From positions 62,001 through 126,000 of the forward strand of contig DATJRY010000010.1 of the NCBI GenBank assembly GCA_035504415.1: a stretch of DNA of 64,000 nt, read 5' to 3'. The notes under the pieces are model-generated. The model was not told the origin of the DNA. It was given only the letters and a program-made list of their open reading frames with translations, and did no database searches. Positions 1-64,000 of this stretch are shown piece after piece (the stretch's first letter is position 1; the number at the start of each line of letters is the position of its first letter). The DNA comes from Candidatus Sulfotelmatobacter sp. GTDB taxonomy: Bacteria > Vulcanimicrobiota > Vulcanimicrobiia > Vulcanimicrobiales > Vulcanimicrobiaceae. The translations under genes and the position numbers were made by a program.

Positions 1-1
1 C

Positions 2-1447
<1,446 letters not shown>

Positions 1448-1456
1448 CGGCCGCGC

Positions 1457-2074
1457 TTAAGTCTCGACCGGCGGCAGCGTACCGTTGCGGTTGTCGCCGT
1501 TGAGCACGGTGTCGATCAAGCCGTAGGTCTTGGCCTCCTCGGCACTCATGTAGAAGTCGCGCTCGAGGTCGCGCAGGATCTCGTCGACCGGCTTGTGCGT
1601 CGTGCGGTGGTACAGCTCGGCGATCTGTAGCCGCGTCGCGACCAGCTCGCGGGCGTGGATCTCGATGTCGGTCGCCTGGCCGCCGATCTGACCGATCGAC
1701 GGCTGATGGATGAGGATCTTCGAGTAGGGCAACGCCATACGTTTGCCGGGCGCGCCGCCGGTCAGCAGCAGGGTCGCGGCCGACGCGGCGAAGCCGGCGC
1801 AGATGGTCGCGATCCCCGGCTTGATCAGCTGCATCGTGTCGTACATCGCGAGCGCGGCGCTGACGCTCCCGCCCGGGCTGTTGATGTACACGTCGATGTC
1901 GCGGTCGGGATCGCTGCGTTCGAGAAACAGCAGCTGCGCGATGACCAGATTCGCCATCCCGTCGTCGATCGGACCGGTCACGAACACGATGCGCTCTTGC
2001 AGCAGCCGCGAATAGATGTCGTACGAGCGCTCACCGCGTGCGGTTTGCTCGACGACGATCGGAACCAAGCTCAT
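1457..2074 (-). CDS. clpP: ATP-dependent Clp protease proteolytic subunit
   Basis: A serine peptidase of 205 residues that forms the tetradecameric barrel used by ClpX or ClpC unfoldases in the cytoplasm. The start [20 protein letters not shown] matches the normal ClpP N-terminus, so the longer in-frame extension upstream is ignored. The catalytic Ser lies in [11 protein letters not shown], His in [10 protein letters not shown] and Asp in the [12 protein letters not shown] region. The usual GQAASMGA nucleophile segment is slightly diverged here (FAASAAT). No unfoldase gene is adjacent. It is convergent with mmsA. No Shine-Dalgarno precedes the ATG, while a -10-like box lies 7 bases upstream, so the mRNA may be leaderless. 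Confidence 0.93.
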
Positions 2075-2086
2075 GCGCGCAGTATA
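2075..2086 (-). promoter_or_regulatory. Possible leaderless promoter of clpP
   Basis: Read on the minus strand, TATACT (2086-2081) is followed after 7 bases by the clpP ATG. A sigma70-type start site about 7 bases after the -10 would fall on the A of the ATG. No good -35 box was found at 17-18 bp, so this is a prediction. Confidence 0.4.
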
Positions 2087-2121
2087 CGCGCGGCCCACGC
2101 GCTCGGATACGCCGCACCGGC

Positions 2122-2151
2122 CAAAAGCGGCCAGGCGCGCAAAAGCGGCCA
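2122..2151. repeat. 12-bp tandem direct repeat upstream of clpP
   Basis: CAAAAGCGGCCA occurs at 2122-2133 and again at 2140-2151, an 18-bp period, in the gap between clpP and the divergent small HTH gene. It may be a pair of binding sites for a regulator of either gene; no known consensus was recognised. Confidence 0.4.
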
Positions 2152-2194
2152 CCGCGCGCGGGGATGCGAGCGCATCGCGGGCGAAGCGCCGTTC

Positions 2195-2431
2195 ATGAAC
2201 ACGCTGACGGACGCGCAGCGGGACCGCATCCTGGCCCTGCTGCGCGAGGGGAAGACGCTCCGCCGCATCGAGCACGAGACGGGCCACCGGCGCGAGACGA
2301 TCGCGGCCTACGGCCGGCGTGCCGGTCTGCTGCCCGAACCGACCGTGACGCGGCTCGACGACGTGCGCCCGACGACGCTGCCGGCGACGACGACCGGAAC
2401 GTCGAACGGCACGCAGATGCGCGCGGCCTAG
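2195..2431 (+). CDS. Small helix-turn-helix protein (78 aa)
   Basis: A short protein whose residues 5-44 look like a helix-turn-helix of the resolvase/IstA type: helix [20 protein letters not shown], a turn at TGHRRET, then the recognition helix [10 protein letters not shown]. The rest (from about residue 46) is a Thr/Pro-rich tail without a domain. IS21-family IstA transposases begin with a comparable HTH, so this could be a transposase N-terminal relic or a free-standing DNA-binding protein. No catalytic DDE domain and no terminal repeats are seen. It is divergent from clpP, and its stop overlaps the convergent HxlR gene by 4 bases. The start is the first ATG; the Shine-Dalgarno is weak. 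Confidence 0.5.
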
Positions 2432-2910
2432 GCGCTCGGAACCAGGCTGGGCGCGTCCTCTGCGGCACCGCGGCCCGGCAGCGCGCGTGTTTGGCGCGCG
2501 TCGATGCGCTCGCCGCAGTGGTCGCAGACCATGACCGCCCGGGTGCGGTGGCCGCAGGGGATGTGCTCGAGCGCGACCGGAGGCCCGTCCTGGGCGTACC
2601 AGCGGTCACCCCACTGCAAGAGCGCCAGCAGCACCGGGAAGAGCTCGCGCCCCTTGGGCGTCAGCCGGTACTCGACGCGCAGCGGACGCTCCTGATACAC
2701 GCGCTCGGCGAGGACGTCGTGCTCGACCAAGCGGCGCAGCCGCGCGGTCAGGATGTTGGACGCGATCCCCAGCCGGTCGGCGAAGACGTCGAAGCGGCGC
2801 ACGCCGCGAAACGCCTCGCGCACGATCAACAGCGTCCACCACTCGCCGATCACGTCGAGCGAGCGCGCGATCGAGCAGTTCATGTCCTCGAAGCTGCGGC
2901 GTCGGGCCAT
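2428..2910 (-). CDS. HxlR-family transcriptional regulator
   Basis: A winged-helix regulator of about 160 residues with the family's N-terminal Cys ([20 protein letters not shown]), the [20 protein letters not shown] recognition region and the wing [11 protein letters not shown]. The C-terminal extension contains [19 protein letters not shown], a possible zinc ribbon that many HxlR proteins also carry. The start at 2910 is chosen because AAAGGGGGA sits 8 bases upstream; an in-frame ATG at 2946 lacks this. It is divergent from the thioesterase gene across a 56-bp gap, so it probably controls that gene and itself. The inducer is unknown. Confidence 0.88.
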
Positions 2911-2966
2911 CGGTGCGTCCCCCTTTGCAGGAGGTATCGACGGCACGGCGATAGGTCCCTTGCGTC

Positions 2967-3458
2967 ATGCAATCGACGCGCGAACGCATCGTCCGCTGGG
3001 ACGACCCGGCCGGAGTGGTCGAGCTGGTGCGAACCAGCGCGGGGCTGGACGCGCTGCGCCGGCTGGTCGCCGGCGAAACGCCGCCGCCGCCGATCGCGCA
3101 GCTGATGAACTTCCGGCTGGTCGAGGTCGCCGACGGCTATGCCGTGTTCGAGGGCGAGCCGGGAGAGGAGCACTACAACCCGATCGGCAGCGTGCACGGC
3201 GGCTTCGCGCTCACGCTGCTGGACTCGGCCCTCGGCTGTTCGATCCATACGATGCTGCCGGCCGGCATCGGCTACACGACCAGCGACGTCCAGGTACGGT
3301 TCGTGCGCGGGATGACCAAGGACACCGGAACCGTCCGCTGCGAGGCGACCGCGCTGCACGTCGGCCGCTCGACCGCGGTCGCCGAAGGCAAGCTCTATGA
3401 CCGCGAACGGCGGCTGTTGGCGGTCGGCACCACCGCCTGCGCGATCCTGCGAGGCTGA
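2967..3458 (+). CDS. PaaI-family hotdog thioesterase
   Basis: A single hotdog-fold domain of 163 residues that likely hydrolyses aromatic or small acyl-CoA thioesters. The diagnostic segment NPIGSVHGGFALTLLDSALG (helix with HGG) and the following TTSDVQVRFVRGM strand match the PaaI/YbgC group. It is transcribed away from the HxlR regulator, an arrangement often seen for HxlR targets. The gene ends 28 bases before pyrR but shares no evident function with it. Confidence 0.85.
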   Translation: MQSTRERIVRWDDPAGVVELVRTSAGLDALRRLVAGETPPPPIAQLMNFRLVEVADGYAVFEGEPGEEHYNPIGSVHGGFALTLLDSALGCSIHTMLPAGIGYTTSDVQVRFVRGMTKDTGTVRCEATALHVGRSTAVAEGKLYDRERRLLAVGTTACAILRG

Positions 3459-3486
3459 CCCCCCGCGCACGCCGAAGCCCAGCGCG

Positions 3487-4038
3487 ATGCAGACCGCCGC
3501 CCGGCGACGCGTGCTCATGTCGCCCGACGAGATCGAGCGGGCGATCGCGCGTATGGCCCACCAGATCGTCGAGCCCGAGGATGCCCAGGACGGCCTGCTG
3601 TTGATCGGGATCCGGCGCGGCGGCGAGGCGCTGGCGCGCCGGCTGGCGGCGCGGGTGGGTGAGATCCGCGGCACGGTTCCCCAGCTGGGCTTTTTGAACG
3701 TCAACCTGTACCGTGACGACGACGTGGCCCGCGAGCTGCCCGAGTCGGAGATTCGCAGCGCGATCACCGGCCAGACGGTGGTGCTGGTCGACGACGTCCT
3801 CTATACCGGTCGCACCGTCCGGGCGGCGATGGACGCGATCACCGATCTCGGCCGCCCGCGCGCGATCCGGCTGGCGGTCCTGATCGACCGCGGCCTGCGC
3901 GAGCTGCCCATCCAGCCCGACTACGTCGGGAAGGCGATACCGACCAGCCGGCGCGAGCACATCGACGTCGTCCTAGCCGCCCAACAGGCGGCCGCCGACG
4001 CGGTGACGCTCTCCGTCGACGACCGTGCCGCCTCGTAG
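3487..4038 (+). CDS. pyrR: Bifunctional pyr regulator / uracil phosphoribosyltransferase
   Basis: A PRTase-fold protein of 183 residues. In the family it binds pyr mRNA in a UMP-dependent manner and also makes UMP from uracil and PRPP. The PRPP loop VVLVDDVLYTGRT and the early GIRRGGEALARRL segment are clear. It heads pyrB-pyrC-carA, the classic position. The ATG at 3487 gives a normal length. Only 28 bases separate it from the upstream stop, so no room exists there for a PyrR attenuator; regulation may act elsewhere or by translation. Confidence 0.93.
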   Translation: MQTAARRRVLMSPDEIERAIARMAHQIVEPEDAQDGLLLIGIRRGGEALARRLAARVGEIRGTVPQLGFLNVNLYRDDDVARELPESEIRSAITGQTVVLVDDVLYTGRTVRAAMDAITDLGRPRAIRLAVLIDRGLRELPIQPDYVGKAIPTSRREHIDVVLAAQQAAADAVTLSVDDRAAS

Positions 4039-4939
4039 CCTGCTCGACGTCGACGACCTCACGCCGCAGGAGCTCGTCGCCGTCTTGGACCGCGCGGTCG
4101 CCTTTCGCGACGCGCCGCCCGCGCGCGACCTGCTGGCCGGCGTCCCGGTCCTCAACCTGTTCTTCGAGGCCTCGACCCGGACCGCGACCTCGTTCACGCT
4201 GGCCGAGCAGCGGGTGGGCGCCGACGTCATCTCGTTCGCGCCCGGCGCGTCGAGCCTGGGCAAGGGCGAGACGATCGCCGACACCGCGCTGACGCTGCGC
4301 GGCATCGGCGTGCGCGTCATCGTCGTGCGCCACGGCGAGTCGGGCTTCGCGCGCCGGCTGGCCGACGCGTTCGACGGCCACGTGATCAACGCCGGCGACG
4401 GCACGCACGCGCACCCGACCCAGGCGCTGCTCGACCTGATGACGCTGCGCCAGGAATTCGGCCGTTTCGCCGGCTTGCGCGTCGCGATCGTCGGCGACAT
4501 CCTGCACTCGCGCGTCGCGCGCTCCAACATCGTCGGGATGCGCGCGCTCGGCATCGACGTCGTCCTGGTCGGCCCGACCACCCTGCTGCCGCACTCCTTC
4601 GGCGGCGGCGGCGTGCGGATCGAGCGCGACTTCGACGCCGTCCTGCCGCAGGTCGACGCCGTGATGATGCTGCGCATCCAGCGCGAGCGAATCGCCGGCG
4701 GCCTGTTGCCGACCCTCGACGACTACACGCAACGCTTCCAGCTCAATCGCAGCCGGCTGCGCGCGCTGCGCAGCGACGCGGTCATCCTGCACCCCGGTCC
4801 CTACAACCGCGACGTCGAGCTGACCGACGACGTCCTGGCCGACCCGCGCTCGCGCTACGTCGCCCAGGTCCACAACGGCGTCTTCGTCCGCATGGCCGTG
4901 CTCGATACGCTCGTCAACGGGGCACCGGTCGCGGCATGA
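4025..4939 (+). CDS. pyrB: Aspartate carbamoyltransferase catalytic subunit
   Basis: Cytosolic enzyme joining carbamoyl phosphate and aspartate in de novo pyrimidine synthesis. The carbamoyl-phosphate motif FFEASTRTATSF, the HPTQALLDLMTL segment and the C-terminal VHNGVFVRMAVLDTL are intact in 304 residues. The GTG start lies within the end of pyrR (14-base overlap), indicating coupled translation. No pyrI regulatory gene is nearby. Confidence 0.95.
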   Translation: MPPRSLLDVDDLTPQELVAVLDRAVAFRDAPPARDLLAGVPVLNLFFEASTRTATSFTLAEQRVGADVISFAPGASSLGKGETIADTALTLRGIGVRVIVVRHGESGFARRLADAFDGHVINAGDGTHAHPTQALLDLMTLRQEFGRFAGLRVAIVGDILHSRVARSNIVGMRALGIDVVLVGPTTLLPHSFGGGGVRIERDFDAVLPQVDAVMMLRIQRERIAGGLLPTLDDYTQRFQLNRSRLRALRSDAVILHPGPYNRDVELTDDVLADPRSRYVAQVHNGVFVRMAVLDTLVNGAPVAA

Positions 4940-4962
4940 CGGTTCGTTGCGAGGCCGCGTTC

Positions 4963-5011
4963 GGGGGCCCCACGCGAAGCGTGGGGGGCGCGGAGCCTGG
5001 GGCGGAGCGCC
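4963..5011 (+). repeat. Structured intergenic repeat, copy 1 (49 bp)
   Basis: This unit differs at only 2 of 49 positions from the 3' part of the copy upstream of ruvB. It contains a perfect stem CCCCACGC-GAA-GCGTGGGG (4968-4986) followed by a conserved tail ending GGCGGAGCGCC. It ends 6 bases before the pyrC ATG, and its GGAG could serve as the Shine-Dalgarno. The 5' hairpin seen in the two copies around ruvA is not evident here. Confidence 0.85.
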
Positions 5012-5017
5012 GTTAAA

Positions 5018-6325
5018 ATGAGCACGACCTTGATTCGTGGCGGGCGCCTGATCGATCCGGTGTTGGGGATCGATGCGCACCGCGACGTGCTGATCGAGAA
5101 CGGGTTCGTGGCGCGGATCGGCGAGCACCTCGAGGCGGGCGACGCGCGCGTCGTCGACGCGTCGAACGCGATCGTGGCACCGGGCTTCATCGACATGCAC
5201 GTCCACCTGCGCGAACCGGGGCAGACGCACAAGGAGACGATCGCGACCGGGGCCGCGGCGGCGGTGGCCGGCGGCTTCACCGCCGTCGCCTGCATGCCCA
5301 ACACCGAGCCCGCGCTCGACAGCGCGGCGATCGTCTCGGAGGTCGTGCGGCGCGGCGAGGCGGCGGGCTTGGCGCACGTCTATCCGGTCGGCGCGATCAC
5401 GCGCGGACGCGCCGGCCACGAGCTGGCGCCGTACCACCTGCTGGCCGCGGCCGGCTGTGTCGCGTTCAGCGACGACGGCTCGACGCCGCGCGACGCGCGC
5501 GTGCTGCGCAACGCCGCCCGCTACGCCGGCGACCTGGGCCAGGTGTTCATCTCGCACTGCGAAGACCCCGATCTCAAGGGCGACGCGGTGATGAACGAAG
5601 GCGCGGCCTCGGCGCGCCTCGGGTTGGACGGCTCGCCGGCGCTGGCGGAAGACGTCATCGTCGCGCGCGACCTGCTGATCGCCGGCGAGACGGAGAAGAG
5701 CTGGCACATCGCGCACGTCTCGACCGCGACCTCGCTCGATCTGATCCGCTGGGCGCGCGCGCGCGGCGTGCGCGTGACCTGCGAGGTGACGCCGCACCAC
5801 CTGGTGTTCCTCGACGACCGCTTCGACGACTACCGCGCGGACTCGAAGGTCAACCCGCCGCTGCGCGCCGCGCACGACCGCGACGCGCTGCGCGCCGCCG
5901 TGCTCGACGGCACGATCGACGTCTTCGCGACCGATCACGCGCCGCACGGCGCCGACGAGAAGGCGCAGCTGCTCTCGCAGGCGCCGGTCGGGTTCAGCGG
6001 GCTGGAGATCGCCGTCGGAGCGTACGCGCTGGCCTTGCGCGAGCTGCCGCTGGCGCGCTTCGTCGCGATGCTCTCGAGCAATCCCGCCCGCATCCTCGGG
6101 GTCCCGGGCGGCACGCTCGACGTCGGCAGCCCGGGCGACGTGACGGTCTTCGCCGAGCGTCCGTGGACGGTCGACGCGCGGCTGTTCCGCTCGAAGGGGA
6201 AGAACACGCCGTTCGACGGGATGACGCTCCCGCGCCGCGCGCTCGCGACGGTCGTGCAGGGTGCGGTCGTCTACGAGCACGGCCAAATCGTACCGCGCGA
6301 GACCTTCGTGGAGACGCACGCGTGA
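5018..6325 (+). CDS. pyrC: Dihydroorotase
   Basis: A class I-type amidohydrolase of 435 residues that cyclises carbamoyl-aspartate to dihydroorotate. The zinc-binding DMHVHLREPGQ near residue 60, SHCEDPDLK with a metal His, the IAHVST segment and the catalytic ATDHAPH are all present. The start follows the intergenic repeat; its stop overlaps the GTG of carA by 4 bases. Confidence 0.95.
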   Translation: MSTTLIRGGRLIDPVLGIDAHRDVLIENGFVARIGEHLEAGDARVVDASNAIVAPGFIDMHVHLREPGQTHKETIATGAAAAVAGGFTAVACMPNTEPALDSAAIVSEVVRRGEAAGLAHVYPVGAITRGRAGHELAPYHLLAAAGCVAFSDDGSTPRDARVLRNAARYAGDLGQVFISHCEDPDLKGDAVMNEGAASARLGLDGSPALAEDVIVARDLLIAGETEKSWHIAHVSTATSLDLIRWARARGVRVTCEVTPHHLVFLDDRFDDYRADSKVNPPLRAAHDRDALRAAVLDGTIDVFATDHAPHGADEKAQLLSQAPVGFSGLEIAVGAYALALRELPLARFVAMLSSNPARILGVPGGTLDVGSPGDVTVFAERPWTVDARLFRSKGKNTPFDGMTLPRRALATVVQGAVVYEHGQIVPRETFVETHA

Positions 6326-7395
6326 AGGCGACCCTGTTGTTGGCCGACGGCACCCGCTTCGACGGCGAGGGCTTGAGCACGACCGGGACGGCGCTCGGCG
6401 AGGCGGTGTTCTTCACCGGCATGACCGGGTACGAAGAGGCGCTGACCGACCCGTCGTACGCGGGGCAGATCCTCACGTTCACCTATCCGCTGATCGGCAA
6501 CTACGGCGTGAGCGGCGACGTCTCGCAGCACCCGCACGCGTGCGTCGCCGGCGCGGTCGTGAAGCACCTCGCCGCGCATCCCTCGCACCACGCCGCGCGC
6601 TTCGATCTGGGCAGTTGGCTGGACGCGCAGGGCGTCCGCACGATCGTCGGGATCGATACCCGCGCGCTGACGATCGCGCTGCGCGAGCACGGCACGATCG
6701 CCGCCGCGCTGGCGGTCGGCGACGAGGCGATCGCGAGCGTCGAGGCGACGCTGGCCGAATACGCGCGGACGGCCACGACGCAAGGGCTGGTCGCCTCGGT
6801 CGTCGACGCCTACACGCCGGGTCAAGAGATCGGCGCCGGGCGCAAGCACGTCGTGCTGCTCGATTGCGGCGTGAAGAAGAACATCATCCGCGATCTGACC
6901 GCGCTCGACGCGCGCGTCACCGTGCTGCCGTACGGTGCCGGCAGCGCCGAGATACTTTCGCACGCACCGGACGCGGTCGTCGTCTCGCCGGGGCCGGGCG
7001 ATCCGCGCGACTTGGGCGAGACGGTGATCACGCTGCGCGAGCTGGTCGGGAAGACGCCGGTGTTCGGCGTCTGCCTGGGCCACCAGCTGCTGGCGCTGGC
7101 GTTGGGGGCCCAGACCTACAAGCTGCCCTACGGGCACCGCGGCGGGAACCAGCCGGTCAAGGACCTCATCCGCGACGAGGTGCTGGTCACGGCGCACAAT
7201 CACGGCTACGCGGTCGACGGCGCGACGCTGCCGCCCGAGCTCGAGCCGACGATGGTCAACCTCAACGACGGCACGAACGAAGGCTTTCGCCATCGCACGC
7301 TGCCGATCGAGGCGGTGCAATTCCATCCCGAAGCGTCGCCCGGCCCGTTCGACGCGCGGAGCCTGTTCGCGCGATGGCTCGACCGCGTCCCGTAA
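6322..7395 (+). CDS. carA: Carbamoyl-phosphate synthase small (glutaminase) subunit
   Basis: Releases ammonia from glutamine for carbamoyl-phosphate synthesis by CarB. The GTG start (VKATLLLADGTRF) yields 357 residues, the usual length. The class I glutaminase triad is visible: Cys251 in GVCLGHQ, His335 and Glu337 in QFHPEAS. It is coupled to pyrC by GTGA overlap and its own end overlaps the next gene by 22 bases. The partner carB is 15 kb away. Confidence 0.95.
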   Translation: MKATLLLADGTRFDGEGLSTTGTALGEAVFFTGMTGYEEALTDPSYAGQILTFTYPLIGNYGVSGDVSQHPHACVAGAVVKHLAAHPSHHAARFDLGSWLDAQGVRTIVGIDTRALTIALREHGTIAAALAVGDEAIASVEATLAEYARTATTQGLVASVVDAYTPGQEIGAGRKHVVLLDCGVKKNIIRDLTALDARVTVLPYGAGSAEILSHAPDAVVVSPGPGDPRDLGETVITLRELVGKTPVFGVCLGHQLLALALGAQTYKLPYGHRGGNQPVKDLIRDEVLVTAHNHGYAVDGATLPPELEPTMVNLNDGTNEGFRHRTLPIEAVQFHPEASPGPFDARSLFARWLDRVP

Positions 7396-8258
7396 TTGCG
7401 GGCGCCGCGGCGCTGCTGACGCTGCTGACGGCGTCGGTGAGTCCGGCGTGGGCCCAGCGGTACCGTACGCTGCACGTCGACGCGCTCTCGATGGTCGCCG
7501 ACCGCACGCGCGTGCCGGTCGGACAAGTCTTCCACATCGCGATCCACGTACACGTGCGTGAGAACGTGTCGAATCTGGACGAGCTGGTGATTCCGGATCT
7601 GGGCCGCATGGAACCATTGGGCGACGAGCGCACCGTCTCGCACGCGCGCGGCGGCACGGACGTCGTCGAAACGTTGACGCTGGCACCGGTCCAGCCGGGC
7701 ACGTTCGCCTTTCTGCCGGCGTATCTGGACGCGATTGACGCGCGGACCGGTCGCCCCTCGCGGTTCTCCTCCCGGGCGGTGCGCGTCACGGTGATCGCGG
7801 CGCGTCCCGCTCTAGGCGCGAGCGTCGTCGACGCCGGTGTGCGGCCGCTGCTGCTGCGCGTGGTCCAGTGGGCGGTCGGGATGATCCTCGCCCTGATCGC
7901 GCTGATCGCCGTCCTGCGCATCGAGCGCGCGCGGCGCCGCGCGGTCGTCGTCGCCGCCGCTCCGGTGGTCGTGGCGCCCCCCGAACCCGTGCGCACGCCG
8001 CGCGACGAGGTCGCCGCGGCCCTGCGGCGTTACCGGACCTCGCCCGCGAACGGCGTGCTGCTGGAGCTGCGCGCGGCGCTGTTCGCGGCGGCCGGCGTGC
8101 CGGCCGGGGCGACCCTGCGCGACGCGCTCGCCGCTGCGACCGATCCGTCGTTGCGCGCGGCGCTGAACGCGGCCGAGCAGGCGGCGTTCGGGCCGGCCGC
8201 GCTGCGCGACGTCGCGTCGGCGGAGCTGATCGGCGCGACGGAACGGTGGCTGTCGTGA
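7374..8258 (+). CDS. BatD-like membrane-anchored protein of the MoxR cluster
   Basis: A 294-residue protein with a signal peptide (residues 1-28, cut near AWAQ), a beta-rich extracytoplasmic part (about 30-145) and one membrane helix at about 163-182, followed by a cytoplasmic helical tail. It was not recognised by motif alone. Its topology and its place directly before MoxR, DUF58 and VWA genes match BatD-type proteins, which assist a membrane-associated chaperone or maturation system of unknown substrate. The ATG is inside the end of carA, and the stop overlaps moxR. Confidence 0.6.
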   Translation: MARPRPVIAGAAALLTLLTASVSPAWAQRYRTLHVDALSMVADRTRVPVGQVFHIAIHVHVRENVSNLDELVIPDLGRMEPLGDERTVSHARGGTDVVETLTLAPVQPGTFAFLPAYLDAIDARTGRPSRFSSRAVRVTVIAARPALGASVVDAGVRPLLLRVVQWAVGMILALIALIAVLRIERARRRAVVVAAAPVVVAPPEPVRTPRDEVAAALRRYRTSPANGVLLELRAALFAAAGVPAGATLRDALAAATDPSLRAALNAAEQAAFGPAALRDVASAELIGATERWLS

Positions 8259-9172
8259 GCACGCCGCGTGCGGTGCTCGAGGCCTTGCACGCCACCATCG
8301 TCGGCCAAGACGAGGTGTGCGAAGGCCTGGTGCTGGCCGTCGTCGCCGGCGGTCACGTCTTGCTCGAAGGTGCGCCCGGCGTCGCCAAAACGCTGGCCTG
8401 CCGCGCGCTGGCCGCCGCCGTCGGCGGGGTGTTCCGGCGCGTGCAGTTCACCCCGGACCTGCTGCCCTCCGACGTCACCGGAACGCGTATCTTCGACCAG
8501 AAGACGGGCGAGTTCGCCACCGTCTTCGGACCGCTGTTCGCCAACGTCGTGCTGGCCGACGAGATCAACCGCGCGCCGGCCAAGGTGCAGTCGGCGCTGC
8601 TCGAGGGGATGCAGGAGCGGCGTGCGACGATCGGGCCGCAGACGTACGACTTGCCGGCGCCGTTCGTCGTCCTGGCGACGATGAACCCGTACGACGCCGA
8701 AGGCACCTACCCGCTCCCGAGCGCGCAGCTCGACCGGTTTCTGGCCAAGCTGGTGGTCGCGTATCCCGCGATCGAGGAGGAGCGCGCGATCGTCGACCGC
8801 TTCGGCGCCGGCGAGCCGCCGCTGGTCGCCAACGTCTGCACGCTCGACGACGTCCGGCGCTGGCAAGGCGCGGCGCACGAAGTCTTCGTGGACGCCAAGG
8901 TGCGCGACTACGCGGTGGCGATCGTGCGTGCCAGCCGCGGCGCCGAGCTGGTCGTGCACGGCGCCTCCCCGCGCGCGGCGCTGGCCCTGATCGCGCTGGC
9001 GCGGGCGCGCGCGTATCTCGTCGGACGGCCGTATGCCACCCCCGACGACGTGCGCGACATCGCGCCGTCCGTACTGCGTCATCGGCTCTCGTACGACGAC
9101 CGCATCGCGCTGCGCAGCGAGGATCCCGAAGCGGTCGTGCGGCGGATCATCGCCGCGGTGCCGGCGCCGTGA
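8255..9172 (+). CDS. MoxR-family AAA+ ATPase
   Basis: A 305-residue AAA+ chaperone-like ATPase. Walker A is EGAPGVAKT, Walker B VVLADEINRA, followed by the MoxR-typical KVQSALLEGMQE and sensor segment ATMNPYDAEGTYPLP. It overlaps its neighbours on both sides by 4 bases and belongs to the BatD/DUF58/VWA set. In known systems MoxR helps mature or activate a partner through the VWA proteins. Confidence 0.92.
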   Translation: MSTPRAVLEALHATIVGQDEVCEGLVLAVVAGGHVLLEGAPGVAKTLACRALAAAVGGVFRRVQFTPDLLPSDVTGTRIFDQKTGEFATVFGPLFANVVLADEINRAPAKVQSALLEGMQERRATIGPQTYDLPAPFVVLATMNPYDAEGTYPLPSAQLDRFLAKLVVAYPAIEEERAIVDRFGAGEPPLVANVCTLDDVRRWQGAAHEVFVDAKVRDYAVAIVRASRGAELVVHGASPRAALALIALARARAYLVGRPYATPDDVRDIAPSVLRHRLSYDDRIALRSEDPEAVVRRIIAAVPAP

Positions 9173-9957
9173 ACGCGCTGCGGGCGGCGATCCTGCGCGG
9201 CGCCCGCGCCACCCCGCGTCCCGGCGGCGCCACCCGCGGGTCGCGTCCGGGCGACGGCTTCGTGTTCTCGCAGCTGCGCGCGTACGTCGAGGGCGACGAT
9301 CCTCGGCGCATCGACCATGCCGCCAGCGCGCGGGTGGGGGCGCTGCAGACGCGCGTGTACCTCGAAGAGACCGCGCTCGTGCTGGCGGCGATCGTCGACG
9401 AGTCCGGCTCGATGCGCGTCGGCCGGCGCAGCACCTTGGCGGCCACCGCCGACGACGCCGTCCGCGCGTGGTTCGGCGCGGCGGAAGGCGAAGACCGGGC
9501 CGCCCGCGTCGTCGACGAGCGCGTCGTGCGCGACAAGCGAGCCGCGCCGCTCGTGCACGCCGCGGCGCCGTTCCGCTTCGCGCCCGCGCTGACGCTCGCG
9601 CTGCGCGCGCTGCCGCGCGGCGCCTCGTTGCTGGCGATCGTCGACGGCTTCGATCTGCCCGACGACGAGCTGCTGGGCCGCGCCGCGCTGCGGTTCGACG
9701 CCACGGTGCTGCTCGCGCGCGACCCCTGGCAGGACGATCTGCCGCTGCGCGGCTTCGTCCGCTTGCGCGATGCCGAGAGCGGCCGCGTGCGTCGCGCGTT
9801 CGTCGGCACGCGAACGCGTGCCCGTTACCGCGCCGCCAGCGAGCGGCGCGCGCGCGCATTGGAGACGCGTTTCCGCACGGCCGGCTGGCGGGTCGGCGCG
9901 CTGGTCGAAGGCGACGGCCGCGGCTCGCTCCATCGCGCCTTCGGTCTCGCGCCGTGA
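9169..9957 (+). CDS. DUF58 domain protein (degenerate VWA-like)
   Basis: A 262-residue cytosolic protein carrying the DUF58 signature: a segment with GDDPRRIDHAASARVG (the family usually has a YxxGDDxRxIDW-type motif), then LAAIVDESGSMRVG, which keeps a DxSGS MIDAS-like core. It lies between moxR and the membrane VWA gene with 4-base overlaps. DUF58 proteins act together with MoxR ATPases; the client here is unknown. The GTG start is set by the overlap. Confidence 0.85.
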   Translation: MNALRAAILRGARATPRPGGATRGSRPGDGFVFSQLRAYVEGDDPRRIDHAASARVGALQTRVYLEETALVLAAIVDESGSMRVGRRSTLAATADDAVRAWFGAAEGEDRAARVVDERVVRDKRAAPLVHAAAPFRFAPALTLALRALPRGASLLAIVDGFDLPDDELLGRAALRFDATVLLARDPWQDDLPLRGFVRLRDAESGRVRRAFVGTRTRARYRAASERRARALETRFRTAGWRVGALVEGDGRGSLHRAFGLAP

Positions 9958-10874
9958 CGCTGGCGCATCCGCTCTGGCTGTTGATCGGGCTGCTCGCGGC
10001 GGCGGCCTTCCTCGCGCTGGCCCACCTCGCGTCGCGCCGCGGTGCCGCGGCCGCGCTCGCCTACAGCGACCTCGCGTTCTTCGAGTCGGCGACGGCGCGC
10101 CGGATCGACCCGGCCCTGGTGCTGGCGTTGCTGTGCGCGGCGGGGATCGTGCTGCTCGGCGGCGCGCTGGCCGGACCGCACATCGTCGCCAACCTGCCCG
10201 CGCGCGGCGCGGTCGTGCTGTGCGTCGACGTCTCGGGCTCGATGCGCTCGACCGACGTCACGCCGACGCGGGCCGAAGCCGCGGACGCGGCGGTGCGCGC
10301 GTTCATCGACGAGGCGCCGGCCGGAACCCGCATCGGGATCGTCGCGTTCTCGAGCGGGGCGGGGGTCGTGCAGGCGCTCAGCGACGACAAAGACGCGCTG
10401 CGCGACGCGGTCGCGCGCATCCCGCCGCCCAACGGCGGGACCGCGATCGGCGACGCGCTGATCACCGCGGCGCGGCTGCTGCCGGCGAGCGGAAAACGAG
10501 CGATCGTGCTGATCACCGACGGCGTGAACAACCTGGGCGCGGACCCGCTCGCGGTCGCGCCGCAGATCGGCGCCGCCGGGATCGAGATCGACACGATCGG
10601 GATCGGTACCAGCGACTCCGGGCAGCTGGTGCCGGGCACGGACGAAGAGGCGACGATCGACGAGGACGCGTTGCGGCAGATCGCCGCCGCCGCGAACGGC
10701 GCGTACGCGCGCGTCGCCGACGCCGGCAGCCTGCGCAGCCGGCTGGCGTCGCTGGCCTCGTCGACGACGCGCGAGCGGCGGCGCGTCGACGCGTCGTTGC
10801 CGCTGGCGCTGGCGGGCGGCGTCGTGCTCGTGCTCGGCCTGGGGGGCGGGATGGTGGCGGGGAAATTTCCATGA
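9954..10874 (+). CDS. Membrane VWA-domain (BatA/BatB-like) protein
   Basis: A 306-residue protein with two N-terminal membrane helices (about 5-27 and 54-77), a von Willebrand A domain with intact MIDAS (DVSGSMRS, first Asp at residue 92; later TDGVNN), and a third helix near 282-300. This is the BatA/BatB layout. It completes the MoxR cluster and likely positions it at the membrane. It ends in an ATGA overlap with pdxH. Confidence 0.87.
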   Translation: MTLAHPLWLLIGLLAAAAFLALAHLASRRGAAAALAYSDLAFFESATARRIDPALVLALLCAAGIVLLGGALAGPHIVANLPARGAVVLCVDVSGSMRSTDVTPTRAEAADAAVRAFIDEAPAGTRIGIVAFSSGAGVVQALSDDKDALRDAVARIPPPNGGTAIGDALITAARLLPASGKRAIVLITDGVNNLGADPLAVAPQIGAAGIEIDTIGIGTSDSGQLVPGTDEEATIDEDALRQIAAAANGAYARVADAGSLRSRLASLASSTTRERRRVDASLPLALAGGVVLVLGLGGGMVAGKFP

Positions 10875-11512
10875 GCGACGACTTCAGCGCCCGCCGCGTG
10901 CACTACGAGCGCGGCCACCTCGACGAGGCGGACGTCGCGACCGATCCGTTCGCGCAGTTCGGCGCGTGGTTCGCCCAAGCGCTGGAGACCCCGGAGATCG
11001 ACGAGCCGTACGGCATGAGCGTCGCGACCGTCGATCCCGACGGCCGGCCCTCGTCACGCATCGTGCTGCTGCGCGGCTGGGACGAGCGCGGCTTCGTGTT
11101 CTACACCAACTACGAGAGCCGCAAAGGCGCGGCGCTCGCCGCGCACCCGCGCGCCGCGCTGCTGTTCTGGTGGGGCATCCTGCAGCGCCAGCTGCGCGTG
11201 GAGGGCACCGTCGAGCGCGTCGCTCCCGCCGAGAGCGACGCGTACTTCGCCAGCCGCCCGCGCGGTCATCGGCTCAGCGCGTGGGCGTCACATCAGAGCA
11301 CGCCCGTCGCCGCCGCGAGCGATCTCGAACGCGCGATGGCCGACGCCGAAGCGCGCTTCCCCGACGCGGTACCGCGGCCGCCGTATTGGGGCGGCTATCG
11401 CGTCGTCCCCGAGCGCTTCGAGTTCTGGCAAGGCCGGCCCAACCGCGTCCACGACCGCCTGGTCTACGAGCGCGACGGCGCCGCCTGGCGGCTGATCCGG
11501 CTCTCGCCGTAG
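10871..11512 (+). CDS. pdxH: Pyridoxamine/pyridoxine 5'-phosphate oxidase
   Basis: An FMN enzyme that makes pyridoxal 5'-phosphate. The 213-residue product has SSRIVLLRGWDERGFVFYTN (FMN/substrate contact), NYESRKGAALAAHP, RQLRVEGTVERV and the C-terminal PHR-like segment RFEFWQGRPNRVHDRL. Its position at the end of the MoxR operon, coupled by 4 bases, is probably organisational only. Confidence 0.95.
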   Translation: MSDDFSARRVHYERGHLDEADVATDPFAQFGAWFAQALETPEIDEPYGMSVATVDPDGRPSSRIVLLRGWDERGFVFYTNYESRKGAALAAHPRAALLFWWGILQRQLRVEGTVERVAPAESDAYFASRPRGHRLSAWASHQSTPVAAASDLERAMADAEARFPDAVPRPPYWGGYRVVPERFEFWQGRPNRVHDRLVYERDGAAWRLIRLSP

Positions 11513-11521
11513 GAGGTTCGC

Positions 11522-12448
11522 ATGCGGCTCGCTCACGTCGTCGTGTTGACGACGACATTGCTCGTGGCGACTCCGTGCGTCGGCATGGCGGCGACGCTGC
11601 CGCCCGCGCCGCTCGCGGCGTCGTCCTTCCAAGTCGGCACGCTCCACGTCGACACGTATGGGACCGGCGGCGAGCCGATCGTCCTGCTGCCGGAGCTTGC
11701 CTGCGGCACCTGGGAGTGGTACGGGCTGATCCCGCACCTTGCCGCGACGCACACGGTGTACGCCGTGACGCCGGCCGGTTTCGCGGGTCAGCCGCCGCAG
11801 GGGACGCCCTCCGTTGCCGGCTTCGTGCGTGACCTCAACGCGGTGCTCGATCGCGCACACGTCGAGAAGGCCGTGCTCATCGGGCACAGCCTGGGCGGCA
11901 CGCTGGCGCTCGCCTTCGCGGAGCAGCATCCGACGCGGGTCCGCGGCGTCGTCGCGGTCGACGCGCTGCCGATCTTCCCCGACACCGACGACCTCACGCC
12001 CGCGCAGCGCAAAGAGGCCGCCGGGCGCAGCGCCTCGACGTTACGGCTGCAAACACCCGCACAGCTGGTCGAATACGAGACGGGGTTCATGAGCGCGCAG
12101 GGCGTGACCGATCCGGCGTTGGCGACGGCGATGGCCGCACTCGCCGCACAAAGCGACGCGACGACCGCTGCCGACTGGATCGCGGCCGATCTCGAGGTCG
12201 ACCTGCGCCCGCGCCTGGGCGCGATCACCGCGCCGATCGAGGAGATCGTACCCTACGATCCGTCGGAGGCGAACCCGCAGGTCGCCGTCCACTATACCGA
12301 GCCGGAGAAGGCCGCAGCGTACAAGGCGCTCTTCGCGCACGCCCGCAAGCTGACCGTGGTCTCGATCGCGCCCGCGAAACACTTCGTGATGCTCGATCAG
12401 CCCGACCGCTTCCTGGCCGCGGTCGACGCGTTCTTGACGACGCTCTAG
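11522..12448 (+). CDS. Secreted alpha/beta hydrolase
   Basis: A 308-residue hydrolase with a signal peptide (residues 1 to about 24). The nucleophile elbow is LIGHSLGGTLAL, an oxyanion-type LLPELACGTWEW segment precedes it, and the catalytic His is likely in AKHFVMLDQP. It resembles esterase/lipase or haloperoxidase-like members; the substrate cannot be told. TAGGAGGTTCGC before the ATG is a strong Shine-Dalgarno. It is convergent with the regulator gene, 1 base between stops. Confidence 0.85.
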   Translation: MRLAHVVVLTTTLLVATPCVGMAATLPPAPLAASSFQVGTLHVDTYGTGGEPIVLLPELACGTWEWYGLIPHLAATHTVYAVTPAGFAGQPPQGTPSVAGFVRDLNAVLDRAHVEKAVLIGHSLGGTLALAFAEQHPTRVRGVVAVDALPIFPDTDDLTPAQRKEAAGRSASTLRLQTPAQLVEYETGFMSAQGVTDPALATAMAALAAQSDATTAADWIAADLEVDLRPRLGAITAPIEEIVPYDPSEANPQVAVHYTEPEKAAAYKALFAHARKLTVVSIAPAKHFVMLDQPDRFLAAVDAFLTTL

Positions 12449-12449
12449 A

Positions 12450-14108
12450 TCACCCGGATCGTGGCCATGTAGGTTCTGCGCTCACCGATACCACCGGTAC
12501 GCCAGGGCTGCCGTACGGGGGATTCGGCGGGCCGATGCCGCGGCGTCGCGCGGCGACGATGAGCTCTTGCATCGAGTGGGCACCAAAGGCTGCTTGGATC
12601 TCGCCGATATGATTGCGCACCGTCCCGATGGCCAGGCCGAGCAACGCTGCCGTTTCTTTCGGGCTGACGCCGTCGAGCAGGCGGCGCAAGACGTGTCGAC
12701 GCATCGGCGAGAACGCCGCGACGATGGGATCGTCGTACGCGCGCAGCCACGGTCCGAGACGATCGGCGAGGAACGAGGCCGGGTAGTCGCTTCGAACCAA
12801 CCGGGCTGCGCGGTCGAGATGCGCTGCGGCATCCCCACCCGGCATCGGCACCGTATCGAGCTCGACGAGCGTTCGGGCGACGCGCCAGTGATTCGATATC
12901 CGGGCAAAGAGATTGCTGGCGTCCAGGAAGGAGCGGTGAGCACCAGCGAGGTCACCGTCCGTCCGGCGCGCAAGGCCGTCGATAAACGCAAAGTGCGCGG
13001 CGATCCGGTCGTCGTCGCGATTGTTCGTATTCGGATCCAGCGTTCGCAACGCGATCTCGACCATCCCCAGCAGCTCACGCGCGGCCGCAGGGTTGCGCGT
13101 TGCGAGCGTCTCGGCGACCAGAACCGGAGCGTGACCGTCGAACTCGTCGTGACGCGCCCAATCGATCCGCCGGCACAGCTGAAGGGCTTCATTCGCGTAA
13201 TCGAGAGCGGCCTCGCGATTGGCCAGGACGTCGGCGAGCAGCGCGCGTTGGCCCAACGCCCAGACGAGTCTGGCCGGCGAGTCCGCCAAGTCGACGGCAC
13301 GCCGACTCAGGCGCAATGCTTCGGCGCGGTCACCGTCGAGCGCGGCGAGCCACGCATCCATGCCGAAGGTGATGTGGCCCAGGAAGCGCATACGCTTCGA
13401 GGCCGTATAGTCGAGCGCGCTCCGACGCCGCACCGGTCTGGTGTCACGGACCTCTGCCGATCGCAAGACCAGCTCGAGCTGTGTGATGTTCGAGTGGTAC
13501 AGCGCTTCAGCCACGTCGTCGCGATCCCCACCGCGCTGGTAGGCGGCCACGGTCTCGCGGAAGAGCGCGAGTGCCTCATGGTATTCGCCTCGTCTCAGCC
13601 TGCGAGAGGCGAGGGTCGACCGCGCGTGGATGGACCAGGTCGGATGCTCGTACGCCCGGGCGATCGAGGCGCGCTCCTCGCACGTCACGTCGTCGCCGGC
13701 GACGAAATAGGCGTACCCCTCGTGATAGGCGCACTGCGCTTCGAGATCCGGCGTGTCGACCGCGCCGGGGGTTCGGCGAAGCTCCGCGAGCAGGGCGAGC
13801 GCGCGATCCGGCTGACCGCTGCGCGTGAGTCCGGCCGCGAGCATCAGCCGTACGCGCGCGGCGTCCCGCGGATCTGCGAACACCCTGGGGTCGACGTCGA
13901 GGCAGGCCACCATCGCGCTGAACGCTCGCGTGCGCCAAAGCGCGAACGCGCGCAGGACGAGGACGTCAGCCGCGGCTGAGCCGGTGAGGCCGCCGCTTGC
14001 CTCGAGTGCGTCGAGGGTTTCCAAGCAATGCTCGAACGCCGCGCGCGACCAGAGCTCGCGCGCGGCGCGCAGGGCGCGCTCGGGATGGACGGCGATCGCC
14101 GCGTTCAT
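12450..14108 (-). CDS. TPR-like LuxR-type transcriptional regulator (paralog B)
   Basis: A 552-residue protein built of many short helical repeats (about residues 1-450, TPR-like) and a C-terminal LuxR-type HTH: LDGVSPKETAALLGLAIGTV then RNHIGEIQAAFGAHSMQEL. No N-terminal ATPase or receiver domain is visible. It is closely related to the gene just upstream, and the pair overlap by ATGA (14105-14108), so they are co-transcribed. A role as a sensor-regulator using the repeats for ligand or protein binding is inference. Confidence 0.75.
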   Translation of the reverse strand: MNAAIAVHPERALRAARELWSRAAFEHCLETLDALEASGGLTGSAAADVLVLRAFALWRTRAFSAMVACLDVDPRVFADPRDAARVRLMLAAGLTRSGQPDRALALLAELRRTPGAVDTPDLEAQCAYHEGYAYFVAGDDVTCEERASIARAYEHPTWSIHARSTLASRRLRRGEYHEALALFRETVAAYQRGGDRDDVAEALYHSNITQLELVLRSAEVRDTRPVRRRSALDYTASKRMRFLGHITFGMDAWLAALDGDRAEALRLSRRAVDLADSPARLVWALGQRALLADVLANREAALDYANEALQLCRRIDWARHDEFDGHAPVLVAETLATRNPAAARELLGMVEIALRTLDPNTNNRDDDRIAAHFAFIDGLARRTDGDLAGAHRSFLDASNLFARISNHWRVARTLVELDTVPMPGGDAAAHLDRAARLVRSDYPASFLADRLGPWLRAYDDPIVAAFSPMRRHVLRRLLDGVSPKETAALLGLAIGTVRNHIGEIQAAFGAHSMQELIVAARRRGIGPPNPPYGSPGVPVVSVSAEPTWPRSG

Positions 14109-15739
14109 CGGTTCCAAGACTGCGGCGGACCGAGGCCGCGCAGGCGCGCGGCGACGAGCAGCCCTTGCATCGAGTGCACCCCGAAGGCTGCCTGGATCTC
14201 GCCGATGTGGTTGCGTACCGTACCGATGGCCAGGCCCAGCAGCGCGGCGATCTCCTTCGGTTTCACGCCGTCGAGCAGACGCCGCAAGATTTGGCGACGC
14301 ATCGGTGAGAACGCGGCCGTCACGGGGTCGTCGTATGCGCGCAGCCATGGGCCGAGCAAGTCGGCGAGAAACGACCGCGGGAAGTGAAAGCGTACTGCCT
14401 GCACGGCGCGTTCGAGCAGTTCCGCGGCGTCGCCATCGGGAACCGGAACGGTGTCGAGCTCGATGAGGGCGTGCACTTCACGCCACAGGAAGGTGACCGA
14501 GGCGAAGAGTCGACTCGCGTCGAGCAGATCCCGGTGTGCGCCGGCGTGATCGCCCTCGGTGCGACGGATGAGGCCGGAAACGAACGCGTACATGCCGGCA
14601 TTGCGACGATCGTCGACGTTGGTCGAGTACTGTTCGATCGTCTTGACCGCCAGCTCGTACATCCCGAGGAGCTCACGCGCGACCGCCGGATTTCGCCGCG
14701 CGAAGAACTCCGCCAGGAAGAGCGGCCCGTAGGCCTGTCCCTCGGTCATTTGCGCCCAGTCGATGCGCCGCGCGTACGAGAGCCCTTCCGCCGCAACGTC
14801 CGCGGCGGCTTCTCCGTTGTCGAGCAAGTCCATCACGACCGCGCGCGTGGCCATCGGCCAGATGCTCCGCTCGGGCTCGGGATTGAGGTCGACCGCTCGT
14901 CGCAGCAGTCGGAACGCTGCCGGACGGTCGCCATTCAACGCCGCGAGCCAGGCGTCGACGCCGCACACGGTGCTGGCCAGCCTGCGGGATACGAGCGATG
15001 CGGTGTAGTCGAGGCCGGCCTCGCGCCGCGCGACGTAGGCGCCCGCAACGCCGGCGCTGCGCAGGTGCAGTTCGAGTGCCGCGACGTGAGCGACCAGCAG
15101 CAGCTCGTGATGGTCGTCGCGATCGTGCTCGCGGCCGCGGTCGTACGCGGCGAGCGCGTCCCGAAGCAGTCGCAGCGCAGCCGGATAGTCGCCGTGGCGC
15201 TGTCGCCACCACGCGCGCACTTCTCTGCTCGAGACCGACCAGTGCGGATCGTCGAACGCTTCGCACGTCAGCGCGGCGTGGACGCTCGCGTCCTCCGCAC
15301 CGAGCACCCAATGCATGACCGCCTCGCGGTAGGCGCACTCGGCAGCCAGGCGCGGGTTGTCCAGGGCGCCCGGCGTCCGGCGAAGTTCCGCCAGCATGTC
15401 GAGCGCCCGTTCGACGTCGCCGGTGCGTGTAAGCGCCGCGGCGCGTTGCAGCTGTACGCGAGCGGCGTCCTCGATGGTCGTCACCGTTGCAGCGTCCAAA
15501 CGCGCGAGCGTCTCGCTATACCTGCGTAGGCGCAGGAGCGCGCGCGCGCGCAGGATGAGTGCATCCGCTGCCGTCGCCGTCCCGGCCACGAGGCCACCGC
15601 TCGCCTCCAGAGCGTCGAGGGCCTCCAGGCAGCGCTCGAAAGCGCCACGCGCCCAGAAATCGGTCGCCTCGCGCAGGGCCAACCCCGGGTGGATGACCAG
15701 AGCGGCGCTCACCGCCGCGCCGATCCGAGCCGTGGTCAT
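14105..15739 (-). CDS. TPR-like LuxR-type transcriptional regulator (paralog A)
   Basis: A 544-residue paralog of the downstream gene with the same plan: helical repeats, then the LuxR HTH LDGVKPKEIAALLGLAIGTV / RNHIGEIQAAFGVHSMQGL. Shared blocks include LEALDALEASGGL, MLAELRRTPGALD and PWLRAYDDP. The ATG at 15739 (MTTARIGAAV) is chosen because the homologous block begins just after it. It diverges from the ssuA leader across a short control region. Confidence 0.75.
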   Translation of the reverse strand: MTTARIGAAVSAALVIHPGLALREATDFWARGAFERCLEALDALEASGGLVAGTATAADALILRARALLRLRRYSETLARLDAATVTTIEDAARVQLQRAAALTRTGDVERALDMLAELRRTPGALDNPRLAAECAYREAVMHWVLGAEDASVHAALTCEAFDDPHWSVSSREVRAWWRQRHGDYPAALRLLRDALAAYDRGREHDRDDHHELLLVAHVAALELHLRSAGVAGAYVARREAGLDYTASLVSRRLASTVCGVDAWLAALNGDRPAAFRLLRRAVDLNPEPERSIWPMATRAVVMDLLDNGEAAADVAAEGLSYARRIDWAQMTEGQAYGPLFLAEFFARRNPAVARELLGMYELAVKTIEQYSTNVDDRRNAGMYAFVSGLIRRTEGDHAGAHRDLLDASRLFASVTFLWREVHALIELDTVPVPDGDAAELLERAVQAVRFHFPRSFLADLLGPWLRAYDDPVTAAFSPMRRQILRRLLDGVKPKEIAALLGLAIGTVRNHIGEIQAAFGVHSMQGLLVAARLRGLGPPQSWNR

Positions 15740-15816
15740 CCTTGACGATTCTGCTAACGAGCAGCCTCGTCTTTTCGACGTCCCGCGCCGCTCCGGCCGG
15801 CCTCCGACCGAACAAC

Positions 15817-15845
15817 TTGACGCCGCGCCGGGCACATGGTATGGT
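15817..15845 (+). promoter_or_regulatory. Sigma70-like promoter of the ssuA leader
   Basis: TTGACG (15817-15822), 17-bp spacer, TATGGT (15840-15845). Predicted transcript start is near 15852, about 180 bases before the ssuA GTG. This is the best-spaced sigma70-type promoter that I found in the window. Confidence 0.6.
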
Positions 15846-15851
15846 CGGCGC

Positions 15852-15960
15852 ACTCATGCGTTCGATGAGCTGTCGGCTCGCAATGTCCATGTGCTGCTCC
15901 CCCGGGGGTCGGCCAGGGTCCGTATGAGCTGATCGCGCGCCGCGCGACCACCGTCTACAG
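15852..15960 (+). ncRNA. Structured 5' leader of ssuACB, candidate riboswitch or attenuator
   Basis: About 110 bases between the promoter and an intrinsic terminator. Visible structure: hairpin CTCAT/ATGAG (15853-15869), a CCCCCGGGGG palindrome near 15898-15907, and hairpin TCGCGC-GCC-GCGCGA (15933-15947). ATGAGCTG occurs twice (15865 and 15924), so CTCAT has two possible partners, as in a switch. I could not match it to a known riboswitch class; part of it (GTATGAGCTGATC) faintly recalls the pyrophosphate half of the TPP aptamer but the CUGAGA element is absent. Confidence 0.5.
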
Positions 15961-15991
15961 AGCCCTCGCCGACCGGCGGGGGCTTTCGTTT
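15961..15991 (+). terminator. Intrinsic terminator inside the ssuA leader
   Basis: Stem AGCCCTCGCCG (15961-15971) with CGGCGGGGGCT (15974-15984), followed by TTCGTTTT. The gene upstream is divergent, so the only transcript it can end is the leader itself, which implies attenuation or a small RNA. Confidence 0.7.
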
Positions 15992-16032
15992 TCGCTCCGC
16001 TCGCTTTCCCATCGCATCAGGAGGCGTCCACC

Positions 16033-17022
16033 GTGACCTCGTTCCCTCGCTCTCGATTTCTCGGCCTAACCGGCGGCGTCGCGCTCGCCGCGGCCGTCCC
16101 GCGCGCCGTGCGCGCGGCGGAGCCGGACCGCATCGGCGTCGACTACGCCTACTACAACCCGCCCAGTCTGGTGCTCAAGTCCAAGGGTTGGCTCGAAGAG
16201 GCGCTCCTCAAGCGCGGGACCGCGGTCGACTGGGTGCTCTCGCTCGGATCCAACAAGGGCAACCAGTTCGTGCAGGCCGGGACCGTCGCGTTCGGCTCGA
16301 CGGCCGGCAGCGCCGCCTTCCTCGCGCGCGCCAACGGCACACCGCTGCACACGGTCTTCCTCTATTCGCGGCCGGAGTGGACCGCGCTGGTGGTGGCCAA
16401 GGACTCCCCGCTGCGCTCGCTGCGCGATCTCAAAGGGAAGAAGATCGCCGCGACGCGCGGGACCGACCCGTGGTTCTTCCTGCTGCGTTCGTTGGCGACG
16501 GTCGGCCTGACGCAGGACCAGGTCACCATCGTCGATTTGCAGCACCCCGACGGGCGGGTGGCGCTCGAACGCGGCCAGGTCGACGCCTGGGCGGGCCTCG
16601 ACCCGCACATGGCGGCCTCACAGCTGGAGGCCGGATCGCGGCTGCTCTATCGCAACGTCGCGTTCAACACCTACGGCACGCTCAACGCGCGCGAGGACTT
16701 CCTCGCGCAGCATCCCGATCTGACGCGCATCGTGTTGCAGCAGTACGCGCGCGCTCGGCAATATGCGGCCGCGCACGTCGACGAGACGGCGGCTCTGTTG
16801 GCCGACGCCTCGCACCTGGACCGCAGGGTCGCCGAGCTGCAGCTGCGTGAGCGCACGAGCTACCCGGGCACGGGCGTCCCGGACCGGGACTTCCGCGCGG
16901 CGATCGGCGGAGTGGTCAGCTTCGTGCGCTCGGAGAAGCTCGCGCGGCCCGACGCGGACCTGGACGCTTCGGCGGCGAGCTTGGCCGACGCGGCGCCGGC
17001 GACGTTGGCGCTCCGTGGCTAG
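16033..17022 (+). CDS. ssuA: ABC importer substrate-binding protein, sulfonate/taurine type
   Basis: A 329-residue periplasmic binding protein of the SsuA/TauA/NMT1 group. It starts with a signal peptide (about 1-29, AVRA/AE). Typical features are the early YYNPPSLVLKSKGWLEE, GSTAGSAAFLARANG and SLRDLKGKKIAATRGTDPWF. Its GTG has AGGAGG upstream. It is followed by matching permease and ATPase genes, overlapping by 8 bases. Aliphatic sulfonate is the likely ligand, but other small organic ligands in this family (nitrate-like, pyrimidine precursors) cannot be excluded. Confidence 0.8.
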   Translation: MTSFPRSRFLGLTGGVALAAAVPRAVRAAEPDRIGVDYAYYNPPSLVLKSKGWLEEALLKRGTAVDWVLSLGSNKGNQFVQAGTVAFGSTAGSAAFLARANGTPLHTVFLYSRPEWTALVVAKDSPLRSLRDLKGKKIAATRGTDPWFFLLRSLATVGLTQDQVTIVDLQHPDGRVALERGQVDAWAGLDPHMAASQLEAGSRLLYRNVAFNTYGTLNAREDFLAQHPDLTRIVLQQYARARQYAAAHVDETAALLADASHLDRRVAELQLRERTSYPGTGVPDRDFRAAIGGVVSFVRSEKLARPDADLDASAASLADAAPATLALRG

Positions 17023-17758
17023 GTTCGCGCTGCCGCTCGCGTTGCTCGCCGGCTGGTGGCTGGCGACGGCGCGCGGCTGGGTGAAGTCCTACCAGTTCGC
17101 CTCGCCGCACGACGTGCTCGCCGAGCTCGGAAACCTCGCGGCGACCGGCGCGTTGTGGCACGACTTGGCGGCCAGCGTCGCGCGGGTCGCAGCCGGGTTC
17201 GCGATCGCGCTGGCGGCGGCGATCGTGCTGGGCGCGGTGGTGGGCGGCTCGCGCACGTTCGAACGCGCGCTGGATCCGACGCTGCAGGCGATCCGTGCGG
17301 TTCCCTCGCTGGCCTGGGTGCCGTTGATCTTGCTGTGGCTGGGCATCGGCGAGTCGGCGAAGATCACTCTGGTCGCGATCGGCGCGTTCTTTCCGATCTA
17401 CGTCGCGCTCGTTGCCGGCATTCGCGGCGTCGACCGGAAATTGGTCGAGGTCGGCACCAGCTTGGGGCTCTCGCGCGCCGCCCTGATCGCGCGCGTGCTG
17501 GTGCCCGCGACGCTGCCGCAGCTCTTGGTCGGTGCGCGCATCGGGCTCACGCAAGCGTGGCTGTTCTTGGTGGCGGCAGAGCTGCTGGCGGCGACGAACG
17601 GCATCGGGTTCTTGCTGACCGACGGGCAGCAGACCACGCGCACCGACGAGATCTTGGTCGCGATCCTGCTGTTCGCGGCGTGCGGCAAGCTCTCGGAGAG
17701 CGGGATGCGCTGGCTCGAGCGGCGGCTGGTGGGCTGGACGGACACGGTGCCGGCATGA
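17015..17758 (+). CDS. ssuC: ABC importer permease, sulfonate/taurine type
   Basis: A 247-residue inner-membrane protein with about six helices and the permease EAA loop VEVGTSLGLSRAALIARVLVP. The segment ALDPTLQAIRAVPSLAWVPL is characteristic of SsuC/TauC. The GTG at 17015 lies before the ssuA stop; the end overlaps ssuB by 4 bases. Confidence 0.87.
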   Translation: MARFALPLALLAGWWLATARGWVKSYQFASPHDVLAELGNLAATGALWHDLAASVARVAAGFAIALAAAIVLGAVVGGSRTFERALDPTLQAIRAVPSLAWVPLILLWLGIGESAKITLVAIGAFFPIYVALVAGIRGVDRKLVEVGTSLGLSRAALIARVLVPATLPQLLVGARIGLTQAWLFLVAAELLAATNGIGFLLTDGQQTTRTDEILVAILLFAACGKLSESGMRWLERRLVGWTDTVPA

Positions 17759-18456
17759 GTCTGGCGGCGCGCATTCGCGGCCTGCGCAAGGCGTACGGCA
17801 ACCACTTGGTGTTCGACGGACTCGAGCTCGATGTCGCGCGCGGCGAGCGCGTGGCCATCCTCGGCGCGAGCGGCTGCGGCAAGTCGACGCTGCTGCGCTG
17901 CATCGCGGGACTCGACGCGCCCGACGCGGGCACGATCGCGACCAGCGGTGAGGTCGGCGTCGTCTTCCAAGAGCCACGGCTCTTCCCGTGGCTGGACGTC
18001 GCGCGCAACGTCGCGTTCCCGGCCCGCACCGACGCGGAGCGCGCGCGGGTGGACGGCGTGCTGGGGCTGGTCGGGCTCGCGCACGCGGCGAAACGCTTGC
18101 CCAAGCAGCTCTCGGGCGGGATGGCGCAGCGGGGGGCGCTGGCGCGGGCGCTCGTGCGCGATCCGCAATTGCTGCTGCTCGACGAGCCGTTCGCCGCGCT
18201 CGACGCGTTGCGGCGGATCGAGCTGCGCAGCGCCGTGCGCGAGATCCTCGAGTTCACCCGCGCTTCGGCGATCCTGGTGACGCACGACGTCGACGACGCG
18301 CTCGCGCTCGCCGACCGCGTCGTGGTGCTCGCGGGCACGCCGGCCGAGATCGCCTTCGCGGGGACGGTCGGCGAGGATGCGACGCGCGCGGCGATCCTCG
18401 GCGCGCTGGGAGTCGCCGAGCACGACGGCCGGGTGCGTCGCGCCGCGTCGCGCTAG
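17755..18456 (+). CDS. ssuB: ABC importer ATPase, sulfonate/taurine type
   Basis: A 233-residue ABC ATPase: Walker A GASGCGKST, Q-loop VVFQEPRLFPWL, signature LSGGMAQRGALARAL, Walker B LLLLDEPFAALD and H-loop THDVDDAL. The signature reads MAQRGA where MRQRVA is usual. It completes the ssuACB importer and is convergent with the AHSA1 gene 19 bases away. Confidence 0.9.
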   Translation: MSLAARIRGLRKAYGNHLVFDGLELDVARGERVAILGASGCGKSTLLRCIAGLDAPDAGTIATSGEVGVVFQEPRLFPWLDVARNVAFPARTDAERARVDGVLGLVGLAHAAKRLPKQLSGGMAQRGALARALVRDPQLLLLDEPFAALDALRRIELRSAVREILEFTRASAILVTHDVDDALALADRVVVLAGTPAEIAFAGTVGEDATRAAILGALGVAEHDGRVRRAASR

Positions 18457-18475
18457 CGGCGGCGCGCCGCGCCGG

Positions 18476-18976
18476 TCAGGGCGTCGCCAGCAGCGCGGCG
18501 AGGTGGTTGAAGCCCATCGTCCAGCCCGCGCGCATCTGGTCGCGCTCGGGGAAGTCGCGGGGGACGGTCTGCTCCATCGTCATCTCGGTCCGGCCGTCGC
18601 GTTCGACGAGCGTCACGGTGACGACCGTTTCGAGCGGATGCTGTTCGCTCAATCCGTACGTCGTCGCATGAACGCGGTTGCCGGCTTCGTCTTGGAAGCC
18701 CCACCGCAAGACGATCCGTTCCGGGGCGACGACCTCACGGTAGGTGCCGCCGATCCACGGCTCCATGCCCTCGCAGAGCATGTGGAAGCGCAGGCTGCCG
18801 CCCGGGCGCGCGTCGAGCGTGCACGCCTCCGTCGTACAGCCGTCGGGACCGAACCAGCGCGCGAAGTGCTCGGCGGTGGTCCAGGCGGCGAAGACGCGCT
18901 CGCGCGGGGCCGCGAAGACGCGCTTCATCACGATGCGCTCGTCGGCGGCGGGAGTGGTCGGGCTATGGTCGATCAC
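18476..18976 (-). CDS. AHSA1/SRPBCC-family protein
   Basis: A 166-residue START-like fold protein (ERIVMKRVFAAPRERVFAAW, FARWFGPDG, then a C-terminal helix AGWTMGFNHLAALLAT). Such proteins bind hydrophobic ligands; many are of unknown function. The GTG start overlaps the stop of the arsR-type gene (GTGA), the common arrangement in which the SRPBCC gene is co-regulated by the ArsR protein. Confidence 0.85.
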   Translation of the reverse strand: MIDHSPTTPAADERIVMKRVFAAPRERVFAAWTTAEHFARWFGPDGCTTEACTLDARPGGSLRFHMLCEGMEPWIGGTYREVVAPERIVLRWGFQDEAGNRVHATTYGLSEQHPLETVVTVTLVERDGRTEMTMEQTVPRDFPERDQMRAGWTMGFNHLAALLATP

Positions 18977-19317
18977 GAATTCGTCTCGTTTCTCTGCATC
19001 GTCTGCAGGTAGTCGTCCAGGCGATCGAAGCTCTGCGCCCAGAGCTGCTCGTAGTAGCGAATCCAATTCGCGAGCGGGGCCAGTCCGCGCGGGTCGGCGC
19101 GGTAGAACACGTTACGGCCTTCCCGTCGGCCGACGATCAAGCGCGCGTCCTGCAGCGCCTTGACGTGCTGCGAGACGGCCGGCTGTGAGACGCGTCCGGC
19201 CCGGGTGAGCACGCCGACCGTCGTCTCGCCGCCGCGCGCGATCCGTTCGAAGATCGCGCGCCGGGTCGGATCCGACAGCGTGCGCATGAGCATCGAGACG
19301 TGCGGCGACGGGGTCAC
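18973..19317 (-). CDS. ArsR-family repressor
   Basis: A 114-residue winged-helix repressor (LSDPTRRAIFERIARGGETTVG, recognition helix VSQPAVSQHVKALQDARLIVG, wing RREGRNVFYRADP). No cysteine metal site is visible, so it resembles the SdpR/AHSA1-linked subgroup rather than metal sensors. The GTG start has no Shine-Dalgarno; a TTATAT box ends 7 bases before it and overlaps a palindromic operator, suggesting autorepression of a leaderless mRNA. Confidence 0.9.
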   Translation of the reverse strand: MTPSPHVSMLMRTLSDPTRRAIFERIARGGETTVGVLTRAGRVSQPAVSQHVKALQDARLIVGRREGRNVFYRADPRGLAPLANWIRYYEQLWAQSFDRLDDYLQTMQRNETNS

Positions 19318-19326
19318 GCCTGATAT

Positions 19327-19342
19327 ATAAGTTGATACTTAT
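19327..19342. promoter_or_regulatory. ArsR-type operator
   Basis: Perfect inverted repeat ATAAGT-TGAT-ACTTAT in an AT-rich island 10 bases upstream of the arsR-type start. It overlaps the predicted -10 box, the expected place for repressor binding. Confidence 0.7.
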
Positions 19343-19403
19343 GTGTTTGTCAAGCGGTGGTCGAACCCGCGCCGTGGGGAAGAAGAAGGCTGGAGGTCAC
19401 CGC

Positions 19404-19787
19404 ATGCCCGAGGCATCGTCGCCACGCCCCAACCGGGCGGCGTTGAACAACATCGTCTGCGGTCTGCTCGTCTTCGCGTCCCACTGGACGGCGACGCCCG
19501 CGACCGCGCCGCGCGAGAACCTATTCTGGTGCGGTATCGCGATCGTCGGGGTGGCCCTGGCGACGCTGATCGCGCACGGCCAGGTCCCGCACAACTACTG
19601 GTCGGCGCTCAACGTGGGGCTGGGGATCTGGGTCATCGTCTCGGCCAGCATCTTCGTGCCGCCGGCCGGGATCGGCTGGGCGCAGACGTGCCTGGGCATC
19701 CTCACGACCACACTGGCGCTGACCTCGCTGGCCAACGAACGCGGGGCCCGCGTGCCACCCAGTTGGCACGTCGCCGACCGATCATAG
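19404..19787 (+). CDS. Small membrane protein with SPW-like repeats
   Basis: A 127-residue protein with about four hydrophobic helices arranged as two similar halves (ASHWTATP then WCGIAIVGVALATL; NYWSALNVGLGIWVIVSASI then GILTTTLALTSL). This resembles SPW-repeat proteins, whose function is unknown. The start at 19404 is chosen for the GGAGG 8 bases upstream; an in-frame start at 19332 overlaps the ArsR operator and adds a basic unlikely tail. It is divergent from arsR and could be under the same operator. Confidence 0.55.
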   Translation: MPEASSPRPNRAALNNIVCGLLVFASHWTATPATAPRENLFWCGIAIVGVALATLIAHGQVPHNYWSALNVGLGIWVIVSASIFVPPAGIGWAQTCLGILTTTLALTSLANERGARVPPSWHVADRS

Positions 19788-19791
19788 GGGC

Positions 19792-20589
19792 GTGCTGATC
19801 GCGCAGATCACCGACTTGCACGTCCGCCCGAAGGGGGCCGTCGTGCACCACATGGTGCCGACGGCACCGTACCTGCGGCGCGCGCTCGAAGCGATCGATG
19901 CGCTCCAGCCGCGACCCGATCTGGTGCTGGCCACCGGCGACCTGACCGATCGCGGCAAGCCCAAGGAGTACAAGCGCCTGCGCAAGCTGCTCGCGCACGC
20001 GAGCGTTCCGGTCTTCGTCCTGCCGGGCAATCACGACGACCGCGCGGCGTTGCGCGCCGCGTTCGCGGACCACGCCTACCTGCCGGCGCACGGCCCGCTG
20101 CAGTGGTGCGTCGACGCCGGGCCGCTGCGCGTCATCGGCCTCGACACGGTGCGCAAGAAGCACCCCGGCGGCGAGCTCGACGCCGAACGGCTCTCATGGC
20201 TGGCCGAGCGGCTCGAAGAGGCGCCGACGCGACCGACGCTGCTCGCGATGCACCACCCGCCGTTCGCGATCGGGGTCGCTCCGGTCGACGCGCACGGCTT
20301 CCGCGGCGTCGAGGCCCTCGCCGAGCTGATCGCCGCGCACCCGCAGGTCGCGCGCATCGTCTGCGGTCACGTCCACCGCGCGGTGACGGTCGCCTTTGCG
20401 GGCTCGGCCGCGTCGACCGCGCCCAGCACCGCGCCACAGCTCGTCCTCGACCGCGCGGGCGTGCTCTATGGGTTGCGCCTCGAAGCACCGGGGTTCGCGC
20501 TGCACCGATGGACCGGTTCGCGCGTCGTCACCGAGGTGCGGTATCTCGGCGGTCGCTCCGCCGAAGAGCGCATCCAGCTGCGCGCCTGA
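19792..20589 (+). CDS. Calcineurin-like metallophosphoesterase (CpdA-like)
   Basis: A 265-residue phosphodiesterase with all metal motifs: D-x-H in ITDLHVRP, GDLTDRG, GNHDD, a His in MHHPPF and GHVH. Order and spacing match class III cyclic nucleotide phosphodiesterases such as CpdA, but specificity cannot be read from sequence. The GTG follows the previous stop by 4 bases. Confidence 0.88.
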   Translation: MLIAQITDLHVRPKGAVVHHMVPTAPYLRRALEAIDALQPRPDLVLATGDLTDRGKPKEYKRLRKLLAHASVPVFVLPGNHDDRAALRAAFADHAYLPAHGPLQWCVDAGPLRVIGLDTVRKKHPGGELDAERLSWLAERLEEAPTRPTLLAMHHPPFAIGVAPVDAHGFRGVEALAELIAAHPQVARIVCGHVHRAVTVAFAGSAASTAPSTAPQLVLDRAGVLYGLRLEAPGFALHRWTGSRVVTEVRYLGGRSAEERIQLRA

Positions 20590-20592
20590 GCG

Positions 20593-21753
20593 CTAGCGCG
20601 CCTCCGTGCGCGGCAGCCGCCACAGCCACGCGGTGCCGATCGCGAACTCGACGATCACGCAGCAGAGCGCGACCCGTGGGCCCCATCCGAGCGCGCGCGC
20701 GTCGAGCGCGGTGACCAGCGGCGCGGTGATCGCCGGGGCGAGCACTTGCGGGATCGCCGCCGCGAGGTTCCAGACGCCCATCGCGGCCGCCAGCGCGCCG
20801 CGCGGCAAGACCGCGTACGCCAGCGCCCAGTCGGCGGTGAAGAACGCGCCCCAGGCCGCGCCCGCGCCGGCGGCACAGACGAGTGCGACCGGCACGGTCG
20901 GCGCCGCCGCGAAGGCACCGACGGCGAGCGCGATCGCGCCGCCGGCGATGCTGACCACCACGCGCTTGTCGAGGCGATCGGCCGGGCGACCCGCCAGCGC
21001 GGCGCCGGCCACGCCGGCGACCGTGAAGAGCAAGAACAGGATGCCGGTCGTCGTGCGCGCGTCGGCGACGCCGAGCGATTCGCGCACGAAGAAGAACAAG
21101 AAGCCGAACAGGGTGTAGAAGCCGACGTTGATCGCGGCTCGTGCCGCGATGAGGGTGCGCGCGCTCGCGTCGAGGCGCAGCGGGACGTGCGCGTCCGCGA
21201 TCAACGGCAGCCGCCGCGCCTGCGCGTCGGTGACGGCCCAGCCGGCGAGCAGGCAGGCCGCGAGCGTCACACCCAGGGGAAGCCCGTGCAGCAGCGTCGC
21301 CAGCACCAAACCGGCGACGCTGCCGCAGAATTGCGCCGTGCTCATCCACGACGACGCGCGTCCGACCTGATCCGCCGCGACGTAGTCGCCGACGACGGCC
21401 TGGTACGGGCCGCCGGCCAGGTTCATCCCCAGCTGCAGCACGATCGTCGCGACCCACAGCCAGCCCAGCGAGCCGGCCGCCGGGAACGCGACGATCGCGG
21501 GCAGCGCGAGTGCCACGCCGGCGGCGTAGAACGCGCGCCGGCCGCCGGCCGACGTGCGCATCCGGTCGGAGGCGAAGCCGGCCGCGACTTGCACGACCGA
21601 CGCGAGGGCGGCCCCGACCGCGGCCAGCAGCGCGTACGTGTCGACCGCGTGCGGCGCCAACGCGCTCACGCGGTCTTGCAGCACGACGCCGAGGATCGCC
21701 GTCCAGACCGCTTGGATGCCGAACCACAGGCCCGCTAAGCGCGCAGCGCGCAC
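20593..21753 (-). CDS. MFS transporter
   Basis: A 386-residue protein with about 12 membrane helices, beginning at once with LAGLWFGIQAVWTAILGV. MFS loop signatures include GFASDRMRTSAGGRRAF (between helices 2 and 3) and AGRPADRLDKR (the repeat in the second half). The substrate is unknown. The GTG start lies inside the end of the upstream nucleotidyltransferase-like gene (19-base overlap), suggesting coupled translation. Confidence 0.82.
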   Translation of the reverse strand: MRAARLAGLWFGIQAVWTAILGVVLQDRVSALAPHAVDTYALLAAVGAALASVVQVAAGFASDRMRTSAGGRRAFYAAGVALALPAIVAFPAAGSLGWLWVATIVLQLGMNLAGGPYQAVVGDYVAADQVGRASSWMSTAQFCGSVAGLVLATLLHGLPLGVTLAACLLAGWAVTDAQARRLPLIADAHVPLRLDASARTLIAARAAINVGFYTLFGFLFFFVRESLGVADARTTTGILFLLFTVAGVAGAALAGRPADRLDKRVVVSIAGGAIALAVGAFAAAPTVPVALVCAAGAGAAWGAFFTADWALAYAVLPRGALAAAMGVWNLAAAIPQVLAPAITAPLVTALDARALGWGPRVALCCVIVEFAIGTAWLWRLPRTEAR

Positions 21754-22469
21754 GCGTACCGGTAGTCGTCGAGCGCGTCGACGTCGTAACAGAGTCCGGG
21801 GTCGCAATCGCGAATCGCGCCGACGGGGATGCCCAGTCGCCGCGCCGCGAACGCTTCGACGCCGGCCACCTCGAGCCGCCGCAGCGCGAAGCGCAGCGTC
21901 ATCGCCGGGCCGAGCAGCAGGGCCATCCGCAGCAAGCTCTTGCGCGCCGCGAAGAACCGCGTCGCGAAGCCGCGCAACGGCGCGACCGCCTCGGGCGCGA
22001 TCACGAAACCGCAGGCGTTGACGACCCGCTCGCGTCCCAGCCGCACCGCGCGATCCGCCGCGCCGGGGAAGCGCGCGCGATACGCGCCCGCGCCGGCGAT
22101 GCCCATGGTGAGCGCGTAGGGCGCGCTGCGCGCGATCAGGTCGCGCACGCCCGCGCTGCCGGCGAACGGCAAGTCCGAGGTCAGGTAGACGATGCGTTCG
22201 CCGGGCCACGCGTCGAGCGCGTGCAGCACGTTGACGGATCCGTCGTCGACGGCGTCGAGCACGCGCACGTCGTCGCGCCCCGCGAGGTGCGCGCGCACGG
22301 CCGCGCCGCCAACGACCGCCGTGCGTTCGACGCCCGCACCGGCACATGCGGCGAGCACGGCATCGAGCAGCGTCCCGGTTCCCCACGGCGCGAGCGCTTT
22401 GACCGGCGTGCCGATCGCCTCGGCGAACGCGCCGTCCACGGTTCCGCCGGCGGTGATGACGGCACGCAT
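21735..22469 (-). CDS. MobA-like NTP-transferase domain protein
   Basis: A 244-residue Rossmann-like protein starting MRAVITAGGTVDGAFAEAIG, which resembles the N-terminal nucleotide-binding loop of MobA/IspD-type nucleotidyltransferases (LAGGxSxRMG), though the Arg is missing. YLTSDLPFAG matches the PxxD-type metal site (VxxDxPF). Its real donor and acceptor are unknown. It is coupled to the MFS gene, so it may make or modify something that transporter moves. Confidence 0.6.
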   Translation of the reverse strand: MRAVITAGGTVDGAFAEAIGTPVKALAPWGTGTLLDAVLAACAGAGVERTAVVGGAAVRAHLAGRDDVRVLDAVDDGSVNVLHALDAWPGERIVYLTSDLPFAGSAGVRDLIARSAPYALTMGIAGAGAYRARFPGAADRAVRLGRERVVNACGFVIAPEAVAPLRGFATRFFAARKSLLRMALLLGPAMTLRFALRRLEVAGVEAFAARRLGIPVGAIRDCDPGLCYDVDALDDYRYACALRA

Positions 22470-22555
22470 CGACGAGCACGGTTGCGAGCGCCGGGCCAGG
22501 GCTCCTCTCGCCGAGCGAGCGAGAGAGCGGGGCAGGACCTCGCATCAGCCGGCCG

Positions 22556-22561
22556 TATCCT
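22556..22561 (+). promoter_or_regulatory. Possible -10 box for leaderless carB
   Basis: TATCCT ends exactly 7 bases before the carB ATG and no Shine-Dalgarno is present, the same geometry as at clpP. Predicted start of the mRNA is the A of the ATG. Confidence 0.3.
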
Positions 22562-22568
22562 GGACTGG

Positions 22569-25500
22569 ATGTCCCGGCGAACCGTCATGGTGATCGGCTC
22601 GGGCCCGATCGTCATCGGGCAGGCCGCCGAGTTCGACTACGCCGGCGTGCAAGCGTGCCGGGCGCTGCGCGAGGAAGGCCACCGGGTCGTCCTCGTCAAC
22701 TCCAACCCGGCCACCATCATGACCGATCCGGAGATCGCGGACGCGGTCTACCTCGAGCCGTTGACGGTCGCGTCGGTCGAGCGGATCATCGCGCGGGAGC
22801 GCCCCGACGCGCTGCTGCCGACGCTGGGCGGGCAGACGGGGTTGAACCTCGCCGTCGAGCTGGCCGAGGCCGGCGTCATCGAGAAGTACGACGTGGAGCT
22901 GCTCGGGACGCCGCTCGACACGATCAAGCTGGCCGAAGACCGCGAGCGCTTCAAGGCCAAGATGATCGAGATCGGCGAGCCGGTGCCGCGCTCGGAGATC
23001 GTCACCCAGGTCGAGGAAGGCGTCGCGTTCGCGGCCGAGGTCGGCTATCCGCTGGTCGTGCGCCCGGCGTACACGCTGGGCGGGACCGGCGGCGGCATCG
23101 TGCGCGACGAGGCCGAGCTGCGGGCGACGCTGCGCACGGGTCTGGACGCCTCGCTGATCCACCAGGCGCTGGTCGAGACCTCGCTGCTGGGCTGGAAAGA
23201 GATCGAGTACGAAGTCCTGCGCGACCGGGCCGGCAACTGCATCGTCGTGTGCAACATGGAGAACATCGATCCGGTCGGCGTGCACACCGGCGACTCGATC
23301 GTGGTCGCGCCCTCGCAGACGCTCTCCGATCTCGACTACCAGATGCTGCGCACCGCCAGCATCAACGTCATCCGCGCGCTCAACGTGCAGGGCGGCTGCA
23401 ACATCCAGTTCGCGCTGCACCCCGATCGCAACGAATACCAGATCATCGAGGTCAACCCGCGCGTCTCACGCAGCTCGGCGCTGGCCTCCAAAGCGACGGG
23501 CTATCCGATCGCCAAGATCTCGACCAAGATCGCGCTCGGCCAGACGCTCGACGAGATCCCCAACCCGGTCACCGGCGGCCGAACGAAAGCCGCCTACGAA
23601 CCGACGCTGGACTACTGCATCGTGAAGTTCCCGCGCTGGCCGTTCGACAAGTTCCCGCTGGCGGATTTCCGGCTCGGCACGCAGATGAAGTCGACCGGCG
23701 AGGCGATGGGGATCGGCCGCACGTTCAAAGCGGCGCTGATGAAAGCCGTGCGCGGCCTGGACCTCAAGTTCGAGACGCTGACCGGCGGCACGTACGAGCA
23801 GTGGAGCGACGACGAGCTCGAGCGCGCGACGACGGAGCCGACGCACGACCGGCTGTTCGCGGTGACCGAGCTGTTGCGCCGCGGCCGCGACCTCGACGCG
23901 CTGCACGCGCTCTCCACGATCGACCGCTTCTGGCTGTGGGAGTTCGCCGAGCTGGTGGCCCTCGAAGAGCGGTTGCGGGCCGGCGCGAACGACGCCGATC
24001 TCACCGCGGCGGTCCGGGCGGGGTATTCCTCGCGCGGCATCGCCTCGTTGACCGGCGGCGCCACCGTGTTGCCGGACAACGGGCAGTTCCGCATGGTCGA
24101 CACCGCGGCGGCCGAGTTCCCCGCGCGCTCGCCCTACTATTACCTCTCGCGCGGCGAGAGCGACGAGATGCGCCCCGCGCCCGGCGAAGCGGTCGTCGTG
24201 GTCGGCAGCGGTCCGATCCGCATCGGCCAAGGGATCGAGTTCGACTACTCGTGCGTGCACGCGGCCTGGGCGCTGCGCCAGGCCGGCCGCGCCGCGGTCG
24301 TCATCAACAACAATCCCGAGACCGTCTCGACCGATTTCGACGTCTCCGACGTGCTGGTGTTCGAGCCGCCGGGCGCCGACGAGGTCGAGATGGTCGCGCG
24401 CGCGACCGGCGCGCGAGGCGTCATGCTCGCGTTCGGCGGACAAACGGCGATCAATCTGGCCGGCCAGCTGGCGGCGCGCGGCATCGCGATCGTCGGCAGC
24501 GACCGCCGTTCGCTCGACCTGGCCGAGGATCGCGAGAAGTTCGAAGCGGTACTCGAGAAGCTGGGCGTCGCGCGCCCCAAGGGACGCGCCGCCAACACGT
24601 TCCGCGAAGCGCGCGCGATCGCGCGCGAGATCGGCTTCCCGGTGCTGGTGCGGCCGTCGTACGTGCTGGGCGGCCGCGGCATGGAGATCGTCTACAACGA
24701 AGGCCAGCTGGCCTCGTACGTCGAGTCCGCTCCGCCGATCACGCCCGGCGCGCCGCTGCTGGTCGACAAGTACATGCGCGGCCGCGAGGTCGAGGTCGAC
24801 GCGGTGTTCGACGGCGACGACGTCCTGATTCCGGGCATCTTCGAGCACGTCGAGCGCGCCGGCATCCATTCCGGTGACTCGATCAGCGTCTACCCGACGC
24901 AGACGGTCTCCGACGCGATGGAGGCGCGCATCGCCACCGTCACCGAGGCGATCGCGCGCGAGCTGGGCATCCGCGGGCTGATCAACATCCAGTTCGTCAT
25001 CCCGGCCGGCACCGACGAGCTGTTGATCATCGAGGCCAACCCGCGCGCCAGCCGCACGGTGCCGATCATCTCGAAGGCGACCGGGATCAACCTGGTCGCG
25101 GCGGCGACGCGCATCGCACTGGGTGAGAAGCTGCGCGATCTGCCCTGGGGCACCGGCTTGGCGCCCAAGCCGAACTACGTCGTCGTCAAAGTGCCGGTCT
25201 TCTCGTTCGCCAAGATGCGTGGCGTCGAGACCGCCCTCGGGCCGGAGATGAAGTCGACCGGTGAGGTGCTGGGGATCGACGAGACGTACGCCGGCGCGCT
25301 GCGCAAGGGCTTCGTCGGTGCCGGCATTCGGCTGCCGCGCGAGGGCGGGCGCGTGCTCGTCTCGATCAGCGACGAGGAGAAGGGCGAAGCCGTCGACCTG
25401 ATGCGGCGCCTGGTCGCGCTCGGCCATACGCTGGTCGCCACGCCCGGCACGTACGACGTGCTGACCGCCAACGGCATCCTCGCCGAGCGGATCGACAAGA

Positions 25501-25754
25501 TCGGCGAGGGCACGCCCGACGTGCTGACGATCATCCAGCAGCGCACCGTCGATCTGGTCATCAACGACTTCCGCACCGGTCGCGGTCCGACGGACAACTA
25601 CCGCATCCGCCGCGCGGCCGTCGAGGCGTCGATCGCTTCGCTGACCTCGCTCGACACCGCGCGCGCGCTCGTCACCGCGTTGGAGTCCGAAGCCGGGCCG
25701 CCCCGCTCGCTGCAAGAGTACCAAGCGGCGCACCGCGGAGCGCTCGCGACCTAG
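22569..25754 (+). CDS. carB: Carbamoyl-phosphate synthase large subunit
   Basis: A 1061-residue enzyme of two homologous ATP-grasp halves plus a C-terminal MGS-like allosteric domain. The first half starts MVIGSGPIVIGQAAEFDYAG and the second VVVGSGPIRIGQGIEFDYS. ATP-grasp motifs IEVNPRVSRSSALASKATGY and IEANPRASRTVPIISKATG show both domains are intact. The last 140 residues carry the domain with ATPGTYDVL. It makes carbamoyl phosphate with CarA, but stands alone here, 15 kb from carA. Confidence 0.96.
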   Translation: MSRRTVMVIGSGPIVIGQAAEFDYAGVQACRALREEGHRVVLVNSNPATIMTDPEIADAVYLEPLTVASVERIIARERPDALLPTLGGQTGLNLAVELAEAGVIEKYDVELLGTPLDTIKLAEDRERFKAKMIEIGEPVPRSEIVTQVEEGVAFAAEVGYPLVVRPAYTLGGTGGGIVRDEAELRATLRTGLDASLIHQALVETSLLGWKEIEYEVLRDRAGNCIVVCNMENIDPVGVHTGDSIVVAPSQTLSDLDYQMLRTASINVIRALNVQGGCNIQFALHPDRNEYQIIEVNPRVSRSSALASKATGYPIAKISTKIALGQTLDEIPNPVTGGRTKAAYEPTLDYCIVKFPRWPFDKFPLADFRLGTQMKSTGEAMGIGRTFKAALMKAVRGLDLKFETLTGGTYEQWSDDELERATTEPTHDRLFAVTELLRRGRDLDALHALSTIDRFWLWEFAELVALEERLRAGANDADLTAAVRAGYSSRGIASLTGGATVLPDNGQFRMVDTAAAEFPARSPYYYLSRGESDEMRPAPGEAVVVVGSGPIRIGQGIEFDYSCVHAAWALRQAGRAAVVINNNPETVSTDFDVSDVLVFEPPGADEVEMVARATGARGVMLAFGGQTAINLAGQLAARGIAIVGSDRRSLDLAEDREKFEAVLEKLGVARPKGRAANTFREARAIAREIGFPVLVRPSYVLGGRGMEIVYNEGQLASYVESAPPITPGAPLLVDKYMRGREVEVDAVFDGDDVLIPGIFEHVERAGIHSGDSISVYPTQTVSDAMEARIATVTEAIARELGIRGLINIQFVIPAGTDELLIIEANPRASRTVPIISKATGINLVAAATRIALGEKLRDLPWGTGLAPKPNYVVVKVPVFSFAKMRGVETALGPEMKSTGEVLGIDETYAGALRKGFVGAGIRLPREGGRVLVSISDEEKGEAVDLMRRLVALGHTLVATPGTYDVLTANGILAERIDKIGEGTPDVLTIIQQRTVDLVINDFRTGRGPTDNYRIRRAAVEASIASLTSLDTARALVTALESEAGPPRSLQEYQAAHRGALAT

Positions 25755-25827
25755 CGCCTGCGGACGCGCGAGCGTTCCGATTGAACCGCGTCATCGTCGG
25801 GGTACGTAGCCCCCGAGGAGAACGCGC

Positions 25828-25908
25828 GTGCAGTCGATCGGGGGAACGGTATGGGTGATCGCGGCCCGCGAACGCGCCGCGCACCAGCATCACTACCGCG
25901 CCGCCTGA
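25828..25908 (+). CDS. Possible 26-residue leader peptide
   Basis: A short frame VQSIGGTVWVIAARERAAHQ plus six residues, with AGGAG 7 bases before its GTG. It ends 13 bases before the next gene start, which has its own GAGGA. It could be a translated leader that governs the ThDP enzyme gene. No obvious run of regulatory codons and no downstream terminator are visible, so it may be chance. Confidence 0.3.
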   Translation: MQSIGGTVWVIAARERAAHQHHYRAA

Positions 25909-25921
25909 AGAGGAACGAGCC

Positions 25922-27733
25922 GTGTCTGCTACCGTCAGCGATTTTCTGATCGAACGCCTGATCGCTTGGGGCGTCAAGCGCATCTACGGCTATCCGGGCG
26001 ACGGCATCAACGGCATCATCGCCGCAATCGATCGCGCGCACGATCGCATCGACTTCGTCCAGGTGCGTCACGAGGAGCAAGCCGCCTTCATGGCGACCGC
26101 GCACGCCAAGTACACCGGCGAGCTGGGCGTGTGCCTGGCGACCTCGGGTCCGGGCGCGATCCATCTGCTCAACGGGCTGTACGACGCGAAGAACGATCAC
26201 ACGCCGGTGCTGGCGCTGGCGGGTCACACCGCGACCAGCGCGATCGGCAGCGAGTACCAGCAAGAAGTCGACCTGCACGCGCTCTACAAAGACGTCGCGA
26301 GCGAGTATCTGGTCACGGTTACCAACCCGGCGCAAGCACGTCATGCCATCGATCGCGCGATGCGCGGCGCATTGTCCGAGCGCACGGTCACGGCGCTGAT
26401 CTTCCCCAAGGACGTGCAGGAAGAGAAGGCGATCGCGCAGCCGCCGCACGCCATGAACTTCACCTCCTCGAGCATCGGGATCGCGCTCGGCCGCATGCTG
26501 CCGTCGGATGCCGACCTGCGGCGCGCGGCCGACGTCCTCAACGCGGGGAGCAAGGTCGCGATCCTGGTCGGAGCCGGCGCGTTCGGCGCCCAGGAGGAGC
26601 TGATCGCCGTCGCGGATCGGCTGCAAGCGGGCTGCGCGAAGGCGCTGCTCGGCAAGGCCGTGCTGCCCGACGACTTGCCCTGGGTGACCGGCACGATCGG
26701 ATTGCTCGGCACCAAGGCCTCGAGCGACCTGATGCGCGAGTGCGACACGCTGCTGATGGTCGGGACGAACTATCCGTACGCGCAGTTCTTGCCGCGGCCG
26801 GGTCAGGCACGGGGCGTGCAGATCGACGTCAACGGCTCGCGGCTGGGCGTGCGGTACGCCACCGAGGTCAACCTGCAAGGGACCGCGCGCGACACGCTGG
26901 CCGCGCTGTATCCGTTGCTGGCCGAGCAGACCGACACGTCGTGGCGGGCGACGATCGCCCGGCACCGCGACGAACAAGCGCGCGTCGACGCCGGCCGCGC
27001 GCGTATTTCGGGCACCGACGGGCAGGTCAACCCGGAGGACGTCTTCGTCGAGCTGAACCGGCAGCTGCCCGATCGCTGCATCCTCAGCGCCGACGCCGGA
27101 ACCTCGACGAACTGGTCGGCACGCCATCTGCAGATGCGGCGCGGCATGCGCTGGTCGCTCTCCGGCGGCTTGGCGACGATGGGCTCGGCCGTCCCGTACG
27201 CGATCGCCGCCAAGTTCGCGTTTCCCGATCGGGTGGCGATCGCCATCACCGGTGACGGCGCAATGCAAATGAACGGCATGAACGAGCTGATCACGGTCGC
27301 CCGCTACTGGAAGACCTGGAGCGATCCGCGGCTCGTGTTCGTGGTGGCCAACAACCGCGACCTCAACCAGGTGACCTGGGAGATGCGCATCGAGAGCGGC
27401 GCGCCGGACTTCCCGGCCTCGCAGCACCTGCCCGACGTCTCGATGGCGCAGTTCGCGCGCACCCTGGGCTTCGAGGGCATCCGCGTGGAGCACGTCGACG
27501 ACCTGGCGGCGGCGTTCACGCGCGCGCTGGCCGCCGATCGTCCGGCGGTGGTCGAGGTCATGACCGATCCGAACATCTCGATGCTGCCCCCGTACATCGA
27601 GCCGGAGCAGGCGCGCAGCTTCACGGCTGCGATGCTGCAGCACGATCCCGAGGCGGGGCCGGCCATCGTGCAGTCCGTCAAGGGCGTCTTGGCCGGCATC
27701 ATGCCGGGCCGCGGCGAGAAAACGAAGCGGTGA
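25922..27733 (+). CDS. Thiamine-diphosphate enzyme, pyruvate oxidase / acetolactate synthase-like
   Basis: A 603-residue three-domain ThDP enzyme. The activating Glu51 lies in VRHEEQAAFMA, and the ThDP/Mg motif begins at GDG (residue 444) and ends at VVANNRDLNQ. The central domain (about 190-330) is the FAD/dehydrogenase-like fold. Overall it looks more like pyruvate oxidase (PoxB) or oxalyl-type enzymes than biosynthetic acetolactate synthase: no small subunit is nearby and the C-terminus is long. Its stop overlaps the next gene start by 4 bases. Exact substrate is uncertain. Confidence 0.8.
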   Translation: MSATVSDFLIERLIAWGVKRIYGYPGDGINGIIAAIDRAHDRIDFVQVRHEEQAAFMATAHAKYTGELGVCLATSGPGAIHLLNGLYDAKNDHTPVLALAGHTATSAIGSEYQQEVDLHALYKDVASEYLVTVTNPAQARHAIDRAMRGALSERTVTALIFPKDVQEEKAIAQPPHAMNFTSSSIGIALGRMLPSDADLRRAADVLNAGSKVAILVGAGAFGAQEELIAVADRLQAGCAKALLGKAVLPDDLPWVTGTIGLLGTKASSDLMRECDTLLMVGTNYPYAQFLPRPGQARGVQIDVNGSRLGVRYATEVNLQGTARDTLAALYPLLAEQTDTSWRATIARHRDEQARVDAGRARISGTDGQVNPEDVFVELNRQLPDRCILSADAGTSTNWSARHLQMRRGMRWSLSGGLATMGSAVPYAIAAKFAFPDRVAIAITGDGAMQMNGMNELITVARYWKTWSDPRLVFVVANNRDLNQVTWEMRIESGAPDFPASQHLPDVSMAQFARTLGFEGIRVEHVDDLAAAFTRALAADRPAVVEVMTDPNISMLPPYIEPEQARSFTAAMLQHDPEAGPAIVQSVKGVLAGIMPGRGEKTKR

Positions 27734-28836
27734 GCGTCGCGGCGGCCCCGGCCGGGACGCTTCCGATCGATCGCATCACCGTCAGCGCGTATCGCATCCC
27801 GACGCGGACGCCGGAGTCGGACGGGACCGCGCGCTGGTCCGCCACCACGCTGGCGCTGGTCGAGCTCGAGGCCGGCGGCGTCGTCGGGACGGGGTGGACG
27901 TACGCCAGCGCGGCAGCGGCGCTGTTCGTGCACGAGCGGCTGGCCGAGGTCGTGCGCGGCGCCGATGCGCTCGGCGTGCGCGCGCTCTGGCGTACGCTGA
28001 TCGACGCGGTGCGCAACGACGATCGGCCGGGCTTGGCGTCGTACGCGATCGCGGCGGTCGACGTCGCGCTGTGGGACCTGTGCGCGCGGCTGCACGGCGT
28101 TCCGCTGTGCGACCTGCTCGGCCGCGCGCGCGAGAACGTGCCGGTGTACGGCAGCGGCGGCTTCACCTCGGAAGACGAACGCTCGCTGTGCGACCAGCTC
28201 GCCGGCTGGGCGCGCGACGGCTTTCGCGCGGTGAAGATGAAGGTCGGCCGCGATCCGCAGGCCGATCCCGCGCGGGTCGCCGCGGCGCGGCGCGCGATCG
28301 GGCCGGCGTGTGCGCTGTTCGTCGACGCCAACGGCGCGTACGACGTACCGCAAGCGCTGGCGATGGCCGAACGGTTCGCCGCCCATGACGTCACCTGGTT
28401 CGAGCAGCCGGTGGATCCGGCCAATCACGCCGGCTTGCGCCGCGTGCGCGAACGCGCGCCGGCCGGCATGGCGATCAGCTCCGGCGAGTACCTCACCGAC
28501 AGCTCCGACGCCGCCCGCGTCGCGCCGAACGTCGACGTGCTGCAAGCCGACGCCACCCGTTGCGCCGGGTACACCGGCCTGGCGGCGATCGACGGGTACT
28601 GCGAGGTCGTGCGCGCTCCGCTCTCGACCCACTGCGCGCCGGCGCTGCATCTCCACGTGGCCGCCGCGCTGCTGCGGCTGCGGCACGTCGAGTGGTTCGC
28701 CGATCACGTCCGCATCGAGCGCGAGCTGTTCGACGGTTTCGTCGAGCCCGTCGGCGGCGTGCTCCGGCCGGATCGCTCGCGCCCCGGCCACGGCCTGACC
28801 TTCAAGCGTGCGGACGCGCAGCGCTACGCCGTCTGA
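27730..28836 (+). CDS. Enolase-superfamily (mandelate racemase/muconate lactonizing-like) enzyme
   Basis: A 368-residue TIM-barrel enzyme with KMKVGRD (K-x-K base), metal ligands in VDANGAYD, WFEQPVD and SSGEY, and a late STHCAPALHLH with a candidate catalytic His. This places it in the MR/MLE group that abstracts the alpha proton of carboxylates, for example acid-sugar dehydratases. The subgroup cannot be assigned. It is coupled to the ThDP enzyme and precedes a FAD/FeS oxidase, consistent with a hydroxyacid or sugar-acid route. Confidence 0.8.
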   Translation: MSVAAAPAGTLPIDRITVSAYRIPTRTPESDGTARWSATTLALVELEAGGVVGTGWTYASAAAALFVHERLAEVVRGADALGVRALWRTLIDAVRNDDRPGLASYAIAAVDVALWDLCARLHGVPLCDLLGRARENVPVYGSGGFTSEDERSLCDQLAGWARDGFRAVKMKVGRDPQADPARVAAARRAIGPACALFVDANGAYDVPQALAMAERFAAHDVTWFEQPVDPANHAGLRRVRERAPAGMAISSGEYLTDSSDAARVAPNVDVLQADATRCAGYTGLAAIDGYCEVVRAPLSTHCAPALHLHVAAALLRLRHVEWFADHVRIERELFDGFVEPVGGVLRPDRSRPGHGLTFKRADAQRYAV

Positions 28837-28875
28837 GGGGCGCGCGGCCGCCACCACCGAGCGGAGGGCCTCGCC

Positions 28876-31800
28876 GTGCTGATCGACCTCATCGCCGGCG
28901 TCGAACGGACGCGGCTGGCCGCGCTGACGCCGCCGCCGTCCGGGGCACGGCCGGACGCGCGCGGCGCCTGGCACGGTGATACGGCGGCCCTCGAGGCCGC
29001 GTTGCGCGCGCGGGTGGCCGGCGAGGTCCGGTTCGACGCCGGCAGTCGCGCGCTCTACGCGACCGACGCGTCGAACTACCGCCAAGTGCCGATCGGCGTG
29101 GTCGTCCCGCGCGACGCCGACGACGTGCTGGCCGCGCTCGCGGTGGCCCGTACGTTCGGCGCGCCGATCTTGGCGCGCGGCGGCGGGACCTCGCTGGCCG
29201 GGCAGTGCTGCAACGTCGCCGTCGTGCTGGATTGCTCGAAATACTTCAACCGGATCCTGGAGATCAACCCCGAGGAAGGCTGGGCACGCGTCGAGCCGGG
29301 CTTGGTGACCGACGAGCTGAACAAAGCGGTCGCGCAATACGGCTTGATCTTCGGACCCGACCCGGCGACGCACGATCACAACACGTACGGCGGGATGATC
29401 GGCAACAACTCGTGCGGGATGCACGCGCAGATGGCCGGCAAGTGCGAGGAGAACGTCCTCGAGCTCGACGTGGTCACCTACGACGGCGTGCGGCTCACCG
29501 TCGGTCCGACGAGCGACGCCGAGCTGGCGGCGCTGTGCGGGCGAGCGGACCGGGTGGGAGACCTCTACCGCCAGATGCGCGCGATTCGCGACGCCTACGC
29601 CGAGGAGATCCGGCGCGTCTTTCCCGACATCCCGCGCCGCGTTTCGGGTTATCCGCTGCAGGAGCTGCTGCCCGAGCACGGCTTCAACGTCGCCCGCGCC
29701 CTGGTCGGAACGGAGTGCACCTGCGCGTTCGTGCTCTCGGCGAAGGTGCGGCTCGTCCACAACCCGGCGCATCGCGTGCTGCTGGTGCTCGGCTTCGCGG
29801 ACATCTTCGAAGCGGCCGACCGCGTTCCGCAGATCAACGCGTTCCGCCCGCTGGCGCTCGAGGGGCTCGACGAGACGCTGATCGACGACATGCGGTTGAA
29901 GAAGATCGAGCTGCAGGACATGCAGCTGCTCCCGCGCGGCGCGGCGTGGCTGATGGCCGAGTTCGGCGACGACGACAAGGACGCGGCGATCGCAGCCGCG
30001 CAGGCGTGTCAGCACGCCTTGCGGGGCGAGTACGAGCATGCGATCCTGCACGCCGATCGCGCGCCGCAGCAGGACCTCAAGGAGCTGCGCGAAGCGGCGC
30101 TCGGCGCGTCGACGAAGCGGCCCAACAAGCCCGAGAACCACGAGGGCTGGGAAGACTCCGCCGTCCCGCCCGACAAGCTCGGCGCGTACTTGCGCGACCT
30201 GCGCGCGCTGTTCGACAAGTACGGCTACGATTCGCCGATGTACGGTCACTTCGGACAGGCCTGCGTGCACTGCCGGATCACCTTCGACTTCGCCAGCGCG
30301 CCGGGCGTGGCCGCGTACCGCTCGTTCATGCTCGAAGCCGCGCACCTGATCAAGCGCTACGGCGGATCGCTCTCCGGCGAGCACGGCGACGGGCAGGCCA
30401 AGGCCGCCTATCTGAACATCATGTACTCGGACGCGATCGTCGACGCGTTCCGCGCGTTCAAGCATGCCTGGGACCCCGAGCACAAGATGAACCCGGGCAA
30501 GGTCGTCGACCCGTATCCGCCCGAGAGCAACCTGCGCGAAGGCCCGCACTACGAGCCCTGGAACCCGCGCACGCGGCTGCGCTTCCAGCAGCAGGACTAC
30601 GGCTCGTTCGCGTACGCGGCGAACCGGTGCGTGGGGGTGGGCAAATGCCGGCGGCACGAGCAGGGCACGATGTGTCCCTCGTATCGCGTGACTCGCGAAG
30701 AGATGCACTCGACGCGCGGCCGCGCGCGGCTGCTGTTCGAGATGCTGGAAGGCGAGCCGCTGCGCGAGGGCTGGCAGTCGGAGGCCGTCAAAGAGGCGCT
30801 CGACCTGTGCTTGGCCTGCAAGGGCTGCAAGGGCGACTGTCCGGTCAACGTCGACATGGCCTCGTACAAGGCCGAGTTCCTCTCCCACTACTACGAGCGC
30901 AAACGCCGGCCGATCTGGGCCTATGCGTTCGGGCTCATCCCGTGGTGGGCGCACCTGGCCTCGTTCGCGCCGCGGGTCGTCAACGCGGTCAGCCAGACGC
31001 CGCCGTTCTCGAGCGTGGCCAAGGCGCTGGTGCGCATGGCACCGCGGCGCACGGTGCCGCTGTTCGCCGAGCAGTCGTTCCGGGCGTGGTGGCGCGCGCG
31101 CGGTCCGCGTGGCGAGGGGCGCAAGGGCCGCGTCGTGCTGTGGGCCGATACGTTCAACACCTACCTCCACGCGACGACGGCGCAGCACGCGGTCGAGGTG
31201 CTCGAGGCGGCGGGTTACGCGGTCAGCGTGCCGGCGGGGACCTTTTGCTGCGGGCGCCCGCTCTACGACTACGGCATGCTCGACCTCGCGCAGATCATGC
31301 TGCGGCAGATCCTCGACGGGCTGCGCGAGGAGATCGAGGCCGGCACGCCGATCGTCGTGCTGGAGCCCTCGTGCGCCAGCGTCTTCGTCGACGAGCTGAT
31401 GAACCTGCTGCCCGACGATGAGGACGCGAAGCGCCTGAGCCGCCAGGTCACGCTGCTCGGCGACTTCTTGACCCGCGATCCCGACTGGACGCCGCCGCAG
31501 CTCGACCGCGAGGCGATCCTGCACGGCCATTGTCATCAGAAGGCGGAGCGCGCGCTGGGGATGGCCGGGACGCAGCGCGCGCTCGAACGCAGCGGCGTGC
31601 GCGCGCGCTTCCTCGACGACGGCTGTTGCGGAATGGCGGGGGCGTTCGGCTTCGAGGCCGGCGAGCACTATGACGTCTCGATCGCGGCCGGTGAGCTGGC
31701 GTATCTGCCCGCGGTGCGCGAAGCGCCGCCGGAGCAGCTCGTCGTCGCCGACGGCTTCTCGTGCCGCGAGCAAGTGATGCAGACCGGCGAGCGGCAACCG

Positions 31801-31998
31801 CTGCACCTGGCCGACGTGCTGTGGCTGGCGCTGCACCCGGGGGCGCACCGGGCGGGAGCATATCCGGAGTCGGCCGCGATGCCCGACCGGCGCGCGCAAC
31901 GACGCCGGGCGCAGCGCGACGCCGCCGTCGGCTTGGCGGCCGCGACGCTCGTGCTCGGCGGCGTGCTCGGCACGCTGATCGCACGGGGGCGCCGGTGA
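28876..31998 (+). CDS. FAD-linked oxidase / FeS fusion (YdiJ/GlpC-like) with C-terminal membrane helix
   Basis: A 1040-residue multidomain oxidoreductase. Residues about 70-290 form the FAD-binding PCMH-type domain (ILARGGGTSLAGQ, GGMIGNNSCG), 300-560 the FAD-oxidase C domain (LSGEHGDGQAK), 585-690 two iron-sulfur cysteine sets (C585 and C591 in CVGVGKCRRH; CLACKGCKGDCPV), and two CCG-type cysteine clusters (FCCGRPL, DDGCCGMAGAFG). This is the plan of D-2-hydroxyacid dehydrogenases such as YdiJ. Unusually, the end has a basic stretch and a membrane helix (about 1015-1036, VGLAAATLVLGGVLGTLIA). The GTG has GGAGGG upstream. Confidence 0.85.
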   Translation: MLIDLIAGVERTRLAALTPPPSGARPDARGAWHGDTAALEAALRARVAGEVRFDAGSRALYATDASNYRQVPIGVVVPRDADDVLAALAVARTFGAPILARGGGTSLAGQCCNVAVVLDCSKYFNRILEINPEEGWARVEPGLVTDELNKAVAQYGLIFGPDPATHDHNTYGGMIGNNSCGMHAQMAGKCEENVLELDVVTYDGVRLTVGPTSDAELAALCGRADRVGDLYRQMRAIRDAYAEEIRRVFPDIPRRVSGYPLQELLPEHGFNVARALVGTECTCAFVLSAKVRLVHNPAHRVLLVLGFADIFEAADRVPQINAFRPLALEGLDETLIDDMRLKKIELQDMQLLPRGAAWLMAEFGDDDKDAAIAAAQACQHALRGEYEHAILHADRAPQQDLKELREAALGASTKRPNKPENHEGWEDSAVPPDKLGAYLRDLRALFDKYGYDSPMYGHFGQACVHCRITFDFASAPGVAAYRSFMLEAAHLIKRYGGSLSGEHGDGQAKAAYLNIMYSDAIVDAFRAFKHAWDPEHKMNPGKVVDPYPPESNLREGPHYEPWNPRTRLRFQQQDYGSFAYAANRCVGVGKCRRHEQGTMCPSYRVTREEMHSTRGRARLLFEMLEGEPLREGWQSEAVKEALDLCLACKGCKGDCPVNVDMASYKAEFLSHYYERKRRPIWAYAFGLIPWWAHLASFAPRVVNAVSQTPPFSSVAKALVRMAPRRTVPLFAEQSFRAWWRARGPRGEGRKGRVVLWADTFNTYLHATTAQHAVEVLEAAGYAVSVPAGTFCCGRPLYDYGMLDLAQIMLRQILDGLREEIEAGTPIVVLEPSCASVFVDELMNLLPDDEDAKRLSRQVTLLGDFLTRDPDWTPPQLDREAILHGHCHQKAERALGMAGTQRALERSGVRARFLDDGCCGMAGAFGFEAGEHYDVSIAAGELAYLPAVREAPPEQLVVADGFSCREQVMQTGERQPLHLADVLWLALHPGAHRAGAYPESAAMPDRRAQRRRAQRDAAVGLAAATLVLGGVLGTLIARGRR

Positions 31999-32990
31999 GC
32001 GGCCAGCGCAAGGTTGCGGTCGTCACCGGCGCTTCGGCCGGCGTCGGGCGCGCCGTCGTGCGGGAGTATGCGCGAGCCGGCTACGACGTCGGGCTGATCG
32101 CGCGCGGCGTCGACGGCCTGGCGGCGGCGCAGCGCGAGGTCGAAGCGCTGGGCGGCCGCGCCCACGCGGTCCCCACCGACGTCGCCGACGCCGACGCCGT
32201 CGAGCGCGCGGCCGCGGAGATCGAAGCCGCGCTCGGGCCGATCGAGGTGTGGACGAACGTCGCGTTCTCGAGCGTCTTCGCCGAGTTCGTCGAGCTGACG
32301 CCCGCGGAGTACCGGCGCATCACCGAGGTCAGCTACCTGGGCTACGTGTGGGGAACGCAGGCCGCGCTGCGGCGCATGCTGCCGCGCGATCGCGGCACGA
32401 TCGTCCAGGTGGGTTCGGCGCTGGCTTACCGCAGCATCCCCTTGCAGGCGGCGTACTGCGGCGCGAAGTCCGCCATCCGCGGCTTCACCGACAGCATCCG
32501 CTGCGAGCTGTACCATCGCCGCAGCAAGGTCCGCATCACGATGGCGATCCTGCCGGCCGTCAACACGCCGCAGTTCAGCTGGCTGCGCAACAAGCTGCCG
32601 CGCAAGGCGCAGCCGGTTCCGCCGATCTACCAGCCCGAGGTCATCGCGCGCGGCGTGGTCTGGCTCGCCGAGCACCGGCGGCGGGAGCTCGTGATCGGGT
32701 GGTCGGCGCTGCAAGCGCTGGTCGGGCAGATCCTCGCACCGGGCTACACGGACCGCTACCTCGGTCGGACCGGCTACGCCAGCCAGCAGTACGACGGCGG
32801 CGACCCGCCGGGGCGGCCCGACAACCTCGAGCGGCCGCTGCCGGGCGACTGGGGCGCGCACGGCGCGTTCGACGACCGCGCGCGCACGACCAGCTCGCAG
32901 CTATGGTTGTCGACGCACCGCGCGACGGCCGGGATCGCGTGCGCCGCGGCGCTGGTCGCGGTGCTGGCGACGGCGCGCCGGCGCGGGTAG
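31995..32990 (+). CDS. SDR-family oxidoreductase with C-terminal helix
   Basis: A 331-residue short-chain dehydrogenase: TGASAGVG cofactor loop, VPTDVADADAV, the catalytic Ser in VQVGSALAYRS and YCGAK (YxxxK). Long-form SDRs of this sort often act on lipids or unknown substrates. The final 25 residues (TAGIACAAALVAVLATARRRG) form a likely membrane helix, echoing the helix at the end of the preceding protein. It overlaps that gene by 4 bases. Confidence 0.85.
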   Translation: MSGQRKVAVVTGASAGVGRAVVREYARAGYDVGLIARGVDGLAAAQREVEALGGRAHAVPTDVADADAVERAAAEIEAALGPIEVWTNVAFSSVFAEFVELTPAEYRRITEVSYLGYVWGTQAALRRMLPRDRGTIVQVGSALAYRSIPLQAAYCGAKSAIRGFTDSIRCELYHRRSKVRITMAILPAVNTPQFSWLRNKLPRKAQPVPPIYQPEVIARGVVWLAEHRRRELVIGWSALQALVGQILAPGYTDRYLGRTGYASQQYDGGDPPGRPDNLERPLPGDWGAHGAFDDRARTTSSQLWLSTHRATAGIACAAALVAVLATARRRG

Positions 32991-33008
32991 CGCGAGCGCG
33001 CACCGATA

Positions 33009-33022
33009 CACCCGAACGGGTG
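33009..33022. repeat. Palindrome in the livJ upstream region
   Basis: CACCCG-AA-CGGGTG, a perfect 14-bp palindrome in the 109-bp gap between the SDR and livJ. It could be an operator for the liv genes; there is no T-run, so it is not a clear terminator. Confidence 0.35.
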
Positions 33023-33099
33023 CATTCGGACCGCCACCGGAGGAACGTGCGCACCGGCGGGAAACCGACGACGCAACTCATCTTCACGAGGTGATTCGA

Positions 33100-34317
33100 A
33101 TGCGCATTCATTCTTCCGTCCCGGCGGCGTTGGCCACGGCGCTGCTGGTGACGTCCCTGGGCGGCCCGACGCCGGTCGCCGCCGCCGACAACGGGCCCAT
33201 CAAGATCGCCGTCATCACCGACATGAGCGGCGTCTACTCCGCGTTGTCGGGACCGGGCGCAGTCGACGCGGTCAAGATGGCCGTGGAGGACTTCGGCGGC
33301 AAGGTGCTCGGGCGCGAGCTGGTCGTCGACGGGATCGATCATCGCAACGACGGCCCCACCGCCGCGGCGAAAGCGCGCGAGGAGTTCGACAGCGGCGCCG
33401 AGCTGGCGCTCGACCTGACCAACTCGGCGACGGCGCTGGCCGTCGACGGCGTGGCGAAGGAGAAGCACAAGCTCGAGATCGTCACCGGCGGCGCGTCGTC
33501 GGCGCTGACCAACGAAAACTGCAGCAAGTACACCTACCACTACGCCTACGACACGTACGCGTTGGCTCACTCCACCGGATCGTACATCGCCAAGACGGGT
33601 GGGAAGACGTGGTACGGCTTCGTCGCCAATTACGCGTTCGGCAAGCAGATGCTGGCAGACTTCAGCGCCGCGATCCAGCCGTTCGGCGGATCGTTCATAG
33701 CGAACAGCGAGATTCCGCTGGGTACGACCGACTACAGCTCGTACGTGATCGCGGCGAAGAACTCGCACGCGCAAGTGCTGGGCCTGCTCAATGCCGGCGC
33801 GGACACGGTCAACAGCATGAAGGCCGCGCATCAGTTCGGCCTCGACCACGACATGAAGATCGCCGTCGGGTTGCTGTTCCTCAGCGACGTCGACGCGTTG
33901 CCGGACGTGTTCGCCGGATCGCGCATCACCACGTCCTGGTACTGGGACGAGGACAAGGCCGCGCGCGCATGGGCGGACCGCTGGAGCGCGCGCAATCACG
34001 GTCTTCGTCCGACCGACATCCAGGCCGCCGACTACTCCGCCGCGACGCAGTGGCTCAACGCGGTCAAGGCGGTCGGCTCGACCGACGCGGACAAGGTCGT
34101 CGCGTACCTGGACGGTCGCAAGTTCAACGACTTCTACGCGCACCACGGCGAGTGGCGCGCGCGCGACCATCGCGTTCTGCACGACATGTACGTCGTCGAC
34201 GTGCTCCCGAAGGGCGAAGTCAAGGAGCCGCACGCGTGGTTCAAGATCCTGCAGACGATCCCGGGCGAGGAGGCCTTCCGTCCCGTCTCGCAGTCCAAGT
34301 GCGTGAAGGACTGGTAG
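33100..34317 (+). CDS. livJ: Branched-chain-type ABC importer substrate-binding protein
   Basis: A 405-residue periplasmic binding protein of the LivJ/AmiC-like group with a signal peptide (about 1-29, PVAAAD). Typical features are IKIAVITDMSGVYSALSGPG at the start of the mature part and the long bilobed fold. The ATG at 33100 has GAGGTG 6 bases upstream, preferred over the GTG at 33091. Such systems in soil bacteria often import aromatic acids, amides or short carboxylates rather than leucine, so the ligand is open. Confidence 0.85.
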   Translation: MRIHSSVPAALATALLVTSLGGPTPVAAADNGPIKIAVITDMSGVYSALSGPGAVDAVKMAVEDFGGKVLGRELVVDGIDHRNDGPTAAAKAREEFDSGAELALDLTNSATALAVDGVAKEKHKLEIVTGGASSALTNENCSKYTYHYAYDTYALAHSTGSYIAKTGGKTWYGFVANYAFGKQMLADFSAAIQPFGGSFIANSEIPLGTTDYSSYVIAAKNSHAQVLGLLNAGADTVNSMKAAHQFGLDHDMKIAVGLLFLSDVDALPDVFAGSRITTSWYWDEDKAARAWADRWSARNHGLRPTDIQAADYSAATQWLNAVKAVGSTDADKVVAYLDGRKFNDFYAHHGEWRARDHRVLHDMYVVDVLPKGEVKEPHAWFKILQTIPGEEAFRPVSQSKCVKDW

Positions 34318-34318
34318 C

Positions 34319-35197
34319 CTGAGCCCAGACTACCTCGTCACCCAGGTCTTCAACGGGCTGGCGAGCGGCGCGTTCTTCGCGCTGCTCGCCCTCGGGCTGA
34401 GCGTGATCTTCGGCATGCTGCGCGTGGTGAACTTCGCGCACGGCACGATGTACATGCTCGGCGCGTTCGCGACCTACTACGGCGCGCAAGAGCTGCACCT
34501 CCCGTTCTACGCGGCGCTGATCGTGGCGCCGGTCGTCGTCGGCGCGTTCGGGATCCTGCTCGAGACGACGCTGCTGCGCCGCCTGTACGGGCTCGATCCG
34601 CTCTACAACCTGCTGCTGACCTTCGCGCTCACGCTGGTCATCGAAGACCTGATGCGCATCCTGGCCGGACCGCTGGGCTCGCCCTACTCGGCGCCCGACG
34701 CGCTGAGCGGGATCGTCAACCTGGGCTTCACGCTCTACCCGCTCTACAAGCTGTTCGTCATCATCGTCGCGCTGCTCGTCTGCGCGGGGACCTGGTGGAT
34801 CGTCGAACGCTCGCCGGTCGGTGCGCGCATCCGCGCCGCCACCGAGAACCCGGTGCTGGTGCGCGCGCTCGGCATCGACACCCGGCGCCTGGTCACCCTC
34901 ACGTTCGGCTGCGGCGTGGCACTGGCCGCGCTGGCCGGCGTGCTGGCCGCCCCGACCACCAACGTCCAGCCCAGCATGGGCGACAGCATCATCATCTATA
35001 CGTTCGCGATCGTCGTCATCGGCGGCCTCGGTTCGGTGCTCGGCTCGATCGTGGCGGGCTTCGCGCTGGGCGTGCTTCAGGCGCTGGGCAGCGTGTTCTA
35101 CGCGCCCATCTCGACCACGCTGATCTTCATCGTCATGGTGATCGTGATCGTGCTGCGGCCGGCCGGCCTGTTCGGGCGAGCGGAGGGGAGCCGGTGA
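34319..35197 (+). CDS. livH: Branched-chain-type ABC permease LivH, probable CTG start
   Basis: An inner-membrane permease of about 292 residues (VNFAHGTMYMLGAF, RAATENPVLVRALGI, and about eight helices). The first in-frame GTG, at 34403, would delete the first helix (NGLASGAFFALLALGLSVIF). Upstream in frame there is a stop at 34304 and no ATG, GTG or TTG; the only reasonable start is CTG at 34319, with AAGGA at 34306-34310 at good spacing. It begins 1 base after the livJ stop and overlaps livM by 4 bases. Confidence 0.85.
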   Translation: MSPDYLVTQVFNGLASGAFFALLALGLSVIFGMLRVVNFAHGTMYMLGAFATYYGAQELHLPFYAALIVAPVVVGAFGILLETTLLRRLYGLDPLYNLLLTFALTLVIEDLMRILAGPLGSPYSAPDALSGIVNLGFTLYPLYKLFVIIVALLVCAGTWWIVERSPVGARIRAATENPVLVRALGIDTRRLVTLTFGCGVALAALAGVLAAPTTNVQPSMGDSIIIYTFAIVVIGGLGSVLGSIVAGFALGVLQALGSVFYAPISTTLIFIVMVIVIVLRPAGLFGRAEGSR

Positions 35198-36138
35198 AGC
35201 GGCCGCTGCTGCTCATCGGTGCGGCGCTGTTGCTGCTGGCGATCGTCCTGCCGCTGCCGCCGATTCGCGTCTACCCGGTGGTCGCGATCGACCTGGTGTG
35301 CTTCGGGCTGTTCGCGGTCTCGCTCGACTTGCTGTTCGGCTTCGTCGGGCTGCTCTCGTTCGGTCAGGCGATGTTCTGGGGAGGCGGCGGCTACGTGACG
35401 GCGATCTTGCTCGCGCGCACGCAGCTGGACGCGGTGCCGGCGCTGTGCATCGGCGTGGCCTACGCGCTGGTGCTGGCGTTCGTCGTCGGCCTGATCTCGG
35501 TCCGGCGCTCGGGCATCTACTTCGCGATGGTGACGCTGGGCATCGCGATGATCCAGTATTTCTGCGTGTTCCAGATGACCGACGTCACCGGCGGCGAGAA
35601 CGGGCTTTCCTTGAGCTCGCGCGGCCATTACTTCGGCCTGCCGCTGGAGAACGACGTCGCGTTCTACTACATCCTGGTCGCGGTGGTCGCGATCAGCGTG
35701 TGGCTGACGTTGCGGCTGGTCGCCTCGCCGTTCGGCATGGTGCTGCGCGGGATGCGCGAGAACGAGCAGCGCATGGTCGCGTTGGGCTACCGGGTCAACC
35801 GCTACAAGCTGGCCGTGTTCACCATCGCCGGTGGTCTGGCGGGCTTCGCCGGCGCGCTCTACGCGCTGGGCAACCGGCTGGCCGGGCTCGACATGGTCGA
35901 CTGGCACACCTCGGGCGCGGTCGTCATGATGACCGTGTTGGGCGGCATCGGCACCATCGTCGGCCCGATCGTCGGCGCCGGCTTGTTCGAGTCCCTCGAC
36001 TACTTCGTCTCGAAGACGCCGATCGGCGACAAGACGAACTTGGTGATGGGGACCATCTTCGCGCTGTGCGTGCTGCTCTTCCGGCGCGGCATCGTCGGCG
36101 AGCTGCTGGCGAAGCTGGGACGGCGCGCGGAGACCTGA
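35194..36138 (+). CDS. livM: Branched-chain-type ABC permease LivM
   Basis: A 314-residue membrane protein with the LivM signatures GLLSFGQAMFWGGGGYV, IYFAMVTLGIAMI, GGENGL and GMRENEQRMVALGY. The GTG start has GGAGGGG upstream and overlaps livH. It pairs with LivH; the two ATPases are encoded on the other strand 1.5 kb away. Confidence 0.9.
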   Translation: MKRPLLLIGAALLLLAIVLPLPPIRVYPVVAIDLVCFGLFAVSLDLLFGFVGLLSFGQAMFWGGGGYVTAILLARTQLDAVPALCIGVAYALVLAFVVGLISVRRSGIYFAMVTLGIAMIQYFCVFQMTDVTGGENGLSLSSRGHYFGLPLENDVAFYYILVAVVAISVWLTLRLVASPFGMVLRGMRENEQRMVALGYRVNRYKLAVFTIAGGLAGFAGALYALGNRLAGLDMVDWHTSGAVVMMTVLGGIGTIVGPIVGAGLFESLDYFVSKTPIGDKTNLVMGTIFALCVLLFRRGIVGELLAKLGRRAET

Positions 36139-36162
36139 CCCCGCGCGCCGCACCGCCGGCGG

Positions 36163-37233
36163 TCAGATCAGGTGTTGGACCATCCCGTCGATGGCTTCCA
36201 TCTGGATACCCTCGGTCGCCGAATAGTCGGAGCCGGTGTAGCCCCACCAGTCCCAGCACCCGTAGGGGTTGTACGACGTCGGGATCGCCTGCGGGTAGAG
36301 CACGATCAAGTCGTTCGTGTCGGCCCACTCGTTGAGCCCCGACTTGGTGATGAACGCGTTGCCGACGTCGGTGTAGCTCTGCGCGCACCCGTGCAGCGCG
36401 ACCAGCAGCTTGCAGGTCGTGCCGCTCGCGCACGCGGCGGGGACGTACAGCCAGCCGTTGCTGTCCATCGAGTAGGTCGCGGCGACGCCGCCGGCCACGA
36501 ACGGGTTCTGGTTGAACTCCAGCAGCGAGCCCGTCAGCGTCCCGTTGTTGCGCGCGTTCAGCGTGCCGTAGAGCAGCGTGAGGAACGTCTGTTCCGCGTC
36601 GAAGCCGCAGTTGATCAGGTACGGGCTGGCGGTCGTGCCGCAGGCGGTCGAGACGTCGGGGGTCACCCAGCCGTGGCCGGCGGCGGTGGTGAAGTTGGTC
36701 GTCGTCGCGATGCCGTAGTGCTGGTCTTCGGTGTTGAGCGCCTTCACCACGCTCTGGTACACGGTCGTGTCCTGCGTGCCCGAGAAGAGATAGCTCTTCT
36801 GGCCGTTCAGATTCGAGGTCGGGTTGTCGTACCCGAAAGCGGCGGCGTTGTTGAAGTCGGTCTCGATCGTGCCCAGCGGGATCGTCGGCGAGTCGTCGGT
36901 GCACTGCGTGAGGGCGAGATCTTCGTTGTCCTCGGCGCAGAAGTACGGGCCGCCGGCGAAGATCGCGGAGCCCTTGAACGTCTTCGAGTACGCGTAGTCG
37001 AGCTGGACGGCCATGAACGCGCCCGACGAGAGGCCGGCGACCATGATCGACGACGTGTTGATGTGATAGGTGCCCAGGCTCGCGCTTTGCGCGGAGCGCT
37101 GTTGGTGCGTCGCGTCGAGCGCGGCGGTCGGCGTGTTCGCGCCGCCGGACGCGCCGCCCGAACAGGCGGCCAAGCTCAAGCCCGCGAGGGCTGCGACGGC
37201 GGCGATACCGGCGCGAAGGTGCGTAGAACTCAT
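36163..37233 (-). CDS. Type-2 short-chain PHA depolymerase, lipoprotein
   Basis: A 356-residue exported esterase. A lipobox (LSLAAC, Cys near residue 23) follows a short signal. The lipase box GLSSGAFM is near residue 68, the Asp is likely in SGTQDTTVY, the His in AAGHGW and the oxyanion HGC in LVALHGCAQSY near the C-terminus. This reversed order of lipase box and oxyanion segment defines type-2 extracellular or periplasmic poly(3-hydroxybutyrate) depolymerases. Eleven or more Cys hint at disulfides. GGGAG precedes the ATG. It is convergent with livM, so the Liv importer may take up depolymerase products, which is inference. Confidence 0.8.
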   Translation of the reverse strand: MSSTHLRAGIAAVAALAGLSLAACSGGASGGANTPTAALDATHQQRSAQSASLGTYHINTSSIMVAGLSSGAFMAVQLDYAYSKTFKGSAIFAGGPYFCAEDNEDLALTQCTDDSPTIPLGTIETDFNNAAAFGYDNPTSNLNGQKSYLFSGTQDTTVYQSVVKALNTEDQHYGIATTTNFTTAAGHGWVTPDVSTACGTTASPYLINCGFDAEQTFLTLLYGTLNARNNGTLTGSLLEFNQNPFVAGGVAATYSMDSNGWLYVPAACASGTTCKLLVALHGCAQSYTDVGNAFITKSGLNEWADTNDLIVLYPQAIPTSYNPYGCWDWWGYTGSDYSATEGIQMEAIDGMVQHLI

Positions 37234-37328
37234 CCCCACTCCCTTTCGTGGATGAACGCTGGTCGGAGTGGCAAGCCCCGCCGAATCCTTCGGCACCTTC
37301 GCGCTACGCGCCGGAACGCGGAGTTCCT

Positions 37329-37535
37329 TCAGCCGCCGTACGTCGTCATCTGATGGTCGAAGGGATACAGGAGCGGGTCGATCGGGTTGGCCTCGCGCAT
37401 CGCGTGCGGCGCGGGCGCCGGCGGCGCATCGGCCGCTCGACACGCGGAAGCGCCGGCGCTCGCGTCGGCGAAGCCGGCGGTCGGCGTGGTGAGGAGCGCG
37501 GCGAGGGCGAGCCCCGCGAGAGTGAGTCGCATCAT
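37329..37535 (-). CDS. Small secreted protein (68 aa), unknown
   Basis: Starts with a clean signal peptide (MMRLTLAGLALAALLTTPTA, cut near FADA), leaving a mature peptide of about 45 residues ending IDPLLYPFDHQMTTYGG. One Cys. GAGGAC lies just before the ATG. It sits upstream of the depolymerase gene on the same strand, with about 95 bases between, and could be co-expressed. No family was recognised. Confidence 0.5.
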   Translation of the reverse strand: MMRLTLAGLALAALLTTPTAGFADASAGASACRAADAPPAPAPHAMREANPIDPLLYPFDHQMTTYGG

Positions 37536-37599
37536 GTCCTCGGATGGAAGAGAGGGTGTTGATGCGAGGAGTACGGCGCCCGCGGCGCGCGCGGATCAG

Positions 37600-38291
37600 T
37601 CAGACGCCCAGGAGATCGAGCAGCTCGCGCTCGCGCGCGACGACTTCCGCGTTGTCGAGCGTCTGCGCGACGCGGCCGTGAACGACGATGTGATGGCGGT
37701 CCGCGACCCCGGTCGCGAAGCGGACGTTCTGCTCGACCAGCAAGACGGTCATCCCGTCGGCCTTCATGGTGCGGATCAGCTCGCCGATGCGCTCGACGAT
37801 CACCGGCGCGAGGCCTTCGGTCGGTTCGTCGAGCAAGATCGTGCGCGCGCCCGAGCGCAGCACGCGCGCGATGGCGAGCATCTGCTGCTCGCCGCCCGAG
37901 AGCGTCGTGCCGGGCGCCCGCGCGCGCTCGCGCAGGTTCGGGAAGGCCTCGTAGACGCGCTCGACGCTCCAACCGTCGGCGCCGACGATGGGCGGCAAGG
38001 TCAGGTTTTCCTGCACGCTCAGGCTGGCCAAGATGCCCCGCTCTTCGGGCACGTACCCGACGCCCAGCCGCGCGATGCGGTCGGACGGGCGATCGGTGAG
38101 CGAGACGCCGTCGAGCTCGATCGTACCGCTGCGCGGCGGCAGGATCCCCATGATGGTGCGCAGCGTCGTCGTCTTGCCGACGCCGTTGCGGCCCACCAGT
38201 GTCGCCACCTCGCCGGTGCGGACCTCGAAGGTCATGCCGTGCAGGACGTGCGACTCGCCGTAGTACGCCTGTACGTCGCGCAGCGCCAGCA

Positions 38292-38292
<1 letters not shown>
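37600..38292 (-). CDS. livF: Branched-chain-type ABC ATPase LivF
   Basis: A 230-residue ATPase: Walker A GRNGVGKTT, Q-loop and VPEERGILASLSVQENL typical of LivF, signature LSGGEQQMLAIAR, Walker B TILLDEPTEGLAP, and LLVEQNVRFA. It overlaps livG by 1 base (TGATG). Together with livG it should power LivHM encoded in the opposite direction. Confidence 0.9.
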
Positions 38293-39044
<752 letters not shown>

Positions 39045-39061
39045 GAGGGGGACTTCCCACC

Positions 39062-40333
39062 GTGCACGAGACGGTCCTGGAGATCGAAGCCCCGCGAGTC
39101 AAGTTCGGTCGCGGGGCGATCGACGAGCTCGGCGCCGAAGCCGCCGCGCTCGGCCTGCGACGGGTCGCGCTGTTCACCGATCGCAACGTCGCCAAGCTCG
39201 AGCTGACGGCGCGCGCGCTGGCGTCCTTGCGCGCGGCCGGCGTCGACGTCGCGCTGTTCGATCGCGTTCGCATTGAGCCGACCGACGGCTCGTTCCGCGA
39301 TGCGGCCGCCTTCGCCATCGACGCCAAGGTCGACGGGTACATCTCGGTCGGCGGGGGCTCGACGATCGACACCGCCAAGGCGGCCAACCTGTACGCGACC
39401 CATCCGGCGCCGTTCGAACGGTACGTCAACGCGCCGCTGGGCGAGGGCGCGGCGGTGCCGGGCCCGCTCGCGCCGCACATCGCCTGCCCGACGACCTCGG
39501 GGACGGGCAGCGAGTGCACCGGCATCACGATCTTCGATTTCGAGGCGCACGCGGTGAAGACGGGGATCTCCTCGCGCCGCCTGCGGCCGACGCTCGGGCT
39601 GGTCGATCCCGACGCGACGCGCACGCTGCCGGCCGGGGTCGTCGCCTCGAGCGCTTTCGACGTGCTCGCGCACGCGCTCGAGTCGTTCACCGCCAAACCC
39701 TACCGGCAGCGGGTGCGGCCGGCGACGCCGCTCGCGCGGCCGCTCTCGCAGGGAGCGAACCCGTACAGCGATCTCGCCTGCGTCGAAGCGCTCGAGCTGT
39801 TGGCGCGGCACTTGGAACGCGCGGTCGTCGACGCCGGCGACGAGGAGGCGCGCGAGAAGGTCATGTACGCCGCGACGCTGGCCGGCATCGGCTTCGGCAA
39901 CGCCGGCGTGCACGTGCCGCACGGGATGGCGTACGCGGTAGCCGGCCTGGTGCGCGACTTCCATCCCATGGGCTACGATGCCGATCATCCGATGGTGCCG
40001 CACGGCATGTCGGTGATCGTGAGCGCGCCGGCCGTCGTGCGCTTCACCGCACCGGCCGCGCCGGAGAAGCATCGACGCGTGCTCGGCATGTTCGCGCACC
40101 ACAAACGCCTGGCCGACGACGAGGTCGGCGAGGCGCTGGCCGGCGCGCTGATCGCGTTGATGCGCAAGACCGTCATGCCGGTCAGCTTGCGCGAGCTCGG
40201 CTACGCGCCGAACGACGTGCCGGCGCTGGTCGAGGGCGCGTACGCGCAGCAGCGGCTGCTCGCCAACGCGCCCTTGCCGGTCGAGCGCGAGCATTTGGTC
40301 GAGCTGTTCACCGACGCGCTGCGCATTCCGTGA
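39062..40333 (+). CDS. Iron-containing alcohol dehydrogenase, hydroxyacid-oxoacid transhydrogenase-like
   Basis: A 423-residue group III alcohol dehydrogenase: NAD loop [24 protein letters not shown], metal ligands in [16 protein letters not shown] (Asp, His) and VPHGMAYAV and [10 protein letters not shown] (His). The inserted segment with [21 protein letters not shown] is typical of the ADHFE1-type enzymes that interconvert 4-hydroxybutyrate or other hydroxyacids. This agrees with nearby CoA and hydroxyacid enzymes. The stop overlaps dtd by 4 bases. Confidence 0.87.
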
Positions 40334-40779
40334 GGGCGGTCGTCCAGCGCGTCACGCAGGCCGCGGTCACCGTCGCGGGCGAGCGGATCGCCGGCATCGA
40401 ACGCGGCTTGCTGGTGCTGGTCGGGGTCGCCGTCGACGACGACGAGCGCGCCGCCGCCGCGCTCGCGAGCAAGGTCGCCGGGCTGCGCGTCTTCGACGAC
40501 GGCGCGGGCGCGATGAACCTGGGACTGGCGGACGTCGGCGGCGCGGTGCTGCTGGTCTCGCAGTTCACCTTGCTCGGCGACGTGCGCAAAGGCCGCCGGC
40601 CCTCGTTCATCACCGCCGCGCGCGGCGAGCCGGCCGAGCGCCTGTACCTGCGGGTCGCCGACGGCTTGCGCGCGGCCGGGATCGCCGTTCAGACCGGCCG
40701 TTTCGGCGCCGACATGGCGGTCGCGCTCGTCAACGACGGTCCGGTCACGATCCTGATCGACACCGAGCGGAGCTTCTGA
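40330..40779 (+). CDS. dtd: D-aminoacyl-tRNA deacylase
   Basis: A 149-residue proofreading enzyme that removes D-amino acids from tRNA. SQFTLLGDVRKGRRPSF and the C-terminal NDGPVTILID (Gly-cisPro-like NxGP motif) are diagnostic. The GTG start lies in the end of the dehydrogenase gene. Confidence 0.95.
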   Translation: MRAVVQRVTQAAVTVAGERIAGIERGLLVLVGVAVDDDERAAAALASKVAGLRVFDDGAGAMNLGLADVGGAVLLVSQFTLLGDVRKGRRPSFITAARGEPAERLYLRVADGLRAAGIAVQTGRFGADMAVALVNDGPVTILIDTERSF

Positions 40780-40782
40780 ACC

Positions 40783-40823
40783 GTCTACAGCGTAGACAAA
40801 CGGGCCCGCCGGCAGCAGCCGGC
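40783..40823. promoter_or_regulatory. Palindrome and hairpin upstream of the NiCoT gene
   Basis: GTCTAC-AGC-GTAGAC (40783-40797) is a perfect inverted repeat right after the dtd stop, followed by GCCGGC-AGCA-GCCGGC (40808-40823). The first could be an operator for a metal-responsive repressor of the transporter; the second may be a small hairpin. Neither has a T-run. There is no room for a cobalamin riboswitch. Confidence 0.4.
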
Positions 40824-40850
40824 TCGCCGCGTGGCGTAGGGGAAGCGGAT

Positions 40851-41621
40851 ATGATCGGTGCGGCCGCATTCACCGTCTTCGCACTCGGGCTGCGCCACGG
40901 CGCCGATCCCGATCACCTGGCCGCGATCGACAACGTGACGCGCAACGCGTATCCGCGCACGCCGCGGCTGAGCCGCTTCGTCGGCGCGCTGTTCGCCGGC
41001 GGCCATAGCGTGATGGTGCTGGCGATCTCGATCTTGCTGGGCGCGCTGGGCGCGCGCCTGGCCGGGCACGGCGCGCTGATCGAGACGGTCGGGACGTGGA
41101 TCTCGATCGTCGTGCTACTGCTGGTCGCGGTGCTGAACCTGCGCGCGCTGCGCGGCGGCGCGCCGCAGCCGGCCGGCCTGCGCGCGCGGCTCGTCCCGCG
41201 CGCGTGGCGCGAGAGTGCGAACGCGCTGTGGGCGATTCCGATCGGGCTGTTGTTCGGCTTCGGCTTCGAGACCTCGAGCCAGATCGCCGCGTATGCCGTC
41301 GTGTTCGGCGCCGACGCCGGCATCGCCGGCGCGCTGATCGTCGGCGCGACGTTCTCGGTCGGGATGATCGTCACCGACACGCTCGACTCGCTGCTCGTGC
41401 ACCGGCTCGTCTCGCACCACGGCACGCAGCTTCCCGCGGTGATGCGCTTGTGGATCGGAACGGTCAGCGCGCTGGCGGTGCTGGTGGCGGCGTACGAAGC
41501 GGCGCAGCTGTGTGGGTGGCAGTCGCCGTTCGGCGACCTCGCCCTGAGCTTGGCCCTCGTGCTGGCACTGATGGCGGTCTTCGGGATCGTCCTCTTGCGC
41601 ACGCGCACCCGCACCGCTTGA
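40851..41621 (+). CDS. NiCoT-family nickel/cobalt permease
   Basis: A 256-residue membrane protein with the family's HxxxxDH-type motif (LRHGADPDHLAAIDNVTR) in the first helices, LFAGGHSVMV (NiCoT GHSTVV motif) and FGFGFETSSQ (LGFDTATE motif). About eight helices. NiCoT proteins import Ni2+ or Co2+ by proton motive force. AGGGGAAG precedes the ATG. The metal cannot be decided from sequence; no urease, hydrogenase or cobalamin gene is in the window. Confidence 0.82.
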   Translation: MIGAAAFTVFALGLRHGADPDHLAAIDNVTRNAYPRTPRLSRFVGALFAGGHSVMVLAISILLGALGARLAGHGALIETVGTWISIVVLLLVAVLNLRALRGGAPQPAGLRARLVPRAWRESANALWAIPIGLLFGFGFETSSQIAAYAVVFGADAGIAGALIVGATFSVGMIVTDTLDSLLVHRLVSHHGTQLPAVMRLWIGTVSALAVLVAAYEAAQLCGWQSPFGDLALSLALVLALMAVFGIVLLRTRTRTA

Positions 41622-41646
41622 CGCCGCCTTCGCTCTGCCGGTCGGG

Positions 41647-42417
41647 CTAGGTGCCGCTCCAGCGCGGCGCGCGCTTTTCGAGAAAGGCCGTGACGCCTTC
41701 GCGGAAGTCGTCGCTGCCGTAGCACGCGCGGATCAGATCGCTGCCGGCGGGCAGCGCGCGCGCGGCGCGCAGGCGGCGAAAGCCCTCCTTCGTCGCGCGC
41801 AGCGTCAGCGGCGCGAGCGCAAGCATCCCGCGCGCGATCTCGTGCGCGCGCGGGAGCAGCGCGTCGACGTCGAGAACGACCTCGTTCAACAGACCGGCGT
41901 GCAAGGCCGCCTGCGCGTCGAGCAGCCGCGCGCTGAACAAGAGCGCCTTGGCCGCCGGAACGCCGACCAGGTCGGCGACTCGGGCCAGGTTGGCGATCGA
42001 CAGACAGTTGCCCAGCGTGCGCGCGATCGGGACGCCGATGCGTACCGCCGGCTCGCCGATGCGCAGGTCGCAGGTCGAGGCGATCGCGACGCCGCCGCCC
42101 GTGCAGGCGCCGGCGATCGCCGCGATGACCGGGACGCGGATCGCTTCCAGCGCCTCCATGACGGCGTCCATGCGCCGTTCGTACGCGGCGCCGTCGTCGG
42201 CGGTGAAGCCGCGGAACTCGGTGATCGCGGTCCCGCTGACGAACGCCGCGCCGCCCGCCCCGGTGATGACGACGACCCGCACGCTCGGATCGGCGTCGAG
42301 TGCGCGCGCGTGGTCGCGCAGCGCGTCCCACATCGCGAACGTCATCGCGTTGCGCGCGGCCAGGTTGTCGATGGTGACGGTCGCGATCCCCTCGCCGTCG
42401 TGCTCGACCCGAATCAC
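41647..42417 (-). CDS. Enoyl-CoA hydratase/isomerase family protein
   Basis: A 256-residue crotonase-fold enzyme. The oxyanion-hole regions are in the GAGGAAFVSGTAITEF and AGACTGGGVAIASTCDLRI segments. The Glu pair of true hydratases is not obvious (the usual Glu of LPEVxLG-type segments is replaced in VPIARTLGNCLS), so a hydratase is not assured. It overlaps the CoA-transferase gene by 4 bases, implying a shared acyl-CoA pathway. Confidence 0.83.
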   Translation of the reverse strand: MIRVEHDGEGIATVTIDNLAARNAMTFAMWDALRDHARALDADPSVRVVVITGAGGAAFVSGTAITEFRGFTADDGAAYERRMDAVMEALEAIRVPVIAAIAGACTGGGVAIASTCDLRIGEPAVRIGVPIARTLGNCLSIANLARVADLVGVPAAKALLFSARLLDAQAALHAGLLNEVVLDVDALLPRAHEIARGMLALAPLTLRATKEGFRRLRAARALPAGSDLIRACYGSDDFREGVTAFLEKRAPRWSGT

Positions 42418-43619
42418 GCCTGCACCGTCACGCCGGCGGCGGCCAGCGCGTCCAGCTCACCGTCCGCGAAGCCCAGCTCGCGCAAGACCGCCAGCGAGTC
42501 CGCTCCCAAGAGCGGTCCCGCACGCTCGATCCGCGGCGGCGTTTCGCTCAGACGCAGCGGCGAGCCGATCTGCCGCACCGCGCCGAGCGTCGGATGCGGC
42601 GCGTCGCTGAAGAACCCGCGTTGCTGCAGGTGTGGATCGGTGAACACGCGGTCGTAGCTCCAGATCGGTCCGCACGGGATCCCGGCCTGCGTCAGCGCCG
42701 CGATCCAGTCCTCGACCGGCCGCGTCACGGTCACCGCTTCGAGCGCGGCGATCAGCGCGTCGCGATGCGCCACCCGCTGCTGGTTGTCGGCGAAGCGCGC
42801 GTCGTCGGCGAGCGCGGGCACCCCGAAGACCTCGCACACGCGCAACCAGTGCGCCTGCGTGTTGGCGCCGAAGGTGAAGAACCCGTCGGCGGCCCGCACG
42901 GCTTGGTACGGCGCGATCGACTGATGCGCCGAGCCCGTCGGCTGCGGGACCTCGCCGGTCGCGAACCAGCGTCCGGCCTCCCAGACCGCGAACGAGACGG
43001 CCGACTCGAGCAGCGAGACGTCGATCGACTGTCCGCGGCCGTCGCGCTCGCGCGCGCGCAGCGCCGCCAGGACGGCGATCGTCGCGTACAAGCCGCAGGT
43101 CAGGTCCGCGATCGGAACGCCGACCTTGACCGGGGGCCGACCGGGTTCGCCGGTGATGCTCATGAGACCGGACATTCCCTGCGCGATGATGTCGAGCCCC
43201 GGTCGATCCGCGTACGGACCGTCGGCGCCGAAGCCCGAGGCAGCGCAGTAGATCAAGCCGGGATTGCCGGCTCGCAGCACCGGCTCGTCGAGCCCCAGAT
43301 CGCGCATCGTGCCGGGCCGCAGGTTCTCGATCACGACGTCGGCGCGCGCCGCGAGCCGGCGGAACACGTCCTTGCCGGCCTGCGCCTTCAAGTCGAGCGC
43401 GAGGCTGCGCTTGTTGCGGTTGAGCCGCACGAAGTTCGAGCTCTCGCCCGCGACGAACGGGCCGGTCGCGCGCGTCAGGTCGCCGCCGTGCGGGTTCTCG
43501 ACCTTCACCACATCTGCACCGAGATCGGCCAGCTGCATCCCGCAAAACGGGACCGCCATGAAGTTGCCGACCTCGACCACCCGGAGGCCGTGCAGCGGGG
43601 GAAGGCTCGTCGTGGGCAT
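42414..43619 (-). CDS. Class III CoA-transferase (CaiB/BaiF family)
   Basis: A 401-residue enzyme that moves CoA between carboxylic acids. LRVVEVGNFMAVPFCGMQLADLGADVVKVE is cut short here to its family sense: the N-terminal start, RNKRSLALDLK, the catalytic Asp in VPIADLTCGLYA and GRGQSIDVSLLE are present. It is transcribed with the crotonase gene and divergent from the TRAP binding protein, so it may activate the acid delivered by that uptake system. Confidence 0.9.
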   Translation of the reverse strand: MPTTSLPPLHGLRVVEVGNFMAVPFCGMQLADLGADVVKVENPHGGDLTRATGPFVAGESSNFVRLNRNKRSLALDLKAQAGKDVFRRLAARADVVIENLRPGTMRDLGLDEPVLRAGNPGLIYCAASGFGADGPYADRPGLDIIAQGMSGLMSITGEPGRPPVKVGVPIADLTCGLYATIAVLAALRARERDGRGQSIDVSLLESAVSFAVWEAGRWFATGEVPQPTGSAHQSIAPYQAVRAADGFFTFGANTQAHWLRVCEVFGVPALADDARFADNQQRVAHRDALIAALEAVTVTRPVEDWIAALTQAGIPCGPIWSYDRVFTDPHLQQRGFFSDAPHPTLGAVRQIGSPLRLSETPPRIERAGPLLGADSLAVLRELGFADGELDALAAAGVTVQA

Positions 43620-43692
43620 GGCGGAGGAGATTTCTTCGGCGAGACGCTACTCCTTGGTGCACATTATACCGAGCTCATCGGGGAGGCCAGAG

Positions 43693-44703
43693 ATGCAAGG
43701 CAAGACCACGCGCGGTGCATTCATCACGTCGTCGGCGGCGGCGTTCGCCTCGATCGCCGTCGTGCGCAGCCCCGCGCGCGCGGCGCAATGGACGTACAAG
43801 GCGGGCACGAATCAGCCGGTCGACCATCCGCTCAGCGTCGCGATGAAGAACCTGTGGGACACGGTGCGCGCGGAGACCGGCGGCAAGCTCGACGTCCAGA
43901 CCTTCCCCAACAACCAGCTGGGCGGCGATACCGCGATGCTGCAGCAGATGCGCTCGGGCGCGCTGCAGTTCATGACGCTCGACGGCGCGATCCTGGCCTC
44001 CGTCGTGCCGGTCGCCGCGATCCAGGGCGTCGGCTTCGCGTTCAAGGACTCGGCTCAAGCCTTCCAGGCCTTCGACGGCAAGCTGGGCGCGTACATCCGC
44101 AACGACATCGCGAGCAAAGGGCTCTTCGCGTTCGACCTGATCTGGGAGAACGGGATGCGGAACATCACCTCCTCCACGCATCCGGTCAAGAACGCCGCCG
44201 ACCTGTCGGGCTTCAAGATTCGCACGCCCGAAGGCCGCCTGTATCTGGATCTGTTCAAATCACTGGGCGCGGCGCCGACGCCGATCAACTTCAGCGAGCT
44301 CTACACCTCGCTGCAGACGCACGTCGTCGACGGACAGGAGAACCCACTGCTCAACATCGAGTTCGCGCGCTTCTACGAGGTGCAGAAGTACCTGAGCATG
44401 TCGGCGCACATGTGGAGCGGCTATTGGCTGATGGGCAACGCCGACGTCTGGAAGGGCCTGCCGCCCGACGTACAGGCGATCGTGAGCAAGAACGCGCGCC
44501 TGGCCGCGCAAAAGCAGCGCACGGCCGTCGTCAACTACAACAACAGCTTGGCCGGCAAGCTCCGCTCGCAGGGGATGGCGATCAACGAGGTCGACCGGGA
44601 AGGCTTGCGCGCCAAGCTGGGCGCGTTCTACGGCCGCTGGAAGGACGAGTTCGGGCCGACGGCGTGGGGACTGCTCGAGGAGTACAGCGGCAAGCTCGGC
44701 TGA
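43693..44703 (+). CDS. TRAP-type C4-dicarboxylate-like substrate-binding protein
   Basis: A 336-residue periplasmic DctP-family protein with a signal peptide (about 1-31). Typical features are ETGGKLDVQTFPNNQLGGDT, GFKIRTPEGRLYLDLFKSLG with the conserved Arg that binds carboxylate, and VVDGQENPL. GGGGAGG lies 7 bases upstream of the ATG. No DctQ or DctM membrane gene follows, so it is an orphan in this window. Confidence 0.88.
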   Translation: MQGKTTRGAFITSSAAAFASIAVVRSPARAAQWTYKAGTNQPVDHPLSVAMKNLWDTVRAETGGKLDVQTFPNNQLGGDTAMLQQMRSGALQFMTLDGAILASVVPVAAIQGVGFAFKDSAQAFQAFDGKLGAYIRNDIASKGLFAFDLIWENGMRNITSSTHPVKNAADLSGFKIRTPEGRLYLDLFKSLGAAPTPINFSELYTSLQTHVVDGQENPLLNIEFARFYEVQKYLSMSAHMWSGYWLMGNADVWKGLPPDVQAIVSKNARLAAQKQRTAVVNYNNSLAGKLRSQGMAINEVDREGLRAKLGAFYGRWKDEFGPTAWGLLEEYSGKLG

Positions 44704-44715
44704 CGCCGCCGGCGA

Positions 44716-45129
44716 TCAGGGCGTCGTCGCCGCGCTGCGCGCGACGACGCCGTCCGCCTCGAGCCAGCGATCGAGGTGGGCCACGTACGCCGGACCGAAC
44801 GTGTCGAGCAGACAGCCGCGATAGGTCTGGTAGCGCGCCGGCTCGCCGGCCGCGAGGTCTTCCAGCACGCGGCGGTGCACGGCCATGTAGCCCTCGCGCA
44901 AACGCAGTCCGCCGTGGATCAGCTCGAGCAAGATCTCGCTGACCGAGCGGTCGCGATGCACGAGCAGCCGCGACTCGAGCCATGCGTCGAGCTCGGCGGG
45001 CAACCGCGTCGAGCGGGTCGGTCCCATCTTGCCGCGCCGCGGACGGTGGTCGGGATCGGTGCGATCGTGCGGATGACGATGCGTCGTCCCGTCCGCGTGC
45101 GTGTGCACGTGCTCGGCGATGGGTTCCAT
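44716..45129 (-). CDS. His-rich ribbon-helix-helix protein, likely ModE-regulated
   Basis: A 137-residue protein of unknown function. Residues 6-28 are rich in His and Asp (HVHTHADGTTHRHPHD), a probable metal-binding tail. Residues 38-75 look like a ribbon-helix-helix fold (STRLPAELDAWLESRLL then SVSEILLELIHGGLRL). The rest is helical (YMAVHRRVLEDLAAGEPARY). It follows modA-modE on the same strand, with its own ModE-like operator 127 bases before its start. A metal-responsive regulator or a metal-storage protein are both possible. A GTG or TTG 14-18 codons upstream are alternative starts. Confidence 0.6.
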   Translation of the reverse strand: MEPIAEHVHTHADGTTHRHPHDRTDPDHRPRRGKMGPTRSTRLPAELDAWLESRLLVHRDRSVSEILLELIHGGLRLREGYMAVHRRVLEDLAAGEPARYQTYRGCLLDTFGPAYVAHLDRWLEADGVVARSAATTP

Positions 45130-45255
45130 CGCGCACGCTTGCCGATGCGCGCGAGCGTGCCCTGCCGCCAAACGCAGCACCGCCCTCGGACGCTCAGGGA
45201 GGGCGTACGAGGGCGGTCCGGTGGTGCGGTTCCCCGCGGCCGTCGGCAGGTCCTC
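45130..45255 (-). promoter_or_regulatory. Structured leader of the His-rich RHH gene
   Basis: The 126 bases between the ModE-like site and the ATG contain a strong hairpin at 45180-45216: stem CCGCCCTCG/CGAGGGCGG, one mismatch, stem ACGC/GCGT, 9-base loop. CGCA/TGCG can pair outside it. No T-run follows, so it is not a simple terminator. Given its place in a molybdenum locus, a molybdenum-cofactor-type riboswitch is worth testing but is not shown. Confidence 0.35.
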
Positions 45256-45279
45256 CGTTATGTCCGACGAGATATAACG
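45256..45279. promoter_or_regulatory. ModE-like operator 1
   Basis: Half-sites CGTTAT (45256) and ATAACG (45274) separated by 12 bases, the same layout and length as the known enterobacterial modA operator. It overlaps the stop codon of modE and precedes the His-rich RHH gene, so it likely controls that gene. Confidence 0.65.
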
Positions 45280-45632
45280 ACGGATCCGCGGCGGGCCCGC
45301 CGCACGGCGTGCTCGAGCGCCGCGACGTGGGGCTGCCCGTCCTCGCGCAGGAGCGCTTCGAGGGCGCGATACTCGCGCACCACCAGCTTGCCCAGCGCGG
45401 TCACCTGCGCGCCGCCGCCCTGCGCGCCGCCCGGCCGAGCGCGCACGAGCGGCGTGCGGAAGAGCGCGTTGAGCTCCTCGACCAGGGTCCAGGCACGCCG
45501 GTAGGACATCTTGAGCGCGCGACCGGCGGCCGAGATCGAGCCCGACTCGGCGATCGCCTCGAGCAGCGCGATCTTCCCCGGCCCCACGGCGGCGGCTTCC
45601 CCGAAGACGACGCGGATCGTCAGCCGTGCCAC
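45258..45632 (-). CDS. modE: ModE-type N-terminal-domain regulator
   Basis: A 124-residue winged-helix protein of the ModE/LysR-like type: KIALLEAIAESGSISAAGRA, KMSYRRAWTLVEELNALF and the wing GGGAQVTALGKLVVREYRAL. The C-terminal molybdate-binding (MOP/TOBE) domains of full ModE are absent, so this is the short form; sensing of molybdate must use another route or protein. It lies 6 bases after modA on the same strand. GTG start. Confidence 0.85.
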   Translation of the reverse strand: MARLTIRVVFGEAAAVGPGKIALLEAIAESGSISAAGRALKMSYRRAWTLVEELNALFRTPLVRARPGGAQGGGAQVTALGKLVVREYRALEALLREDGQPHVAALEHAVRRARRGSVVISRRT

Positions 45633-45638
45633 GAGGCG

Positions 45639-46421
45639 CTACGGAGCGGCGAAGCCGCGGTCGTGCAAGAAGCGCTGTCCCTCGGGAGCGAGGACGAACG
45701 CGACGAACGCCTTCGCGCCGGACGGGTTCGGCGCGGCCTTGAGGGCCGCGATCGGATAGACCGCGTCGGGCGAAGCGCCCGGCGGATACGGGATCATCGT
45801 CACCTGCGGCGCCAGCGCGGGCGTCACGTCGGTCAGGTAGACGATGCCGACGTCGCCTTCGCCCAGCGCGATCTTGGTCGCGACGGCCTTGACGTCGATC
45901 TCCTCGGAGACGACGTTCTTGGCGACGGCGGCGGCGAAGTCGGCCGGATAGCCCGGCTTGCCGGCGACGGTGGTGAACGAGGTGCGCGCGTAGCTGCCGA
46001 CCGGGACCGTCGGCGCGGCCAACACGACTTTGACGCCGGGGTGCGCCAAATCGGCCAGGCCGGTGATGTGGGCCGGATTCGCCTTGGGGACGATCAGCAC
46101 GAGCCGGTTGCGCACGAAGGTGCGCGCCGGCGCGGCCAGGAGTCCCGCGGCGGCCACGGCCGCCATCTGTTTCTCGTTGGCGGAGGCGAAGACGTCGGCC
46201 GGCGCGCCTTGACGAATCTGCGTCGCGAGCGTGTCGGAGCCGCCGTACGAGAACGTCACGCTCACGCCGGTGGCTTTGGTGAAGGCGGGCGCCGCGGCGT
46301 CGAATGCTTCTTTCAGCGACGCGGCGGCGAAGACGGTGATCGAGCCGGGCGCGGCGGTCGCCGGCGCGCCGAGCGTCACGATCGCCGCGAGCGCGGCGAC
46401 GAGTGCGGAGGATCTCTTCAT
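45639..46421 (-). CDS. modA: Molybdate-binding periplasmic protein
   Basis: A 260-residue binding protein with a signal peptide (MKRSSALVAALAAIVTLG, cut near ATAAPG). ITVFAAASLKEAFD, YGGSDTLATQIRQGAPADVF, VPVGSYAR and EGDVGIVYLTDV match ModA oxyanion-binding segments. The ATG at 46421 is chosen because the signal begins there; a longer frame starts inside the operator region. No modB or modC gene is adjacent. Confidence 0.9.
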   Translation of the reverse strand: MKRSSALVAALAAIVTLGAPATAAPGSITVFAAASLKEAFDAAAPAFTKATGVSVTFSYGGSDTLATQIRQGAPADVFASANEKQMAAVAAAGLLAAPARTFVRNRLVLIVPKANPAHITGLADLAHPGVKVVLAAPTVPVGSYARTSFTTVAGKPGYPADFAAAVAKNVVSEEIDVKAVATKIALGEGDVGIVYLTDVTPALAPQVTMIPYPPGASPDAVYPIAALKAAPNPSGAKAFVAFVLAPEGQRFLHDRGFAAP

Positions 46422-46445
46422 GGCGCGCCGCCTTCGACGCCCCCA

Positions 46446-46469
46446 CGCGATATCCGCCGGAACATAACG
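46446..46469. promoter_or_regulatory. ModE-like operator 2, upstream of modA
   Basis: On the minus strand it reads CGTTATGT, then eight bases, then GATAT and CGCG: it shares CGTTATGT and GATAT at the same positions as operator 1. It lies 25 bases before the modA start. The second half-site is weaker (CGCG for AACG). Confidence 0.55.
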
Positions 46470-46534
46470 CATGCCGCGCGCGCGGTGGCCCTTCCAGCGG
46501 GAGCGTTTGCGCCGGGTGCCGTACGCCAGGGCCG

Positions 46535-47296
46535 ATGAACGAGCGTCCCGACGAGCCCGCCGCCCGCGCTTTCGTGCTGGGCGGCAACGCGAGTACGCTC
46601 GCCTTCACCGCGAGCCTGGTGGCGGAAAACCGTCAGGTGACGGCATGGCTGGTGCCGCTGGCATGGACGCCGATCGGCGTCGTGCTCGGCGAGGCATGGC
46701 AGCGCGTCGGGATCGCGGCCGACAACCTGGCCGCGTGGACCGATCAGACCTTCGAGCCGTCGGACGAGCGCTCGTTCGTTTCGTCGCTGCGCGAGCTCGA
46801 GCTGTTGGCGCGCGTCGGTTGGCAGGCCGCCGTGCCGGAAACCTTGAGCGACGAGACGGTCGTCAACGCCGACGACGTCCCGGAAGACATCCTCGACGCG
46901 CTCGGCCGGCCGGCCGAGGCGCTCGCGCAGTGCGCGATCTGCCGTCGCACCTGCGTGCGCGACGACTTCGTGTGGAACGAGCGGCGCTTGTGCGCGTGGG
47001 ACTATCACGCCAGCGTGTTCGGGAAGCGCGGACCGTGGCGCGAGGAACCGTACGAGGAGCGTTTGTTCGAAACGCTGCCGCGCGCAGCGTACGTCGCCGG
47101 CCCGCTGCTCGAGGAGGTCGGCGTCGACGCGGTGCTCGCGATCGACGGCGTCGACGACGAGCTGGCGCACCGCTTGATCAACGAGGTCATCGCCGCCGGT
47201 GCCGGCGGCGGCGCGTATCTGGCGGTGCGCACGGGCGCCACCGGCTACACGCTCTTGCGCGAGCGGCCCGCGGCCGCGGCGAGCGAGGAGGCTTGA
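46535..47296 (+). CDS. Conserved-looking unknown protein with a Cys cluster
   Basis: A 253-residue soluble protein that I do not recognise. A four-Cys cluster (C133-x2-C136-x3-C140-x12-C153, in CAICRRTCVRDD and RRLCAWDYH) resembles a structural zinc site. The first 60 residues (FVLGGNASTLAFTASLVAEN) could form a nucleotide-like fold. It overlaps the PBP gene by 4 bases and so is expressed with cell-envelope genes. The ATG at 46535 is the first plausible start; the divergent modA promoter lies just upstream. Confidence 0.55.
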   Translation: MNERPDEPAARAFVLGGNASTLAFTASLVAENRQVTAWLVPLAWTPIGVVLGEAWQRVGIAADNLAAWTDQTFEPSDERSFVSSLRELELLARVGWQAAVPETLSDETVVNADDVPEDILDALGRPAEALAQCAICRRTCVRDDFVWNERRLCAWDYHASVFGKRGPWREEPYEERLFETLPRAAYVAGPLLEEVGVDAVLAIDGVDDELAHRLINEVIAAGAGGGAYLAVRTGATGYTLLRERPAAAASEEA

Positions 47297-48687
47297 CCGA
47301 CCGGGCGATCGCGCGGCTGGGCGTCCTATTCCTCGCCCTGTTCGCGCTGCTCGCACTCCGGCAGGTATGGCTGCAGGTCGTCAGCGGCCCGCAGCTGGCC
47401 GAGAGCCGCTACAATCCGCGCACGACGGCGATCGCGGTCGGGCGCGGCTCGATCCTGGCCTCGGACGGGACCCCGCTGGCCGTCAGTCACGGCAACCGGC
47501 GCACCTATCCGCTCGGCGCGCTGGTCGCGCAAGCGGTCGGCTACGCCTCGCCGCGCTACGGCACGACCGGGATCGAGGGCGCGTTCGACGCCGACCTGAC
47601 CGCGCACCGCAAGTCCGACGACCCGATCGATCAGCTGCGCGAGATGTTCAGCGGTCGCGGCGGCACACCGCGCGGCGCGGACGTCGTCACGACGCTCGAT
47701 CTGCCCACGCAGCGCGCGCTGGTCGCCGGCCTGGCGCGCTTCCACCGCGCCGCCGGGATCGTGCTCGATCCGCGCACCGGCGCGGTGCTGGCGCTGGCGT
47801 CGATCCCCTCCTACGACCCCAACCGGCTCGACGCGCGCTGGAAGAGTCTGGTCGACGATCCGGCGGCGCCGCTGCTGGACCGCTCGACCAACGGTCTGTA
47901 TCCGCCCGGCTCGACCTTCAAGATCTTCACCGCCGCCAGCGCGCTGCAGAACGGCGTCGTGACGCCGCAGTCGACCTTCGAGGATCCGGGCTACTTCACG
48001 ATCGGCAACGCGACGATCCACGACGACGAGGAAGAGCGCACCGGCACGCAAGACCTGGCCGGCGCGTTCGCCCTCTCCTCGAACGTCGACTTCGCGCAGA
48101 TCGCGCTCAAGATCGGCGTCGACAACTGGCTGGCCGACGCCGCCAAGTGGGGGCTGGGCAAGAGCGTCGAGTTCGACCTGCCGGTCGTGCGCGACCGCAT
48201 CCCCACCCGCGCCGAGCTGCAGCCCGGCGTGCTGGCGCAGCTCGGCTTCGGCCAAGCCTCCCTGCTCGTCACGCCGATGCGCATGGCGCTGATCGGCGCC
48301 ACCATCGCCAACGGCGGCACGACGCCGCGGCCGTACATCGTGCGCCGCATCGCCGGCGCCGAGACCTCGCTGGCGGTGCAGCCGGCGCCGCTGGCCACGC
48401 CGATCGACACCGACGTCGCGAACGAGGTCCGCGATCTGATGATCCAGGTCGTCAAGCGCGGGACCGGCACGGCCGCGCAGCTGCCGAACGTGGTCGTCGC
48501 CGGCAAGACCGGCACCGCGACCAACCCGCACGGCGCCTCTCACGCTTGGTTCGTGGCCTTCGCGCCGGCCGGCCACCCGCGCGTCGCGGTCGCGGTCGTG
48601 ATCGAGAACGTGGGGTACGGTGGAACCTACGCGGCGCCGGTCGCGCGCGACGTCCTGCGGGTCGCGCTGAGCCGGTCGCGAAGCTAG
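47293..48687 (+). CDS. Class B penicillin-binding protein (PbpA-like transpeptidase)
   Basis: A 464-residue membrane-anchored DD-transpeptidase: N-terminal helix (ARLGVLFLALFALLALRQVW), a short dimer-like domain, then SxxK at Ser207 (GSTFKIF), SSN at 262-264 and KTGT at 405-408. Length and its place directly before a PASTA kinase match the PbpA-PknB arrangement of Actinobacteria. The TTG start overlaps the previous stop by 4 bases; its AGGAGG is unusually close. Confidence 0.9.
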   Translation: MTDRAIARLGVLFLALFALLALRQVWLQVVSGPQLAESRYNPRTTAIAVGRGSILASDGTPLAVSHGNRRTYPLGALVAQAVGYASPRYGTTGIEGAFDADLTAHRKSDDPIDQLREMFSGRGGTPRGADVVTTLDLPTQRALVAGLARFHRAAGIVLDPRTGAVLALASIPSYDPNRLDARWKSLVDDPAAPLLDRSTNGLYPPGSTFKIFTAASALQNGVVTPQSTFEDPGYFTIGNATIHDDEEERTGTQDLAGAFALSSNVDFAQIALKIGVDNWLADAAKWGLGKSVEFDLPVVRDRIPTRAELQPGVLAQLGFGQASLLVTPMRMALIGATIANGGTTPRPYIVRRIAGAETSLAVQPAPLATPIDTDVANEVRDLMIQVVKRGTGTAAQLPNVVVAGKTGTATNPHGASHAWFVAFAPAGHPRVAVAVVIENVGYGGTYAAPVARDVLRVALSRSRS

Positions 48688-48700
48688 CAGCCACCTCCCC

Positions 48701-50824
48701 GTGCAACAAGAACAGCTTCTGAACAACCGCTATCGCGTCGACGGGCTCCTCGGCAACGGGGGGATGGCCATCGTGTACGTCGGGACGGATACGCTGCTGC
48801 GGCGGCGCGTCGCGATCAAGGTGCTGCGCGACCAATACGCCTCCGACGACGACTTCGTCAAGCGCTTCTCGTACGAGGCGCAAGCCGCGGCCAAGCTCTC
48901 GCACCCGAACATCGTCAACATCTACGACTTCGGGCAGGAGAACAACGCCTACTACATCGTGATGGAGCTGGTCGACGGCGTGACGCTGGCCGACCTGTTG
49001 CGCGACGAGCACGTCCTGCCCGAACCGGTCGCGATCGACTACGCGATCCAGGTCGCGAGCGGCCTGGCCTATGCGCACCGCCAGGGCCTGCTGCATCGCG
49101 ACGTCAAGCCGGCCAACATCCTGGTCACCACCGACGACGTCGTCAAGCTGAGCGACTTCGGCATCGCGCGCGCCGTCTCGGAGCACACGATGGGCGTCAC
49201 GCAGCCCGGCATGGTGATGGGCAGCGTCGCGTACCTTTCGCCCGAGCAGGCGCAGAACCACGAGCTCGACGAGCGCAGCGACCTCTACGCGCTGGGCGTC
49301 GTGATCTACCAGATGCTGACCGGAACGCTGCCGTTCACCGGCGACACGCCGGTCGCGGTCGCCCTCAAGCACGTGGCCGAACCCGCGCCGCCGATCGATC
49401 CGCGCGCGACCGGCGTCAGCCCGGCGCTGACGGCGATCGTCGCACGGCTGCTGCGCAAGCGCCCCGACGAGCGTTTCTCGTCGGCGACCGAGCTGGCCAG
49501 CGCGCTGCGTGAGGCGCGCGAGCGCCCGCAGGGCGGCGGCGAGTTCGTCATGCCGGAAGCACCGCTCGGCCGGCCGCCCAAGCCGCCGCCGCCGCGCGCC
49601 TCGCAATCGCCCGACCGCTCCGCGACGCCGGCGCACGGCATCGAGGTCGTCGAGACGCAGGGGTTCGACCGCCGCTGGGTCGTCATGCCGATCCTGTTGC
49701 TGCTGACGATCGCGCTCGGGTTCTTCATCGCGCGCGGCGGCATGTTCGGCCCGGTCCCGAACATCGCCGTGCCGGACCTGACCGGCCAGGAGTCCAACGC
49801 GGCGCGCGAGGCACTCTTCCACCTCGGCTTGCAGTCGACGATCACCGATGCCGACAGCGAGACGGTTCCGCCCGACCACGTGATCAGCCAGACGCCGGCG
49901 GCGGGCGAGAAGCTGGCGCACGACGGCAAGGTCAATCTGGTCGTCTCCGACGGGTTGCCGAAGGTCGGCATCCCCGACGTCAAGGGCTTCGCGGTCGCCG
50001 ATGCCCAGCGCAGCCTGCAGAACGCGAAGCTGCGTTCGAGCATCAAGAGCGTCTACGATTCGACCGTCCCGGCCGGCCAAGTCGTCAGCCTCGACCCCGA
50101 CGTCGGCTCCCAGGTCCGCGAGGATCAGGTCGTCACCCTGACCGTCTCCAAAGGCGTGCAGCCGATCGACGTGCCGAGCGTGGTCAGCCTGTCGCTCGAC
50201 GACGCGCGCAAACGGCTGGGCGCGAAGGGCCTGAGCCTGACCGTCGGCCAGCAGACCGCCAGCGACGCCGTCCCGGCCAACGTCATCGCCTCGCAAGAGC
50301 CGCCGCCCGGCGCGCAGGTCCCGCCCCGTTCGTCGATCACCGTCGTCGTCAGCACCGGGCCGACCGCCGTCGCCGTCCCCGACGTCGTCGGCCAGGATCC
50401 CGACGCGGCGCAGACGGCGCTGCGCAACGCCGGGTTCTCGCCGCAGCTGGCCTACAACGTCGACGCCACCGACGCCGACGGCAAGATCGCGATGCAGAGC
50501 CCGGACGGCGGGACGCAGGCCAAGCGCGGCTCGGCGGTGACGATCTACGTCAACGTACCCGGCAGCGTCCCCGACGTGACCGGGATGCCGCTGGCCGACG
50601 CGGAGCGCGCGCTGCGCGCGCAAGGCTACCAGATCGGCAACATCGCCTACACCACCGACGGCACCGGCCAGCCCGGCCAAGTCGTGCGGACCGAGCCCGA
50701 GGCCAACAGCTCGCTGCGCCCCGGTGAGTCGGTGAACCTGACCGTGTTCCAAGCCGCGACGCCCGGCGCTCCCGGGCAGCAGCCGCAGCAGCAGCAAAAC
50801 CAGGACCAGCAGCAGCCGCGATGA
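48701..50824 (+). CDS. PASTA-domain Ser/Thr protein kinase (PknB-like)
   Basis: A 707-residue membrane kinase. The cytoplasmic kinase domain (about 10-270) has Gly-rich LLGNGGMAIVYVG, Lys40 (VAIKVL), HRD with Asp134 and DFG with Asp152. A Pro-rich linker leads to one membrane helix (about 327-346) and five extracellular PASTA repeats (about 350-690), each with the VPDVxG-type start, then a Gln-rich tail. PASTA repeats sense muropeptides or lipid II; it likely controls the adjacent PBP. The GTG start follows the PBP stop by 13 bases. Confidence 0.95.
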   Translation: MQQEQLLNNRYRVDGLLGNGGMAIVYVGTDTLLRRRVAIKVLRDQYASDDDFVKRFSYEAQAAAKLSHPNIVNIYDFGQENNAYYIVMELVDGVTLADLLRDEHVLPEPVAIDYAIQVASGLAYAHRQGLLHRDVKPANILVTTDDVVKLSDFGIARAVSEHTMGVTQPGMVMGSVAYLSPEQAQNHELDERSDLYALGVVIYQMLTGTLPFTGDTPVAVALKHVAEPAPPIDPRATGVSPALTAIVARLLRKRPDERFSSATELASALREARERPQGGGEFVMPEAPLGRPPKPPPPRASQSPDRSATPAHGIEVVETQGFDRRWVVMPILLLLTIALGFFIARGGMFGPVPNIAVPDLTGQESNAAREALFHLGLQSTITDADSETVPPDHVISQTPAAGEKLAHDGKVNLVVSDGLPKVGIPDVKGFAVADAQRSLQNAKLRSSIKSVYDSTVPAGQVVSLDPDVGSQVREDQVVTLTVSKGVQPIDVPSVVSLSLDDARKRLGAKGLSLTVGQQTASDAVPANVIASQEPPPGAQVPPRSSITVVVSTGPTAVAVPDVVGQDPDAAQTALRNAGFSPQLAYNVDATDADGKIAMQSPDGGTQAKRGSAVTIYVNVPGSVPDVTGMPLADAERALRAQGYQIGNIAYTTDGTGQPGQVVRTEPEANSSLRPGESVNLTVFQAATPGAPGQQPQQQQNQDQQQPR

Positions 50825-51369
50825 GCGGCCGGGTGATCCTGGGGATCGATCCGGGACTGCGTACCACCGGCTACGGCGCGATCGAGGCCGGGCCGGCCGG
50901 CCTGCGGCTGGTCGAGGGCGGGGTCGTCCAGCCCGACCCGGGGCTGCCCCTCGAGCAACGGCTGCTGCAGCTGCACGACGGGATCGTCGAGGTGCTGCGC
51001 GCCGTCCGGCCGGCCTGCGTGGTGATCGAAGAGCTGTGGACCGACTACGCCCACCCGCAGACGGCCGTGCTGATGGGACACGCGCGCGGGGTGATCGCGC
51101 TGGCGGCCGGCGCGCACGGGGTCGCCGTCCACGCGTTGGCCCACGCCATGGTGAAGCGCGCCCTCGCCGGCAGCGGCGCCGCCCGCAAGTCCCAAGTCAG
51201 CGGCATGGTCGTCCAGCTGCTCGGCCTGACCGCGCCCCCGCGTCCCAACGACGTCTCGGACGCGTTGGCCTTGGCGATCGCGTTCGCGTTCCGGTTTGAA
51301 GGCGCTCCGCCCCAGGCTCCGCGCCCCCCACGCCTTCGGCGCGGGCCCCCCGCGCTACGGGGCGCTTGA
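50821..51369 (+). CDS. ruvC: Holliday junction resolvase RuvC with repeat-encoded tail
   Basis: A 182-residue endonuclease that cuts Holliday junctions. Acidic residues are seen in ILGIDPGLRTTGYG, VVIEELWTDY and NDVSDALALAIAFAF. The core ends near residue 160; the last about 22 residues (EGAPPQAPRPPRLRRGPPAL and on) are encoded by the structured repeat that starts at 51301, so the tail is probably an accident of repeat insertion. It overlaps the kinase gene by ATGA. Confidence 0.93.
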   Translation: MSGRVILGIDPGLRTTGYGAIEAGPAGLRLVEGGVVQPDPGLPLEQRLLQLHDGIVEVLRAVRPACVVIEELWTDYAHPQTAVLMGHARGVIALAAGAHGVAVHALAHAMVKRALAGSGAARKSQVSGMVVQLLGLTAPPRPNDVSDALALAIAFAFRFEGAPPQAPRPPRLRRGPPALRGA

Positions 51370-51413
51370 CGAATTGCGGCGAAGCGCAATTCCCCGAGGG
51401 CGCCCCCCAACAC
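51301..51413 (-). repeat. Structured repeat, copy 2 (left of ruvA, inverted)
   Basis: Read on the minus strand this 113-bp unit parallels copy 3 along its length: a 5' block GTGTTG..GCGCCCTCGGGGAAT, a hairpin GAATTGCG/CGCAATTC (51371-51392), a variable part, a hairpin with GCGCC-GAA-GGCG, and the shared 32-base tail. Its tail begins inside the ruvC coding end, and its 5' end abuts the ruvA ATG. Confidence 0.85.
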
Positions 51414-51414
51414 C

Positions 51415-52047
51415 ATGTTCTCTAGAATAACCGGCACCGTTCTCGAACAGACGGGCGAGCTCGTGCGCATCGACGTCGGCGGCCTGGTCTACGACGTTAC
51501 CGTGCCGCCCAGCGTCGCCGCCAAGGTGCCCGCGAGCGGTGAGACGACGCTCGAGATCTTCCCACACTTCGCGCTCGACGGCAACGCCGGCCGGTTCACG
51601 TTCTTCGGCTTCAGCAACGGGATCGAGCGCGAGTTCTTCGAGGCGCTGCTCTCGGTCGCGTCGATCGGACCGAAGTCGGCGGCGCGCGCGTTCTCCGCGC
51701 CGATGGCGCGCATCGCGCGCGCGATCGACGAAGGCGACCACGTCTTCCTCAAGACGCTGCCGGGGATCGGGCAGCAGAAGGCGCGCGACATCGTCGCCAA
51801 GCTGCAGGGCAAGGTCGCGCGCTTCTTGCTGATCCAAGACGCGCCCGCACGTGCCGTCCCCGACGCGCCGCCGATGCCGGAGTTCGCGGGCGAAGCGCTG
51901 GCGGTGTTGCTGCAGCTGGCCTACAAGCGCGCCGAGGCCGAGGCGATGATCGCGCAGACGCTCGAGCGCGCGCCGCAGATCGCCGACGCCGAGACGCTGC
52001 TGGCCGAGATCTACCGCCAACGCCACGCCGCCGGAATCACCGCATGA
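51415..52047 (+). CDS. ruvA: Holliday junction branch migration protein RuvA
   Basis: A 210-residue DNA-binding subunit. Domain I (MFSRITGTVLEQTGELVRID and VGGLVYDVTVP), the helix-hairpin-helix region (LLSVASIGPKSAARAF, LKTLPGIGQQKARDIVAKL) and the C-terminal RuvB-binding domain III are present. It has inverted copies of the structured repeat on both sides and no convincing Shine-Dalgarno: CGCCCCCCAACACC precedes the ATG. Confidence 0.93.
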   Translation: MFSRITGTVLEQTGELVRIDVGGLVYDVTVPPSVAAKVPASGETTLEIFPHFALDGNAGRFTFFGFSNGIEREFFEALLSVASIGPKSAARAFSAPMARIARAIDEGDHVFLKTLPGIGQQKARDIVAKLQGKVARFLLIQDAPARAVPDAPPMPEFAGEALAVLLQLAYKRAEAEAMIAQTLERAPQIADAETLLAEIYRQRHAAGITA

Positions 52048-52062
52048 GCGGCAGGCAGGGTG

Positions 52063-52171
52063 GTGTTGCGCGCGCCCTCGGGGAATGTCCCCCGGTGACA
52101 TTCGTGAGCGCGCGCTCCGGCTGGGGGACCCACGCGTAGCGTGGGGGGCGCGGAGCCTGGGGCGGAGCGCC
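52063..52171 (+). repeat. Structured repeat, copy 3 (right of ruvA, direct)
   Basis: A 109-bp unit: GTGTTGCGCGCGCCCTCGGGG block, hairpin GAATGTC/GACATTC (52083-52103), a variable part, hairpin CCCACGC-GTA-GCGTGGG and the shared 32-base tail ending GGCGGAGCGCC. The stems differ in sequence from copy 2 but remain paired. It ends 2 bases before the ruvB GTG, and its GGAG has Shine-Dalgarno spacing. Confidence 0.85.
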
Positions 52172-52173
52172 CT

Positions 52174-53259
52174 GTGCGCAGAAAGGTCGTCGGGCCTACA
52201 GACGCAACGCCGGCATCATTCGAAAACCAAGAAGAAGACGTCGCCGAACGTGTAGTCGGTGCCGACGCGAGCCTCGAAGACGAGGTCTACGGCGCGACGC
52301 TGCGGCCGCGCACGTTCGAGGACTATGTCGGGCAGACGCAACTGGTCGAGAACCTGCGCATCGCGATCGACGCGGCGGCACGGCGCGGCGAACCGCTCGA
52401 GCACGTGCTGTTCTCCGGACCGCCGGGGCTGGGCAAGACGACGCTGGCGAACTTGATCGCGCGCGCGACCGGCGGCACGCTGCGCCCGACCTCGGGGCCC
52501 ACCCTCGAGAAGCCGAAGGACCTGGTCGGCATCCTGACCGCGCTCGAGCCGGGCGACGTGCTGTTCATCGACGAGATCCATCGCCTCGGCACGGTCGTCG
52601 AAGAGTATCTCTACCCGGCCATGGAGGACTTCCAGATCGACTTCGTCGTCGATCGCGGCGCGTACGCGAAGACGTTGAAGCTGCCGCTCAAACGCTTCAC
52701 CCTGGTCGGCGCGACGACGCGAGCCGGGATGCTCTCGGCGCCGCTGCGCGACCGCTTCGGGATCGTGCACCACCTGGCGTACTACGAGCCGGCCGAGCTG
52801 CAGGCGATCGTCGAGCGCAGCGCGCGCGTGCTCGGGATCGCGATCGAGCCCGCCGGCGCGCACACGATCGCCGCGCGCAGCCGCGGCACGCCGCGCATCG
52901 CGAACCGCCTGTTGCGCCGGGTGCGCGACTTCGCCGAGGTGCGCGCCGACGGCGTCGTCACCGCGGCCGTCGCCGACGAAGCGCTGCGCCGCGAAGGCGT
53001 CGACACGGCCGGTCTGGACCGCCTGGATCGGGCGTACTTGGAGACGATCGCGCAGCAGTACGGCGGCGGCCCGGTCGGGATCAACGCGATCGCCGCGACC
53101 CTGACCGAGGACCTCGAAACGCTCGAGGACGTCGTCGAGCCGTACCTGCTCAAGATCGGCTTCGTGCAGCGTACCGCCAGCGGCCGCAAGACGACGCCGG
53201 CGGCGCTGGCGCACCTGGGGATCGCGCCGCGCGGCGGCAGCCAGCCGCGGCTGCTGTGA
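52174..53259 (+). CDS. ruvB: Holliday junction branch migration helicase RuvB
   Basis: A 361-residue AAA+ motor. Walker A GPPGLGKTT, Walker B VLFIDEIHRL, sensor GATTRAGMLSAPLRDRFGI and the C-terminal winged helix (TPAALAHLGI) are intact. The GTG at 52174 just after the repeat is preferred; an in-frame GTG at 52141 lies inside the repeat. About 25 extra residues precede the family core. The stop overlaps the SpoIID-family gene. Confidence 0.93.
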   Translation: MRRKVVGPTDATPASFENQEEDVAERVVGADASLEDEVYGATLRPRTFEDYVGQTQLVENLRIAIDAAARRGEPLEHVLFSGPPGLGKTTLANLIARATGGTLRPTSGPTLEKPKDLVGILTALEPGDVLFIDEIHRLGTVVEEYLYPAMEDFQIDFVVDRGAYAKTLKLPLKRFTLVGATTRAGMLSAPLRDRFGIVHHLAYYEPAELQAIVERSARVLGIAIEPAGAHTIAARSRGTPRIANRLLRRVRDFAEVRADGVVTAAVADEALRREGVDTAGLDRLDRAYLETIAQQYGGGPVGINAIAATLTEDLETLEDVVEPYLLKIGFVQRTASGRKTTPAALAHLGIAPRGGSQPRLL

Positions 53260-54251
53260 TCGATCGGCTGGGCTTCCTGCAGCTGCTGGGCGCCGGGGTC
53301 GTCGCGACCGGCGGCCTGGACGTGTGGGAGCCCGACGGCACGCAGATCCGGGTGCTGGTCGCGAGCGATCTGCGCGGCGAGCAGCCCACGCTCTACCCGG
53401 ACGGGACCTTCGCCTTCGGGGGCCGGCGTTGGCGTGGCGCGCCCTCGACCGTCCCGGTGAATGGAGACCGGCTGGGTCTGGTGACCGCGCTGGACGTCGA
53501 CCAGTACCTGCTCGGGGTCGTCCCGCTCGAGCTCTCGCCGAGCTGGCCGGCGGCGGCGCTCCAGGCGCAGGCGATCGTGGCCCGGACCTACGCGCTCGCG
53601 CACCGGACGCTCTCCCGGCCGTGGGACGTCACCGCCGACGAGGGCGACCAGCGTTGGGGTGGCGTCGACGCGGAAGCGCCGGCCGCCACCGCCGCCGTGC
53701 AGGCGACCACCGGACAGGTGCTGGGCTACGCGGGCGGCCCGGCCGCGATCTTCTATTCGGCCTGCTGCGGCGGCCATACCGCCGACGTCGCCGCGATCTG
53801 GGGCCACAGCGCGATCCCGTACCTGCGCGGCGTCGCCGACCCGTACTGCGTTCCGGCACCCGACTATCGCTGGAGCCGGACCGCGCCGGTCGAGCGCGTC
53901 TTGGCGAGCGTGGGCGATCGCATCGGCGGCAGCCTGGTCGGGGCGGCGCTGGGCGCGCCCGACGACACCGGCCGGCCGACCAGCGTGACGCTCGAAGGCG
54001 CGCGCGACGCGACGCTCTCGATCGAAGAGTTCCGCCGCGCGGTCGGCGGCGATGTCGTGCGCAGCAGTTGGGTGCGCACCGTTCGCGTCGACGGTACGCA
54101 GGCGGGGGCGCGCCTGGTCATCGAAGGGTCCGGCCGTGGACATGGTGTCGGCCTCTGCCAGTGGGGAGCGCGATATTGCGCCGCCGCGGGCGCGTCGGCG
54201 GCACAGATCTTGGCGTTCTATTTTCCGGGTACGTCGGTGAACGGTGCCTGA
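53256..54251 (+). CDS. SpoIID/LytB-domain protein
   Basis: A 331-residue protein with the SpoIID lytic-transglycosylase-like domain: VDQYLLGVVPLELSPSWPAA (with the conserved Glu), LQAQAIVARTYAL, YSACCGGHTAD and the C-terminal GRGHGVGLCQWGAR. SpoIID cuts denuded glycan; outside spore formers the role is in cell-wall remodelling. Only a weak N-terminal hydrophobic segment (GFLQLLGAGVVATGG) could serve for export. It overlaps ruvB and the PilZ gene. Confidence 0.85.
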   Translation: MIDRLGFLQLLGAGVVATGGLDVWEPDGTQIRVLVASDLRGEQPTLYPDGTFAFGGRRWRGAPSTVPVNGDRLGLVTALDVDQYLLGVVPLELSPSWPAAALQAQAIVARTYALAHRTLSRPWDVTADEGDQRWGGVDAEAPAATAAVQATTGQVLGYAGGPAAIFYSACCGGHTADVAAIWGHSAIPYLRGVADPYCVPAPDYRWSRTAPVERVLASVGDRIGGSLVGAALGAPDDTGRPTSVTLEGARDATLSIEEFRRAVGGDVVRSSWVRTVRVDGTQAGARLVIEGSGRGHGVGLCQWGARYCAAAGASAAQILAFYFPGTSVNGA

Positions 54252-54588
54252 GGAAAAACGATCCGACGGAAGCGTCCGCCTACGCAAGTTCATCGACGTC
54301 GTCGTCGAGGACAAGCTCTCGTTCACGCTGTTCCGCGGTGCCATCGCCGACCTGAGCGTGACCGGGATGCGGCTGATCTCGGACCAGTACTTGCCCAAGG
54401 GGACGCGCTACACGTTTCAGATGAAGCGCGCGCCGATGCTCACCTTGCGCGGCGAGGTGCGCTGGATTCGCGCCTTCGAGCGCGACACGTTCCAGTGCGG
54501 CATCCAGTTCGTCGACGTCGACGACGAGGACCGCAAGCGCCTGCAGTCGTTTCTCGACATCGAGCGCCAGCGCGTTCCGACCTCGTAG
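54244..54588 (+). CDS. PilZ-domain protein
   Basis: A 114-residue single PilZ domain. The N-terminal basic stretch VRLRKFIDV fits the RxxxR-type c-di-GMP contact, though spacing is not exact, and DLSVTGMRL matches the D/NxSxxG motif. It is a likely c-di-GMP receptor or an inactive relative. The GTG overlaps the SpoIID stop by 8 bases; no pilus or cellulose genes are nearby. Confidence 0.8.
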   Translation: MPEEKRSDGSVRLRKFIDVVVEDKLSFTLFRGAIADLSVTGMRLISDQYLPKGTRYTFQMKRAPMLTLRGEVRWIRAFERDTFQCGIQFVDVDDEDRKRLQSFLDIERQRVPTS

Positions 54589-54592
54589 CCCG

Positions 54593-55669
54593 GTGGCGGC
54601 CGAGGACGGGCCGCGCGAGGTCGCCGCATACGACTACGCGCTGCCCGACGCGCTGATCGCGCGCCAGCCCGCCGACCGGCGTGAAGCGGCGCGGCTGCTG
54701 GTGCTGCGCGCCGACGGCAGCCTCGAGCACGCGACGTTCGCGGCGTTCCCCACGCTGCTGCGCGCGGGCGACGTGCTGGTGCTCAACGAGACGCGGGTCG
54801 TGCGCGCGCGCCTGCGCGGCGAGCGCGAGGGCGGGGGCGCCGTGGAGTTGCTGCTGCTGCGCCCGCACGCGCACGCCGCGTTCGATCCCTCGGCCCGCGA
54901 GTGGCTGGCGCTGGTCAAGCCGGGACGGCGGGTCCGGGCCGGCGTGCGGTTGCGGATCGGCGAAGCCGGCGCCCAGGTCGTCGCGGTATTGCCGGACGGC
55001 CCGCGGGTCGTCCGCTTCGACGAGGGGGTCGAGGTCGGGGCGCTGCTCGAGGCGCACGGCGAGGTCCCGCTGCCGCCGTACGTCGGCCCGGGCGACGCGG
55101 CGCGCGAGGCGCGCTACCAGACGGTGTTCGCGCGGGTGCCCGGCAGCGTCGCGGCGCCGACGGCGTCGCTGCACTTCACCCCCGAGATCCTCGCCGCGCT
55201 GCGCGCGCGCGGCGTGGTGCTCGCGCCGCTCGTCCTGGACGTCGGCATCGGGACGTTTCGGCCGATGAGCGGCGCCGGCATCGACGAGCACGTGATGCAC
55301 GCCGAGCGCTACGCGATCCCGGCCGAGACGGCGCGCGCGGTCGCCGACGCGAAGCGCGAGGGACGCCGCGTGATCGCGGCGGGCACCACCGTTCTGCGCG
55401 CGTTGGAAGGCGCCGCCGTGGAGAGCGGTCTCCCGCCGGCCGGCGAGGGCGAGACGGCGCTGTTCGTCACGCCCGGCTTCCCGTTTCGCGTGGTTGACGT
55501 TTTGCTCACGAACTTCCATCTGCCGCGCTCGACGCTGCTGGTCTTGGTGGCGGCGTTCGGCGGCTACGCGCGCGTGCGGGCCGCATATCGGGCCGCGATC
55601 GCCGATCATTACCGCTTCTTTTCATTCGGGGACGCCATGCTGGTCGAACGCGACGGGGAAAACGCCTAG
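54593..55669 (+). CDS. queA: S-adenosylmethionine:tRNA ribosyltransferase-isomerase
   Basis: A 358-residue enzyme that adds the epoxyqueuosine ring to tRNA wobble G. Diagnostic segments are YALPDALIARQPADRRE, LVLNETRVVRARL, GIGTFRPM, EHVMHAERYAIP and VDVLLTNFHLPRSTLLVLVAAF. It starts 5 bases after the PilZ gene with GTG. In many bacteria queA also follows ruvB, as here. Confidence 0.95.
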   Translation: MAAEDGPREVAAYDYALPDALIARQPADRREAARLLVLRADGSLEHATFAAFPTLLRAGDVLVLNETRVVRARLRGEREGGGAVELLLLRPHAHAAFDPSAREWLALVKPGRRVRAGVRLRIGEAGAQVVAVLPDGPRVVRFDEGVEVGALLEAHGEVPLPPYVGPGDAAREARYQTVFARVPGSVAAPTASLHFTPEILAALRARGVVLAPLVLDVGIGTFRPMSGAGIDEHVMHAERYAIPAETARAVADAKREGRRVIAAGTTVLRALEGAAVESGLPPAGEGETALFVTPGFPFRVVDVLLTNFHLPRSTLLVLVAAFGGYARVRAAYRAAIADHYRFFSFGDAMLVERDGENA

Positions 55670-55692
55670 CCGCGCGGGAGTTCGCAAGCGGG

Positions 55693-58353
55693 ATGACGGG
55701 CCCGCCACAGAACCCCAGCCTCTCGACCTTGCCCGCCACGCGCCGCCAACGCGTGACGGCCTTCGTCGTGCTGGCGCTGATCGGCACGGTCGTTCTGGCG
55801 CTGCTGCCGTGGGCGCGCCATCCGGTGCCGGCGGTGACGCCGTTCCTGCCGACCTTCGCGACCTTCGTCGCGCTGACCGATCTGCTGACCGCGATGCTGC
55901 TCTATCGCGACGCCGCGCACGCCCGCTCGATATCGTTGACCGTCCTGGCCAGCGGATATTTCTACAGCGCGCTGATCGTCATCGGCCACGCCGCGACGTT
56001 TCCCGGCGTCTACGCGCCGGGGGGGCTGTTCGGCGTCGGGCCGCAGGCCACCGTGTGGCTGTGGTCGGCATGGCACGCGGGGTTCGCCGCCTTCGCGATC
56101 GTCTTCGCGGCGCTCGAGCGCTCGTCGCCGCGCCTCGACGCGCGCGCGGCACAGCTGACGCGCATCGTCGCGCCGCTGGGCACGCTCGCGCTCGGCTTCG
56201 GCGTCGACGTGCTGGTCGTGCTGCGCAGCCACCGTCTCCCCGCGCTGCTCAGCGACAGCGGTCCGCACGCGATCGTGACCTGGCACGGCGGCTGGTTCTT
56301 GTTGGGCGCGTCGGCGGTGGCGATGATCGCGCAGGTGGCGCTGCCCGGAACGCGCACCGTCGCGCCGCTGTGGCTGTGCGTCTCGGCCGGGGCGATGGTA
56401 CTCGACGTCGCGGTCTCGCTCGACGGCGGGGCGCGTGACAGCGTCGGCTGGTATCTCGCGCGCAGCATCTCGCTGGTGTCGGCCGGCGTCGTGCTCTCGG
56501 CGCTGTTGGCCGAGACGAGCCGGCTGCTGACGATCGTCACCGGTGCCGAGAGCCGGCTGCGCCGCATCGTCGACGGCGTCGGCGACGCGTTGCTCGGATT
56601 GGACGACCAGGGCCGCATCCTCGACGCCAACCCCGCCGCGATCGCGCTGCTGGGGCTGAGCGAGGACGAGCTCCGCTTGCGCTCCGCCAGCGAGGTTCTG
56701 GGCGCCAGCCTCGTCCCGCTCGAGCTGAGCGTGGGCGAGAACGTCGTCATCGCGCGCGACGTCACCGAACGGCGGCGCGCCGAGGCGGCGACGCTGGAGG
56801 CGATCGCGCGCGCGAACGAGGCGGCCGAGGTCAAGAGCCGGTTCCTGGCGACGATGAGCCATGAGATCCGCACCCCGATCAACGCCGTGGTGGGGATGTC
56901 GGAGCTCATGCTGCAGACGCCGCTGACCGACGACGCGCGCGACTACGCGCACACCGTGCGCGAGTCGGCCGAAGCGCTGCTGGGTGTCATCAACGAGATC
57001 CTCGACTACTCGAAGATCGAAGCGGGCGCGACCGAGCTGGAGACCATCGCGTTCTCGCCGTTGCTGGCCGTCGAGGGGGCGGCCGACATCCTCGCGACCA
57101 CCGCTCGCAAGAAGCAGCTCGCGCTGGCCACCCACGTCGCGTCCGACGTCCCGGGCCAGGTGCTGGGCGACGCGCACCGGGTGCGCCAGATTTTGCTCAA
57201 CCTGATCGGCAACGCGGTGAAGTTCACCGCCGCCGGCTACGTCACGGTGCAAGCGACGCTCGTGCGCGCCGGGGATCCGCGCCGCGCGCTGGTGCGCTTC
57301 GCGGTCACCGACACCGGCCCGGGCATCTCCGGCGACGCCGTCGAGAGCCTGTTCGAGCCGTTCCGGCAAGCCGACGCGGGGACGACGCGCCGCTTCGGTG
57401 GCACCGGCCTGGGTCTCTCGATCTCCAAGCGGCTCGTCGAGCTGATGGGCGGGGAGATCGGCGTCGAGAGCGTCCCGGGCGCCGGCGCGACCTTCTGGTT
57501 CACCGTCCCGTTCGAGCGCGCGCCCGACGAGCACCCACGCGACGCGGCGCCGGCGCTGCGCGGGGCGCGTATCCTGATCGTCGAGCCGGAAGACGCGACC
57601 CGCGTGGTCGCCGAGCGCTATTTGCAGGCATGGGGTGCGCACCCGCTGGGGGCGGCCGGGCTGGAACAGGCCATCGCGTTGGCGCGCGGCGCTCCTGATG
57701 GCGGCCACGACGTCGACGCGGTCCTGCTGGCCGCGCCGCCCGGCGCGGATCCCGCCGAGGCGCTCACCCGGTTGCGCCGAGAGAGCGGCAGTCACGCCCC
57801 GGTGGTGCTGGTGACCACCGGCGAGGAACCGGGGCGCACGGCGCGGGCGTTGGCCGCCGGGTACAGCGCGCACGTACGCAAACCGCTCAAACAGTCGATG
57901 CTGCACGACGCCCTGGCCGAGGTGCTGGCCGGTGTGGCGCCGGTCGCGGTGCCCCCGGCACGGGAAATGGCGGCGCCGGTCGAAGGGTTGGTCATCCTGG
58001 TCGCAGACGACAACGCTGTCAATCGCAAGCTCACCCTCCAACAGCTCAAGAAGCTCGGCTATCACGCCGACGCGGTCGAGGACGGCCGCGCGGCAGTCGA
58101 CGCCGTTTTGCGCGGTCGGTACGACCTCGTCCTGATGGACTGCGAGATGCCCGAGCTCGACGGCTTGGCGGCCACGCGCGCCATTCGCGACGAGGAGCAC
58201 CGGCGCGGTGGACACGTGCGGATCGTGGCGATGACGGCGAACGCGCTCGACGGCGATCGCGAGGCGTGTCTGGCCGCCGGGATGGACGATTATCTCGCCA
58301 AGCCCGTGCTCTTGGACGCCCTGCGCGGCGCCCTCGAGGGACAGCCGACGTAA
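55693..58353 (+). CDS. MASE4 hybrid histidine kinase 1
   Basis: An 886-residue membrane sensor. Residues about 18-280 form a MASE4-like multi-helix sensor (FLPTFATFVALTDLLTAMLL, then GVYAPGG). A short PAS (about 290-360) lacks its middle part. HisKA has His390 in FLATMSHEIRTPIN, and HATPase_c has GGTGLGLSISKRLVELMGG near 571. The first receiver (about 620-745) has lost its phosphoacceptor Asp (VLLAAPPGADP). The second (about 765-880) is intact with Asp816 in LMDCEMP. It heads three related kinases. Confidence 0.9.
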   Translation: MTGPPQNPSLSTLPATRRQRVTAFVVLALIGTVVLALLPWARHPVPAVTPFLPTFATFVALTDLLTAMLLYRDAAHARSISLTVLASGYFYSALIVIGHAATFPGVYAPGGLFGVGPQATVWLWSAWHAGFAAFAIVFAALERSSPRLDARAAQLTRIVAPLGTLALGFGVDVLVVLRSHRLPALLSDSGPHAIVTWHGGWFLLGASAVAMIAQVALPGTRTVAPLWLCVSAGAMVLDVAVSLDGGARDSVGWYLARSISLVSAGVVLSALLAETSRLLTIVTGAESRLRRIVDGVGDALLGLDDQGRILDANPAAIALLGLSEDELRLRSASEVLGASLVPLELSVGENVVIARDVTERRRAEAATLEAIARANEAAEVKSRFLATMSHEIRTPINAVVGMSELMLQTPLTDDARDYAHTVRESAEALLGVINEILDYSKIEAGATELETIAFSPLLAVEGAADILATTARKKQLALATHVASDVPGQVLGDAHRVRQILLNLIGNAVKFTAAGYVTVQATLVRAGDPRRALVRFAVTDTGPGISGDAVESLFEPFRQADAGTTRRFGGTGLGLSISKRLVELMGGEIGVESVPGAGATFWFTVPFERAPDEHPRDAAPALRGARILIVEPEDATRVVAERYLQAWGAHPLGAAGLEQAIALARGAPDGGHDVDAVLLAAPPGADPAEALTRLRRESGSHAPVVLVTTGEEPGRTARALAAGYSAHVRKPLKQSMLHDALAEVLAGVAPVAVPPAREMAAPVEGLVILVADDNAVNRKLTLQQLKKLGYHADAVEDGRAAVDAVLRGRYDLVLMDCEMPELDGLAATRAIRDEEHRRGGHVRIVAMTANALDGDREACLAAGMDDYLAKPVLLDALRGALEGQPT

Positions 58354-58391
58354 CGAATGCGACCCGTCACGACGCGGGGTCCGTCGACGGC

Positions 58392-61085
58392 ATGAGGAGC
58401 GTTGCGGCCGTCGGGAGTCTGTCGACGTTTCCGGCCTCGCGTTTGCAGCGCACGTGGGCCTGCGCGGTGCTGGTCGTGCTCGGCCTGTTCGTGCTGGCGA
58501 TCGTTCCGATCGCGGGCCGACACTTGCTCGCGATCCCGCCGTTCTTGCCGACCTTCACGACGTTCGTCATCGTGACGGACCTGCTGACCGCCGCGCTGCT
58601 CTACCGCGATGCGTGGAACGCCCGTTCGCTCTCGCTCAACGTGCTGGCTTCGGGCTACCTGTTCAGCGGCCTGATCGTCATCCCGCACGTGCTCACGTTT
58701 CCCGGCGTCTACGGGTCGACCGGCTTCGCGTCGGCGAGCTCGCAGACCGCGGTCTGGCTGTGGGCCGCCTGGCACGCGGGCTTCCCGGCGTTCGCGCTGG
58801 CGTCGGCGATCTTCGCGCGCTGGCACCCGCGGCTGGCCGCGAGCGGCGGCATGCGCTCGCGCCTGGCCGCGCCGGCGGCGACGATCGTGCTGGCGGTGCT
58901 GGTCGCCGCGCTCGTCCTCGGCAACGCCGCGCGCCTGCCGGTGCTGCTGGTGGGCTCCGATTATCACCGCATCATCATCTCGGGTGTCGGACCGGCGATC
59001 GTCGTTCTCTCCGCGCTGGCGATGATCGCGCAAGTCGCGCTGCCGGGGACGCGCACCGTCGCGCCGCTGTGGGTCACCGTCGCCGTCGGCGCGATGCTGC
59101 TCGACACCGTGCTCACGCTCGACGGCGGGGGCCGCTACAGTGCGGGCTGGTACCTCTCGCGCTGCATCGCGGTGTTCGGCTCGGGCATCGTCCTGTTCGC
59201 GCTGCTGCGCGAGACCGGCCGGCTGGTGGAGAGCGCGACGCAGGCCGAACGGCGCCTGCGCACCATCGTGGACGGCGTCGGCGACGCGCTGCTGGGGCTC
59301 GACGACGAAGGCCGCATCGTGGACGCGAACCCAGCCGCCATCACGCTCTTCGGCGTGCCCGAAGCCGCGCTGCGCGCGCGTTTGGCGAGCGAGGTCGTGC
59401 GCACCAGCCCGGTGCCGCTCGAGCTGAGCGTGGGCGAGAACGTCGTCATCGCGCGCGACGTCACCGAACGACGCCGCGCCGAGGCGGCCGCGCGCGAGGC
59501 GATCGCCAGCGCGACCGAGGCGGCCGCGATCAAGAGCCGGTTCCTGGCAACGATGAGCCACGAGATCCGCACGCCGATCAACGCCGTGGTCGGGATGTCG
59601 GAGCTGATGCTGCAGACCCCGCTGACCGACGAGGCGCGCGACTACGCGCACACCGTGCGCGAGTCGGCCGAAGCGCTGCTGGGCGTCATCAACGAGATCC
59701 TCGACTACTCGAAGATCGAAGCCGGCGCGACGGAGCTGGAGCGCATCGCGTTCTCGCCGCTGCAAGCGGTCGAGGCCGCCGCCGACATCATCTCGACCGC
59801 CGCGCGCAAGAAGCACCTTGCGCTCGCCACCCACGTCGCGCCCGACGTCCCGCGCCGCGCGCTCGGCGACCCGCACCGGCTGCGCCAGATCCTGCTCAAC
59901 CTGATCGGCAACGCGGTGAAGTTCACCGCGGCCGGCTACGTGACCGTGCGCGCCAGCGTCGAGCGCACCGAAGGCGAACGGATCTCGGTGCTGCGCTTCG
60001 CCGTCAGCGACACCGGGCCGGGCGTCTCGCCCGACGCCGCCCCGCGGCTGTTCGAGCCGTTCCGGCAAGCCGACGCGGGGACGACGCGCCGCTTCGGCGG
60101 CACCGGCCTGGGTCTTTCGATCTCCAAGCGGCTCGTCGAGCTGATGGGCGGCGAGATCGGCTTCGAGAGCGCGCCCGGCTCCGGCGCGACGTTCTGGTTC
60201 ACCGTTCCGTTCGAACGCTGCGCCGAGGACGAGCCGGGCGGCGACGTCGTGCCGGCGCTGCGCGGCGCGCGCGTGCTGGTCGTCGACGGCGAAGACGCGA
60301 CGCGGGGCGTCGTCGAGCAGTACCTGTTCTCGTGGGGCGCGATCGCGATCGGCGGTTCGAGCGTGCAGCAGGCGATCGATCTCGCCTCGGCGGCGCTGGG
60401 CCGCGGCACCGACCTCGACGCGATCCTGATGGCCGAGCAGCCGGGCAGCGATCCGGGCGCGGCACTGGCGCGTCTGCGCGAAGCGACCGGGACGCGCGCC
60501 CGCGCGCTGCTGCTCACCGAGAACGATCAGCCCGGTCAGGCCGAGCGCGCGTTCGGCGCCGGCTACAGCGGCAGCGTGCGCAAGCCGCTCAAACAGTCGA
60601 TGCTGCACGACGCGCTGGCCGACACGCTGGCGGGGACGCCGGCGCCGGCGGCGCCGGTCGAACCGGTCCGCGCGGCGCCCATCGACGGCCTGGCGATCCT
60701 GATCGCCGACGACAACGCGGTAAACCGAAAGTTGACGTTGCAGCAGCTCAAGAAGCTCGGGTATCAGGCGGAGGCCGTCGAGGACGGCAAAGAAGCCGTC
60801 GACGCCGTGCTGGCCCGCCACTACGACTTGATCTTGATGGACTGCGAGATGCCGCGTCTGGACGGGTATGCGGCCACGCGCATGATTCGCGCCGCCGAAC
60901 GGCACGGCACCACCCACATCCGCATCGTCGCGATGACCGCGAACGCGCTCGACGGCGACCGCGAAGCGTGCCTGGCCGCCGGGATGGACGACTATTTGGC
61001 CAAGCCCGTGCAGTTGGAGTCGCTGCGCGGCGCGATCGAACGCGGGGCGTCCGCCCGCTTCTCTCACCAGCGATCCGAGAGGTAA
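58392..61085 (+). CDS. MASE4 hybrid histidine kinase 2
   Basis: An 897-residue close paralog of kinase 1, with the same layout: MASE4 sensor (SLSTFPASRLQRTWACAVLV start matches SLSTLPATRRQR), shortened PAS, His390 in FLATMSHEIRTPIN, HATPase_c, a degenerate first receiver (AILMAEQPGSDP without the Asp) and an intact second receiver (Asp817, LMDCEMP). The ATG at 58392 is set by alignment with kinase 1. A 56-bp block is identical in DNA between the two genes. Confidence 0.9.
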   Translation: MRSVAAVGSLSTFPASRLQRTWACAVLVVLGLFVLAIVPIAGRHLLAIPPFLPTFTTFVIVTDLLTAALLYRDAWNARSLSLNVLASGYLFSGLIVIPHVLTFPGVYGSTGFASASSQTAVWLWAAWHAGFPAFALASAIFARWHPRLAASGGMRSRLAAPAATIVLAVLVAALVLGNAARLPVLLVGSDYHRIIISGVGPAIVVLSALAMIAQVALPGTRTVAPLWVTVAVGAMLLDTVLTLDGGGRYSAGWYLSRCIAVFGSGIVLFALLRETGRLVESATQAERRLRTIVDGVGDALLGLDDEGRIVDANPAAITLFGVPEAALRARLASEVVRTSPVPLELSVGENVVIARDVTERRRAEAAAREAIASATEAAAIKSRFLATMSHEIRTPINAVVGMSELMLQTPLTDEARDYAHTVRESAEALLGVINEILDYSKIEAGATELERIAFSPLQAVEAAADIISTAARKKHLALATHVAPDVPRRALGDPHRLRQILLNLIGNAVKFTAAGYVTVRASVERTEGERISVLRFAVSDTGPGVSPDAAPRLFEPFRQADAGTTRRFGGTGLGLSISKRLVELMGGEIGFESAPGSGATFWFTVPFERCAEDEPGGDVVPALRGARVLVVDGEDATRGVVEQYLFSWGAIAIGGSSVQQAIDLASAALGRGTDLDAILMAEQPGSDPGAALARLREATGTRARALLLTENDQPGQAERAFGAGYSGSVRKPLKQSMLHDALADTLAGTPAPAAPVEPVRAAPIDGLAILIADDNAVNRKLTLQQLKKLGYQAEAVEDGKEAVDAVLARHYDLILMDCEMPRLDGYAATRMIRAAERHGTTHIRIVAMTANALDGDREACLAAGMDDYLAKPVQLESLRGAIERGASARFSHQRSER

Positions 61086-61145
61086 ACCATTCTTCACACC
61101 CGGGTGCGGGCGTCGCGCCCGTGAGCTGAGAAAAACAGGCCTAGC

Positions 61146-63905
61146 GTGACTGGCTGGGGCGTCGACATCGTGACCCTCCCCGCGTCCAACGAGCAACGGC
61201 GCCTGGCGCTGATCGCGGTGGGCGCGCTTGGCATTTTCGCGCTGGCGATCGCTCCCTTCGCACGCATCCCGGCCGGCGTCTTCCCGGGCTTCCTGACCCT
61301 GTACGGCGGCGCCGGGCTGATGACGCTGGCGATCACCGGCGCGATCCTGTTCGTCCAGTTCACGCTCTCGCGCAAGCCCTCGCTGCTGGCGCTGACCTGC
61401 GGCGTGCTGTTCTGCGAGATCATCTTCGGCGCGTACATTCTGACCTTTCCGGGGACGGAGACGACGGCGCTGTTCGGCGCGTACGGCTCCGCGTTCGCCT
61501 ATCTGTGGGAGCTGTGGCACACCGCGCTGCCGCTCGCGTTCGCGGCCTACGTCGTGCTGCGCCGGCTCGGCGATCGCGGCCGCGTCTCGAACGCCGCCAC
61601 CGCCGCCGCCCTGACCGGCACCATCGTGGTGGCCTGGATCGCCATCGCGGTGCTGGGCGCATACGACCGCACCTTGCCCAGCCTGGTCCACCACGCGCGC
61701 TACGGACCGTGGGCCTACGTGCTCACGCTGCTGGTCGCGCTGCTCGCGTTCGGGGTGGCGATCGCGCTGCTGCGCCGCGGCAAGGGACAGACGATGCTCG
61801 ACGCCTGGCTCGCCGCGCCGGCGATGGCCTTCGCGGTCGACGCGTTCATCAATTGCGTCGGCGGAGCGCAGTACAGCGTCGGCTGGTACGGTTCGCGGCT
61901 GGGCGTCATCCTGGCGACGTGCTTGTTCGTGGTGGCGCTGCTGCTCGAGACCAACCGGCTGGCGCGCTTCCTGGGCACCAGCGAGAACCGCTTGCGCGGG
62001 ATCGTCAACGGCGTCGCCGACGCGCTGGTGGTCGTCGACGCGCGCGGCGCCGTCGCGTCGGTCAATCCGGCCGCTGCCGCGCTGTTCGGCTTCGTCGCCG
62101 AGGACCTCACCGGCACCCCGATCACGCGCCTGTTGCCGGAGTTCCCGACCGCGGCGCAAGCGCCCGAAGCGACGGTCGTCGAGACGACCGCGCGCGACGC
62201 GCGCGGGACGCCGTTCCCGGTCGAGTTCGCGCGCGGGCGCGACACGACCAGCGCGTCGGGCGAGACGATCCTGATCTTGCGCGACATCACCCAGCGCAAG
62301 CACGCCGACGAGGCGATCCGGCTCGCGCACGACCGTGCGGTCGAAGCGGCCGAGGTCAAGTCGCAATTCCTGGCCACGATGAGCCACGAGATCCGTACCC
62401 CGATCAACGCGGTCGTCGGCATGTCGGAGCTGCTCCTGCAGTCGAACCTCGACGACGAAGCCCGCGAGTACGCCTCGACGGTGCGCGACTCGGCCGAGTC
62501 GCTGCTGGCGATCGTCAACGACATCCTCGACTTCTCGAAGATCGAGGCCGGCCGCATGGAGCTGGAAGTCGTGCCGTTCTCGCCGGTCGTCGCGGTCGAG
62601 AACGCGACCGACATCCTCGGCGCGGCGGCGCGGAAGAAGGGGCTCTCGCTCTCGACCTACGTCGCGCCGGACGTGCCGGCCCGCGTGATCGGCGATGCCG
62701 ACCGCTTGCGCCAAGTGCTGTTGAACCTGCTCGGCAACGCGGTGAAGTTCACCGGCACCGGCAGCGTGACGGTCCGCGCCATCGTCGACGCGCACGACGG
62801 CGAGTCGACCGTGCTGCGCTTCTCGGTCACCGACACCGGCCCGGGCATCGCCACCGACGTCGCGGAGCGCCTCTTCGAGCCGTTCCGGCAGGCCGATCAG
62901 TCGACGCGCCGGCGCTACGGCGGGACGGGCCTGGGGCTGTCGATCTCGCGCCGCATCGTCGAGCTGATGGGCGGCAAGATCGGCTTCGACTCGAGCCTGG
63001 GCCGCGGCTCGACGTTCTGGTTCACCATTCCCTTCCCGCGCGTGCCCGACGAGGCGAAGGCCGCCAACGACGCGGTGCGCGGCGCGCGCGTGCTGCTGGT
63101 CGACGACGAGCCGGTCGCGCGCCAGGTCGTCGATCAGTATCTGCTGGCCTGGGGCGCGATCGCGTCGAGCACCGGCAACGCGCCGCACGCGCTCGAGCTC
63201 GCGCGCGCGATGGCCGCGCGCGGCAACGCCTTCGACGTCGTGCTGATCGATCGCAACGCCGGCGGCGACGGCCTCGCCTTCGCCAGCCGTCTGCGCGCGC
63301 TGCCGGGCCTGAACAACATCCCGCTGGTGCTCATCAGCGGGACGGACGAACCGGCCTCGGCGCCCGAAGTGCGCGCGCGCGGCTTCAGCGCGGTCGTGCG
63401 CAAGCCGATCCGCCAGAAGAGCCTGCACGACGCGCTGGTCGGCGCGCTGTTCGGCGCCGCCTCCGGCACGGTGCCGCCCGACATGCGGTCGGCGTACACC
63501 GCGACCGCCGCGCGCGCGCAGGCGCGCGTTCTGGTCGCCGAAGACAATCCGGTCAACCGCAAGTTGGCGCTGCAACAGCTCAAGAAGCTCGGCTACGGCG
63601 CCGACGCGGTCGCGGACGGACGCGAAGCGATCGAGGCGATCGCGCACGGTGACTACGACTTGGTCTTGATGGACTGCCAGATGCCCGAGGTCGACGGTTT
63701 CGAGGCGACCCGCGAGATCCGGCGGGCGGAGAACGTACGCGGCGGCCACGTGCCGATCGTGGCGATGACGGCCAACGCCCTCGAGGGCGATCGCGAAGCG
63801 TGCCTGGCCGCGGGGATGGATGACTACCTCGCGAAACCGGTGCAACTGTCCGCGCTGCGCGCGACGGTGGAACGTTTCGTGAACGGAGTCGGAGTTGCCG
63901 GATAA
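61146..63905 (+). CDS. MASE4 hybrid histidine kinase 3
   Basis: A 919-residue member, more diverged. MASE4 sensor (about 15-270), a full-length PAS (about 280-385, GIVNGVADALVVVDARG to LILRDITQRKHAD), His414 in FLATMSHEIRTPIN, HATPase_c (RYGGTGLGLSISRRIVELMG), and two receivers that both keep the Asp: Asp702 (VLIDRNAGG) and Asp843 (LMDCQMP). It is linked to the HPt gene by an 11-base overlap, so it most likely feeds that relay. GTG start. Confidence 0.9.
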   Translation: MTGWGVDIVTLPASNEQRRLALIAVGALGIFALAIAPFARIPAGVFPGFLTLYGGAGLMTLAITGAILFVQFTLSRKPSLLALTCGVLFCEIIFGAYILTFPGTETTALFGAYGSAFAYLWELWHTALPLAFAAYVVLRRLGDRGRVSNAATAAALTGTIVVAWIAIAVLGAYDRTLPSLVHHARYGPWAYVLTLLVALLAFGVAIALLRRGKGQTMLDAWLAAPAMAFAVDAFINCVGGAQYSVGWYGSRLGVILATCLFVVALLLETNRLARFLGTSENRLRGIVNGVADALVVVDARGAVASVNPAAAALFGFVAEDLTGTPITRLLPEFPTAAQAPEATVVETTARDARGTPFPVEFARGRDTTSASGETILILRDITQRKHADEAIRLAHDRAVEAAEVKSQFLATMSHEIRTPINAVVGMSELLLQSNLDDEAREYASTVRDSAESLLAIVNDILDFSKIEAGRMELEVVPFSPVVAVENATDILGAAARKKGLSLSTYVAPDVPARVIGDADRLRQVLLNLLGNAVKFTGTGSVTVRAIVDAHDGESTVLRFSVTDTGPGIATDVAERLFEPFRQADQSTRRRYGGTGLGLSISRRIVELMGGKIGFDSSLGRGSTFWFTIPFPRVPDEAKAANDAVRGARVLLVDDEPVARQVVDQYLLAWGAIASSTGNAPHALELARAMAARGNAFDVVLIDRNAGGDGLAFASRLRALPGLNNIPLVLISGTDEPASAPEVRARGFSAVVRKPIRQKSLHDALVGALFGAASGTVPPDMRSAYTATAARAQARVLVAEDNPVNRKLALQQLKKLGYGADAVADGREAIEAIAHGDYDLVLMDCQMPEVDGFEATREIRRAENVRGGHVPIVAMTANALEGDREACLAAGMDDYLAKPVQLSALRATVERFVNGVGVAG

Positions 63906-64000
63906 GCAGATCCTCGACATCACGCGCCTCGAGGAGGCCTTCGAAGACGACACCGCCGGGATCGTCGAGCTGCTGGAGATGGCGCTCGAGACCGGCCGCA
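63895..64000 (+). CDS. HPt-domain phosphotransfer protein (3' partial)
   Basis: The frame LPDKQILDITRLEEAFEDDT then AGIVELLEMALETGR runs off the window. This is the N-terminal helix pair of histidine phosphotransfer domains, before the active His. TTG is the likely start, with GGAG 6 bases upstream, overlapping the end of kinase 3. It would pass phosphate from the terminal receivers of the three kinases to a response regulator further on. Confidence 0.65.
   Translation, partial: MPDKQILDITRLEEAFEDDTAGIVELLEMALETGR

Follow-up and report, generated by a model that had tools for sequence, protein, structure and literature searches.

Classical attenuators (trp, his, pheA and others) carry a leader peptide with regulatory codons and a choice between an antiterminator and a terminator, with the position of the ribosome acting as the switch, and their leaders usually have a Shine-Dalgarno sequence and a longer 5′ UTR. 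The distribution of such attenuators among amino-acid operons has been covered previously (PMC2965389). For cysteine, the computational candidate uORFC-8-2, which is found before cysS in Rhodobacterales, combines tandem Cys codons at positions 14–15 with an intrinsic terminator (PMC8632094). In mycobacteria, leaderless uORFs of the polycysteine type (Canestrari 2020, as cited in PMC9094748 and PMC13236596; noted earlier in PMC1262725) are described as acting by translation attenuation (PMC13236596; PMC9094748), and actinobacterial Cys leaders are reported to be without obvious terminators (PMC1262725). A full-text search of one collection of papers under the current name of the phylum, Eremiobacterota, returned no leader-peptide or riboswitch account for this group.

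Our analysis of a window of 64,000 nucleotides, i.e., the whole stretch of DNA under study, indicates that the leader of its ssuACB operon is, with high probability, a ribosome-mediated transcription attenuator that would sense charged tRNA-Cys and possibly also Met, as judged from sequence features and modelled folds. Among the systems described so far, the uORFC-8-2 candidate comes closest. Both have tandem Cys codons (codons 13–14 here, 14–15 there), a terminal intrinsic terminator and proposed read-through upon stalling, a likeness judged by the codons and the terminator as described. In contrast to uORFC-8-2, the ssuACB leader belongs to another phylum, its target is not cysS, and its start codon lies almost at the predicted 5′ end; it matches no Rfam model, and Rfam may not include uORFC-8-2. 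With the mycobacterial uORFs, which are leaderless or near-leaderless, it shares a Cys-rich ORF ahead of sulfur and cysteine genes, here with a start that is predicted to be near-leaderless, but it has an intrinsic terminator and a putative antiterminator. Compared to the classical attenuators, the regulatory codons, the proposed antiterminator/terminator choice and the proposed ribosome position as switch are alike, whereas the ORF of the ssuACB type begins 0–5 nt from the predicted transcription start, is directed to Cys/Met and occurs in Eremiobacterota. The part that may be new is the near-leaderless start together with an intrinsic-terminator switch across a sulfur regulon.

The leader lies in an intergenic region of 15740–16032, so delimited because the divergent LuxR-type gene upstream has its probable start near 15739 (Table 1). 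An earlier note on this DNA had described this divergent gene, a TTGACG-17-TATGGT promoter, an intrinsic terminator and the ssuA ribosome site, and all four hold. The promoter agrees with the consensus at 9 of 12 positions, a quality for which shuffles would be expected to yield 0.1 sites, and relatives show the same −35 and −10 boxes at equal distance from the leader start codon. The terminator, for which 15961–15991 had been given, exceeds shuffles at slightly shifted coordinates, and GGAGG stands just ahead of the GTG start of ssuA. SsuA itself scores 200 bits against its family model (cut-off 163.5), and every one of the nearest named ssuA matches is labelled Eremiobacterota or WPS-2. Beside ssuACB, two minus-strand genes (12450–14348 and 14105–15739) encode long proteins that resemble each other and end in a DNA-binding domain of the LuxR type; they probably represent a tandem duplication.

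Table 1. Features of the ssuACB leader region in the window and leaders of the same design at other genes (own genome, the genome to which the window belongs).
Feature	Position	Strand	Basis
Promoter, −35 TTGACG and −10 TATGGT, spacer 17	15817–15822 (−35), 15840–15845 (−10)	+	consensus scan
Leader-peptide ORF MRSMSCRLAMSMCCSPGGRPGSV, 23 codons followed by a stop	15856–15927	+	read from sequence; relatives have a Cys-rich ORF in this position
First Cys codon, codon 6, TGT	15871–15873	+	sequence
Tandem Cys codons 13–14, TGC TGC, proposed stall site	15892–15897	+	sequence
Putative antiterminator 5′ arm GGTCGGCcAGGGT	15907–15919	+	complementarity; stalled-ribosome fold; one compensatory pair
Small GC hairpin, downstream of the leader stop codon and ahead of the terminator	15933–15947	+	predicted fold
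Intrinsic terminator hairpin, tail CGTTTT	15959–15986	+	terminator search exceeding shuffles; kept in relatives
Putative antiterminator 3′ arm GCCCTcGCCGACC, comprising terminator 5′ side and loop	15962–15974	+	complementary to 15907–15919
ssuA ribosome-binding site GGAGG	16020–16024	+	read from sequence; AGGAGGC kept in relatives
ssuA, sulfonate ABC transporter substrate-binding protein, start GTG 16033	16033–17022	+	TIGR01728
ssuC, ssuB	after ssuA, to 18456	+	ABC permease and ATPase domains
Sulfite/nitrite reductase leader MSFTCCLSMMQC	own genome		
Peroxiredoxin leader MFETGRSAMCCCLC	own genome, L134, L287 (C19:22081 onward)		
metY-like leader MIAHSREMMSMC	own genome		
metB-like leader MIRTTAASMMRMM	own genome		
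ilvE-like aminotransferase leader LPVAKILV, Ile/Leu/Val codons	own genome, L135 (C19:88395)		
hom leaders	L010, L011, L012, L238, L240, L242, L243, L252–L254		

Two elements had been overlooked, namely the short ORF, in which Cys codons stand in tandem, and the putative antiterminator arm within it. Transcription is predicted from the promoter position to start at ∼15852, which would place the start codon of the ORF only ∼4 nt downstream; across the leaders the start codon is found 7–10 nt past the −10 box, corresponding to a predicted 5′ UTR of 0–5 nt. The encoded peptide begins with MRSMSCRLAMSMCC and is rich in Cys, the amino acid of the pathway; it matched none of the NCBIfam models. The stop codon (15925–15927) is located just beyond the antiterminator arm, an intrinsic terminator lies between the ORF and ssuA, and the computed antiterminator and the terminator are mutually exclusive.

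The ORF, its codons, the complementarity and spacing of the arms and the conservation of all these are read from the sequence, whereas we infer that the ORF is translated, that ribosomes stall on it, which amino acid is sensed and that transcription terminates in vivo. A ribosome would load almost at the 5′ end of the nascent transcript and translate the 23-codon peptide behind the polymerase. When cysteine is plentiful, it would reach the stop codon and mask the antiterminator arm, so that the terminator forms and ssuACB is off. When cysteine is short, the ribosome would stall on the tandem Cys codons and leave the arm free to capture the 5′ side of the terminator while the 3′ side is yet to be transcribed, and the polymerase would continue into ssuACB. 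The small GC hairpin of the predicted fold possibly shortens the loop of the antiterminator, and Met codons beside the Cys codons may add sensing of Met.

The folding part of this model was evaluated with a ribosome footprint masked from −14 to +15 relative to the P site, where a stalled ribosome was placed on the last Cys codon. The readout was the probability that the arm holds the 5′ side of the terminator at a stage when its 3′ side has still to be transcribed. In the window this probability is 0.74 for the stalled ribosome, 0.00 for a ribosome at the stop codon and on average 0.09 in spacer shuffles (p 0.02; the floor for a single leader is 0.016 with 60 shuffles). Over 33 leaders the probability averages 0.65 with a stalled ribosome, 0.07 with a ribosome at the stop codon and 0.23 in the shuffles; the contrast between stalled and at-stop ribosomes is partly imposed by the masking, and the contrast to the shuffles is the real test. 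For 23 non-redundant leaders the combined Fisher p is ∼5e-12. Low scores were obtained for two leaders (G010 and G015). Full-length folding at equilibrium lets the completed terminator win in most leaders, and the decision of the switch therefore needs to be made during transcription. Arm-terminator duplex energies and swaps of arms between genera gave a weak contrast, because all of the sequences are GC-rich; of these approaches, including the equilibrium folds, masking of the ribosome footprint was the one that proved informative. In line with a conserved antiterminator, one pair shows a compensatory change, being G-C in five leaders of the genus and A-T in four, and A-T also in genus g43. 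This covariation is not explained by pairing within the terminator, since the 3′ base of the pair lies in the terminator loop.

Conservation was analyzed at the 17 ssuA genes found in 99 genomes of the family. A Cys-rich leader ORF directly follows the −10 box at 15 of these loci from five genera (nine leaders from the genus of the window and six from four other genera; e.g., VSNQYCLMAMCICCLPYRDRRASA, MPALIACTSPCCRPALGRRSFHLI and MLSQAMMSSCMSMCCTSRCR), and no such leader was found at the remaining two (L032 and L039). The earlier note had proposed a search for homologous leaders, and a DNA search detected the leader in eight further genomes of the genus, where a protein search placed ssuA downstream. 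All 15 leaders have Cys codons at codons 11–15, and in all of them the best antiterminator arm begins 10–17 nt past the regulatory Cys codon. Cys codons in frame 0 number 48, whereas dinucleotide shuffles contain 23 ± 3.8 and never more than 36 (n = 1000). Substitutions within the genus number 7, 5 and 10 at codon positions one to three, a weak coding signal that is mildly codon-like; that the ORF is coding is thus based on the Cys enrichment and the recurrence, and not on dN/dS. Outside the genus, the Cys codons, the position of the start codon and the antiterminator geometry are kept, whereas the sequence and the terminators differ.

The same design recurs at other genes. In the window's own genome, a promoter-plus-start-codon pattern gave 18 matches, compared to 6 with a reversed control pattern; a second, looser search contributed detail only for the matches it shared with the first. 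Six distinct sites, ssuA included, are attenuator-like with fitting codons, the names of the target genes being read off the protein sequences without database searches. Several of the other matches are regulator-like ORFs that likewise start directly past the −10 box, and leaderless starts thus look normal in this genome. Among relatives the design is also seen before cysH and sulfite reductase, and the peroxiredoxin leader with its terminator is present in two further genera (L288 and L290, the latter with the peptide ICCCCL). Met/Cys-rich near-leaderless peptides with terminators precede hom (homoserine dehydrogenase) in many genera of the family. In relatives, pheA (prephenate dehydratase) is preceded by leaders with Phe/Tyr/Trp codons, such as YAYWYSF-like peptides (L016, L018 and L019). 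No such leader was found at trpE loci or at the PAPS-reductase loci examined in other families of the phylum. Attenuation at ssuACB is supported by this recurrence of the layout, with codons to match, at further sulfur genes and at genes of the aromatic and branched-chain pathways. A scan for the full architecture matched once in the 64 kb window, at the ssuA leader, and not at all in ten shuffles; among 69 loci outside Eremiobacterota it gave one match, which is implausible.

Of the other explanations, the one that fares best retains the leader peptide and has it act via translation attenuation or Rho instead of the intrinsic terminator. Such a mode would fit a near-leaderless polycysteine ORF of the kind found in mycobacteria (PMC9094748; PMC13236596), but we consider it improbable: a strong intrinsic terminator and a suitably placed antiterminator arm follow the ORF in 15 leaders, and the ribosome site of ssuA lies beyond the terminator.

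Still less probable is a new riboswitch in which a separate aptamer, situated upstream of the terminator, would bind a sulfonate, SAM, cysteine or a similar metabolite. The earlier note had favored a new sulfur-related riboswitch, and its view of an attenuator-like leader before sulfur genes stands. Indeed, a leader and terminator ahead of a sulfur operon are kept in the genus, and, as that note had also surmised, the leader belongs to no known Rfam class: an Rfam scan gave no match to it at the gathering score or at E ≤ 10, and none was found at the gathering score in the window or at 14 related ssuA loci. Known riboswitches and T-boxes were rejected on the lack of any covariance-model match and of excess folding. 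The riboswitch itself is not borne out. The leader, for which ∼110 structured bases had been reported before the terminator, does not outdo dinucleotide shuffles in folding, whether the terminator is left out (z +0.75) or included (z −1.15), and these bases are therefore no evidence for an aptamer. Likewise, the octamer ATGAGCTG does occur twice (15865–15872 and 15924–15931) and CTCAT is present at 15853–15857, but their pairing as a switch is not conserved: the first copy occurs in the window alone and is missing from eight genus relatives, about half of which show a CTCATG/CATGAG pairing at a different place, and this switch was dropped. Moreover, what is kept beyond the genus is not the sequence or the terminators but the Cys codons, and leaders built alike, but with different amino acids, precede other pathways. 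Thus, the ssuACB leader is most likely a leader-peptide switch and not a new riboswitch, by which sulfur would be imported when cysteine is short, and the tempting riboswitch assignment is corrected.

Chance, i.e., an ordinary 5′ UTR that combines an unrelated short ORF with a terminator, is hardly credible: the p of merely 0.02 for the fold test of a single leader and the ease of pairing in GC-rich sequence would leave room for it, but 15 of 17 ssuA loci share the layout, further genes have it with amino acids that suit them, and the shuffled 64 kb sequences and the loci outside the phylum yielded nothing plausible.

With attenuation as the preferred reading, it appears rather likely that near-leaderless attenuators form a genome-wide network in this family of Eremiobacterota, covering sulfonate import, sulfate/sulfite reduction, Met synthesis, hom and peroxiredoxin, plus aromatic and branched-chain genes, and that they replace the riboswitches, T-boxes or repressors on which other organisms rely. 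Leader-peptide attenuation at ssuACB would extend this mode of control to sulfonate uptake and to a phylum that is poorly known and for the most part uncultured. The sequence at the peroxiredoxin leaders suggests a link between cysteine supply and this antioxidant enzyme. The succession of a −10 box, a start codon within ∼10 nt, Cys/Met codons, an antiterminator and a terminator provides a signature for finding such regulons. Start codons a few nucleotides after a strong −10 box were also observed at regulator-like genes of the window's own genome (L122, L129, L131 and L132), and by this arrangement leaderless mRNAs may be common there.
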